DNA from: an uncultured Alphaproteobacteria bacterium
Lineage (GTDB): Bacteria > Pseudomonadota > Alphaproteobacteria > Geminicoccales > Geminicoccaceae
Reading direction: 5' to 3'
Length of the DNA stretch: 42,242 nucleotides
Assembly (NCBI GenBank): GCA_937926445.1
Contig: CALBAK010000023.1
Coordinates: forward strand, 1 to 42,242
Positions 1 to 42,242 of this stretch are shown here, piece by piece. A program made the position numbers and the translations under genes. Each line of letters opens with the position of its first letter. Position 1 is the stretch's first letter. Under the pieces are notes generated by a model that saw nothing but the letters and a program-made list of their open reading frames with translations, did no database searches and was not told the DNA's origin.

Positions 1-229
1 GGAGTGCGAGGCCGGTGCAGACGATCGCGACCTCGAGCGAGCGCAGGAAGGCGTCGCGCAGTTCGGCCGCCTCGAGGACGCGGCCGTACCAGCGCAGGCT
101 CAGGCCCTCGGGCGGGAACTGGACGATCTCGCCGGCGGTCAAGGAAGCGCCGGCGACGACGATCGAGGGGGCCGCGAGCAGCAGGAGGAGCGCTGCGGCG
201 ACGACCGTGTGCAGGCCGAGCCCCCTCAC
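1..229 (-). CDS. ABC transporter inner-membrane permease, PotC-like (partial, C terminus outside window)
   Basis: Only the first 76 or so codons are inside the window. A GTG start at 227-229 overlaps the stop of the upstream permease gene (GTGA), so the two are translationally coupled. The visible product begins with a hydrophobic signal-anchor helix followed by a periplasmic stretch ending in a GLSLRWYGRVLEA-type segment. That segment is the usual N-terminal loop of PotC/YdcV-class permeases ('LSLRWY' before the next helix). As the last gene of an ATPase, binding protein, permease, permease series, it should form the membrane channel as a heterodimer with the preceding permease. The EAA loop cannot be seen because the gene leaves the window. 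Confidence 0.8.
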   Translation of the reverse strand, partial: MRGLGLHTVVAAALLLLLAAPSIVVAGASLTAGEIVQFPPEGLSLRWYGRVLEAAELRDAFLRSLEVAIVCTGLAL

Positions 230-1197
230 CGGGCCCCCCGCACACCGAGGGCACCCGGGCCGGCCAGGGCCAGGAGCAGCCCGGCCACGGTCGTCCCGAG
301 AAAGGTCAAGACGAGGGCGATCGCCGAGCCGAGGCCGGCATTCGAGGTTCGAAAGAACTGGTCGTGGACCAGGTTCGCGAGGAAGTCGTTGGTACCACCT
401 CCCAGGATCGCCGGCATGGCGAAGTCGGTGAGCGTCAAGGTCGCGACCACGAGGGCGGCGGCAACGAGGCCGGGTCGGGCCATGGGCAGGACGATGCGGA
501 GGAGCGCTCGGACGGGCGAGGCCCCGCAGCTCGCGGCCGCCCGCTCGATCTCTTCGGGGATCGCGGCGAGTGCGGGTGCCAGCATCAGAACCGCGAAAGG
601 CAGCATGTACTGGACGAGGCCGAAGAGCACGGTCTCGTAGGCGAAGAGCAGGCGATAGGGGCCGAGGCCCAAAAGCCCGAGGACCTGGTTCACGAGCCCC
701 TGCTGGCCCAGGATGACGAGCCAGCCATAGGCGCGCACGACCTGGCCCACGAAGAAGGGCAGGAAGAGCCCCACGAGGAGGAGACGGCGCAGCCGCGCGC
801 TCGAGGTGCGGGTGAGCGCCCGGGCGTAGGGGAAAGCGAGGACGAGGCAGAGGAGCGTCACGAGCAGCGTCGCGCCGAGGCTCCGCCAGAGCGTCGCGTG
901 GAAGGCACCCCAGCCCCACAGGCGGACATAATTGGCGAGCGAATGCTGCTCCGAGAGCCGGTAGGTACGGAAGTCCATGACCCTGAGGCTGGCATCGCCC
1001 ATCACGAGAAGGCCGAAGACCAGGAGCCCCACGACCAGGAGTGCAGGCAGGAGGAGGAGCCACCGGATCGCGCCCTCGGCACGGGCGGGCCAGCGTGCCG
1101 CAACCGCCTCGAGGGCGTCGAGGATCCGCCAGGAGAGTCGATAGGGGGCGGGGGAAGGGCCGGCCCCGAGGCCGGACCGGCCCGGAGAGAGCGCCAA
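226..1197 (-). CDS. ABC transporter inner-membrane permease, PotB-like
   Basis: A 323-residue integral membrane protein with about six hydrophobic helices and the BPD_transp_1 layout. The first helix is near residues 45-65, a periplasmic loop follows, and the EAA-type loop is seen as AAASCGASPVRALLRIVLP. I chose a TTG start at 1195-1197: it lies 8 bases after the stop of the binding-protein gene, is preceded by a GAGGCGGG ribosome site, and the first ATG is already inside the first helix. The stop overlaps the start of the next permease (GTGA). By family it carries spermidine/putrescine-type or other small cationic or amine substrates; the exact substrate cannot be read from sequence. Confidence 0.88.
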   Translation of the reverse strand: MALSPGRSGLGAGPSPAPYRLSWRILDALEAVAARWPARAEGAIRWLLLLPALLVVGLLVFGLLVMGDASLRVMDFRTYRLSEQHSLANYVRLWGWGAFHATLWRSLGATLLVTLLCLVLAFPYARALTRTSSARLRRLLLVGLFLPFFVGQVVRAYGWLVILGQQGLVNQVLGLLGLGPYRLLFAYETVLFGLVQYMLPFAVLMLAPALAAIPEEIERAAASCGASPVRALLRIVLPMARPGLVAAALVVATLTLTDFAMPAILGGGTNDFLANLVHDQFFRTSNAGLGSAIALVLTFLGTTVAGLLLALAGPGALGVRGAR

Positions 1198-1205
1198 GAC
1201 CCGCC

Positions 1206-2300
1206 TCAGCTCTGCATGATCTCCTTGAAGCGGGCGAACCATTCGGCGGTGTGCTCGGCCTGGATCCTTGGCGGGATCAGGATCAGCCGCTCGAAGTCCT
1301 TCTCCGTGGTGGGGTAGGAGGGGTCGCCCACGAGATCGGCCGGGGGCCTCAGACCGGGCGCCACCCCCGGCAGGCCGAGCCCGTCGAGCCAGACCTGCTG
1401 GGCCTCGGTCGAGAGCGCGAAGTCGATGTAGCGCTTGGCCCAGTAGAGTTCGTTGGCGGTCAGGCCCTTGGGGATCCACATGCCGTCGGTGTCGACTTTC
1501 GCGCCCTCTTTCGGCACCGTCCAGGCGACGTTCACGCCCTTCGCCTTGGCTTCGCGGGCATTCGAGGAGATCGTGCAGGCGACGTCGATCTCCCCCTTCT
1601 GGAACCAGTTCGTGAAGTCCGGGTCCTCGCCCAGAAGCGGCTTCTGTTCCTTGAGCTTGCGGATGAACGCCCAGCAGGGCTCCATGTTGCCCGGGATGTC
1701 GGAGACCTTGCCTCCACCCATCACCTGCGCCACGGGGTGGAATCCGATCCCGTCGTTGTAGAGGGCGATCCGTCCCTTGAAGCGCGGCTCCAGAAGCACG
1801 CTCCAGGAGGTGGGAGCGCCGCCCGGGAAGACCTCGGGTCGATAGGCCAGCACGTAGACGTAGGAATAGAGGTTGACGATCGGCACCCCTTCGAGGCCGA
1901 TCGGCTTGGCGAGCGGCAGCACTTTGGCGAGGTTCGGCAGGTCGGCCAGGCTTTCGCACACGCCGCGGAGCGCGGAAGAGGTGGCGTTCGCGGTCGTGTC
2001 CCAGTTGACGTGGATCGGCGGGGTCCGGCCCTGCTGCACGGCGGCCCAGATCCTGGGTTTGATCTCGTTGTCCTCGGTGAGGTCGTGGCGGATCCTGATG
2101 CCGGTCTTGGCGGTGAAGGGGTCGGACACGCCCTTTTTGAGGCTGTCGACCCACACCCCACCCCAGGCGCGGACGATGAGTTCGGCCGGCTTGGCGGGCT
2201 CCTGGGCGCGCAGCACAGCCGGCACGGCGAAGCCGGCGGCGAGCGCCGTGGCGCTGCCGAGCAGCCGGCGCCGGCTCGTGAAGAAGCTCGGATCGTTCAT
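1206..2300 (-). CDS. Periplasmic substrate-binding protein of a PotD-type ABC importer, Tat-type signal
   Basis: A 364-residue extracellular solute-binding protein (SBP_bac_8/PotD class). The N terminus carries a twin-arginine-like signal, SRRRLLG at residues 9-15, followed by an Ala-rich hydrophobic stretch and a likely cleavage site near residue 32. It is therefore probably exported folded. The mature part has the features of this class: an early VRAWGGVWVDSLK segment, a central TSWSVLLEPRFKGRIAL segment and a C-terminal ALSTEAQQVWL segment. The ATG start overlaps the stop of the ATPase gene (ATGA). It delivers ligand to the two downstream permeases. Neighbouring glutamine-synthetase-like and SDR genes suggest an amine or amino compound, but the ligand is inferred only from context. 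Confidence 0.9.
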   Translation of the reverse strand: MNDPSFFTSRRRLLGSATALAAGFAVPAVLRAQEPAKPAELIVRAWGGVWVDSLKKGVSDPFTAKTGIRIRHDLTEDNEIKPRIWAAVQQGRTPPIHVNWDTTANATSSALRGVCESLADLPNLAKVLPLAKPIGLEGVPIVNLYSYVYVLAYRPEVFPGGAPTSWSVLLEPRFKGRIALYNDGIGFHPVAQVMGGGKVSDIPGNMEPCWAFIRKLKEQKPLLGEDPDFTNWFQKGEIDVACTISSNAREAKAKGVNVAWTVPKEGAKVDTDGMWIPKGLTANELYWAKRYIDFALSTEAQQVWLDGLGLPGVAPGLRPPADLVGDPSYPTTEKDFERLILIPPRIQAEHTAEWFARFKEIMQS

Positions 2301-3451
2301 GGATCGCTCCCTGGCTCGAGGCTCGCGTCGAACAGAAGGAGGTCGTCGGGGCTCCAGGCGACGGTCACCTGGGTCCCCGGCCGATAGCGGGCGTGGCCGC
2401 CCGGGTCGAGGTCGACCGCCCGCAGCCGGACCTCGCCGAGCTCGGGCACGATCAGCTCGTAGAGCACCCGATCCCCCTCGAACACGGTGTCGGTGACCCG
2501 GCAAGCAAAGCCCGTGCCGGGAGCCGGCGAGCCGCTGGCCGCGAAGATGCGCACCCGCTCGGCACGCAACGCCGCCACCGCCGGCCGGCCGGGCCGTGGC
2601 GCAGTCGCGGGATTGGGTGCACGGCCGGGCAGGCGGCGATCGCCGATCCGGATCGCGGGCCCGGCCTCGGCCAGCCCGCGCAGCATCGTGCCCACACCCA
2701 AAAAGCGGGCGACGAAGGGGTGCGCGGGATCGCGCCAGACGGTCTCGGGCTCCCCCTCCTGCAGGATTCGGCCGCCCTGCATCACGATCACCCGATCGGA
2801 GAGGACGAGGGCCTCGCGCTGGTCGTGGGTGACGTTGATCGTGGTGACCCCGAGCTCGCGCTGGATCCGGCGGAACTCGAGTTGCATCTCTTCCTTGAGG
2901 CGGACGTCGAGCGAGGCCAGAGGCTCGTCGAGCAGGAGGAGCCCGGGCTCGAAGACCAGGGCGCGCGCGATCGCGACGCGCTGCTGCTGGCCGCCCGAGA
3001 GCTCGTGCGGCCGGCGGTGGCCGAGCCCCCGGAGGCGGACGAGCTCGAGAAAGCGCTCGACCCGGGCCGGGATCTCGCGCGGGTCGAAACGGCGCATCTC
3101 GAGCGGGAAGGCGATGTTGCCCGCAGCCGTCATGTGCGGGAAAAGGGCGAGCCGCTGGAACACCATCCCGATCGGCCGGCGGTGCGGCGGGACGGTGTCG
3201 ACCTCGGCGCCGAACAGCCGGACATGCCCGCGGTCGGGCCGCTCGAAGCCCGCGACGAGCTTCAAGAGCGTGGACTTGCCGGAGCCCGAAGGGCCGAGCA
3301 CGGTCAGGAATTGGCCGCGCTCGAGGCGGAAGGAAGCATCTTCGAGTGCCCACACCGTGCCGTAACGGCGGCCGAGACCCAGGGCTTCGACGGCCGGGAC
3401 CGCCTCCGCGTGCGCTCGCGTCCTCGGAACCGCTTCGGCGGTCGAGGTCAC
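2297..3451 (-). CDS. ABC importer ATPase, PotA-like
   Basis: A 384-residue ATPase that powers the adjacent importer at the cytoplasmic face. Walker A is GPSGSGKS (residues 53-60), the signature is LSGGQQQR (151-158), Walker B is LLLLDEP (171-177), and an NVTHDQ switch histidine follows. A C-terminal extension of about 130 residues matches the TOBE regulatory domain typical of PotA. The GTG start at 3449-3451 has a strong GGAGGGCGG ribosome site and lies 11 bases after the SDR stop; the end overlaps the binding-protein start. Roughly 20 residues precede the ABC core, so the true start could be slightly downstream, but the ribosome site supports the one given. Confidence 0.92.
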   Translation of the reverse strand: MTSTAEAVPRTRAHAEAVPAVEALGLGRRYGTVWALEDASFRLERGQFLTVLGPSGSGKSTLLKLVAGFERPDRGHVRLFGAEVDTVPPHRRPIGMVFQRLALFPHMTAAGNIAFPLEMRRFDPREIPARVERFLELVRLRGLGHRRPHELSGGQQQRVAIARALVFEPGLLLLDEPLASLDVRLKEEMQLEFRRIQRELGVTTINVTHDQREALVLSDRVIVMQGGRILQEGEPETVWRDPAHPFVARFLGVGTMLRGLAEAGPAIRIGDRRLPGRAPNPATAPRPGRPAVAALRAERVRIFAASGSPAPGTGFACRVTDTVFEGDRVLYELIVPELGEVRLRAVDLDPGGHARYRPGTQVTVAWSPDDLLLFDASLEPGSDP

Positions 3452-3462
3452 CCGCCCTCCCC

Positions 3463-4236
3463 TCAGATCGCGGCGAGATAGCCGCCGTCCACGGCCAGGC
3501 ATTGGCCGGTTACGTAGGCGGCGGCGTCGCTCGCGAGGAAGATGCACGCGCCCACGAGATCGTCCAGAGCACCGAAGCGGCCCATCGGGATCTTGGCACG
3601 CATGCGCTCCTGCCAGGCGGGATCGGCGTAGAAGGGCTCGGTCATGGCAGTGCGGAAATAGCCCGGGGCGATCGCGTTGACCCGGATCCGCCGCGGCGCC
3701 CACTCGGTCGAGAGGGCGCGAACCAGGCCCAGAAGGCCGCTCTTGGAAGCACCGTACGGCGCTGCGGTCGGCACGCCGACATAGGAGGTCAAAGACGCGA
3801 TCGCGACGATCGCACCGGGCCGGCCGGCCGCCAGCCAGTGCCGTGCGGCGGCCTGCATGGCGAAGAAGGCACCCTCGAGATTGACCCGGTGGATCTTCTC
3901 CCAGAGCGCTGGGTCGACCTCGGTCGATGGGCGGACCTCCTCGATCCCGGCATTGACGACCAGAATGTCGAGCGGGCCGAATGTCCCCTCGATCCGCTCG
4001 ATCACGGACCCGGCGGCCGCGACCTCGGCCGCGTCGTGGGCGATCGCCAGCGCCCGGCGCCCCAGGGCCTCGATCGCCCGGACGGTGTCGGAAAGCGCCG
4101 GCTCGCTCCGGGCGGTGACCGCAACGTCCGCGCCGGCCTCGGCGAGGCCGCGGGCGAGCCGGGCGCCGATCCCGCGGCTCGCGCCCGTGACGAGCGCCAC
4201 CCGGCCGGAGAGATCGAAGAGTTCGAGCGCGCTCAC
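3463..4236 (-). CDS. SDR-family NAD(P)-dependent dehydrogenase
   Basis: A 257-residue classical short-chain dehydrogenase. The nucleotide-binding motif TGASRGIG is at residues 17-24, a VNAG motif at 94-97, and the catalytic triad is Ser148, Tyr161 and Lys165 (YGASK). The C-terminal 'ITGQ'-type motif appears as YVTGQCLAVDGGY. The GTG start has an upstream GAGGAGG site. The gene sits between the glutamine-synthetase-like ligase and the ABC importer in one operon, so it probably oxidises or reduces an intermediate derived from the imported compound. Family members include gluconate 5-dehydrogenase and 3-oxoacyl-ACP reductase-like enzymes; the substrate is not determined by the sequence. Confidence 0.9.
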   Translation of the reverse strand: MSALELFDLSGRVALVTGASRGIGARLARGLAEAGADVAVTARSEPALSDTVRAIEALGRRALAIAHDAAEVAAAGSVIERIEGTFGPLDILVVNAGIEEVRPSTEVDPALWEKIHRVNLEGAFFAMQAAARHWLAAGRPGAIVAIASLTSYVGVPTAAPYGASKSGLLGLVRALSTEWAPRRIRVNAIAPGYFRTAMTEPFYADPAWQERMRAKIPMGRFGALDDLVGACIFLASDAAAYVTGQCLAVDGGYLAAI

Positions 4237-4362
4237 GGCACCTCCTCGGGTCCGAGCTCGAAGCCGGTGGCCGCCCGCAGCGGCGAGCCGAGCCGGCGGG
4301 TCCGGCCGGCGCGGCTCTCGCCGGCCGTCCTCGCCCCCACGGGCGGTTCGGCTCCGTTCCCC

Positions 4363-5733
4363 TCACCCCCGCTCGAAATAGCGCAAGAGCTCCCAATCGG
4401 TGACGGCGCGCTCGAAGCAGCCGAGCTCCCAGCGCGCGGCGTGGAGATAGTGCTCGATCACCTCCTCGCCCATCGCCTCGCGCAACACGCGCGAGCCCTC
4501 GAGGCGGGCGATCGCCGCGCCGAGCGTGCGCGGCACGGAAGGCACGGCCGCGTCCTTGTAAGCGTCGCCCGAATAGGCGGGCGGCGGCTCGAGGCCGGCT
4601 TCGATGCCGTGGAGTGCGCCCGCGATCAGGGCGGCGTAGGCGAGATAGGGGTTCACGTCCGCGCCGGGGATCCGGCACTCGATCCTGGTCGAGGCACCGT
4701 GGCCCAGGATGCGGAAGCCGGCGGTGCGGTTGTCGCGGCTCCAGACGATCCGGGTGGGAGCGAAGGAGCCCGCCTGGAAGCGCTTGTAGCTGTTGACGTT
4801 GGGGGCGAGGAAGAGCGTCGCCTCCGCCGCCGTGGCGAGCATGCCGGCGAGGGAGCGGCGGAAGAGGGTCGACACGCCCTCGGGGTCCTCGCGATCGAGG
4901 AAGGCCGGCCGATCGCCGTCCGCCGTCCAGAGCGAGAGATGGATGTGACAGGAGGAGCCCGCGAGATCGGGCCGCCACTTGGCCATGAAGGTGACGGAGC
5001 GGCCCTGCAGGAAGGCGACCTCCTTGACGGCGTTCTTCAGGATCACGTGGCGGTCGGCCATCTCGAGGGCTTCGGCGTAGAGGACGTTGAGCTCCTCCTG
5101 CCCCGGGCCCCACTCGCCCTTGCTCTCCTGGACCGGGATCCCCGCGCCTTCGAGGCCGTTCCTGAGCGCCCGCATGAGCGGCTCGCGCTTGGTCGTCTCG
5201 AGGATGTGATAGTCTTCGATGTACCATCCGCCCGTCTTCAGGTCCTGGTACCGGCGGTCACGGGCCGTCCGGAAGTCCTCGTCGAAGACGTAGAACTCGA
5301 GCTCGGAGGCCATCTTGGCGACGAGACCGTGGGCGCGCAGCCGCTCGAGCTGGCGCTTGAGGATCGAGCGCGGGGCGTGCGGCAACCGACGGCCGTGATG
5401 GTCGACCACGTCGCCGAGCACGAGAGCGGTTCCCGGCAACCAGGGCGTGCGCCTGAGGGTCGCGAGATCGGGCTTGACGACGAAGTCGCCGTAGCCCCTG
5501 TCCCAGGAGGCGGCCGCGAAGCCCGGGACCGGCTCCATCTCCATGTCGACCGTGAGAAGGTAGTCGCAAGCGTGCCACTCCTCCCGCCCGACCTCGAGGA
5601 AGTGGCGAGCGGTCATCCGCTTGCCCACGAGCCGTCCCTGCATGTCGGTGAAGGCGCAGACCACCGTGTCGATCGTGCCCTCGCGCGCTTCCCGGGCGAG
5701 ATCCTCGATCGACAGCCGCCCGCCGCTCGCCAT
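4363..5733 (-). CDS. Glutamine synthetase family ligase (PuuA/GlnT-like gamma-glutamyl-amine ligase)
   Basis: A 456-residue protein with the N-terminal beta-grasp (TVVCAFTDMQGRLVGKRM, residues about 22-40) and the C-terminal catalytic domain of glutamine synthetases. Metal and ATP site motifs visible include a SCHIHLSLW segment, NVNSYKRFQAGSFAPTRI and the terminal IECRIPGADVNPYLAYAA. The short class with an 'MQGR' N terminus is common in PuuA-like and other gamma-glutamyl ligases rather than in nitrogen-assimilating GlnA. It heads an operon with an SDR and an amine-type importer. I infer that it gamma-glutamylates the imported amine as the first catabolic step. A 126-base gap separates it from the SDR gene, and I see no gene in that gap. 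Confidence 0.9.
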   Translation of the reverse strand: MASGGRLSIEDLAREAREGTIDTVVCAFTDMQGRLVGKRMTARHFLEVGREEWHACDYLLTVDMEMEPVPGFAAASWDRGYGDFVVKPDLATLRRTPWLPGTALVLGDVVDHHGRRLPHAPRSILKRQLERLRAHGLVAKMASELEFYVFDEDFRTARDRRYQDLKTGGWYIEDYHILETTKREPLMRALRNGLEGAGIPVQESKGEWGPGQEELNVLYAEALEMADRHVILKNAVKEVAFLQGRSVTFMAKWRPDLAGSSCHIHLSLWTADGDRPAFLDREDPEGVSTLFRRSLAGMLATAAEATLFLAPNVNSYKRFQAGSFAPTRIVWSRDNRTAGFRILGHGASTRIECRIPGADVNPYLAYAALIAGALHGIEAGLEPPPAYSGDAYKDAAVPSVPRTLGAAIARLEGSRVLREAMGEEVIEHYLHAARWELGCFERAVTDWELLRYFERG

Positions 5734-5828
5734 CCGCTCCTCCTTTTTCGGCCCACCGTCGGGGCGCGACGGAGCATGCCGCCGCGCCGCGCCTCGGCCA
5801 AGACCGGACCCGATCCGGAGGCGGGCCG

Positions 5829-6623
5829 GTGAGCTGGGTCCTGGGCAAGCTCCTCTTCGTCGTGCTGAGGCCGAGCAACTTCCTCCTCTTGCTCGCGATC
5901 ACGGGCCTCGTCCTGGCCCGCTGGCGACCGCGCCCGGGCCGCCGGCTCACCGGCCTCGCCGTGACCGCGATCGCCCTGGTCACGCTCCTGCCGGTCGGGC
6001 TCTGGCTCACCCGACCCCTCGAAAACCGCTTTCCCCGGCCCACCGCCATGCCCGAGCGCGTCACCGGCGTCGTGGTGCTGGGCGGCGGCGTCCAACTCGA
6101 CCAGTTCGCGGGCAACGGCCGGCCCGACTTCGACGACGCCGGCGACCGCTATCTGGCGCTCCTCGAGCTCGCCCGTCGCTATCCCGAGGCCAAAATCCTC
6201 TTCACGGGCGGCATCGGTCGGATCGAGGGCGCACCGGTCGCGGAGGCCGATGCGATCGAGGCACTCTGGGCCCGCCACGGCCTGCCGCCCGAGCGGCTCC
6301 TGCTCGATCGCGTGGCCCGCAACACGATCGAGAACGCGATCAACGCCAAGGCGATGGCCGCACCGAAGCCGGGCGAGACCTGGCTGCTCGTGACCTCGGC
6401 CAAGCACATGCCGCGCGCGATCGGCTGCTTCCGCACGCAGGGATTCGAAGTCGTACCCTTCCCGGTCGACTACCGTACCGGCGCGAGCACCGGCCTGCTC
6501 GACGATCTCAGGGTCGCGAAGCGGCTCTACGAACTCGACGAGGCGATGTACGAATGGTTCGGACTTCTCTACTATCGATTGCTCGGGCACACGAACGAAC
6601 TGTTCCCGGGACCCGCCGCATGA
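5829..6623 (+). CDS. DUF218/YdcF-family membrane protein, ElyC-like
   Basis: A 264-residue protein with two N-terminal membrane helices (about residues 5-27 and 40-60) followed by a DUF218 domain. Motifs of the family are present: VVVLGGGVQLD at the domain start, a FTGGIGR strand-loop, a TIENAINAK helix and LLVTSAKHMPRAI. ElyC and SanA relatives act in envelope integrity and undecaprenyl-phosphate or peptidoglycan metabolism. The GTG start at 5829 is the first usable one, and the end overlaps mepA as ATGA. Coupling to a murein endopeptidase supports an envelope role. Its own activity is not established from the sequence. Confidence 0.88.
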   Translation: MSWVLGKLLFVVLRPSNFLLLLAITGLVLARWRPRPGRRLTGLAVTAIALVTLLPVGLWLTRPLENRFPRPTAMPERVTGVVVLGGGVQLDQFAGNGRPDFDDAGDRYLALLELARRYPEAKILFTGGIGRIEGAPVAEADAIEALWARHGLPPERLLLDRVARNTIENAINAKAMAAPKPGETWLLVTSAKHMPRAIGCFRTQGFEVVPFPVDYRTGASTGLLDDLRVAKRLYELDEAMYEWFGLLYYRLLGHTNELFPGPAA

Positions 6624-7492
6624 GCCGCTCGCGCCGCGCCGTCCCGGCCGTTCTCGCGGCCGCTCTCTTCGCGGCGTCCGCCGCGGCCGAGGAAGCCACC
6701 CCGGCGAAGGCGCTGTTCGGCGCGGCCGCGACACCGGCGCCGCCGCTGCCGGGGGCGGCCCGCGTGGTCGGCAGTCACGCCCGAGGCTGTCTCGCCGGGG
6801 GCGTGGCGCTGCCCGTGGACGGTCCCGGCTGGCAGGCGATGCGGCTCTCGCGCAACCGCACCTTCGGCCATCCGCGCCTGGTCGCGCTGATCGAGCGGCT
6901 CGCTCGAGAAGCCCGCGCGGACGGCTGGCCCGGCCTGCTCGTGGGCGATCTCGCCCAGCCGCGCGGCGGGCCGATGCTCACCGGCCACGCCTCGCACCAA
7001 GTGGGCCTCGACGTCGACATCTGGCTCACGCCGATGCCCGACCGCCGGCTCGACGAGGAGGAGCGGGAGACCCTTCCCGCGATCTCGATGCTGCGCGAGG
7101 GCAGCCGCACGGTCGATCCGGCCCGCTTCGGCCAGGCGCATGTCGCGCTGATCCGCCGCGCCGCGTCCTACCCCGAGGTGGCGCGTATCTTCGTCCATCC
7201 CGGGATCAAGCAGGCACTCTGCGAGCGGGCCGGGGCGGAGCGGGGCTGGCTCGCCAAGGTCCGCCCCTGGTGGGGGCACGACAGCCATTTCCACATCCGC
7301 CTCGGCTGTCCCGAGAGCGAACCCCTGTGCCGCGACCAGGATCCGCCGCCCGAGGGCGACGGCTGCGGGGCGGAGCTCGCCTGGTGGCTGTCGGACGAGC
7401 CCTGGCGACCGAAGCCGCCCGGGCCGCCGCCCAAGCCGCTTCTGCTCGCCGATCTGCCGGCCGAGTGTCGAACGGTGCTCGAGGCCCGCTGA
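6620..7492 (+). CDS. mepA: Penicillin-insensitive murein endopeptidase MepA
   Basis: A 290-residue periplasmic LAS-type zinc metallopeptidase that cleaves D-Ala to meso-diaminopimelate cross-links in peptidoglycan. A signal peptide occupies about residues 1-23. The zinc motif GHASHQVGLDVDIW gives His126 and Asp133 as ligands, and the C-terminal GHDSHFHIRL supplies the remaining His residues. Several Cys (CLAGG, CER, GCPES, LCRD, GCG, ECR) fit the disulphides known in the family. The ATG start overlaps the stop of the upstream DUF218 gene. The C terminus is Pro-rich, including a PPGPPPKP segment. Confidence 0.95.
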   Translation: MSRSRRAVPAVLAAALFAASAAAEEATPAKALFGAAATPAPPLPGAARVVGSHARGCLAGGVALPVDGPGWQAMRLSRNRTFGHPRLVALIERLAREARADGWPGLLVGDLAQPRGGPMLTGHASHQVGLDVDIWLTPMPDRRLDEEERETLPAISMLREGSRTVDPARFGQAHVALIRRAASYPEVARIFVHPGIKQALCERAGAERGWLAKVRPWWGHDSHFHIRLGCPESEPLCRDQDPPPEGDGCGAELAWWLSDEPWRPKPPGPPPKPLLLADLPAECRTVLEAR

Positions 7493-7511
7493 GCTCGATT
7501 CGCGACCCGGC

Positions 7512-7700
7512 TCAGCGCTGCTCGATGGGACCGCGCGGCGGTTCCGTGGCCTCGTGGATAAGCACGAAGATGTTGACCACGCCGAACAGGAAGAGGAGGA
7601 AGCCTGCCAGATGGATCGCGCCGTCCTCGGCCCCGGAAGCCAGGAACAGGCCGAGGATCGCGAGGAATCCCATCACCACTCCGTAGATCGCCGCCGCCAT
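7512..7700 (-). CDS. Small two-helix membrane protein (62 aa), unknown function
   Basis: A short gene whose ATG at 7698-7700 has a strong GAGGAGGGGG ribosome site. The product has two hydrophobic helices, about residues 5-22 and 29-48, with a polar GAEDGA turn between them and a charged C-terminal tail ([14 protein letters not shown]). I do not recognise a named family. It lies 41 bases downstream of the DUF2189 gene on the same strand and so probably forms an operon with it, divergent from the cbb3 oxidase genes. This suggests a membrane role linked to respiration. It converges with mepA, 19 bases away. Confidence 0.8.
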
Positions 7701-7741
7701 CGCCCCCTCCTCTCGCGCCGCGGACGCGCTTCGATCCGATC

Positions 7742-8530
7742 TCAGCCCGCCCGCTCGACCAGATCGCGATAGGCGTGCCAGGAAGCGAAGGCCAGGAGCG
7801 GCAGGACCACGACGAGGCCCAAGAAGAGGGTGACGAGCCCGGCGATCGTGAAGGCGACGATCAGCGCCGCCCAGAACAGGAGCGGGAAGAAATTGACCTG
7901 AACCGCCTCGAAGCTCTTGATGATCGCATCGATCACGTTGACCTCGGGCCGGTCGAGCAGGAGCGGGATCGAGATCACGCTCATCGAGAAGGCCACGAAC
8001 GCGAGGATCCCACCGGCCCCGGTGCCGATCACGAGGAAGGGCAAGGCTTCCGCCCGGAGGAACGTCTGGGCGAACAGGTTCTCGAACGACGGCGGGTTGC
8101 CGCCGAAATAGAGCATGAAGAGCATCGCCGCGAACCGCGCCCAGGCGAACATGAGGAGCAGGAGCGCTACGCCCGCGAGCGCGATCTGGCTCGTGTTCCG
8201 CCGGAACGCGGCGAGCGCTTCGAACAGCGTTGTCATCTGCCCGGCCTCGCGGCGACGGGCGGCCTCGTAGAGGCCGACGGTGAGGATCGGCCCGACGATC
8301 AAGAAGCCGCCCAGAAGCGGCAGGACGAGGTAGAGCATCCCCGCCCACCAGAGGCCGAACAGGACGAGATAGCCCGTCACCGCCGCCAACAAGCCGTAGA
8401 AGACCCCGAGCGCCGGGTTGGCCCGGAAGTCCTGCCAGCCCTCGGCCAGCCACCGCCAGGGCTGGTCGAGCTCGATCCGCCGGATCCGGATCGCCGGCGC
8501 GGGCGCGCCGGCCGTCGTCGCTTCGGCCAT
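7742..8530 (-). CDS. DUF2189 integral membrane protein
   Basis: A 262-residue membrane protein with about six hydrophobic segments. The N-terminal [20 protein letters not shown] segment and the following [10 protein letters not shown] are typical of DUF2189 proteins, and the C terminus ends in [11 protein letters not shown]-like sequence. The family has no assigned biochemical function, but as I recall its genes are often found beside cytochrome oxidase genes in alphaproteobacteria. Here it is divergent from ccoN across a 198-base intergenic region with an FNR-type box at its centre. That position would allow joint control by oxygen. The ATG start at 8528-8530 is the first in frame after that region. 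Confidence 0.85.
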
Positions 8531-8624
8531 GGGCTCTCTCCCCCCTGCTCGCGGACGAGCTTAGCGCGGACGTCGCGTCCCGCCCAGCGCGTAGCGCTCC
8601 TAGCGCGAAAGGTCGCAGGGGATT

Positions 8625-8638
8625 TTGATGCAGATCAA
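8625..8638. promoter_or_regulatory. FNR/Anr-type operator, TTGATGCAGATCAA
   Basis: The sequence is a perfect match to the FNR-family consensus TTGAT-N4-ATCAA. It lies 90 bases before the ccoN start and 94 bases before the divergent DUF2189 start. If bound at the usual -41.5 position, transcription toward ccoN would begin near 8673, leaving a leader of about 55 bases. Control of ccoNOQP by FnrL, Anr or FixK is well established in alphaproteobacteria. Because the site is symmetric and central, it could serve both directions. Confidence 0.85.
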
Positions 8639-8728
8639 AGAGCGCCAAGCTGGTGGCGGCAACAAGGATCGCGCGGCCGCCGGCTCGACCCGACCGGCGC
8701 GCCCGCCGCAACCGTCGAGGAGTGCTCC

Positions 8729-10204
8729 ATGGCCAGCATCGCTCTGGGCCGTGTCGAGGCCAGAGCCTCGGAATACAACGAAGACGTCGTCCGCTGGTTC
8801 ACGATCGCCACGGTTTTCTGGGGCATCGTGGGCTTTCTGGTCGGCACCTACATCGCCTTCCAGCTCGCCTTCCCGGTCCTCAACCTCGATCTCGAGTGGA
8901 CCACCTTCGGCCGGCTGCGGCCCTTGCACACCTCTGCCGTGATTTTCGCCTTCGGCGGCAACGCGCTGCTGGCCACCTCGCTCTACGTGGTCCAGCGCAC
9001 CTGCCGCGCCCCCTTGTTCGGTGGACCGCTGGTCGCCGCATTTCTCTTCTGGGGCTACCAGCTCTTCATCGTCATGGCGGCGCTCGGCTACGTCACCGGC
9101 ATCACGCAAGGCCGTGAATACGCCGAGCCCGAATGGTACGTCGATCTCTGGCTCACGATCGTCTGGGTCGTCTATTTCGTGGTCTTCTTCGGTACCGTCC
9201 TGACCCGGCGCGAGCCGCACATCTACGTCGCGAACTGGTTCTATCTGGCGTTCATCGTCACCATCGCGATGCTGCACATCGTCAACAATCTGGCGGTCCC
9301 GGTCTCGTTGCTCGGGGCCAAGTCCTACTCGCTCTTCGCCGGAGTCCAGGACGCGCTGACCCAGTGGTGGTACGGCCACAACGCGGTCGGCTTCTTCTTG
9401 ACCGCCGGCTTCCTCGGCATCATGTACTATTTCGTGCCGAAGCAGGCCGAGCGCCCGGTGTACAGCTACCGGCTCTCGATCATCCACTTCTGGGCACTTA
9501 TCTTCCTCTACATCTGGGCTGGCCCGCACCACCTGCACTTCACCGCCCTGCCGGACTGGGCGCAGGTGCTCGGGATGACCTTCTCGGTGATGCTCTGGAT
9601 GCCGTCCTGGGGCGGCATGATCAACGGTCTCATGACCCTCTCCGGAGCCTGGGACAAGCTGCGGACCGACCCGGTGCTGCGCTTCCTCGTGGTCTCGGTC
9701 GCCTTCTACGGCATGAGCACCTTCGAGGGCCCGCTGATGTCGATCCGCCAGGTCAACGCGCTCTCGCACTACACCGACTGGACTGTCGGCCACGTGCATT
9801 CCGGTGCGCTCGGCTGGGTCGCCTTCGTCACCTTCGGCGCCGTTTATTACCTCGTGCCGCGACTGTGGCGAGCGCAGCGGCTCTATTCCCTCCGCCTCGT
9901 GGAGTGGCACTTCTGGATCGCGACCCTCGGCATCGTCCTCTACATCACCTCGATGTGGGTGTCGGGAATCATGCAGGGGCTGATGTGGCGGTCCTACGAC
10001 AGCCTCGGTTTCCTGCAGTTCTCCTTCATCGAGACGGTCGAGGCGATGCATCCCTTCTACGTGATCCGCGCCTTCGGCGGGGTGCTCTTCCTGCTGGGCG
10101 CGCTGATCATGGCCTACAACCTCTACCGCACGACCAAGGGCGACATCCGCGCCGAGGAGCCGATGCCGGTCGGCGCCGCGGCGCGGCTGGCCCCGGCCGA
10201 GTGA
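8729..10204 (+). CDS. ccoN: cbb3-type cytochrome c oxidase catalytic subunit I
   Basis: A 491-residue polytopic subunit that holds the low-spin heme and the heme b3-CuB site where oxygen is reduced. His67 in RPLHTSA, His217 in WYGHNAVG, the pair His267-His268 in WAGPHHLHF, and His355/His357 in [10 protein letters not shown] are the expected metal and heme ligands. Tyr261, just before the WAGPHH motif, is placed as expected for the cbb3 redox tyrosine. The ATG at 8729 has a GAGGAG site at 8717-8722. It is the first gene of ccoNOQP. The leader contains a perfect FNR-type box. Confidence 0.97.
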
Positions 10205-10223
10205 TCCGGGAGGGAGCCGAGCC

Positions 10224-10952
10224 ATGGCGCTGATCGCCCATCACGAGAAGGTCGAGACCCGGGGTCTTCTCCTCGTCCTCCTCATCCTCGTCACGGTCTC
10301 GATCGGCGGGATCGTGCAGATCGCGCCCCTGTTCACGATCGAGAGCACGATCGAGCGCGTGCAGGGGGTCCGCCCCTACACACCGCTCGAGCTCGCCGGC
10401 CGCAACATCTACATCCGGGAGGGCTGCTACAACTGCCACAGCCAGATGATCCGGCCGTTCCGCGACGAGGTCGAGCGCTACGGCCATTACAGCCTGGCGG
10501 CCGAGAGCATGTACGACCACCCCTTCCAGTGGGGGTCCAAGCGGACCGGGCCCGACCTCGCCCGGGTCGGCGGCAAATATTCGAACGAATGGCACGTCGC
10601 GCACATGGTGAAGCCCCAGAGCGTGGTGCCGGAGAGCATCATGCCGGGCTACCCCTTCCTCCTCGAGCGCGAGCTGCGCTTCGCCGATGTGGCCGATCAT
10701 CTGCGGGCGCTGCGGAAAGTGGGCGTGCCGTATACCGACGAGATGATCGAGAACGCCGAGGCCGATCTCGTGGCGCAGGCCTCGGCCGAGGGACAGGAGG
10801 GCCTGCTCGCTCGCTATCCCAAGGCCGCGGTCGGCGACTTCGACGGTCGGCCCGACCGGCTCACCGAGATGGACGCACTGATCGCGTACCTGCAGATCCT
10901 CGGCCGCATGGTCGATCTGACCGACGTGCGGATCGAAGACCTGTTGCAGTGA
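10224..10952 (+). CDS. ccoO: cbb3-type cytochrome c oxidase monoheme subunit II
   Basis: A 242-residue membrane-anchored cytochrome c that passes electrons from CcoP to CcoN. One N-terminal membrane helix (about residues 13-33) precedes a periplasmic domain with a single c-type heme motif, CYNCH (Cys68, Cys71, His72). Met140 in SIMPGYP is the likely sixth ligand. The ATG start follows ccoN by 19 bases with a GGGAGG site. The length is typical for CcoO. Confidence 0.97.
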
Positions 10953-10962
10953 GGCCGCGGCG

Positions 10963-11109
10963 GTGAGCGATCCGATCGCCGTCTTGCGCGAGCTCTGGAT
11001 CGTCTGGCTGACGCTCCTGTTCCTCGGGATCGTGGCCTGGACCTTCTGGCCATCGCGCAAGGAAAAACTCGAGCGGCACGGCCGTATCCCCTTCGAGAAC
11101 GAGGATTGA
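10963..11109 (+). CDS. ccoQ: cbb3-type oxidase small subunit CcoQ
   Basis: A 48-residue open frame between ccoO and ccoP, starting with GTG 10 bases after the ccoO stop and ending with TGA at 11107-11109. The product begins SDPIAVLRELWIVW, has one membrane helix (about residues 12-30) and then FWPSRKEKLERHGRIPFE. The 'FWPSRK..FE' tail is characteristic of CcoQ/FixQ. CcoQ stabilises the complex or its assembly in several bacteria. The gene is small and easily missed, but its position and tail make the call firm. Confidence 0.93.
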   Translation: MSDPIAVLRELWIVWLTLLFLGIVAWTFWPSRKEKLERHGRIPFENED

Positions 11110-11113
11110 TCCC

Positions 11114-11986
11114 ATGCCGACCAAGGTCGAGAAGGACAGCCTGACCGGCACCGAGACCACCGGCCACGAGTGGGACGGCATCAAGGAGCTGAACACACCG
11201 CTTCCCAAATGGTGGCTCTACACCTTCTATGCGACGATCGTCTTCTCGGTGATCTGGTGGATCCTCTACCCCGCGTGGCCGAGCCTCACCGGTTACACGC
11301 CCGGCATCCTGGGCTCGAACCAGAGGCTCGAAGTCCAGCAGCGGCTCGCCGAAGCGCGCGCCAAGCAGCAGGTCTGGCTCGACAAGATCGCCGCCAAGAG
11401 CCCGGCCGAGATCAAGGCCGACCCCGAGCTCGCCCGCTTCGCCCTGGTCGGTGGGGCCGCCGCGTTCGGTACCAACTGTGCGCCCTGCCACGGCGTGGGC
11501 GGCGCCGGCCAGGGCTTCTTCCCCGCCCTCGTGGACGACGACTGGATCTGGGGCGGCACTCTCGAGGCGATCGAGACCACGATCCGCCACGGGATCCGCA
11601 ACGCCGACGATCCCGAGGCCCGGACGAGTGCGATGCCTGCCTTCGGCGCCGACGGCATCCTCGACCGCGGCCAGATCCGCGACGTCGCCCAGTTCGTCCT
11701 CGGCCTGTCGGGTTCCGCCGCGGACAAGGCCGCGGCCGAGCGCGGCGCGCCGCTCTATGCCGAGAACTGCGCCTCCTGCCACGGCGAGGCGGGCGAGGGC
11801 AATCCGGACCTGGGCGCACCGAACCTCAAGGACTCGATCTGGCTCTACGGTGGCACGGCCGAGAAGATCGAGGCGCAGATCTGGCGGCCGCGGCTCGGCG
11901 TGATGCCACCCTGGCAGGGCCGGCTCCCCGAGGAGACGATCAAGATGCTGACCGTCTACGTCCACGCGCTGGGTGGTGGCCAGTAG
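11114..11986 (+). CDS. ccoP: cbb3-type cytochrome c oxidase diheme subunit III
   Basis: A 290-residue membrane-anchored diheme cytochrome c that accepts electrons from soluble or membrane cytochrome c. A cytoplasmic N terminus with a DGIKELNTPLPKWW segment typical of CcoP leads into one membrane helix (about residues 34-54). Two c-type heme motifs follow: CAPCH (Cys122, Cys125, His126) and CASCH (Cys219, Cys222, His223). Met residues in SAMPAFG and VMPPWQG are likely axial ligands. The ATG is 4 bases after the ccoQ stop. A rho-independent terminator follows, so the operon ends here. Confidence 0.97.
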   Translation: MPTKVEKDSLTGTETTGHEWDGIKELNTPLPKWWLYTFYATIVFSVIWWILYPAWPSLTGYTPGILGSNQRLEVQQRLAEARAKQQVWLDKIAAKSPAEIKADPELARFALVGGAAAFGTNCAPCHGVGGAGQGFFPALVDDDWIWGGTLEAIETTIRHGIRNADDPEARTSAMPAFGADGILDRGQIRDVAQFVLGLSGSAADKAAAERGAPLYAENCASCHGEAGEGNPDLGAPNLKDSIWLYGGTAEKIEAQIWRPRLGVMPPWQGRLPEETIKMLTVYVHALGGGQ

Positions 11987-12023
11987 CGGAGGACGGTCGG
12001 TTTCCCCTCCGATCGCATCTCTG

Positions 12024-12049
12024 GACGGGCCTTCGGGCCCGTCTTTTTT
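12024..12049 (+). terminator. Rho-independent terminator of ccoNOQP
   Basis: An 8-base-pair stem (GACGGGCC pairing with GGCCCGTC) is closed by a TTCG tetraloop and followed by six T residues. It begins 37 bases after the ccoP stop on the same strand. UUCG loops are unusually stable, and the T tract stands out in this GC-rich sequence. It should end the cbb3 transcript and insulate the deacetylase gene downstream. Confidence 0.93.
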
Positions 12050-12142
12050 GCGCAACGGCGGCCGGGTGGGCAGGACGCGAAAGGGGACGGAACCGAGCTC
12101 GAAGGCTCGCCGGGGCGGCCGGTCGCGGCTAGAGGGTGTGCC

Positions 12143-13093
12143 GTGAGCCCGCCACCGATCGTCCACCATCCGGCCTATGCGGCGCCTCTGCCCGCGGGGC
12201 ACCGTTTCCCCATGGGCAAATTCGCGGCCTTGGCAGCGCTCCTGCGCGCCCGCGGCCTCCTCCTCGAGCGCAACCTCGTCGAACCCGAACCCGCCGAGCC
12301 GGACGCCCTCGCCCTGGCCCACGATCGTGCCTGGGTCGAGGCCGTCCTGGCCGCGCGGGTGGACCCGGCCGCGGAGCGCCGCCTCGGCCTGCCGGTGAGC
12401 CCGGCCGTGGCGCTGCGGGCGCGGGCCGCGAGCGGCGGCACGCTGGCCGCGGCTCGGCTCGCCCTCGAGCACGGGCTCGCGCTCAACAGCGCGGGCGGCA
12501 GCCACCACGCGCAGCGTTCGGGCGGGGCCGGCTTCTGCGTCTTCAACGATCTGGCGGTCGCGAGCCTCGTGCTCCTGGCCGAGGGTCGGGTTCGCCGGCT
12601 GCTGATCCTCGACCTCGACGTGCATCAAGGCGACGGCTCGGCCGCGATCCTCGAGGACGAACCGCGCGTCACCACCGTCTCGGTCCACTGCCGCTGCAAC
12701 TGGCCGGCCCGCAAGCGGCAATCGAGCCTCGACCTGGCCCTCGACCCGGGCACCGGCGATCGGGCCTATCTCGAGCTCCTGGCCGGCCTCCTGCCGGGCC
12801 TCCTGCGCCGCAGCGCCCCCGATCTCGTGCTCTACGATGCCGGGGTCGACCCGCACGCGCGGGACCGGCTCGGCCGGCTCGCGCTCTCCGATCGGGGGCT
12901 CGCCGAGCGCGACCGGCTCGTGCTCGAGGCCTGCCGGGCCGCCGCTGTACCGGTCGCCTGCGTGATCGGCGGCGGCTACGAGGAGGATCTGCGGGCACTC
13001 GCCGAGCGCCATGCGATCCTGTTCGAGGTCGCGGCCGATCTCAGCCGGCGGCCGCGACCGAGGCGGCCGGCAGGATCTTGCCCGGGTTCATGA
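12143..13093 (+). CDS. Histone-deacetylase-superfamily (class IV/HDAC11-like) zinc amidohydrolase
   Basis: A 316-residue arginase/deacetylase-fold protein. It has the paired catalytic His121-His122 in GGSHHAQ, the GAGFCVFNDLAVA segment, zinc ligands Asp159 and His161 in LDLDVHQGDG, and Asp236 in AGVDPH. The catalytic Tyr279 is in GGGYEED. The set is complete, so the enzyme should be active on N-acetyl-lysine or a related acyl-amide. Bacterial members act on acetyl-lysine, acetylpolyamines or acyl groups, and the substrate is not fixed by sequence. The GTG start fits the family N terminus (PIVHHPAYAAPLP). Its last 53 bases overlap the convergent FAD-dehydrogenase gene, giving a Pro/Arg-rich tail after the conserved fold. 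Confidence 0.9.
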   Translation: MSPPPIVHHPAYAAPLPAGHRFPMGKFAALAALLRARGLLLERNLVEPEPAEPDALALAHDRAWVEAVLAARVDPAAERRLGLPVSPAVALRARAASGGTLAAARLALEHGLALNSAGGSHHAQRSGGAGFCVFNDLAVASLVLLAEGRVRRLLILDLDVHQGDGSAAILEDEPRVTTVSVHCRCNWPARKRQSSLDLALDPGTGDRAYLELLAGLLPGLLRRSAPDLVLYDAGVDPHARDRLGRLALSDRGLAERDRLVLEACRAAAVPVACVIGGGYEEDLRALAERHAILFEVAADLSRRPRPRRPAGSCPGS

Positions 13094-14462
13094 TGCCGAG
13101 CGGGTCGAGAGCGCGCTTGAGAGTCGCCATGACCTCGACCGCGGCCCCGTGCTCCTTCAGAAGGCTCGCGATCTTGCCCATGCCGATACCGTGCTCGCCG
13201 GTGCAGGTGCCGCCCATCGCGAGGGCCCGCCGCACGAGCCGCGCGTTGAGGGCCTCGGCCCGAGCGATCTCCTCCCGGTCCTCGGGGTCGACCAGGAGCA
13301 CGAGGTGGAAATTACCGTCGCCGACATGGCCCACGATCGGTGCGACCACCTTCGATTCCTCGAGGTCGCGGCGGGTCTCCTCGATGCATTCGGCGAGCCG
13401 CGAGATCGGCACGCACACATCGGTCGCCCAGCCCTCGGCGCCCGGCCGCAGCGCGAGCGCGGCATAATAGGCGTCGTGCCGGGCCTGCCACAGGCGGTTG
13501 CGGTCCTCGGGCCGGGTCGCCCAGCGGAAGGCCGAGCCGCCCTCCTCGGCGGCGATGGCGCCCACCGCCTCGGCCTGCTCGGCGACCCCGGCCTCGCTGC
13601 CGTGGAACTCGAGGAAGAGCGTGGGCGCCGCCTCGAAGCCCTCGAGCCGGGCGAAGCGGATGCAGGCCTCCATCTGGACCGGGTCGAGGAGCTCGATCCG
13701 CGCGACCGGAATGCCCGTCTGGATCGTCTGGATGACCGTGCGCACGGCCGCCTCGACGCTCGGAAAGACGCAGACCGCGGCCGAGATCGCCTCGGGCAGG
13801 GGATGGATCCGCAACCGCACCTCGGTGATCACCCCGAGCGTGCCCTCCGAGCCCACGAAGAGCCGGGTCAGATCGTAGCCGGCGGCGGATTTGCGGGCGC
13901 GCCCGCCGGTGCGGATCACCCGCCCGTCGGCGAGCACGACCGTGAGGCCGAGCACGGCCTCCCGCATGGTCCCGTAGCGCACGGCGTTGGTACCCGACGC
14001 CCGGGTCGCGGCCATTCCCCCGATCGTCGCGTCCGCGCCCGGATCGATCGGGAAGAAAAGGCCCAGATCGCGCAGATGCGCATTGAGCTGCTTGCGCGTC
14101 ACACCCGCCTCGACCAACACGTCCTGGTCCTCGGCGTTGGTCTCGAGGATCCGGCGCATGCCCGAGAGGTCGATCGAGAGGCCGCCCAGCGGGGCCGCCA
14201 CGTGTCCCTCGAGCGAGGTGCCGACGCCGAAGGGGATCACGGGTAGGCGGTGGGCGGCACAGAGCTCGACGGCGAGTGCGACCTCGGCCGTGCTCGAGGC
14301 GAACAACACCGCATCCGGCGGCAGGCAGGGCCGGAAGGCTTCGCCGCGGCCGTGCTGCTCGCGCACGCCGACATTGGTCGAAAGCCGATCGCCGAAACGC
14401 TGGCGAAGGGCGGCGATCGCCGCCTCCCGAGCCGCCCGATCGACCGCCACCGCCTCGCTCAT
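13041..14462 (-). CDS. FAD-linked 2-hydroxy-acid dehydrogenase (D-lactate/glycolate oxidase GlcD type)
   Basis: A 473-residue flavoprotein with an N-terminal FAD_binding_4 (PCMH) domain, including PFGVGTSLEGH, the GADATIGGMAAT pyrophosphate loop and a FVGSEGTLGVI segment. The C-terminal FAD-oxidase_C domain contains the metal-binding GHVGDGNFH and the closing GEHGIGMGK motifs. This layout is that of cytochrome-linked D-lactate dehydrogenases and GlcD. The product would be pyruvate or glyoxylate, with electrons going to a cytochrome or quinone. The ATG at 14460-14462 is the family-like start. It stands alone, converging with the deacetylase gene. Confidence 0.92.
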   Translation of the reverse strand: MSEAVAVDRAAREAAIAALRQRFGDRLSTNVGVREQHGRGEAFRPCLPPDAVLFASSTAEVALAVELCAAHRLPVIPFGVGTSLEGHVAAPLGGLSIDLSGMRRILETNAEDQDVLVEAGVTRKQLNAHLRDLGLFFPIDPGADATIGGMAATRASGTNAVRYGTMREAVLGLTVVLADGRVIRTGGRARKSAAGYDLTRLFVGSEGTLGVITEVRLRIHPLPEAISAAVCVFPSVEAAVRTVIQTIQTGIPVARIELLDPVQMEACIRFARLEGFEAAPTLFLEFHGSEAGVAEQAEAVGAIAAEEGGSAFRWATRPEDRNRLWQARHDAYYAALALRPGAEGWATDVCVPISRLAECIEETRRDLEESKVVAPIVGHVGDGNFHLVLLVDPEDREEIARAEALNARLVRRALAMGGTCTGEHGIGMGKIASLLKEHGAAVEVMATLKRALDPLGIMNPGKILPAASVAAAG

Positions 14463-14530
14463 CCCCGTCCCCCGCGCACGCCACCCGTCTTCTTCTAGCC
14501 CCGTCCCGGCCCCGCCGACGAGAGCGGGTC

Positions 14531-15280
14531 TCAGCCCGTGGCGAAACTCTCGACCAGGCTGCCCACGAGGAGCGCCCAGCCGTCCACGAGCACGAAGAAG
14601 ATCACCTTGAAGGGCAGAGAGATCATCACCGGCGGCAGCATCAACATGCCCATGCTCATGAGGATGCAGGCGACCACGAGGTCGATCACGAGGAACGGCA
14701 CGAAGACGACGAAGCCGATCTCGAAGGCCCGCCTGAGCTCGCTGATCATGAAGGCCGGGACGAGCACCCGGAAGGGCAGGTCCTCGGCTCGCTCCGGCGG
14801 CGGCAACCGGGCGATCTCGAGGAAGAGTACGACGTCCTTCTCGCGGACCTGGCGGCGCATGAACTCGTGGAAGGGCTTCGCCGCCCGCTCGAGCGCCACG
14901 GGCTCTTCGACCCTCTCTTCGACCAGGGGCGCTATGCCCTCGCGCCAGGCGGTCTCGAAGGTGGGCCCCATGACGAAGAGGGTGAGGAAAAGCGCGAGGC
15001 TCACGAGGACCGGGTTGGGCGGTGACTGCTGCAGGCCGATCGCGGTGCGCAGGAAGGAGAGCACGATCACGATCCGCACGAAGGAGGTGACCATCACGAG
15101 GATCGAGGGTGCGAGGCTCAGCACCGTGACCAGGAGCACGAGCCGCACGACCTGTCCCGTGAAGGTGCCACCCTGGCCGAGCTCGAGACGGAGCGATTGG
15201 GCCGAGGCCGGCCCGGCCGCGACCAGAAGGGCGAGCGCCACAGCGAGGCCGGCGGCGAGCCCGACGAAGCGGCGGCTCAC
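14531..15280 (-). CDS. fliP: Flagellar export apparatus protein FliP
   Basis: A 249-residue membrane protein of the type III export gate at the flagellar basal body. It has an N-terminal signal-like helix (to about residue 28) and a FliP core with LSFLRTAIGLQQSPPNP, a long periplasmic segment, then FEIGFVVFVPFLVIDLVV and the ILMSMGMLMLPP motif. These match FliP signatures. The GTG start overlaps the fliO stop (GTGA). It is the last gene of the small operon running fhlB-like, helical protein, fliO, fliP. Confidence 0.96.
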   Translation of the reverse strand: MSRRFVGLAAGLAVALALLVAAGPASAQSLRLELGQGGTFTGQVVRLVLLVTVLSLAPSILVMVTSFVRIVIVLSFLRTAIGLQQSPPNPVLVSLALFLTLFVMGPTFETAWREGIAPLVEERVEEPVALERAAKPFHEFMRRQVREKDVVLFLEIARLPPPERAEDLPFRVLVPAFMISELRRAFEIGFVVFVPFLVIDLVVACILMSMGMLMLPPVMISLPFKVIFFVLVDGWALLVGSLVESFATG

Positions 15281-15564
15281 GACGGCCCCCGGGCGGCTTC
15301 GACCGAAGCCGCGACCCCGCGCTCGATCAGGAGCGGCGCGCCGGGTCCGAGCAGCAGGAGATGCTCGACCCGGTCGCGGCGGACCAGGAGGAGGCGGGTG
15401 CGCGAATCGAGCCAGCGCTGCTCGACGATCGCGAGCCGGCCGCCGGCCGGTCCCCCGAGCCTGCGGTACAACTCCAGCCGCCGGGCGAGCCAGGCGGCGA
15501 GACCCAGGAGCCCGAGCACGAGGAGGAGCGCCCCGAAGGCGCGGGCGAGATCGAGCGTCTCCAC
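15277..15564 (-). CDS. fliO: Flagellar biosynthesis protein FliO
   Basis: A 95-residue protein with one N-terminal membrane helix (about residues 9-28) and a short cytoplasmic beta-rich domain containing VEQRWLDSRTRLLLVRRD and HLLLLGPGAPLLIE. The pattern 'R-LD-R-LLLVRRDGVEHLLLLG' is typical of FliO. FliO helps assemble the FliP ring. The GTG start is 6 bases after the stop of the preceding gene, and the end overlaps fliP. It is on the short side for the family. Confidence 0.87.
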   Translation of the reverse strand: METLDLARAFGALLLVLGLLGLAAWLARRLELYRRLGGPAGGRLAIVEQRWLDSRTRLLLVRRDRVEHLLLLGPGAPLLIERGVAASVEAARGPS

Positions 15565-15570
15565 GGCGGT

Positions 15571-15888
15571 TCAGCCCACGGTCTGCACGGCGTAGCCGCG
15601 CCGCGCCCGCTCGGCGCGGGCGAGCCGATCGAGCTCGCCGCGCAAACGGTCGCGTTCGGCCGCCAGCTCGACGGCGAGGCTCTCGAGCTCGTCGAGCAGC
15701 GCAACGAGGGCGGCCTCTTCCTCGGGACCGACGGGTGGCCGCCGCTCCGCCTCGGCGAAGGCCTCGAGGCCCTGCTGCAGGGGCTCGAGGCCGATCGTGC
15801 CGCCGGTCGCGAGCCGTCGGCGGGCCCCTGCGAGGCTCGCCTGCAGGGAGCGCCAGACGGCGCTGCGGTCGCGCGAGGACGCGCTCAC
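15571..15888 (-). CDS. Helical protein in a flagellar operon, unknown function
   Basis: A 105-residue, largely alpha-helical protein with a heptad-like Leu/Glu/Arg pattern over about residues 60-95 (LLDELESLAVELAAERDRL). It has no membrane segment. The GTG start overlaps the stop of the fhlB-like gene, and the stop lies 6 bases before fliO, so it is translated with the export genes. Its size and helical character recall FlgN/FliT-type export chaperones, but I cannot assign it to that family from sequence. A role in flagellar assembly is inferred from position only. Confidence 0.72.
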   Translation of the reverse strand: MSASSRDRSAVWRSLQASLAGARRRLATGGTIGLEPLQQGLEAFAEAERRPPVGPEEEAALVALLDELESLAVELAAERDRLRGELDRLARAERARRGYAVQTVG

Positions 15889-16175
15889 GGCTTCCCTCCC
15901 CGCCGCCGCTCGGCGGCCAACCGCGCATCCAGCCGGTAGAGATGGACCAGGATCTCGGCCACGGCGGCGAAAGCCAGGGTCGGGATCGGAGCGCCGAGCT
16001 CGAGCCGCTCGAGCAGCCGGACGAGGGCGGGATCTTCGCGCACCGGGATGCCGTGCGCGCGGGCGAGCGCCAGGATCCGTGCGGCGAGCGTGCCGCGGCC
16101 CTTGGCGACGAGCCGTGGCACATCTCCCTCCTCGGGGTTCCAGCGCAACGCGAGAGCCGTCTGCGAGCCGCCCAT
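15885..16175 (-). CDS. FhlB: FlhB C-terminal domain homologue
   Basis: A 96-residue soluble protein resembling only the cytoplasmic domain of FlhB/YscU. Conserved stretches are DVPRLVAKGRGTLAARI, AHGIPVREDPALVR and AAVAEILVHLYRLD. The autocleavage NPTH motif is absent; the corresponding region reads WNPEEGD. As I recall, stand-alone FhlB proteins can partly substitute for the FlhB C-terminal domain in export substrate switching. The ATG at 16173-16175 is the only good start. It is the first gene of the operon and is divergent from moeB across 123 bases. Confidence 0.85.
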   Translation of the reverse strand: MGGSQTALALRWNPEEGDVPRLVAKGRGTLAARILALARAHGIPVREDPALVRLLERLELGAPIPTLAFAAVAEILVHLYRLDARLAAERRRGGKP

Positions 16176-16298
16176 GGCCGGTCTCCTGTCGTCCTCCGCT
16201 TCCGAGACTAGCGGCGATGTGGTTAACGAACGGTTGAGACCGCACGGCCTCCCACCGACCGTGGCGGTCGTCCGAGCAGCCCCGGGAGCCCGATACTC

Positions 16299-17093
16299 AT
16301 GGACCTGAGCGAGGAGCAGATCCGCCGCTACGCCCGCCACATCGTGCTGCCCGAGATCGGTGGCGAGGGGCAGGCGCGGCTCCTGGCCGCGCGGGTCCTG
16401 GTGGTGGGCGCGGGCGGGCTCGGCTCGCCGCTCCTGCTCTACCTTGCGGCGGCCGGGGTCGGCACGCTCGGCGTGGTCGATTTCGACCGAGTGGACGCGT
16501 CCAACCTGCAGCGTCAGGTGCTGTTCGACACGGCGGCCACCGGAACGGCCAAGGTCGAGGCGGCGGCGCGCCGACTCGGGGCACTCAATCCCACTGTCCG
16601 GATCGTCGAGCACCCCGTCCGGCTCGGCCCCGAGAACGCGCGGGCACTCGTCGAGGCGTACGATCTGGTGGCCGACGGCAGCGACACGATCGAGACCCGG
16701 CTCGCGGTGCACGATGCCTGCCTCGCCGCCGGTCGGCCGCTCGTGAGCGCCGCGGTGCAGGGGACTGACGGCCAACTCACCACCTTCAAGGCCCATCTCG
16801 GGCCGCCGCACCCGTGCCTGCGCTGCCTCTTTCCCGAGCCGCCGCCGCGCGGCGCCCTGCCCTCCTGCGCCCAGGCCGGCGTGTTGGGCCCGGCGGCCGG
16901 CGTCATGGGCTGCCTGCAGGCGGTCGAGGTGATCAAGGAGCTGTTGGGCCCGCCCGCACCGTCTCTGAGCGGCACGCTGCTCCTCTACGATGCGATGGCG
17001 GCGCGGCTCGACCGGCTGGCGGTGCGGCGCGATCCGGCCTGCGCCGGGGGCTGCCGGCGCGCGGCCGCCGCCACGGCCCGTCCGATCGCGTGA
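16299..17093 (+). CDS. moeB: MoeB/ThiF-family adenylyltransferase
   Basis: A 264-residue E1-like enzyme. It has the N-terminal RYARHIVLPEIG motif, the nucleotide-binding GAGGLGSP (residues 37-44), a VDFDRVDASNLQRQ segment with the arginine finger region, and two Cys pairs (CLRC and CAGGC) that bind structural zinc. MoeB adenylates the C terminus of MoaD for molybdopterin synthesis; ThiF does the same for ThiS. No MoaD or ThiS gene is adjacent, so MoeB is preferred only by similarity. modABC elsewhere in the window shows that the organism uses molybdenum. It has a short Ala-rich tail after the last Cys pair. Confidence 0.9.
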   Translation: MDLSEEQIRRYARHIVLPEIGGEGQARLLAARVLVVGAGGLGSPLLLYLAAAGVGTLGVVDFDRVDASNLQRQVLFDTAATGTAKVEAAARRLGALNPTVRIVEHPVRLGPENARALVEAYDLVADGSDTIETRLAVHDACLAAGRPLVSAAVQGTDGQLTTFKAHLGPPHPCLRCLFPEPPPRGALPSCAQAGVLGPAAGVMGCLQAVEVIKELLGPPAPSLSGTLLLYDAMAARLDRLAVRRDPACAGGCRRAAAATARPIA

Positions 17094-17230
17094 TTTCGCG
17101 CGCGCGAGAGTGAGTTAGGGTGCCGCTTCCGCACGCCGCGGGTTGCCGGCCGCGGCCGGCTTGCGCTAAGGAGCCGCCGCCCGGCGTCACGTCGGGGACG
17201 CGGTCCCCGGCCGGATCCGGCGGAGGTCGG

Positions 17231-17644
17231 ATGGCGGACATTCTCCCCGAAGGCTATCGCCCGTCCGAGGACGAGCCCTACATGAACCCGCGCCAGACCG
17301 AGTATTTTCGGCGCAAGCTGTTGCGCTGGCGCGAGGACATCCTCTCCGGTTCGGGCTCGACGCTGCGCCAGCTGCAAGAGGAGGAGAACCGGCTGGCCGA
17401 CCAGAGCGACTGGGCCTCGGCCGAGGTGCAGCGGGCCGTCGAGCTGCGCACCCGCGACCGCGAGCGCAAGCTCCTCGCCAAGATCGACGCGGCACTCAAG
17501 CGGATCGAAGACGGCTCCTACGGCTATTGCGAGGAGACCAACGAGCCGATCGGCATCAAGCGCCTCGAGGCCCGGCCGATCGCCACCTTGAGCATCGAGG
17601 CCCAGGAGCGGCACGAGCGGCGCGAGCGCGCCTATCGCGAGTGA
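17231..17644 (+). CDS. dksA: RNA polymerase-binding transcription factor DksA, one-cysteine zinc-finger form
   Basis: A 137-residue DksA/TraR protein that binds the RNA polymerase secondary channel and works with ppGpp. The coiled coil spans about residues 20-95, and its tip carries DQSDWA, matching the DxxDxA motif (Asp57, Asp60, Ala62). The C-terminal region, GYCEETNEPIGIKRLEARP, keeps only Cys100 of the four-cysteine zinc finger. This degenerate form is, as I recall, usual in alphaproteobacteria. The ATG at 17231 has a GGAGG site; 137 bases upstream back to moeB contain no gene. A GC palindrome immediately follows the stop. Confidence 0.94.
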   Translation: MADILPEGYRPSEDEPYMNPRQTEYFRRKLLRWREDILSGSGSTLRQLQEEENRLADQSDWASAEVQRAVELRTRDRERKLLAKIDAALKRIEDGSYGYCEETNEPIGIKRLEARPIATLSIEAQERHERRERAYRE

Positions 17645-17783
17645 GCCGGCGCGCGCCGGCGTTCGGCCGGACACGACCCATCGCCGGGATCACGCGACGG
17701 TCGAGGTCCGAATCGCGCGCAGACGCCGACCCGGCGGCTCGAGGGTCGGCGGCTTCTCCTCGGCGCCTCGGTACGCCTCGGAT

Positions 17784-18341
17784 TCAGGGCTCGAGCTCGA
17801 CGTCCCAGTAGAGATAGTCCCGCCAGCTCTCGTGCAGATAGTTGGGCGGGAAGAGCCTTCCGTTGCGCTGCAGCTGCTGCATGGTGGGCGTGGTCGGCTT
17901 GCTCGCCGGGTACATGCCGCATTCTTGCGGCAGCCGATTGCCCTTGGCCAGATTGCAGCGGGTGCAGGCGGTGACGATGTTGAGCCAGCTCGTGCGCCCA
18001 CCGCGCGAGCGCGGGACGACATGGTCGAAGGTCAGCTCGTGCGCCGGGAACGCGCCGAGACAGTATTGGCAGGTGAAGCGATCGCGCAGGAACACGTTGA
18101 ACCGGGTGAAGGGCGGCCGCCGGTTCTGTGGCACGTACTCCTTGAGCGCGACTACCGAGGGCAAGGGGAATTCGGCGCGGGCGGAGCGGATCGTCCGGTC
18201 GTAGTGCGAGACCACGTCGACCCGACCGAGGAAGATCGCCTTGATGGTCTCCTGCCAGCTCCAAACGGAAAGCGGATAATAGGAGAGCGGCTGATAGTCG
18301 GCGTTGAGGACGAGAGCAGGAAAGGCGTTGAGGGCGATCAT
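17784..18341 (-). CDS. HNH endonuclease family protein
   Basis: A 185-residue protein with an N-terminal region of about 85 residues (ALVLNADYQPLSYYPLSVW) followed by an HNH nuclease fold. Two Cys pairs (CQYC and CTRC) bind structural zinc. The active-site DHVVPRSRGG carries the catalytic Asp-His, and NIVTACTRCN supplies the Asn. This short form with the 'LNADYQPL' start is widespread as a chromosomal gene in alphaproteobacteria. It is not tied to a restriction methylase or phage here. Its cellular role is unknown to me. Confidence 0.9.
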   Translation of the reverse strand: MIALNAFPALVLNADYQPLSYYPLSVWSWQETIKAIFLGRVDVVSHYDRTIRSARAEFPLPSVVALKEYVPQNRRPPFTRFNVFLRDRFTCQYCLGAFPAHELTFDHVVPRSRGGRTSWLNIVTACTRCNLAKGNRLPQECGMYPASKPTTPTMQQLQRNGRLFPPNYLHESWRDYLYWDVELEP

Positions 18342-18664
18342 CGCCTCGACCGGCGCGCCGCCCGGCCGGCCCGCCGCCCCCGCCTAGCGACCGCGCTCGC
18401 ACCTCTTCCCATCGCGTGCGCCGTTCCTCCTCCTCGCTCGCCGGCGCCCGTTAGCCTAGTCCCGTGACCGTCGCGAGGCAATCGGCGGCGGCTGCACGAC
18501 GAATCCGAGCGTTCTGGAACCGTTCCAGTTCCAATTGTCGTCAGAGGATCCGCCGCGACCCGTCGGAGGGCTTCCAGCCGGGCCGCGCCCTCCTTAGAAG
18601 CGGATCGCGGCGCGGTCGCGCAGCGGGCACGCGGAACGCGCGAAGGGGTGGATCGGACCCGAAG
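18342..18664. other. Intergenic region between the HNH gene and the ABC permease (323 bases)
   Basis: I find no convincing coding region or RNA gene here. The HNH gene is transcribed leftward and the permease rightward, so both promoters should lie in this stretch. The one clear structure is the palindrome-containing element at 18513-18533. The stretch around 18500-18545 is less GC-rich than its flanks, as expected for a promoter region. Confidence 0.6.
18513..18533 (+). promoter_or_regulatory. Candidate operator (copy 1): CTGGAAC-C-GTTCCAG palindrome plus a third half-site
   Basis: A perfect inverted repeat, CTGGAACCGTTCCAG (18514-18528), is followed at once by another TTCCA half-site. The 21-base block matches 18 of 21 positions with a second copy at 21572-21592. 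It lies 131 bases before the permease start. The GGAA-N3-TTCC core resembles in spacing the AGAA-N3-TTCT core I recall for Irr iron-control boxes, but the bases differ, so the regulator is not identified. Confidence 0.55.
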
Positions 18665-20407
18665 ATGGCCGTCTCGAGCAGCACGTTCGACCGTGTCGCG
18701 GGCGGTGCCGGCTCGGCACCGCTGCGACCGGCGGCACTCGTCCGCGTGCTGCCGGCGGCCCTCCTCGTCCTCGTGGTCGCCGCCCCGATCCTGGTACTCG
18801 TCACCTATGTGGGGCAGCCGGACGAGGGTCTCTGGGCCCATCTCGCGGCGACGGTGCTGTTCGGCCATCTGCGGGATACCGCTCTCCTGGCGCTCGGGGT
18901 GGCCATCGGCACGGCGTCGGTGGGCGCCGGGACCGCCTGGCTCGTCACACTCTATCGCTTTCCCGGCCGGCGGATCCTGAACTGGGCACTCGTCCTGCCG
19001 CTCGCCATGCCGACCTATGTCCTGGCCTACGCCTGGACCGACCTCCTCCAGGTGACCGGGCCCGTGCAGCGGCTCCTGCGAGCGCTCACCGGGCTCTCCG
19101 TCCAGGAGCTGTGGTTCCCCGAGATCCGCTCGCTCGGCGGGGCGGTCTTCGTCCTCACCTTCGCCCTCTACCCCTATGTCTACATCCTCTGCCGGGCGGC
19201 GTTCCTCGAGCAGTCGCAATGCGCGCTCGAGGTGAGCCGAACGCTGGGATGCGGCGCTGGCGAGGCCTTCCGCCGGGTCGGCCTGCCGCTCGCCCGGCCG
19301 GCGATGGCGGCCGGCCTCGCCTTCGTCGTGATGGAGACGATGGCCGATTTCGGTGCCGTCAAGCATTTCGAAGTGGGCACGCTCACCACGGCCATCTATC
19401 GGGCCTGGTACGCCCTCGGCAGCCCGGTCGTGGCGGCCCAGCTCGCCCTCCTCCTGCTGGCGGCGGTCGCCGCGACCCTCGCGGTGGAGCGCTGGGCGCG
19501 CGGCCGCGCCCGTTTTTCGATCGGCACGGTACACATCTTCCGCAAGCGCCGGGTGCCGCTCGGCGGCCTGCCCGGCCTCGCCGCCTGCCTGCTCTGCGCA
19601 CTCCCCGTGCTCGTGGGTTTCGTCCTGCCGGTTCTGGGACTCGTGGCGATGGCCACGGGCGAGCAGCACGAGCTGAGTGCCGCCCGGCTCCTCGAGCTCA
19701 CCCTCAACACCGTGAAGCTCGCCGGGCTCGCGAGCCTGCTCGTGGTCGGCGTGGCGCTCGCGGGGGTCTTCCTCGCCGGTCGCGACCGTACGGAGCTGCC
19801 GGCCCGGCTCGTCCGCTTCGCCACGCTCGGCTACGCCGTGCCGGGAGCGGTGGTCGCCGTCGGCTTGCTGCTCCTGCTCGGCTGGCTCGATCGGACCCTC
19901 GACGGGCTCCTGCGCGAGCTCCTCGGCCGGGGTCTGCCCTGGGTGCTGACCGGCTCGATCGCGGGTGTGCTCTACGGCTATCTCGTCCGCTTCTACGCGG
20001 TCGCCCACAACTCGCTCGATGCTGGCATGGCGAAGGTTTCGCCGGCGCTCCTGGACGTCGCAAGGGTGCTGGGCGACCGGCCGCTTCGGGCCGCCCGGCG
20101 GGTGCATCTGCCGCTTTTGCGGCCGAGCCTGCTCACCGCACTCCTGCTCGTCGTGGTCGACGCCATGAAGGAGCTGCCGGCGACCCTCATCCTGCGGCCC
20201 TTCGACTTCGACACCCTCGCGATCGAGGCCTACCATTTGGCCTCGACCGAGCGGCTCTACGCAGCGGCCCTGCCCTCTCTCGTGATCGTCGCCGCCGGCC
20301 TCGCACCGGTGGTCCTGCTCTGCCGGATGCTGGACCGCCGCCGCCCGAACATGGGCCGAGCGGCGGCGGCCGCGCTCACTTCCAGCCGCACCGATCCGCG
20401 AGCTTGA
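18665..20407 (+). CDS. Fused two-domain ABC permease, iron(III)-type (FbpB/AfuB/SfuB-like)
   Basis: A 580-residue membrane protein with two tandem BPD_transp_1 domains (about residues 60-280 and 330-565), each with about six helices and an EAA-type loop. The first is LEVSRTLGCGAGEAFRRVGLPLARP and the second, spaced equivalently, is LDVARVLGDRPLRAARRVHLP. Typical FbpB segments are visible: ALPLAMPTYVLAYAWTD, VMETMADFGAVKHF and VVDAMKELPATLILRPF. By family it imports ferric iron delivered by a periplasmic protein. The ATG at 18665 fits the family. Its 3' end overlaps the convergent binding-protein gene by 32 bases. No ATPase gene lies nearby. Confidence 0.92.
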   Translation: MAVSSSTFDRVAGGAGSAPLRPAALVRVLPAALLVLVVAAPILVLVTYVGQPDEGLWAHLAATVLFGHLRDTALLALGVAIGTASVGAGTAWLVTLYRFPGRRILNWALVLPLAMPTYVLAYAWTDLLQVTGPVQRLLRALTGLSVQELWFPEIRSLGGAVFVLTFALYPYVYILCRAAFLEQSQCALEVSRTLGCGAGEAFRRVGLPLARPAMAAGLAFVVMETMADFGAVKHFEVGTLTTAIYRAWYALGSPVVAAQLALLLLAAVAATLAVERWARGRARFSIGTVHIFRKRRVPLGGLPGLAACLLCALPVLVGFVLPVLGLVAMATGEQHELSAARLLELTLNTVKLAGLASLLVVGVALAGVFLAGRDRTELPARLVRFATLGYAVPGAVVAVGLLLLLGWLDRTLDGLLRELLGRGLPWVLTGSIAGVLYGYLVRFYAVAHNSLDAGMAKVSPALLDVARVLGDRPLRAARRVHLPLLRPSLLTALLLVVVDAMKELPATLILRPFDFDTLAIEAYHLASTERLYAAALPSLVIVAAGLAPVVLLCRMLDRRRPNMGRAAAAALTSSRTDPRA

Positions 20408-21407
20408 GCGCCTCGGCGCTGCGCCGGGCGTACACCGCGGCATTCAGCACGTCCTGCTTGAAACTGCCCCAAGCGGCGACCACCGGCCCGGGCGGCACGG
20501 CCGGATTGGCCGGGTACTCGAAATTGACGTCGGCCAGATAGCGCTGGGCTTCGGGCGAGACGAGGTACTCGATCAGCTTGACCGCGTTGGAGCGGTTCGG
20601 CGCGTGTTTGGCGAGTCCCACGCCGCTCACATTGACGTGGGTGCCGCGATCGCCCTGGTTGGGGAAGAAGATGCCGACCTTTTCGGCCACCGCCCGGTCC
20701 TCGGCCTTGTCCGATCCGATCAGCCGGCCGAGATAGTAGCTGTTTGAGATCGCGACGTCGCCGATGCCGGCGGCCACCGCCTTGATCTGGTCGGTGTCGC
20801 CGCCCTGCGGCGGGCGGGCGAGGTTGGCGACGAAGCCCGTGCACCAGGCGAGCGCGCGATCGAAGCCGTGCGCTTCGATCAGCGAGCCGAGCAGACCCAG
20901 ATTGTAGATGTTGGTGCTCGAGCGGGTGAGGATCTTGCCCTTCCATTTGGGCTCGGCGAGATCCTCGTAGGTTGAGAGCTGCTCGGGCTTCACCCGATCC
21001 TTGGCGTAGACGAGCACACGGGCGCGCACACTGAGCCCGGTCCAGAGGTCGTGCTCGTCGCGGAGATGGGCCGGGATCGTCTTCTTGACGAGCTCCGAGC
21101 CGATCGGCTGGAAGACGCCCTTGTCGACCGCGACGGCGAGGCGGCCGGCGTCGACCGTGATGAAAAGGTCGGCGGGACTGCGCTCGCCCTCGGCGACGAG
21201 CCGCTGCAACAGGGGATCGTGGTCGCCCGAGACGACCTTCACCTGGATCCCGGTCGCCCTCTGGAAGCCGTCCCAGAGCTGCTGATCGCTGCCGTAATGG
21301 CGAGCGTTGTAGACGTTCACGACCTCGGCCGCGGCGAGCGGCCCTGCCGCACAGAGCCACCCTACCGTCGCCAACAGGCCGAGCCCAGGCTTTCTCCCGA
21401 TTCTCAT
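20376..21407 (-). CDS. Periplasmic iron(III)-binding protein, FbpA/FutA-like
   Basis: A 343-residue SBP with a signal peptide (about residues 1-27). The mature N terminus reads VVNVYNARHYGSDQQLWDGF, with the first His/Tyr metal ligands. The adjacent tyrosine pair in ISNSYYLGRLIG matches the iron-binding YY motif of FbpA/FutA. The C-terminal FEYPANPAVPPGPVVAAWG is also typical. It would capture ferric iron and feed the convergent fused permease. It is divergent from the nitrile-hydratase-like operon across 273 bases, so binding protein and permease cannot share one transcript. The ATG start is at 21405-21407. Confidence 0.92.
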   Translation of the reverse strand: MRIGRKPGLGLLATVGWLCAAGPLAAAEVVNVYNARHYGSDQQLWDGFQRATGIQVKVVSGDHDPLLQRLVAEGERSPADLFITVDAGRLAVAVDKGVFQPIGSELVKKTIPAHLRDEHDLWTGLSVRARVLVYAKDRVKPEQLSTYEDLAEPKWKGKILTRSSTNIYNLGLLGSLIEAHGFDRALAWCTGFVANLARPPQGGDTDQIKAVAAGIGDVAISNSYYLGRLIGSDKAEDRAVAEKVGIFFPNQGDRGTHVNVSGVGLAKHAPNRSNAVKLIEYLVSPEAQRYLADVNFEYPANPAVPPGPVVAAWGSFKQDVLNAAVYARRSAEALKLADRCGWK

Positions 21408-21490
21408 GTCTTCGATCCTTCTCGCTCGCCGGCCGGACTTTCGCGACCCCGAACCGGCCGATCACTTCCGACTTAATCAGCGAGTCTAGC

Positions 21491-21548
21491 GTTGTGAAGA
21501 CAGCATGTCGAGTTGCGGCGAACTTTGGAGATGTTGTGAAATATCACG
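21491..21548 (+). promoter_or_regulatory. Repeated GTTGTGAA elements with a GTGA-N4-TCAC inverted repeat
   Basis: GTTGTGAA occurs at 21491-21498 and again at 21533-21540, 42 bases apart (about four helical turns). The second copy is part of the inverted repeat GTGA-AATA-TCAC (21536-21547). The architecture, with a 4-base spacer, resembles the CRP/FNR superfamily. The surrounding sequence is markedly AT-richer than the rest of the window. It lies between the divergent binding-protein and hydratase genes. The function is inferred only. Confidence 0.4.
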
Positions 21549-21571
21549 AAGAATCCTCAGCGTTTTTTGAA

Positions 21572-21592
21572 TCTGGAACAGTTCGATTTCCA
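21572..21592 (+). promoter_or_regulatory. Candidate operator (copy 2) upstream of the hydratase operon
   Basis: This 21-base block matches the element at 18513-18533 at 18 of 21 positions in the same orientation. It begins TCTGGAAC and ends TTCCA, and forms an inverted repeat CTGGAA-N9-TTCCAG (21573-21593). It lies 88 bases before the chosen start of the hydratase operon and 164 bases from the start of the binding-protein gene, so it could act on either. A shared regulator of permease, binding protein and hydratase is the simplest reading. Confidence 0.5.
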
Positions 21593-21680
21593 GCCTCCGA
21601 TCGCTCCGCGGGAGCGTTCGGGCCGGCTTGCCGAGCCGGCCACAGCGGCCCACACTTCGCGCGTGCACGGAGGCGAGGCG

Positions 21681-22016
21681 ATGCGGCGACACCACGACAT
21701 GGGCGGCCTCCCGGCCGGGCCGGTCGAGCGAACCGAGCACGACCATGCGCCCTGGGAGAAGAAGGTCGATGCCATTCTGCGGCTCCTGGTCGCCAAGAAG
21801 GTGATGACTCTCGACGAGCTGCGCCGCGGGATCGAAGAGCTGGGTCCCGGCGCCTACGACGAGCTCTCCTATTTCGAGCGCTGGATCCGCTCGATCACGA
21901 ACATCCTCCTCGAGAAGGGGGTGTTAGGCGTGCACGAGCTCGGCCGAGCAATCGAGGCGGCCAAGGCCCGACGGGCGGCGGCCGAAGCCTGCCCGAAGAC
22001 GGTGCCGACCGCATGA
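21681..22016 (+). CDS. Nitrile hydratase beta, N-terminal half, as a separate subunit (thiocyanate hydrolase ScnB-like)
   Basis: A 111-residue protein equal to the helical N-terminal half of nitrile hydratase beta subunits. It carries the HDMGG start motif (residues 5-9), HAPWEKKVDAILRLL, and YFERWIRSITNILLEKGVL, in which the Arg after Glu corresponds to the beta Arg that contacts the oxidised metal-site cysteines. The ATG at 21681 has a GGAGGCGAGG site; upstream in-frame codons lack family similarity. The stop overlaps the next gene as ATGA. A separate N-terminal piece followed by a separate C-terminal piece is the arrangement of thiocyanate hydrolase scnB-scnA-scnC, and also of the three-subunit toyocamycin nitrile hydratase. 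Confidence 0.85.
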   Translation: MRRHHDMGGLPAGPVERTEHDHAPWEKKVDAILRLLVAKKVMTLDELRRGIEELGPGAYDELSYFERWIRSITNILLEKGVLGVHELGRAIEAAKARRAAAEACPKTVPTA

Positions 22017-22309
22017 GCGGGCCCTTCGCTCCCGGCCGCCGAGTGCGCGTCAAGGCGCTCTACCCGCCCGGGCACACCCGGACGCCCTGGTACACGCGCG
22101 GTCGCGAAGGCGTGATCTTGGACCTCGTCGACGTCGAGCCCGACCCCGAAGAGCGGGCCTACGGCCGACCCGGCCTGCCGGCCGTTCCGGTCTGGCGGGT
22201 CGTGTTCGCCCAGCACGAGCTCTGGCCCGACTATGCCGGCCCGGCCGGCGACCGGGTGGTGGTCGGCATCTTCGAGCCCTGGCTCGAGCCCGTGGAGGAG
22301 CGATCGTGA
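22013..22309 (+). CDS. Nitrile hydratase beta, C-terminal SH3-like half, as a separate subunit (ScnA-like)
   Basis: A 98-residue protein matching the C-terminal beta-barrel of nitrile hydratase beta. It has an early GRRVRVKALYPPGHTRTPWY stretch and then YTRGREGVI, which contains the second conserved active-site Arg. VVFAQHELWPDY near residue 72 and a closing FEPWLEPV also match the family. The ATG overlaps the previous stop, and the end overlaps the next start (GTGA). With the preceding gene it would make one complete beta-equivalent. An unbroken beta gene would normally encode about 210-230 residues, close to the sum of the two pieces here. Confidence 0.87.
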   Translation: MSGPFAPGRRVRVKALYPPGHTRTPWYTRGREGVILDLVDVEPDPEERAYGRPGLPAVPVWRVVFAQHELWPDYAGPAGDRVVVGIFEPWLEPVEERS

Positions 22310-22992
22310 GCCACGACCATCACGAGCACGATCACGACCACGACCATGAGCACGATCACGGGCACGGGCATCCGCCGGGGGAGCGGCACCCTTTCCAGCC
22401 CGACCTCGAGGACGGCCCCTACACCTGGCACATGGCACTCGCGGACGCCGTCGAGGCGCTCCTGCTCGAAAAGGGGATCTTCCGCCCCGAGGAGATGCGG
22501 CGCACGCTCGAGGACATCGATTCGAAGACGCCCGCGAACGGCGCTCGCCTCGTGGCGCGGGCCTGGGTCGACCCGGCCTTCAAGGCGCGCCTCTTGGCCG
22601 ACGTCAACGCGGCGGCGGCCGAGCTCGGGATCGACGCCGGGCCGATCCCGATCCGCGCCGTCGAATGCCGCCCGGGCGAGCATCACGTCATCGTCTGCAC
22701 GCTCTGCTCCTGCTACCCGCGCCTTCTGCTCGGGGCCGCACCCGACTGGTACAAGGCCCGCGCCTATCGCTCGCGAGTCGTGCGCGAGCCCAGGGCGGTG
22801 CTCGCCGAGCTCGGCCTCGAGCTTTCGGAGGAGGTGGCGGTCGTGGTCCACGACAGCACCGCCGAGCTCCGCTTCATGGTGTTGCCCGAGCGGCCGGCCG
22901 GTACCGAGGGCTGGGACGAGGCCCGGCTCGCGGCCCTCGTGACGCGCGACTGCCTGATCGGCGTGGCACGGCCGGAGGTACCGCGGGCGTGA
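22306..22992 (+). CDS. Co-type nitrile hydratase alpha / thiocyanate hydrolase gamma-like catalytic subunit with His-rich N terminus
   Basis: A 228-residue metal-binding subunit. The claw motif CTLCSC (Cys131, Cys134, Cys136) is the cobalt-type form, in which two Cys are normally oxidised to sulfinic and sulfenic acid around non-corrin Co(III). The residue after CYP is Arg139, where I remember Trp in two-subunit Co-type nitrile hydratases. Downstream WYKARAYRSRVVREPRAVL, VVHDSTAELRFMVLPERP and LVTRDCLIGV are family hallmarks. Residues 3-28 contain 12 His among Asp/Glu, a likely metal store or delivery segment. The reaction would be hydration of a nitrile to an amide, or of thiocyanate to carbonyl sulfide and ammonia; sequence alone does not decide. 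The GTG start is coupled to the previous gene. Confidence 0.9.
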   Translation: MSHDHHEHDHDHDHEHDHGHGHPPGERHPFQPDLEDGPYTWHMALADAVEALLLEKGIFRPEEMRRTLEDIDSKTPANGARLVARAWVDPAFKARLLADVNAAAAELGIDAGPIPIRAVECRPGEHHVIVCTLCSCYPRLLLGAAPDWYKARAYRSRVVREPRAVLAELGLELSEEVAVVVHDSTAELRFMVLPERPAGTEGWDEARLAALVTRDCLIGVARPEVPRA

Positions 22993-23534
22993 GGCGGTTG
23001 TCCGGCATTCTGGCGCTTCTGCTGGCGACGGCGGCCGGCGCCCGCGCCGATCAGACCGATCCCCGCCTCGACTTCTTGTTCGCCCGACTCAAGGAGGCCG
23101 ATGCGATCGAGGCGCGGATCATCGAATCGCACATCTGGACGATGTGGAGCGCGATCGACGAGCCGGAAGCGCGCGATCTTTTGGAACGCGGCAGCGTGGC
23201 GATGGCCAATCGCGACCACAAAACGGCGATGGCCGCGTTCGACGCCCTGACTTCCCGTTTTCCGAACTTCGCCGAGGGCTGGAACAAGCGGGCGACGCTC
23301 TCTTGGATCCTCGGCGACGATCGGGCGGCTCTGTTCGACATCCGGCGCACACTCGCCCTCGAGCCGCGCCATTTCGGCGCCCTCTCGGGCCTGGGCCTGG
23401 TCTTGCTGCGGTTGGACCAACGGCAGCAGGCCCTCGCCGCCTTCGAAGCGGCGCTCGCGATCCATCCCCACCTGCCGGCCGCCCGCCACCATGCCGAGCG
23501 ATTGCGGCGAGCCGGCCTGCCGGACGACCTGTGA
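22989..23534 (+). CDS. Secreted tetratricopeptide-repeat protein
   Basis: A 181-residue protein with an N-terminal signal peptide (about residues 1-20, cleavage after an Ala-Arg-Ala motif) and helical TPR units. The repeats cover about residues 60-175, with ALEPRHFGALSGLGLVLLRL and AFEAALAIHPHLPAARHHAE as the clearest. The GTG start overlaps the stop of the hydratase alpha gene (GTGA), so it is translated with the enzyme. Nitrile hydratase operons usually carry a downstream activator or metallochaperone, and none is seen here. Whether this TPR protein has such a role is unknown. Its signal peptide would put it outside the cytoplasm, whereas the hydratase has no signal. Confidence 0.85.
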   Translation: MRRLSGILALLLATAAGARADQTDPRLDFLFARLKEADAIEARIIESHIWTMWSAIDEPEARDLLERGSVAMANRDHKTAMAAFDALTSRFPNFAEGWNKRATLSWILGDDRAALFDIRRTLALEPRHFGALSGLGLVLLRLDQRQQALAAFEAALAIHPHLPAARHHAERLRRAGLPDDL

Positions 23535-23576
23535 ACCGGCGGCCGCTGGTCGCCGGGCGGATCGGGCGCTCGCCGC

Positions 23577-25073
23577 TCAGCGCAGCAGCGGCATCGAGAA
23601 CTCGGCGCCGGCGCGGATCCCGGTCGGCCAGCGCCCGGTGATCGCCTTGAGCTTGGTGTAGAAGCGGATACCCTCCATCCCGTGGGTGTGGTGGTCGCCG
23701 AACAGCGAGCGCTTCCATCCCCCGAAGCTGTGGAACGCGAGGGGCACCGGAATCGGGACGTTGACGCCGACCATGCCGATGTTGACGGCATTCGCGAAGG
23801 TTCGGGCCGCGTCGCCGTCGCGGGTGAAGATCGCCACCCCGTTGCCGTACTCGTGGGCGTTGACCATGGCGACCGCCTCGTCGAAGGACCGGGCGCGCAC
23901 GGTCGAGAGCACCGGGCCGAAGATCTCTTCCTTGTAGATCCGCATGTTCGTCGTGACGCGGTCGAACAGGCAGCCGCCGAGATAGAAGCCCTTTTCGTAG
24001 CCCTGCATCTTGAAGTCGCGGCCGTCGACGAGGAGCTCGGCTCCCTCCTTCACGCCGAGCTCGACGTAAGAGCGGACCTTGTCGAGATGCTCCCGGGTGA
24101 CGAGCGGGCCCATTTCGACACCGGGCTCGGTGCCCGGGCCGATCTTGAGCTGGCGCACGCGCGGGACGAGCTTCTCGAGGAGCGCATCGGCGGTCTTGTC
24201 GCCGACCGGCACGGCGACCGAGATCGCCATGCAGCGCTCGCCCGCGGAGCCGTAGGCGGCCCCCACGAGCGCGTCGACCGCCATGTCGAGATCGGCATCC
24301 GGGAGGATCACCATGTGGTTCTTGGCGCCGCCCAGCGCCTGGACCCGTTTCCCGTGCGCGGTGCCGGTCCGATAAATGTACTCGGCGGTGGCGGTGGCGC
24401 CCACGAAGCTCACGGCGGCGATGTCGGGGTGGGCGAGGATCGCGTCGACCGTGTCCTTGCCGCCGTTGACGACGTTCATGATGCCGGGTGGCACGCCGGC
24501 CTCGAGGAAGAGCTCGGCGAGCGCCATCCCGCAGGAGGGGTCCTTCTCGGAGGGCTTGAGGACGAAGGCGTTGCCGCAGGCGATCGCCAAGGGCGCCATC
24601 CACAAGGGGATCATGGCCGGGAAGTTGAAGGGCGTGATGCCGGCGCACACGCCGAGCGGATGGCGTACCGACCAGAGGTCGATGCCGGTGGCGACCTGAT
24701 GGCTGAACTCGCCCTTCAAGAGGTGCGGTAGGCCGCAGGCGAACTCGACCACCTCGATACCGCGCTGGACCGAGCCCTTGGCATCCTCGAGGGTCTTGCC
24801 GTGTTCTTCGGTCACGAGCCGGGCCAGCCGGTCGACGTTCTTCTCGAGAAGTTCCTTGAGCTTGAACATCACGCGCATGCGGCGGACCACCGAGACCTCG
24901 GCCCAGGCCGGCTGGGCGGCCTTGGCGGCCCGGACCGCGGCGTCCACCTCGGCGGCCGAGGCGAAGGCGACCCGGCCGGTCTCCTCGCCCGTGGCGGGGT
25001 CGAAGATCGGGCCGAAGACGCCGCTCGTACCGGCGACCCGCTCGCCGGCGATGAAATGCCCGATGTCCTTCAT
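23577..25073 (-). CDS. mmsA: Methylmalonate-semialdehyde dehydrogenase (CoA-acylating)
   Basis: A 498-residue aldehyde dehydrogenase acting in valine and myo-inositol breakdown: methylmalonate semialdehyde plus CoA and NAD gives propionyl-CoA. Family marks are the GHFIAGERV start, ITPFNFPAMIPLWM (about residues 146-159), the ALGGAKNHMVILPDAD segment in which the usual catalytic Glu is replaced, and the nucleophile Cys281 in GERCMA. The C terminus contains FGGWKRSLFGDHHTHG, specific for MmsA. The ATG at 25071-25073 has a GGGGAGG site; an in-frame GTG two codons earlier is less likely. mmsB lies 3.6 kb away on the other strand. Confidence 0.96.
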   Translation of the reverse strand: MKDIGHFIAGERVAGTSGVFGPIFDPATGEETGRVAFASAAEVDAAVRAAKAAQPAWAEVSVVRRMRVMFKLKELLEKNVDRLARLVTEEHGKTLEDAKGSVQRGIEVVEFACGLPHLLKGEFSHQVATGIDLWSVRHPLGVCAGITPFNFPAMIPLWMAPLAIACGNAFVLKPSEKDPSCGMALAELFLEAGVPPGIMNVVNGGKDTVDAILAHPDIAAVSFVGATATAEYIYRTGTAHGKRVQALGGAKNHMVILPDADLDMAVDALVGAAYGSAGERCMAISVAVPVGDKTADALLEKLVPRVRQLKIGPGTEPGVEMGPLVTREHLDKVRSYVELGVKEGAELLVDGRDFKMQGYEKGFYLGGCLFDRVTTNMRIYKEEIFGPVLSTVRARSFDEAVAMVNAHEYGNGVAIFTRDGDAARTFANAVNIGMVGVNVPIPVPLAFHSFGGWKRSLFGDHHTHGMEGIRFYTKLKAITGRWPTGIRAGAEFSMPLLR

Positions 25074-25124
25074 GACCACCTCCCCGCACGGCGCGACCGT
25101 CGCTCGGCATAGGCCCGCCTCGCG

Positions 25125-25471
25125 TCATCGTCCAGAGCCGCGCGTGCAGGTGCGGCTCGAGGGCGCCCGCTCGCGGCCGTTGATCATGGCGAGGACCAGG
25201 TTCTCCCGATGGCCGAGAGCGGCCCGCGCACGAAGTCCGAAAAGCGGGCCCGGGCCGGGCCCGAAAAGCCCCGGAGCCCGCGGATCGCCACGATCGCCAG
25301 TGCGAGGTAGCCGGCATTGTCGTGGAGCACGGCCGGACCTTCGTGGCCGAGCCAGGCGATCGCGAGGGCGAGGACGAGGGCCCGATGGCCGCTCCGAACC
25401 AGCGGGTCCCAGATCCGGACCGCGGCTTCGGTCGGCGCGTCGGCCCCGGCCGGGCGAGCGGCGTCGCTCAT
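25125..25471 (-). pseudogene. Cytochrome b561-type gene with an internal deletion
   Basis: The frame from the ATG at 25469-25471 encodes 95 residues. They begin like di-heme cytochrome b561 subunits: VRIWDPLVRSGHRALV and VLHDNAGYLALAIVAIRGL keep the first two His, followed by ARARFSDFVRGPL. The match then stops. In another frame starting at 25211 the sequence reads HRENLVLAMINGRERAP, which is the usual C terminus of this family, and it ends at 25125. The middle, roughly half of the usual protein with the later helices, is therefore missing, and the two ends are out of frame. The simplest explanation is one deletion with its junction near 25211-25220. Confidence 0.8.
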
Positions 25472-25749
25472 CGGGTGAAGCTCTTCAAATGCTCGAGGCT
25501 CACCGGGTGGAAATAGGCTTCGACCCGGCGGCCCTCCGGGTCGAAGGCTTAGACCTCGTAGCAGCCGCCGTCGACTTTGACGCGGCGGACGTCCCAGCCC
25601 GCCTCGACGAGCTGCCGGATCAGGGTCTCCAGCGACTGCCAAGCGGATTGCGAATCTGAATTGCGGGTCAAGAGGCCGGTGGCACCGGCCGGGCCGGCCG
25701 CCGCCGCGAGCAGGCCTGCGAGGGAGAGGGCGGGAGCGATACGGTTCGT
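25468..25749 (-). pseudogene. Small secreted PepSY-like gene, start codon lost and nonsense codon at position 67
   Basis: Read from 25749 the frame is 94 codons and ends with a TGA overlapping the cytochrome b start (ATGA). The product would begin NRIAPALSLAGLLAAAAG, a good signal peptide, and contain WQSLETLIRQLVEAGWDV, VDGGCYEV and then FDPEGRRVEAYFHPVSLE, the pattern of small PepSY-type proteins found beside cytochrome b561 genes. The expected start is ACG (25747-25749), 5 bases after a GGAGAG ribosome site, where ATG is expected. Codon 67 is TAA (25549-25551), between Val and Ala-Phe-Asp, where I would expect a Tyr codon. Two independent lesions next to a deleted partner gene support decay. 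Confidence 0.75.
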
Positions 25750-25857
25750 CGGGACTCTCCGTTCATTTCCGAGCGGCGCACAGGAGAGCCCGGAGCTGTC
25801 GCGCAGCGATCGCGCCGACGGCCGACGCTCGTCGCCCTTTGTCGCGGCGCGACGGGC

Positions 25858-28512
25858 TCAGCCTTCGAGTGCGCGGGCGGCGATGTCGGCGCAGTCCTTG
25901 GAGAGCCCCGGGGTGGCGGCGAGCCGCTCGAGTTCGGCCCGCATCAGGGCCCGGCGGGCCGGCTCGTAGCGCCGGAAACGGCCGAAGGCGGTGGCGAGGC
26001 GAGCGGCGACCTGCGGATTGATGCGGTCGAGAGCGATCACCCGGTCCATCACGAGCCGGTAGCCGGCTCCGTCGGCCCGATGGAAGCCCGGCAGGTTGGA
26101 GCTCGCGAAGGAACCCAACAGTGCCCGCACCCGGTTGGGATTGGTCATCCCGAAGGCGGGGTGGGCCAGCAGGCGCTCGACTCGCTCGACCGCCGCCTCG
26201 TCCTCGATGCTCGCCTGGAGCGCGAACCATTTGTCGACCACGAGAGGCTCCTCGCGGTAGCGGGCGTAGAAGTCCTCGAGGACGGCCTCGCGCTCGGCCG
26301 AGGGGCTGTCGGCGAGGGCTCGGAGCGCCGCCATCCGGTCGGTCATGTTGCCGGCCGAGCGATATTGCTCGAGGGCGAGGGCCTCGGCCTCGGGGTCGAA
26401 AGCCGCCAGGAGATAGCCGAGGGCGGTGTTCTTGAGAGCCCGGCGGCCGATCGTCGCCGTGTCGATCGCCGCCGGATCGAGCCCCGCCTGCTCGGCGTAC
26501 AGCCGGCGCCAGAGGGGGCGGAGCTCGCGCCCGAGGGCCTCGCGCCAGCCGCGATGGACCGCGGCGAGCGGCTCGACCTCGATCACCGGGAGCTGCTGGG
26601 CGAGCCAGGAGCGGCCGGGGAGTTGGGCGAGCCGGGCGCGGAAGGCGGGAGCGAGCGCCGGATCGGCGAGCGCCCGCCGCAAGGCATCGAGGAGCACGGG
26701 GTCGAGGTGAGAGACGGGCCGCTCGCGCCAGCTCCGGATCGCCTCGAGCATGAGCCCGGCGGCGAGCGTCTGGCCGGCCTCGAAGCGGGCGAAGGGGTCG
26801 GGATCGGCGGCGAGAAGCCGTGCCCGCTCTTCCGCGGTGAGCTCGAGCTCGAGCCGCACGGGGGCGGAGAAGCCGCGCAGGAGCGAGGGCACGGGCTCTT
26901 CCTCGAGACCCACGAAGGTCCAGACGGCGCGCGCGGAATCGAGCTCGAGAACTCGTTCCGTGGGCCCCGGCGCGTTCTCCCCCTCGAGGCGGACGGGCAA
27001 GGGCCGGCCGCTCGCCCGGCCGAGCAGGCCGAGCCGGATCGGAATCGGCATCGGCTGCTTCAGGGGCTGGCCGGGGGTGGGCGGCACCTCCTGGGACAGT
27101 TCGAGAGTGAGCGCGGCGCGGGCCGGATCCCAGTGCCGGACGACCCGCAAGACGGGTGTGCCGGCCTGGCGGTACCAGAGGAGGTAGCGGGAGAGGTCCT
27201 GCCCGGCGCCGTCGCCGATCGCGGCGACGAAATCCTCGCAGGTGACGGCCTGGCCGTCGTGGCGGGCGATGTAGGTGTCCATGCCGCGCCGCCAGCCCTC
27301 CGGGCCCACGACGGTGTGCAGCATGCGGATCACCTCGGCACCCTTGTTGTAGACGGTCGCGGTATAGAAGTTGTTGATCTCGGCGTACGAGTCGGGGCGG
27401 ATCGGGTGGGCGAGCGGGCCCGCGTCCTCGGCGAACTGGACCTCGCGCAGATGGGTCACGTCGCCGATCCGCTTGACGCCCGGATCGTGCATGTCGGCCG
27501 CGAACTGCTGGTCGCGGAAGACGGTGAGACCCTCTTTCAGGGTGAGCTGGAACCAGTCGCGGCAGGTGATCCGGTTGCCCGTCCAATTGTGGAAATATTC
27601 GTGGGCGACGATCCGCTCAACGTTCTGGAAATCTGCGTCGGTGGCCAGATCCCGGCGCGCCAGTGCGGCCGAAGCGTTGAAGATGTTCAGCCCCTTGTTT
27701 TCCATGGCTCCGAAGTTGAAATCGGAGACCACGACGATCTGGAAGAGATCGAGATCGTATTCGAGGCCGTAGACTTCCTCGTCCCAGCGCATCGCCTTCT
27801 GGAGCGACGCCATGGCATGGCCGCACTGGTCGATGTGCGCGGCATCGGCCCAGATGCGCAAGGTCACGGTGCGGCCGGAGCGGGTCGTGAAGCGGTCCTC
27901 CAGGCAGGCGAGATCGCCCGCGACCAACGCGAAGAGGTAGGAAGGCTTCGGAAACGGATCGTCCCAGAGGGCGAAACGGCGGCCGTCCGGGAGCTCGCCC
28001 CCGCCGATCGGGTTGCCGTTCGAGAGCAGGATAGGGAAACGATCGCGATCGGCCTCGAGGCGGACGCGGAAGCGTGCCATGACGTCCGGTCGGTCCTGGT
28101 ACCAGGTGATCCGCCGGAAGCCTTCGGCCTCGCACTGAGTGCAGAGGATTCCGCCCGACTGGTAAAGTCCCATGAGCTTGGTGTTGGCGGCCGGACGGAT
28201 CCGGGTCTCGACCTCGAGAGTGAAGGCCTCCGGTGGTGCTGGGATCCGCAGGATCTCGCCCTCGATCGTGTAGTCCCCGGGGACGAGCTGCCGCCCGTTG
28301 AGGGCGAGATGGAGGAGCTCGAGCTCGTCGCCGTAGAGCACGAGGTCGCGATCCTCGGCCGAAGCCTTCGGGTTGCGACGCAGGTGCTGGCGGCTCGTGA
28401 CCAGCGTGGTCTCGGGGTCGAGGCGGAAGTCGAGCTCGACCCGCTCGGTCGTGAAAGCGGGCGGGCGATAGTCGGCGAGGTACACGCGACGCGGGCTCGC
28501 GATCTCGCTCAT
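25858..28512 (-). CDS. pepN: Aminopeptidase N
   Basis: An 884-residue M1-family zinc aminopeptidase that removes N-terminal residues from peptides in the cytoplasm. The substrate-recognition motif GAMEN is at residues 268-272 and the zinc motif HEYFH at 304-308, with the third ligand Glu327 in TLKEGLT. The length and the C-terminal helical superhelix match the gammaproteobacterial/alphaproteobacterial PepN class (about 870-890 residues). The ATG at 28510-28512 has a GAGGAGA site. It is divergent from mmsB across 173 bases. The stretch of 108 bases between its stop and the decayed PepSY-like gene holds no gene. Confidence 0.97.
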   Translation of the reverse strand: MSEIASPRRVYLADYRPPAFTTERVELDFRLDPETTLVTSRQHLRRNPKASAEDRDLVLYGDELELLHLALNGRQLVPGDYTIEGEILRIPAPPEAFTLEVETRIRPAANTKLMGLYQSGGILCTQCEAEGFRRITWYQDRPDVMARFRVRLEADRDRFPILLSNGNPIGGGELPDGRRFALWDDPFPKPSYLFALVAGDLACLEDRFTTRSGRTVTLRIWADAAHIDQCGHAMASLQKAMRWDEEVYGLEYDLDLFQIVVVSDFNFGAMENKGLNIFNASAALARRDLATDADFQNVERIVAHEYFHNWTGNRITCRDWFQLTLKEGLTVFRDQQFAADMHDPGVKRIGDVTHLREVQFAEDAGPLAHPIRPDSYAEINNFYTATVYNKGAEVIRMLHTVVGPEGWRRGMDTYIARHDGQAVTCEDFVAAIGDGAGQDLSRYLLWYRQAGTPVLRVVRHWDPARAALTLELSQEVPPTPGQPLKQPMPIPIRLGLLGRASGRPLPVRLEGENAPGPTERVLELDSARAVWTFVGLEEEPVPSLLRGFSAPVRLELELTAEERARLLAADPDPFARFEAGQTLAAGLMLEAIRSWRERPVSHLDPVLLDALRRALADPALAPAFRARLAQLPGRSWLAQQLPVIEVEPLAAVHRGWREALGRELRPLWRRLYAEQAGLDPAAIDTATIGRRALKNTALGYLLAAFDPEAEALALEQYRSAGNMTDRMAALRALADSPSAEREAVLEDFYARYREEPLVVDKWFALQASIEDEAAVERVERLLAHPAFGMTNPNRVRALLGSFASSNLPGFHRADGAGYRLVMDRVIALDRINPQVAARLATAFGRFRRYEPARRALMRAELERLAATPGLSKDCADIAARALEG

Positions 28513-28685
28513 CCGGCTCTCCTCTGCGTTGCCGGCAGCCCGACTAGCGCACACCGCCCGGCGAAGCCAGCCTCGCCGGACCGGCGGCCGGCCGGGGCGG
28601 GAGGCGGCGGGCAGAAGGGGCCGCGGCTTGCCGCCCCGGGGTGGCGCCACTAGGTTGCGCGGCCGTCGAACAGAGGAGAGCGGTG

Positions 28686-29555
28686 ATGGCACGCACGGCG
28701 TTCGTGGGTCTGGGCGTGATGGGCTATCCGATGGCCGGGCATCTCGTGAAGCACGGTCACGAGGTCGCCGTGTTCAACCGTACCCCGGCCAAGGCCGAAG
28801 CCTGGGCGGCCGAGTACGGCGGGCGGACCTGCCGGACCCCGCGCGAAGCGGCGCAGGGGGCGGAGATCGTCTTCTGCATGGTGGGCGACGATCCCGACGT
28901 GCGGGCGGTGGTCTACGGTGAGGACGGGATCCTGGCGGGCATGGGCCCGAATGCGGTGCTCGTCGACCACACCACCGCTTCGGCCGACCTCGCACGCGAA
29001 CTCTTCGCGGCCGCCAAGGCGCAGGGCAAGCACTTCATCGATGCGCCGGTGTCGGGCGGCCAGGCGGGCGCCGTCAACGGCGTGCTCACGATCATGTGCG
29101 GCGGTGACGAAGCGCCGTTCGCCCGCGCCGAGCCCGTGATGCGGGCCTACGGCCGGCAAATCACGCTGATCGGCGGAGCGGGTGCCGGCCAGCTCACGAA
29201 GATGGTGAACCAGATCTGCATCGCCGGCCTCGTCCAGGCGCTCTCCGAGGCCGTCAACTTCGCGATCCGGGCAGGGCTCGACACCGACAAGGTCCTGGCC
29301 ACGATCTCCAAGGGTGCCGCTCAGTCCTGGCAGATGGAAAACCGCTGGAAGACCATGGTCCAGGACAAGTTCGACTTCGGCTTCGCGGTGGACTGGATGC
29401 GCAAGGACCTTCGGATCGCGCTCGAGGAGGCGCGTCGCAACGGTGCACCCCTGCCGATCACCGCGGCGGTCGATCAGCTCTACCGCCTGGTCCAGATGAA
29501 GGGTGGCGGCCGCTGGGACACCTCGAGCCTGATCAAGAACCTGCGCGAGGGCTGA
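28686..29555 (+). CDS. mmsB: 3-hydroxyisobutyrate dehydrogenase-like beta-hydroxyacid dehydrogenase
   Basis: A 289-residue NAD-dependent enzyme. The N-terminal Rossmann motif is FVGLGVMGYPMAGHL (residues 6-20), the substrate motif DAPVSGGQAGA is near residue 120, and the catalytic Lys lies in TKMVNQI near residue 178. The C-terminal MRKDLRIALEEAR helix is typical. It oxidises 3-hydroxyisobutyrate to methylmalonate semialdehyde, the substrate of MmsA encoded nearby. The family also includes tartronate-semialdehyde and glyoxylate reductases, so the mmsB call rests partly on the mmsA context. The ATG has a GAGGAGAG site. Confidence 0.85.
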   Translation: MARTAFVGLGVMGYPMAGHLVKHGHEVAVFNRTPAKAEAWAAEYGGRTCRTPREAAQGAEIVFCMVGDDPDVRAVVYGEDGILAGMGPNAVLVDHTTASADLARELFAAAKAQGKHFIDAPVSGGQAGAVNGVLTIMCGGDEAPFARAEPVMRAYGRQITLIGGAGAGQLTKMVNQICIAGLVQALSEAVNFAIRAGLDTDKVLATISKGAAQSWQMENRWKTMVQDKFDFGFAVDWMRKDLRIALEEARRNGAPLPITAAVDQLYRLVQMKGGGRWDTSSLIKNLREG

Positions 29556-29672
29556 AACGTCGCGAACCGTGTCCCTGGAATAGGAGACGGGCGCGCCCAC
29601 ATGGGATAAGGTGTTCGAGCGCGCGGCACCGGCCGGCCGCCGGGCCCGCGCGTCGCTCGCGAGGTCGTGACC

Positions 29673-30014
29673 ATGCGGACGCAACGCCCACATCGGACCG
29701 CCAAGTTCCAGATCGGTCAGATCGTCAGGCATCGCCTCTTCCCCTTCCGCGGCGTTATCTTCGACGTCGATCCGGAGTTCGCCAACACCGAGGAGTGGTA
29801 CAACTCGATCCCCGAGGAAGTCCGGCCGCGCAAGGACCAGCCCTTCTACCATCTGCTCGCCGAGAACGCCGAGGCCTATTACGTGGCCTACGTCTCCGAG
29901 CAGAACCTGGTCCCGGACCCGGCCGGCGGACCGGTCGAGCATCCGAAGGTCCCGGAGCTGTTCGGCGAGCTCGAAGACGGGCGCTACCGGCCGCGTCGCT
30001 TCTACATGAACTGA
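29673..30014 (+). CDS. hspQ: Heat-shock protein HspQ
   Basis: A 113-residue protein of the HspQ/YccV family. It contains AKFQIGQIVRHRLFPFRGVIFDVDPEF, followed by WYNSIPEEVRPRKDQPFYHLLAEN and YVSEQNLVPD; the compact beta-barrel shares a fold with hemimethylated-DNA-binding domains. HspQ is a specificity factor for Lon and affects DnaA stability in enterobacteria. I chose the ATG at 29673, 8 bases after a GAGG site; an in-frame GTG at 29667 is too close to that site. The 117 bases upstream show no clear heat-shock promoter to my reading. Confidence 0.93.
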   Translation: MRTQRPHRTAKFQIGQIVRHRLFPFRGVIFDVDPEFANTEEWYNSIPEEVRPRKDQPFYHLLAENAEAYYVAYVSEQNLVPDPAGGPVEHPKVPELFGELEDGRYRPRRFYMN

Positions 30015-30100
30015 GCATGAAGTGAGCGAGGGCCCCGGGGCGGGGCACGGGGTGAGGCGGCGGCGGGCGGCCGGCCCGGCCGCCCGGGCGGGGAGGCGGG

Positions 30101-30757
30101 ATGAGGTTTTTCGTGGACACGGCGGACGTGGCCGAGATCGCCGATCTCGCTGCCACCGGCCTCGTCGACGGTGTCACCACCAATCCCTCGCTCGTGGCGA
30201 AGACCGGCCGGCCCTTCCTCGAGGTGTTGGCCGAGATCTGCCGGCTGGTCGGGGGGCCGGTGAGCGCCGAGGTCACCGCCACCGACCAGGCCGGCATGCT
30301 GCGCGAGGCCGACCGGCTCCTGGCCGTGGCCGACAATGTCTGTATCAAGCTGCCGTTGACGCTCGAGGGCCTCAAAGCCTGCCGAGCGCTCAGCGCACGC
30401 GGTGTCAAGGTCAACGTCACCTTGTGCTTCTCGCCGGCGCAAGCGATCCTCGCCGCCAAGGCCGGAGCGGCCTTCGTCTCGCCGTTCGTCGGCCGGCTCG
30501 ACGACGTCGCCCACGAGGGCATGCGGCTGATCGCCGACATCGTCCAGATCTACCGCAACTATCCGAGCTTTCGGACCGAGGTCCTGGTGGCCTCGGTCCG
30601 CCATCCGGGCCACGTGGTCGAGGCCGCCCGGCTCGGCGCCCACGTCGCCACGTTGCCGCCGGCGGTGATCCGCCAGCTCGTCCGCCATCCGCTGACCGAC
30701 AAGGGCCTCGAGGCGTTCCTCGCCGACTGGGCCAGGACCGGGCAGACGATCGCGTGA
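30101..30757 (+). CDS. Transaldolase / fructose-6-phosphate aldolase (FSA/TalC type)
   Basis: A 218-residue TIM-barrel enzyme of the short transaldolase group. The start MRFFVDTAD contains Asp6, GVTTNPSL follows near residue 24, and the Schiff-base Lys83 lies in [19 protein letters not shown] and ASVRHPGHV are conserved further on. It transfers a dihydroxyacetone unit, or cleaves fructose 6-phosphate. FSA and transaldolase activities are split within this subfamily and are not separable by eye. The stop overlaps the next gene (GTGA). Confidence 0.93.
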
Positions 30758-31218
30758 GGTGGGGCGCTGCCGCGCTGCTCCTGCCGCTGGCCGCCCTGGC
30801 GACGGCGGCCGAGACGCCGGCGCGCGGCCAGCCGGTCGAGACCCTCCTGCGCGACCTCACCGGCGGCACGGGGTCGGGAAGGGTCCGTGTCGAGGGGCGG
30901 CTCGAGCGCGACGGCGCGGCTTTCGAGCTCGTCGTGACGCTGACCACCGAGGGTGGTGCCCGGCTCGTGGCCGACCCCGGGATCCAGCTGGTGCCGCTGC
31001 CGGGGCCCGCCGGCCCTTGGACCGAGACGGCGCGGGTCGAGCTGGTCGATCCGGGACGCGCCTATCTCGAGCCCTCTGTCGAGCTTCGGGTGCCGGTGGC
31101 GACAGGGGCATCCGGCGAGGCTTCGGCCGAGGTCGTCTACGCCTGGTGCGTCGTCGAGCGGATCTGCCTGTTCGGCCAGACGCATGTGCGCGTCCCGCTC
31201 GAGGCCGTGGACGGCTGA
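30754..31218 (+). CDS. Small secreted protein with a C-terminal cysteine pair, unknown function
   Basis: A 154-residue protein with a signal peptide (about residues 1-19). It is followed by a beta-rich domain with [19 protein letters not shown] and [22 protein letters not shown], and then a cysteine pair in [21 protein letters not shown]. The pattern of two Cys separated by five residues before a beta strand resembles the end of DsbD alpha-type domains, where the pair is redox active. I regard that as a suggestion only. The GTG start overlaps the transaldolase stop, so the two are coupled, and gpsA follows 14 bases later. Confidence 0.75.
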
Positions 31219-31232
31219 GGGGCGGGGCGGCG

Positions 31233-32210
31233 GTGCGGATCGGCGTGCTCGGCGCCGGGGCCTGGGGCACGGCGCTCGCTCTGGTCGCGGCCCGCGCCGG
31301 TCACACCGTGACGTTGGTGGCACGCGATCGCGAGGCGACAGCGGCGATGCGTGCCACCCGCCGCAACGAGCGGCGGCTGCCGGGTGTCGAGCTGCCGACC
31401 GCGATCGAGCCGGTTGCCGAGCCGGCGGCGCTCGAGCGGTCCGAGCTCGTCCTCGTCGCGGTCCCGACCCAGGCGCTGCGCGCGGTGCTCGTCGGGCTGC
31501 CCGCGTTGGCGGCCCCGCTCCTCCTGTGCTGCAAGGGGCTCGAGCAGGGGACCGGGCTTCGACCGAGCGAGGTCGTGGCTGCGGTCCGCCCCGGGTCGGT
31601 GATGGGGGCACTTTCCGGGCCCTCTTTCGCGCTCGAAGTGGCGCGCGGCCTGCCGACGGCTTTGAGTCTCGCCTTTCCAGACCTCGCCACCGCCCGCCGG
31701 ATCGCCGGGCTCTTGGCCCTGCCGACCTTTCGCCCCTATCCGACCGACGATCTCGTGGGCGTCGAGCTCGGCGGGGCGCTCAAGAACGTGATCGCGATCG
31801 CGGCCGGGATCGTCATGGGCAGAGGCCTCGGCGAGAATGCGCGCGCGGCCCTGATCACCCGGGGGCTCGCCGAACTGGCTCGCCTGGCCGAGGCCTCGGG
31901 GGCGCGGCGGACGACGCTCATGGGCCTCTCGGGGCTCGGGGATCTGGTCCTCACTGCCACGAGCCTCACCTCTCGCAACACGAGCCTCGGCCACGCGCTC
32001 GGGCAGGGGCGGCCGCTCGGCGAGCTCTTGGGAGCGGGAGCCGCCCTCGCCGAAGGCGCGTTCACCGCGTCCGCCGCCTGCACGCTCGCCGGCCGGCTCG
32101 GCCTCGAGCTGCCCATCACGGATGCGGTGCGGCGGGTGGTGGCGGGTGCGACCACGGTCGAGGCGGCGATCGCCGAGCTCCTCGCCCGCCCGGTCCCGGA
32201 GAGCGAGTGA
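31233..32210 (+). CDS. gpsA: Glycerol-3-phosphate dehydrogenase [NAD(P)+]
   Basis: A 325-residue cytoplasmic enzyme that reduces dihydroxyacetone phosphate to sn-glycerol 3-phosphate for phospholipid synthesis. It has the Rossmann motif GAGAWGTALA (residues 7-16), CCKGLEQGTGL, ALSGPSFALEVARGLPTAL, the catalytic Lys in GGALKNVIAIAAGI, and the GLSGLGDLVLTATS segment near residue 230. The GTG start at 31233 gives the usual N terminus. It ends 3 bases from the convergent coiled-coil gene. Confidence 0.96.
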   Translation: MRIGVLGAGAWGTALALVAARAGHTVTLVARDREATAAMRATRRNERRLPGVELPTAIEPVAEPAALERSELVLVAVPTQALRAVLVGLPALAAPLLLCCKGLEQGTGLRPSEVVAAVRPGSVMGALSGPSFALEVARGLPTALSLAFPDLATARRIAGLLALPTFRPYPTDDLVGVELGGALKNVIAIAAGIVMGRGLGENARAALITRGLAELARLAEASGARRTTLMGLSGLGDLVLTATSLTSRNTSLGHALGQGRPLGELLGAGAALAEGAFTASAACTLAGRLGLELPITDAVRRVVAGATTVEAAIAELLARPVPESE

Positions 32211-32213
32211 AGC

Positions 32214-33170
32214 TCAGCCGTTCCGGCGGCGGGCCAGGAGCTCCTTGGCCTGCTCGATCCAGCGCTCGCGCTCGATGCGGCCGGGGAATTCGATCGCCTC
32301 GTCGATCTCGGCGATCCGTTCGGGCGTGAGCGCCGCGAGGTCGGCGAAGCTCCGCACCCCGAGCTCGTGCAGCCGGCGTTCCAGGACCGGGCCGATGCCC
32401 TTGATCAGCTTGAGATCGTCCGGCGCGGCCCGCGGGCCGTCGGTCGACGGGGCCGGCGTTTCGGCGGGGAGCACCGGCGACGGAGGCGGGCCGACGGCCG
32501 CGGGTGCGGGCGGGGGAGCCGGCTCGACCGGCGCGGGCGGCGGCGGCGAAGCAACCGATGCGGGTGGATGCTCGATCCGGGCGACGAGCTCTCGGCGCTG
32601 CTTCAGGAGAAGGGCCCGGGCGGAAGAGCCGGCGGGCAGCATGGCGAGCTTCGCCTCGAGCCGGCGCAGCTCTTCGGCCGGGTCGATCGGGCGGGCGGGC
32701 GCAACGGCGGGCTCGGGCGACGTCGCCGCAGCGGCCGGCGTCAGCCCGGCCGTGACAGCGGGCGGCGCCAGCGGTCCGGCCGACGCCGCTGCCGGCTGGC
32801 CACCGGCCGCGCCGGTCGCCTGGCGGCGGACGAGTTCGGCCTCGACCTGCTCGAGCCGAGCCCGAGCCTCGGCGAGCGCGGCGGCCCGGCTCTCGAGCTG
32901 GACGAGCCGCTCGCGGCAGGCCAGGAGCTCGGCCCGCTCGCGCTCGAGCTGGGCCTCGGCCTCCTGCAGCCGGGCCTGGAGGGCCACGAGCCGGTCCTTG
33001 GTTTCGGCGTGCGCCAGATCGGCGTCGCGGGCCTGCTCGCGGGCGTGGGCGAGCTCGGCCGCGACGCGCTCCTCGGCCTCGGCCACTCGCCGGTCGGACA
33101 GACGCTGGAGGAGGATCCAGGCGAGCGCGGCGCCGACCACGATACCCAGGAGGAACCAGACCGCTTCCAT
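32214..33170 (-). CDS. Membrane-anchored coiled-coil protein with a C-terminal helix-hairpin-helix domain
   Basis: A 318-residue protein of four parts. It has one N-terminal membrane helix (about residues 4-22) and a long charged coiled coil (about 25-125, rich in Ala, Glu, Arg and Leu). A Pro/Ala-rich linker follows, with a short helical segment (RRLEAKLAMLPAGSSARALL) inside. The C-terminal domain begins DLKLIKGIGPVLERRLHELG and ends in REWIEQ-like ERWIEQAKEL. That domain is a helix-hairpin-helix fold also seen at the ends of ribosomal L21/NuoE-like fusions in alphaproteobacteria. The ATG at 33168-33170 has a GGGGAGG site; an upstream in-frame ATG is less likely. DNA or protein binding near the membrane is possible but not shown. 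Confidence 0.83.
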   Translation of the reverse strand: MEAVWFLLGIVVGAALAWILLQRLSDRRVAEAEERVAAELAHAREQARDADLAHAETKDRLVALQARLQEAEAQLERERAELLACRERLVQLESRAAALAEARARLEQVEAELVRRQATGAAGGQPAAASAGPLAPPAVTAGLTPAAAATSPEPAVAPARPIDPAEELRRLEAKLAMLPAGSSARALLLKQRRELVARIEHPPASVASPPPPAPVEPAPPPAPAAVGPPPSPVLPAETPAPSTDGPRAAPDDLKLIKGIGPVLERRLHELGVRSFADLAALTPERIAEIDEAIEFPGRIERERWIEQAKELLARRRNG

Positions 33171-33277
33171 GCGCCCTCCCCGAACGTCCACCGCGAGCCG
33201 GTTCGCCGATCGCGGCCCGGTCCGCGGAGCTTAGCCGCGATGCCCGCGCGCGCAACCGACGCGCGACGTCGCCGCAC

Positions 33278-34918
33278 TCATGCCGCGACCGCCAAGGGTG
33301 CCGCGCCGCGCGCCTCCTCGCGGATCATGTCCGCCGCCTTCTCGGCGATCATGATCACCGGCGCGTTGGTATTGCCCGAGGTGATGGTCGGCATGATCGA
33401 GGCGTCGACCACCCGAACGCCAGCGAGGCCGTGGACCCGAAGGCGCGGGTCGACGACCGCACCGCGGTCGCCCTCGGGCCCCATCCGACAGGTGCCAACG
33501 GGATGGAAGATGGTCGTGGCGATGGCTCCGGCCGCACGGGCGAGCTCCTCCTCGCCCTCGATTTCTGCACCGGGGCGGTATTCCTCGGGCCGATAGCGAG
33601 CCATCGCCCGGGCGGCCATGATCCGGCGGGTGAGCCGGATCGCATCCGCCGCGACCCGCCGGTCCTCCGGAGTGCCGAGGTAGTTCGGAGCGATCGCCGG
33701 CGGCGCCGCGGGGTCGGGACTCCGGAGATGAACCCGGCCGCGGCTCGTCGGCCGCAGGTTGCAGACCGAAGCGGTGATCGCCGGGAAGGGGTGCAGGGGC
33801 TCGCCGAAGCGGTCGAGCGAGAGCGGCTGGACGTGGTATTCGAGGTTGGCGGTCTCGAACGAGGGATCGCTCTTGGCGAAGGCGCCGAGCTGCGAGGGCG
33901 CCATGCTCAAGGGCCCCGATCGGAAGAGCGCGTACTCGATCCCCATCCAGGCCTTCCAGAGCGGGTTGCGCAGCCGCTCGTTGAGCGTGGCGGCGCCGTG
34001 CACCTTGAAGACCGTGCGGATCTGCAGATGGTCCTGGAGGTTCTCCCCGATTCCGCTCAGTTCGTGGCGCACCTCGATCCCGTGCGCGCGCAAAACCTCG
34101 CCCCGCCCGATGCCGGAGAGCTCGAGGATGTGCGGCGAGCCGATCGCACCGGCGGCGAGCAGCACCTCGCGGCGCGCGCGCACCCGCCGCTCCTCGCCCC
34201 GCCGGCGGTAGGCGAGGCCGACCACCCGGCGCCCCTCGAGCAAGAGGCGGAGCGCGAGCGCGCCCGTTCTGAGCTCGAGGTTGCGGCGGTGCAGGACCGG
34301 ACGCAGAAAGGCCTTGCTCGCGCTCCAACGCACCCCGCGGCGCTGGTTGACCTGGAAATAGCCGCAGCCCTCGTTGTCGCCACGGTTGAAGTCCTCGACC
34401 GGCGGAATTCCGACCTCGGCTGCCGCGGCGCGGAACGCGTCGAGGATCTCCCAGGAGACCCGCTGGCGCTCGACCCGCCACTCGCCGCCGGCACCGTGGA
34501 ACTCGGAGGCGCCGTCGACATGGTCTTCGGAGCGTTTGAAGTAGGGCAGCACCTCCTCCCAGGACCAGCCCGGATTGCCCATCTGCCGCCAGAGGTCGTA
34601 GTCGCGCGCTTGGCCGCGCATGTAGATCATGCCGTTGATCGAGGAGCAGCCGCCCAGCACCTTGCCGCGCGGATAGTTGATGGCGCGGCCGCCGAGGCCG
34701 GGCTCCGGCTCGGTCTCGAAGCACCAGTCGGCGCGGGGGTTGTTCTGGGCGTAGAGATAGCCCACGGGAATGTGGAACCAGATCCAGTCGTCGGCGCCAC
34801 CCGCCTCGAGCAACAGCACCCGCACGGAAGGATCCGCCGAAAGACGGTTGGCGAGCACGCAGCCCGCGGTCCCCGCCCCGACGATCACGTAGTCGAAGGT
34901 CTCGGCCGCCTCCTCCAT
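33278..34918 (-). CDS. GMC-family FAD-dependent alcohol/choline dehydrogenase-like oxidoreductase
   Basis: A 546-residue glucose-methanol-choline oxidoreductase. It has the FAD motif VIVGAGTAGCVLANRLS (residues about 11-27) and LLLEAGG, the GMC signature 1 region YPRGKVLGGCSSINGMIYMRG, and AAGAIGSPHILELSGIG. The C-terminal catalytic part has HPVGTCRMG with the active-site His and SGNTNAPVIMIAEKAA. The family oxidises primary alcohols, choline or polyethylene glycols; no betaine-aldehyde dehydrogenase or betI gene is nearby, so BetA is not preferred. The ATG is divergent from the exporter gene at 35056. Confidence 0.93.
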   Translation of the reverse strand: MEEAAETFDYVIVGAGTAGCVLANRLSADPSVRVLLLEAGGADDWIWFHIPVGYLYAQNNPRADWCFETEPEPGLGGRAINYPRGKVLGGCSSINGMIYMRGQARDYDLWRQMGNPGWSWEEVLPYFKRSEDHVDGASEFHGAGGEWRVERQRVSWEILDAFRAAAAEVGIPPVEDFNRGDNEGCGYFQVNQRRGVRWSASKAFLRPVLHRRNLELRTGALALRLLLEGRRVVGLAYRRRGEERRVRARREVLLAAGAIGSPHILELSGIGRGEVLRAHGIEVRHELSGIGENLQDHLQIRTVFKVHGAATLNERLRNPLWKAWMGIEYALFRSGPLSMAPSQLGAFAKSDPSFETANLEYHVQPLSLDRFGEPLHPFPAITASVCNLRPTSRGRVHLRSPDPAAPPAIAPNYLGTPEDRRVAADAIRLTRRIMAARAMARYRPEEYRPGAEIEGEEELARAAGAIATTIFHPVGTCRMGPEGDRGAVVDPRLRVHGLAGVRVVDASIMPTITSGNTNAPVIMIAEKAADMIREEARGAAPLAVAA

Positions 34919-35055
34919 CGCCTTCTCCGAGCGTTCGGCCGACCTCGCGCGGCCAGAGCGGCATAGCCCCGAGGGCGCGGCAGGGGCAAGGCCGGCCGCA
35001 TGGCGGAGCCCCGGCGGCCTCGCTATGGTCCGCCGCGGCTGCGCGGGGTTCGTGG

Positions 35056-36885
35056 ATGCAGACGGGCGAGCGAGGGGTCGCGGGGCAACCGGCGGGCGAG
35101 TCGGGCACCTATCGCCGGCTGGTGCAGCTGGTGCTGCCGCATCTCTGGCCGCGCGAGCCGCGCCTGCGGGCGATGGTCGTGCTGGCGGCGATCGCCATGG
35201 TCGCGGGCAAGCTCGTCACGGTCGCCACCCCCTTCGCCCTCAAGGGCGTGGTCGACGCGCTCGCACCGCGCGAGGGAGTGCCACTCGAGGCGGTACCGCT
35301 CGCGCTCCTCCTCGCCTACGGTGCCGCCCGGCTCGGCGGGACGCTCTTCAACGAGCTGCGCGATGCGGTCTTCGCGCGGGTCGCCGAGCGGGCCGGGCGG
35401 CGGGTGGCGCTGCGCGCTTACGAGCATCTCTTCGCGCTCTCGCTGCGCTGGCACCTCGAGCGGCGGACCGGCGAGCTCGCCCGGGCGATCGGTCGCGGCG
35501 TCCAGGCGGTGGGCTTCATGCTGCACACCGCGCTCTTCACGATGGGGCCGGTGATCCTCGAGCTCGCCCTCGTGTTGGGGATCCTGCTCTGGCGCTACCC
35601 GCCCTCCTTCGCGATCGTGACACTCGTGACGGTCGCGGTCTACGCCGCCTTCACGATCGCCACGACCGAATGGCGGACCCGCTTCCGGCGGGAGATGAAC
35701 GAGAAGGACAACGAGTTCTCGGCCCAGGCGGTCGACGGCCTGATCAACTACGAGATCGTCAAGGCGTTCGGCAACGAGGCCTTCGAGGCGCGTCGGCTCG
35801 ATCGCTCGCTCGCCGCCTACGAGGACGCCGCGGTCAAATCGCAGGCCTCGCTCTCTTTCCTCAACGCCGGCCAGGCGGCGATCATCGCGGTGGGCGTGAC
35901 GGCGGTCATGACTCTCGCCGCGCGAGGCGTGGTGGCGGGCGAGCTCACGGTGGGCGACGTGGTGTTGGTCAACGCCTTTCTCCTCCAACTCTACCTCCCT
36001 TTGAACTTCCTGGGCGTGCTGTACCGCGAGCTGCGCCAGTCGCTGACCGATCTCGAGCTCGTGGGCGGACTTTTGGAGCTCGAGCCCGAGATCCGCGATG
36101 CGCCGGATGCCCGGCCCTTGCGTCTGGCCGGTGGCGAGGTGCGGTTCGAGCGCGTGCGCTTCGCCTACGATCCGCGTCGGCCGATCCTCGAAGACGTCTC
36201 CTTCACGATCCCGGCCGGCCGCAAGGTGGCGATCGTGGGCGCCTCGGGTGCCGGCAAGTCGACGATCGTGCGACTCTTGTTCCGCTTCTTCGAGGTGACG
36301 GGCGGCGCGGTGCTGATCGACGGGCAGGACGTGCGCAGCGTGAGCCAGGCGAGCCTCAGGGCGGCGATCGGGCTCGTGCCGCAGGACACGGTGCTGTTCA
36401 ACGACACGATCGCGGCCAACATCGGTTACGCCCGGCCGGGGGCCAGCCGGGCGGAGATCGAGGCGGCGGCCAAGGTGGCGCAGATCCACGACTTCGTCGC
36501 CAGCCTGCCGCAAGGTTACGAGACGGTGGTCGGTGAGCGCGGCCTCAAGCTCAGCGGCGGCGAGAAACAGCGGGTGGCGATCGCACGCGTGGTCCTCAAG
36601 AACCCGCCGATCCTGGTGCTCGACGAGGCGACCTCGGCACTCGACACCTTGACCGAGCGGCAACTCCAAGCGGCGCTCGAGGATGCCGCGCGCGGTCGCA
36701 CCACGCTCGTGATCGCGCACCGGCTCTCGACCGTGGTCGATGCCGACGAGATCCTGGTGCTCGAGGGCGGCCGGATAGTCGAGCGCGGCCGCCACGAGCA
36801 GCTCCTCGCCCGGCGCGGCCGCTACGCCGCCCTCTGGGCGCGCCAGCACGAGACGGCGCTGGCCGAAGCGGCGGAGGCGGGTTGA
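35056..36885 (+). CDS. ABC exporter, Atm1 type (half-transporter with fused ATPase)
   Basis: A 609-residue half-transporter with an N-terminal type-IV membrane domain of about six helices (residues 35-310) and a C-terminal ATPase. Walker A is GASGAGKS, the Q-loop is VPQDTVLFNDTI, the signature is LSGGEKQR and Walker B is ILVLDEATSALD. The ETKALDSLINYE-like segment appears here as AQAVDGLINYEIVKAFGNE, and LNFLGVLYRELRQSLTDLE precedes the ATPase; both are marks of the Atm1/ABCB7 group. Atm1 proteins export glutathione-linked sulfur or metal species and support Fe-S protein maturation and metal tolerance. It converges with modC, 12 bases apart. Confidence 0.95.
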   Translation: MQTGERGVAGQPAGESGTYRRLVQLVLPHLWPREPRLRAMVVLAAIAMVAGKLVTVATPFALKGVVDALAPREGVPLEAVPLALLLAYGAARLGGTLFNELRDAVFARVAERAGRRVALRAYEHLFALSLRWHLERRTGELARAIGRGVQAVGFMLHTALFTMGPVILELALVLGILLWRYPPSFAIVTLVTVAVYAAFTIATTEWRTRFRREMNEKDNEFSAQAVDGLINYEIVKAFGNEAFEARRLDRSLAAYEDAAVKSQASLSFLNAGQAAIIAVGVTAVMTLAARGVVAGELTVGDVVLVNAFLLQLYLPLNFLGVLYRELRQSLTDLELVGGLLELEPEIRDAPDARPLRLAGGEVRFERVRFAYDPRRPILEDVSFTIPAGRKVAIVGASGAGKSTIVRLLFRFFEVTGGAVLIDGQDVRSVSQASLRAAIGLVPQDTVLFNDTIAANIGYARPGASRAEIEAAAKVAQIHDFVASLPQGYETVVGERGLKLSGGEKQRVAIARVVLKNPPILVLDEATSALDTLTERQLQAALEDAARGRTTLVIAHRLSTVVDADEILVLEGGRIVERGRHEQLLARRGRYAALWARQHETALAEAAEAG

Positions 36886-36897
36886 GAGTCGGCCGGC

Positions 36898-37998
36898 TCA
36901 GGAGCCGGTCGGCGCCATCAGGTGGATCCCCTGGGCCAGGAGCGAGACCGTCGCCGCGACCCCGGGCTCGATCCCGTTGCGGCGGGCGACGTGGAGCGGC
37001 ACAGAAAAACGGATCGGCAGCTCGGGTGCGTGGTCGGGCCGCAGCGACAGACGCGCGGTCTGTCCCAGGACCAGCATCTGTTCGATGCGGCCGGGGATCG
37101 GGTTCTCGCGCTCGCCACGCGAGGGTCGATCGCGCCGGTGGAGGATCACGAAGCCGTCCGGCACGAGCCAGGGAAGGCGCGTGCCGGCCGGTGCGGGCGG
37201 CGGGCCCCCGACCTCGAGCAGCCGGCCGCGCCAGTCGAGGAGCGCGAGCCCGCGCTCGCGGTCGGTGCCGGCGATCGTGCCCTCGAACAGGTTTCCGACA
37301 TCCACGAGGCGAGCGACCTGGGGCGAGGCCGGCTTGGTGGTCACCTCCTGCGGGGGTCCGGTTTGTAGGGTCTCGCCGCGGTGGAGCACCGTGAGCCGGT
37401 CGGCCAGCATCATCGCCTCTTCCAGATCGTGAGTGACGAGCACGACCGGCATGGAGAGCACACGGCGCAGCTCGGCGATCTCGAGGTAGAGCCGCTGGCG
37501 GGTGGCTCGATCGACCGCCGAGAAGGGCTCGTCGAGGAGCAGGACGGCGGGCTCGCGGGCGAGCGCCCGGGCGACCGCGACCCGCTGCTGCTGGCCGCCG
37601 GAGAGCTCCGCCGGGCGCCGCTGTTCGAGCCCGTCGAGGTGGACGAGGCGCAACAGCTCGCGCGCCCGCTCCGCTCGCTCGCCGCGCGGCCGGTGGCCCA
37701 TCGCGGCGACGATGTTGTCGAGCGCGCTCATGTGCGGGAAGAGAGCGTAGGACTGGAAGACGAGGCCGACCCGGCGGCGATGGGTCGGGAGGTGTACACC
37801 GCGCGCCGCATCGAACCAGACCGTACCGTCGACTGCGACGCGACCGGCTTTGGGACGGTACAGGCCCGCGATCGTGCGCAGGATCGTGGTCTTGCCGCTG
37901 CCCGAGGGGCCCACGAGCGCCAGGAGCTCGCAGGGCGCGCAAACGAGCCGTGCCGCCAGGGGGATCGGGGCGTCCTGGTGGAGTTCGACTTCGAGCAC
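36898..37998 (-). CDS. modC: Molybdate ABC transporter ATPase
   Basis: A 366-residue ATPase with GPSGSGKTT (Walker A), LSGGQQQR (signature), VLLLDEPFSAVD (Walker B) and VLVTHDLEEA (switch His). A C-terminal region of about 130 residues has the TOBE/MOP-like pattern (SLRPDHAPELPIRFSVPLHV and VAATVSLLAQGIHL) used for oxyanion sensing. The GTG start gives VLEVELHQDAP, and it follows the modB stop by 5 bases. The position after modA and modB supports ModC over sulfate or iron ATPases. Confidence 0.92.
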   Translation of the reverse strand: MLEVELHQDAPIPLAARLVCAPCELLALVGPSGSGKTTILRTIAGLYRPKAGRVAVDGTVWFDAARGVHLPTHRRRVGLVFQSYALFPHMSALDNIVAAMGHRPRGERAERARELLRLVHLDGLEQRRPAELSGGQQQRVAVARALAREPAVLLLDEPFSAVDRATRQRLYLEIAELRRVLSMPVVLVTHDLEEAMMLADRLTVLHRGETLQTGPPQEVTTKPASPQVARLVDVGNLFEGTIAGTDRERGLALLDWRGRLLEVGGPPPAPAGTRLPWLVPDGFVILHRRDRPSRGERENPIPGRIEQMLVLGQTARLSLRPDHAPELPIRFSVPLHVARRNGIEPGVAATVSLLAQGIHLMAPTGS

Positions 37999-38003
37999 GG
38001 GGC

Positions 38004-38672
38004 TCAGCCGAGCCGGCGGCCGACCCGGCGCGAGGCCAGGAAAGTCACCGCGATCGTGGCGAGCGAGAAGACCAGGAGGACGAGCGCCATCTGTCCCGCG
38101 CCCACGTCGTCGAAGGCCTGGACGCGGTCGTAGATGGCGATCGCCACGGTCTTGGTCTCGCCCGGAATGGCGCCGCCCACCATGAGCACGATCCCGAACT
38201 CGCCGAGCGTGTGGGCGAAGGAGAGCACGAGGGCGGTCACGATGCCGGGCCAGGCGAGCGGCAGCTCGATCTCGAGGGTCGCTCGCCAGGGCGGCATGCC
38301 ACAACAGGCGGCTGCGGCCCGCACGTCCGGCGCGATCGCCTCGAAGGCCCGCTGCATCGGCTGGACGGCGAAGGGCAGGTTGAAGATCACCGAGGCGAGC
38401 ACGAGCCCCTCGAAGGTGAAGACGAGCTGACGGCCGAAGAGCTCGTTCCACAGCCGACCGATCGGCGAGGCCATGCCGAAGGCGACCAGCAGGTAATAGC
38501 CGAAGACAGTGGGCGGCAGTACGAGAGGGAGCGCGACGAGTGCTTCGACGACCTCTTTGCCGCGGATGTCGCGATAGGCGAGCAAGCGGCCGAGGAACAC
38601 GCCGATCGGCAACAAGAGAGCCACGGTGATCGCGGCGAGCTCGAGCGACAGGCGAATCGCGACCCAATCCAC
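38004..38672 (-). CDS. modB: Molybdate ABC transporter permease
   Basis: A 222-residue permease with about five helices. ALVALPLVLPPTVFGYYLL, VFTFEGLVLASVIFNLPF and the EAA loop AAACCGMPPWRATLEIELPLAWPG match ModB, as does HTLGEFGIVLMVGGAIPGETKT. It forms a homodimer for the channel. The GTG start has a GGGGAGGAAG site, and modA ends 36 bases upstream. Confidence 0.95.
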   Translation of the reverse strand: MDWVAIRLSLELAAITVALLLPIGVFLGRLLAYRDIRGKEVVEALVALPLVLPPTVFGYYLLVAFGMASPIGRLWNELFGRQLVFTFEGLVLASVIFNLPFAVQPMQRAFEAIAPDVRAAAACCGMPPWRATLEIELPLAWPGIVTALVLSFAHTLGEFGIVLMVGGAIPGETKTVAIAIYDRVQAFDDVGAGQMALVLLVFSLATIAVTFLASRRVGRRLG

Positions 38673-38708
38673 CGCTCTTCCTCCCCGCCAGGTGTTGCCC
38701 GTCCCGGC

Positions 38709-39515
38709 TCACTCGCCGACGGCTTCGCCGGGCAGGACGAAGCCCCAGCGGCGAAAGACCGCGCGCGCCGGTTCCTCCTGCAGGTAGGCGTAGAAACGCT
38801 CGGCCACGGGAGTCGCGTTTTTCAACAGTACCATCCGCTGGCGCAACGGTGCGTGCCACTCGGCCGGGATCAGAGCGTGGGTTCCGACAGCCTTCAATTC
38901 CGGAGAAAGCGCCAGCGAATAGGCGACGATGCCGCCCTGGGCGTTGCCCGAGGTAGCGAACCGGGCGGCCTGGCTCACGTTCTCGCCGTAGACGAGAAGC
39001 GGTTTGATCTCTTCCCAGATGCCCTTGCGGCGCAGCGCCTCCTCGGCGCGCTTGCCATAGGGCGCGTGTTCGGGGTTGGCGATCGCGAACCGCCTGACGC
39101 GACCCTCGCGGACCGCGCGGACGAGGTCGTCGAGGTTGCCGTCGGCGGCGAGCGGCGAACCGTTCGGTACCTTCAAGACGATCCGACCGATCGCGTAGAG
39201 GGTGCCTTCGCTCTTGGCGAAGCCGTCGCGGGCGAGCCCGAGCACGTAATCTTCGTCGGCCGAGAGATAGAGCTCGAAAGGAGCTCCTTGGCGGATCTGC
39301 CGGGCGAAATTGCCCGAAGAGCCGAACACGAGCTTCACGCTGGAGCCGGTCTCTTTCTGGAAGACTTGGACGATTTCGGTCAGCGCGAACTGGAGATCGG
39401 AGGCCCCGGCGACCAACGGCGGCCCGGCGGCATGGAGCGGAGGCCCGCCCACGAGCAGCGCCACGACGCAGCCGAGGAGGAACCGAAGCCCGCGCCGCAC
39501 CGTTCTGCCGAGCAT
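38709..39515 (-). CDS. modA: Molybdate-binding periplasmic protein
   Basis: A 268-residue SBP with a signal peptide (about residues 1-30). The mature part has VAGASDLQFALTEI, with the Ser that binds the oxyanion, and VKLVFGSSGNFARQIRQGAPFELYLSADE, typical of ModA. ANPEHAPYGKRAEEALR and the QGGIVAYSLAL region also match. It captures molybdate or tungstate. The ATG at 39513-39515 lies 54 bases after a ModE-like gene, with CGTTATGAC repeats between and overlapping that gene's end. Confidence 0.95.
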   Translation of the reverse strand: MLGRTVRRGLRFLLGCVVALLVGGPPLHAAGPPLVAGASDLQFALTEIVQVFQKETGSSVKLVFGSSGNFARQIRQGAPFELYLSADEDYVLGLARDGFAKSEGTLYAIGRIVLKVPNGSPLAADGNLDDLVRAVREGRVRRFAIANPEHAPYGKRAEEALRRKGIWEEIKPLLVYGENVSQAARFATSGNAQGGIVAYSLALSPELKAVGTHALIPAEWHAPLRQRMVLLKNATPVAERFYAYLQEEPARAVFRRWGFVLPGEAVGE

Positions 39516-39529
39516 CGCTGTGCGACTCC

Positions 39530-39583
39530 CGTTATGACGTTTCAGCGCTATCGATGCGCTCCAGCCCTGTCAAGCGTTATGAC
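39530..39583 (-). promoter_or_regulatory. Candidate ModE-type sites: direct CGTTATGAC repeats upstream of modA
   Basis: CGTTATGAC occurs at 39530-39538 and again at 39575-39583, 45 bases apart. The first is 15 bases before the modA start, and the second lies in the last codons of the ModE-like gene. Between them is the near-palindrome GCGCTATCGATGCGC (39546-39560). The CGTTAT core resembles half of the CGNTATA / TATANCG Mo-box bound by ModE. A molybdate-responsive operator is the natural reading. Confidence 0.45.
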
Positions 39584-39974
39584 CATCCGGACCGATCGGC
39601 AGCACCGAGGGTGCCAGTCGTTCCCGCAACCGCGCCAGATCGTCGCCCGCCGCCGCGGCACTCGCCCGCTCGATGCGGCGATAGGCTTCGAGCACCTCGG
39701 CCCCGAGCCGGGTGAGTGCCGCACCGCCGTGGCCGCTGCCGCCGCGGGAGGCGAGCACGAGCGGCTCGGCGAAGCCCCGGTTCAAGGACTCGACGAGATG
39801 CCAAGCGCGCTTGTAGCTCATGCCGAGCTTGCGGCCGGCGGCGGCGATCGAGCCCGTCTCGGCGATCGCTTCCAAGAGATCGGCCTTGCCCGGCCCGATC
39901 GCGATCTCGGGGGCGAGCACGAGGCGGATCCGAACACCGAGCGCGGGGTTACCGGCTTTCATCGCGGCGCCCAT
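39570..39974 (-). CDS. ModE-type winged-helix regulator lacking the molybdate-binding domain
   Basis: A 134-residue LysR-like winged helix as in the N-terminal half of ModE. It contains PGKADLLEAIAETGSIAAAGRKLGMSYKRAWHLVESLN and then ASRGGSGHGGAALTRLGAEVLEAYRRIE. No C-terminal TOBE/MOP domain follows, so molybdate sensing would need another protein, or it acts as a one-domain regulator, a form common in proteobacteria. It sits directly before modABC. An alternative ATG at 39960-39962 is possible, because the ribosome site GGGGAG is only 1 base from the first ATG. The OYE gene ends 35 bases upstream. Confidence 0.9.
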   Translation of the reverse strand: MGAAMKAGNPALGVRIRLVLAPEIAIGPGKADLLEAIAETGSIAAAGRKLGMSYKRAWHLVESLNRGFAEPLVLASRGGSGHGGAALTRLGAEVLEAYRRIERASAAAAGDDLARLRERLAPSVLPIGPDGHNA

Positions 39975-40009
39975 GCTCCCCGAGGACGGGCCGCCCGCGG
40001 CAAGCGCCC

Positions 40010-41119
40010 TCAGCCGGCGTGCTTGATGGCCGCACCGGGCCAGACCCGGGGCCGGCAGCGGACATATTGCGCGGGATAGGGGATCTCGACGCCGAGCTCC
40101 TGGGCCGCGTGCCAGGCCCAGCGCGGATCGTCCATCATCGTGCGGGCGAGCGCCACGAGATCGGCTTTGCCCTCGGCCAGCACCGCCTCGGCCTGACGCG
40201 GCGTCACGATCAGGCCCACGGCCATGGTCGGCAGACCCGTGGCCCGCCGCACGGCTTCGGCGAAGGGCACCTGGTAGCCGGGGCCGAGGGCGAGCTTCTG
40301 GCGCGGGTCGAGCCCGCCCGAGGAGACGTCGACATAGTCGACGCCGAGCGCCTTCAGCCGCTGCGCGAGCGCGATCGTCTGCTCGAGATCCCAGCCGCCC
40401 TCGACCCAGTCGGTGGCCGAGACGCGAACCCCGAGCGGCCGGTCCTCGGGCCAGACCGCGCGGACCGCCTCGACGACCCGCAAGGGAAAGCGCATGCGGC
40501 CTTCGAGATCGCCGCCCCAGCGATCCTTGCGGCGGTTGGAGAGCGGCGAGAGGAACTGGTGCAAGAGATAGCCGTGGGCCAGGTGGAGCTCGACCAGATC
40601 GAGGCCGAGGTCGGCGGCGCGGCGGGCCGCGGCCACGAAGTCCACCTCGATCTTCGAAAGGTCCTCCTCGCTCGCGGCGCGCGGGGCGGGCCAGCCTTCG
40701 TCGTAGGGCAGGGCCGAGGCCGAGACCGTTCGCCAGGCTCCCTCTTCGGGCGGCAGGGGGGCACCGCCCTCGAGCGGCACGCGGCAGGAGCCCTTGCGGC
40801 CGGCATGGCCGAGCTGAATGCCGAGTTTGGCCGTGCCGTCGCGGCGGCAGAAGGCGAGGACGGGCTCGAGCGCGGCGGCGTGGGTGTCGCTCCAGAGGCC
40901 CAAGCAACCGGGGCTGATCCGGCCCTCCGGGCTCACCGCGGTGGCCTCGAGGATCAACAGGCCGGCACCGCTCATCGACAGAGAGCCCAGATGGACGAGG
41001 TGCCAGTCGGTGGCGAGCCCGTCGCGCGCCCGGTACTGGCACATGGGCGAGACGGCGATGCGGTTGGCGAGCTCGAGGCCGCGCAGGCGCAAAGGGGTAA
41101 ACAGGCGAACGGTAGACAA
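40010..41119 (-). CDS. Old Yellow Enzyme-family NADH:flavin oxidoreductase (YqjM/NamA-like)
   Basis: A 369-residue FMN ene-reductase of the TIM-barrel type. RIAVSPMCQYRARDGLATDWH carries the Cys that tunes the flavin in the YqjM class. QLGHAGRKG holds the conserved His, and VELHLAHGYLLHQFLSPLSNRRKD and ARTMMDDPRWAWHAA are typical. It reduces activated C=C bonds. I prefer the TTG at 41117-41119, 8 bases after a GGAGG site; the GTG at 41126-41128 overlaps that site. The same-strand ModE-like gene follows after 35 bases, so they may share a transcript, though no functional link is obvious. Confidence 0.93.
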   Translation of the reverse strand: MSTVRLFTPLRLRGLELANRIAVSPMCQYRARDGLATDWHLVHLGSLSMSGAGLLILEATAVSPEGRISPGCLGLWSDTHAAALEPVLAFCRRDGTAKLGIQLGHAGRKGSCRVPLEGGAPLPPEEGAWRTVSASALPYDEGWPAPRAASEEDLSKIEVDFVAAARRAADLGLDLVELHLAHGYLLHQFLSPLSNRRKDRWGGDLEGRMRFPLRVVEAVRAVWPEDRPLGVRVSATDWVEGGWDLEQTIALAQRLKALGVDYVDVSSGGLDPRQKLALGPGYQVPFAEAVRRATGLPTMAVGLIVTPRQAEAVLAEGKADLVALARTMMDDPRWAWHAAQELGVEIPYPAQYVRCRPRVWPGAAIKHAG

Positions 41120-41232
41120 GGGCGGCACCTCCGATCGGACGCCGCGCGGTTATCCCGCGGGCCCCGCCGCGCCAAGCGGCACGCGTCGGCGGCGGGCCTG
41201 CGTCGAACGGGGGGCTCGGGGCGAGCGCGGCC

Positions 41233-41916
41233 TCAGAGCAGCCGGTAGTCGAGGACCTCGCCGCGGGTGCGCACGACCGCCTTAACGATCCGGCCGGCCT
41301 CGTCGTACCAGACTTCCCCACCGCGGCTGCCCTGCGGGTTCATCCGCCAGCGTCGGGCAGCGATCGGCCGGCCCTCGACCTCGATCGTCTCCAGCACGCC
41401 GCCGTCCATGGCCAAGGGCGCGAGCTCGCCGTGTTGGCAATCGATCAGCCGCCGCTGGCGGACGATCGCGACGTTCCAGCAGCTGAGATCGGTCATCGTC
41501 CCGAGTGCCGCCTCGAGCACGCCGCGCGGCCCCTCGCAGGCGAGCCGGCCCTGCCGCTCGCGGATCCGCACGCTCGTGCGCTCGCCGTTGTCGTCGGTCT
41601 CGACGTCGCTCGCGACGAGCTTGCCCTCGCGCCAGAGATCTTCGCCCGCCTGACGGTAACGGTAGATCGGGATGAAGGCGAGCTTGACGACGAAGTCGAT
41701 CTCGTGGCGCACCCTCAATCCCTGGGGCGCCACCGCGAAGGTCACGGCATGCGTGCCGATCTCCTCGCCTCTGCGGAAGACCAGGAACCGGCGGTCCTCC
41801 GGCACCGCCTCGGCCCGCAGCGGCCGCGCGCCGGCCGCGGCGAAGAAGCCGCAGGCTACGAAACCGGTCAGCACCCGACGCCGATCGAGACGCGGCTCTG
41901 CCAGTTCCGCGCGCAT
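41233..41916 (-). CDS. Secreted DUF6134-like protein, Tat-type signal
   Basis: A 227-residue protein with an N-terminal twin-arginine-like signal (LDRRRVLTGF, then a hydrophobic stretch to about residue 36). A beta-rich domain follows with FLVFRRGEEIGTHAVTFA, VRHEIDFVVKLAFIPIYRYRQ and EDLWREGKLVASDVETDDNG. This pattern is that of DUF6134 proteins, which resemble lipoprotein-carrier folds; function is unknown. The ATG at 41914-41916 has a GGGAGG site. It follows the acylphosphatase gene by 25 bases. Confidence 0.82.
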   Translation of the reverse strand: MRAELAEPRLDRRRVLTGFVACGFFAAAGARPLRAEAVPEDRRFLVFRRGEEIGTHAVTFAVAPQGLRVRHEIDFVVKLAFIPIYRYRQAGEDLWREGKLVASDVETDDNGERTSVRIRERQGRLACEGPRGVLEAALGTMTDLSCWNVAIVRQRRLIDCQHGELAPLAMDGGVLETIEVEGRPIAARRWRMNPQGSRGGEVWYDEAGRIVKAVVRTRGEVLDYRLL

Positions 41917-41941
41917 CTCGTCCTCCCGCGACCGATGCGGC

Positions 41942-42214
41942 TCACACCGTCGGCCGTTCTTCGAACCCTCCCGGAACCGAGCCGACCACGGGTTCGCTTT
42001 CGAGCGAATCGACCCGTGCCGCGGGCGGCCCCTGTCGGCAGCGTGCCACGAGCTCGGCCACACGGTCTTCGGGTCCGTCGAACAGGGCCTCGACCGAGCC
42101 GTCGCGGCGGTTGCGGACCCAACCGCGCACGCCCAGCTCCCGCGCCCTGTGGACCGTCCAGGCGCGGAACCCCACGCCCTGGACGCGCCCGCGGATCACC
42201 ACCCGAACCGCCAC
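41942..42214 (-). CDS. acyP: Acylphosphatase
   Basis: A 90-residue single-domain enzyme that hydrolyses acyl phosphates. It has the [20 protein letters not shown] motif with the catalytic Arg, and the [20 protein letters not shown] motif with the catalytic Asn. The length and the conserved start [12 protein letters not shown] are canonical. The C-terminal residues run beyond the fold by about ten. The GTG start at 42212-42214 is near the window edge; the 28 bases beyond it show nothing identifiable. Confidence 0.95.
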
Positions 42215-42242
42215 CGCGCGACCGCGCCCCGTCTCTGTCGAC

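Follow-up and report, generated by a model that had tools for sequence, protein, structure and literature searches.

Three overlapping genes at positions 21681–22992 of the window (the whole 42,242 nt stretch of DNA analysed, from contig CALBAK010000023.1) are likely, on the sequence comparisons presented here, to specify a cobalt-type, three-subunit, activator-independent enzyme of the nitrile hydratase family. The sequence itself shows the subunits, the coupling of their genes, the Co-type claw, a trio conserved across the family, and a genome with no recognisable activator gene. The enzyme is an ordinary find, kept in most of the family genomes searched. It is probably a further member, in Geminicoccaceae, of the kind represented by ScNHase of Streptomyces canus, a grouping made by description, with a Streptomyces locus (L116) as its stand-in for sequence.

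Gene layout and subunit identity

The features of the region are listed below.

21681–22016, + strand: beta-N gene (N half of nitrile hydratase beta; ScnB/AnhD-like), 111 aa; PF21006 at 72.2 bits; TIGR03888 positions 1–101; PDB 3qxe_B and 2dd4_B
21819–21824, + strand: Leu47 and Arg48 of beta-N, at the ScnB Arg90 and Arg91 positions, respectively, from alignments (ScnB numbering from the PDB chain range)
22013–22309, + strand: beta-C gene (SH3-like C half; ScnA/AnhE-like), 98 aa, ATGA overlap with beta-N; PF02211 at 63.3 bits; TIGR03888 positions 138–226; PDB 4fm4_B and 2dd4_A
22079–22081, + strand: Arg23 of beta-C, opposite Arg141 of 1ahj_B in a hand-counted alignment
22306–22992, + strand: alpha (metal) subunit gene, 228 aa, GTG start, GTGA overlap with beta-C; PF02979 at 246.6 bits
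22306–22389, + strand: His-rich leader of alpha, 12 His in residues 1–28, counted by hand in the translation
22696–22713, + strand: metal claw CTLCSC, alpha residues 131–136, from translation and alignment
22720–22722, + strand: Arg139 of alpha, at the ScnC Arg136 position (Trp/Phe in two-subunit rows), from alignments
22989–23534, + strand: TPR protein gene, 181 aa, GTGA overlap with alpha; N-terminal hydrophobic stretch, judged by eye

The Pfam models NHase_beta_N (PF21006), NHase_beta_C (PF02211) and NHase_alpha (PF02979) each scored above cut-off in their own subunit. The alpha subunit fell below the cut-offs of both TIGR01323 (nitrile hydratase alpha; 234.6 bits against 249.85) and TIGR03887, the gamma model of thiocyanate hydrolase (SCNase; 201.4 bits against 291.45). 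For the TPR gene product, 13 TPR models matched at E up to 0.1, of which five (TPR_2, TPR_9, TPR_1, TPR_14 and TPR_6) exceeded their cut-offs. The genome itself, at 3.7 Mb and 98.62% complete, contains a single nitrile hydratase alpha.

A sequence-only reading of this DNA had described the split beta (111 + 98 aa), the order of N half, C half and metal subunit, and the ATGA and GTGA overlaps, and every frame and length was found to be as it had stated. The Co-type CTLCSC claw, the Arg139 after CYP and the 12 histidines in the first 28 alpha residues were likewise verified, and the resemblance it drew to the three-subunit layout of SCNase was borne out. It had also reported a coupled TPR gene with a signal peptide; the models above cut-off and the GTGA overlap agree with this, the signal peptide being judged by eye.

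In the mechanism that we propose, alpha would bind Co(III) through the CTLCSC claw, two of whose cysteines would be oxidised, and would hydrate a C–N triple bond to an amide, and beta-N and beta-C would together complete the pocket, contacting the claw via Arg48 and Arg23. The partner of the latter residue, Arg141 of 1ahj_B, is presumably a claw-contact residue. The amide product could pass to one of the unlinked amidases of the genome, where PF01425 gave eight match rows, two of them neighbouring pieces and none on the contig of the window.

Spread of the trio and the alpha tree

An alpha match was found in 26 of 30 same-family genomes (own excluded); loci were retrieved from 23 of these, and 22 show the N–C–alpha order, one of them (L030) with alpha in two frames. 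The exception, G018, carries a two-subunit enzyme and an activator, and three further family genomes with weaker alpha matches (G016, G024 and G028) stand outside the 23-genome count. Of 22 family loci (own included), 18 have a 4-base overlap at each of the two junctions, and this recurrence, together with that of the gene order, indicates that the layout is not due to chance. Among the best 80 matches listed, which form a biased sample, the same layout was present in Rhodobacteraceae, Betaproteobacteria, Rubrobacter, Rokubacteria and Chloroflexota, many of all these being MAGs, and on a cyanobacterial plasmid. The only ORFs common to all 20 family stretches and the window were those at the trio. 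No pathway-indicating neighbour was seen in the ten stretches listed, where no other gene occurred in more than 8 of 20 (some stretches being short, and family models applied to few neighbours); wider neighbourhoods vary by clade, as judged by eye. In the collection of literature searched, no paper named both nitrile hydratase and Geminicoccaceae.

Several other arrangements were observed among the loci. Three contain beta-N/alpha fusions in one ORF with a His-containing linker (L202:3813–5051, − strand; L203:5944–6999, + strand; L107:7923–8954, + strand); in these, beta-C is absent from the fetched flank and beta-C genes lie elsewhere in the same genomes. At two plasmid loci annotated scnC (L112:4985–6627 and L113:4978–6627) the ScnB-like and ScnA-like halves form one 283-residue ORF, followed by CbtB/CbtA at L113 and by a HupE/UreJ family protein at L112, with a TauE/SafE gene near both. 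The order is beta-C, alpha, beta-N on Azospirillum and Rhizobium plasmids (L114 and L117, respectively), CbtA/CbtB adjoining L117. A Planktothrix plasmid trio (L115:2272–3525) lies directly behind asnB, and behind a Streptomyces plasmid trio (L116:2194–5966) come genes for an aquaporin and for a Ni/Co transporter of the HoxN type. At 15 loci, mostly of Rhodobacteraceae, a conserved same-strand ORF lies behind alpha (L057:2753–3667 and similar ORFs in 14 other loci), resembling by eye an EamA-type permease. Finally, a Dehalococcoidia MAG (L062) and a Gammaproteobacteria MAG (L069) have closely alike alphas with Ile after CYP on a long branch, a likeness that could possibly reflect a binning mix-up or transfer.

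In a careful alpha tree of 60 rows, hand-picked for spread, ten Trp/Phe rows (eight loci and two PDB chains) were split at 100/100 from the other 50, which comprise 47 three-subunit and three SCNase rows; the window is on this larger side, as is the Streptomyces locus L116, which shares its layout. A quick tree of 107 rows, from which 18 of the 122 loci had been dropped (duplicates, a broken row and thinned close relatives), agreed on the main split with an SH-aLRT of 100. The SCNase rows grouped together at 100/100 on a branch of length 0.82. They fall within the three-subunit side, where a branch supported at 98/94 unites them with every other row of that side except the two of Rubrobacter. 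AU tests were run on three alternative groupings: the three-subunit rows all in a single clade that leaves out SCNase (p 0.223), SCNase joined with the window's family (p-AU 0.099) and that family joined with the two-subunit rows (p-AU 0.207). None of the three was rejected. Support for the main split is thus good, and the position of SCNase is left loose. Exceptions to the residue pattern are L108, a row of the three-subunit side with Trp after CYP, and L119 and L120, among the Trp/Phe rows, which have a split beta but also Trp and an activator, and represent an independent split. We also sought more SCNases for the tree: the single class-wide match at E 1e-70 (385 genomes) proved to be a three-subunit locus in which Val follows CYP and position 90 is Leu, and a phylum-wide search, performed without a positive control, gave 0 of 398 at E 1e-80.

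These data bear on the idea that a frameshift or stop recently cut the beta gene of an ordinary two-subunit nitrile hydratase to give the trio. Against PDB chains, its alpha scored 189–193 bits with Geobacillus-type two-subunit alphas, 171.5 with ScnC and 163–180 with other two-subunit alphas, an ordering consistent with such an origin, and L119 and L120 provide an independent case of a split beta beside an activator. In disagreement with a recent cut, however, the same split and order recur in nearly all of the family genomes with fetched loci, mostly with the same overlaps, and in several phyla, and the window is separated from the two-subunit rows at 100/100. Although the grouping of the family with those rows was not rejected, such a grouping alone does not place the family inside them; moreover, the beta is not intact, neither Trp nor Phe follows CYP, no activator gene is recognisable and the alpha is below the TIGR01323 cut-off. 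A recent cut is thus extremely improbable. A tree, of all three subunits, had been set as a test by the sequence-only reading, and the alpha tree does not place the window deep inside ordinary nitrile hydratases.

Pocket residues and maturation

The residue after CYP was compared across 120 of the 122 loci (leaving aside the duplicate L001 and the two-frame L030), a set that retains the duplicate pairs L032 and L006, L033 and L018, and L075 and L073. It was Arg in 102, Lys in four, Ile in two, Gly in one and Trp in one of the 110 rows on the three-subunit side (Arg or Lys in 106/110), Trp in seven and Phe in one of the eight Trp/Phe-type rows (Arg or Lys in 0/8), and Arg in both SCNase loci. 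The earlier observation of Arg in place of Trp after the claw is upheld. ScnC also carries Arg there (Arg136), and chain 3vyg_C has Trp; 3vyg was reportedly made to test substrate choice. A second residue, ScnB Arg90, we take to be involved in selectivity, with a role in substrate choice. This position is Arg in both annotated scnC (SCNase) loci, in one of the 106 three-subunit rows with an aligned beta-N (L079; four rows are without one) and in none of eight other rows, and it is Leu, as in the window, in 82 of the 106. A further 26 loci (L176–L201) had Arg in 22, Lys in two and Val in two after CYP, and position 90 was never Arg; of these, L177, L179, L184 and L189 come from genomes already in the 120-locus count, and L172, a repeat of L188, was also used whilst the repeats L173–L175 were left out. 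The neighbouring Arg48 position of beta-N (ScnB Arg91) is Arg in every aligned beta-N row of both alignments. With Arg139 present and Leu47 at position 90, the window enzyme has one of the two SCNase arginines. With Arg139, the pocket would be of greater polarity than that of two-subunit enzymes, which may favour polar or charged nitriles as substrates over simple hydrophobic ones.

Turning to maturation, the fixed stretch before the alpha domain held at least four His in 18 of 22 family loci, 61 of 85 other three-subunit loci, both SCNase loci and one of eight Trp/Phe-type loci, low counts being uncertain because the stretch may extend above the start codon or meet a contig end. The His-rich leader had been singled out as unusual, a view that does not stand, as such leaders are common in the three-subunit group and the N-terminus of ScnC is also His-rich. 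An activator-like extra beta-N ORF was found in one of 107 three-subunit loci (some of which end at contig ends), in both SCNase loci and in six of eight Trp/Phe-type loci, by a method that missed the annotated accessory gene of L122; L001, L030, L032, L033 and L075 are outside both the leader and the ORF counts. In both annotated scnC loci the activator-like ORF lies downstream. The sole three-subunit locus with such an ORF, L084 of a Devosia MAG, has two successive beta-N copies before beta-C (L084:2224–2886).

When the genome was searched with the activator model TIGR03889 at E up to 1, the sole match was beta-N itself at 12.9 bits, far below the cut-off of 46, whilst the two positive controls with activators, G018 and G046, exceeded it, the two scores being 68.3 and 53.2 bits; two other genomes of the genus gave weak matches only, below cut-off. 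PF21006 found one gene above cut-off in the genome, and two more rows below it at 12.7 and 12.5 bits. As the genome is slightly short of complete, the absence of an activator is not fully certain. A search limited to the cobalt transporter CbtA returned 0/6 for the genomes of the genus. Maturation could instead be built into the enzyme: beta-N may double as a metal and swapping chaperone, after AnhD, its equivalent in S. canus, for which this function is reported (PMC7329996), and the His leader would collect cobalt for loading.

The sequence-only reading had called the trio thiocyanate-hydrolase-like. As a true thiocyanate hydrolase, it would bind SCN− in a pocket of positive charge, where hydrolysis would release carbonyl sulfide and ammonia. 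The three-subunit layout, the Arg at the ScnC Arg136 position and the His-rich N-terminus of ScnC all accord with this, the two enzymes share a side of the alpha tree, and their joining was not rejected. On the other hand, the alpha scores some way under the TIGR03887 cut-off, Leu occupies the ScnB Arg90 position and SCNase forms a branch of its own in the best tree. In addition, the activator gene behind gamma is absent at the window, none of three searched genus genomes has an activator above cut-off, and CbtA is missing from all six. The SCNase label was accordingly set aside on the TIGR03887 cut-off, the ScnB-90 residue, the activator and the best tree, with the AU result for the joined grouping as a caveat; as an identity for the trio it is unlikely, and membership of SCNase was not upheld.

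The TPR gene and related systems

The TPR protein had been placed where an activator would normally sit. Its gene overlaps alpha by 4 bases and lies behind alpha in all six genomes of the genus, own included, as might be expected of an activator or dedicated partner of the enzyme. Its wider distribution argues otherwise. A TPR match at E 1e-5 was present in 22 of 40 genomes (own included), with near full-length homologs at 20 places, one per genome (own and 19 others), and outside the genus the homolog does not adjoin the trio, being ∼10 kb off in G011 and elsewhere on other contigs or farther away. G012 and G015 have the TPR gene in the absence of an alpha match. In eight of 14 fetched neighbourhoods the gene is beside a conserved transporter (Mla-type) operon, often upstream of it, which in one case (L163) comprised MlaE, ABC_tran, MlaD and ABC_trans_aux by Pfam. 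The order of ABC permease, binding protein and TPR in G015 (L158) is as in the window, and between the binding-protein and TPR genes lies a 24-residue beta-N remnant, 75% identical (L158:6813–6884), the rest of the trio being gone. G015 is only 70% complete, yet the remnant site is on one contig, and the simplest reading is that the enzyme was lost and the TPR gene retained. Furthermore, by eye, a signal-like N-terminus is found on the TPR protein and on none of the enzyme subunits. On homolog distribution, Mla-type neighbours and the G015 remnant we rejected the TPR protein as activator, and consider any dedicated partnership highly unlikely; the gene is probably a neighbour with a role of its own, unrelated to the enzyme.

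For the activator-independent trio, the nearest studied system by analogy is ScNHase (AnhD–AnhE–AnhA) of S. canus CGMCC 13662, described as a three-subunit cobalt nitrile hydratase with no activator gene found in the genome (PMC7329996; PMC13243292). Its separate beta halves, N–C–alpha order, cobalt type and lack of an activator gene, as given in PMC7329996, are like those of the window. Unlike the window it belongs to another phylum, and the likeness is one of published description. Toyocamycin nitrile hydratase of Streptomyces rimosus (ToyJ and partners), which works in antibiotic biosynthesis, also has three subunits and was compared by description only; no cluster of that sort was noticed for the window. 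Its alpha alone is reported to be enough for activity and modification (PMC7329996).

The SCNase of Thiobacillus thioparus (ScnABC, PDB 2dd4) shares with the window the three subunits, the CTLCSC Co claw, the Arg136-type residue and the His-rich gamma N-terminus, but it lies on its own long branch, has Arg90 in ScnB where the window has Leu47, and carries ∼40 extra N-terminal residues in ScnB (the beta-N match starts at ScnB residue 46). In contrast to the window, its cluster includes an activator gene (PMC7193024). Two-subunit Co nitrile hydratases (Pseudonocardia thermophila 4ob1, Geobacillus-type 3hht and Co-type 3qxe) have the same folds and claw and an Arg at the beta-N claw position, but differ in their intact beta, the Trp after CYP in the chains compared and their activator gene. 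A His-rich stretch is also found in the beta–alpha fusion nitrile hydratase of Monosiga brevicollis, where it spans 17 residues between the domains (PMC3323583), although that enzyme is a fused single chain and the window encodes three separate genes.

More tentatively, the three-subunit Arg-claw enzymes might be a large, old branch of nitrile hydratases in several phyla, in which a free beta-N and a His leader on alpha replace the activator; SCNase would then be a derived offshoot, the substrate of the main branch a polar or anionic nitrile, and the fusions at L202, L203 and L107 extreme cases of built-in metal loading. In the annotated records encountered, the names given to genes of this sort are 'nitrile hydratase', 'SH3-like domain-containing protein' or 'scnC', from which a role in nitrile or thiocyanate degradation may be inferred. 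Our alignments point to the absence of one of the two SCNase arginines from almost every three-subunit locus sampled. On the three-subunit side, maturation may generally proceed without an activator, in the way studied for S. canus.
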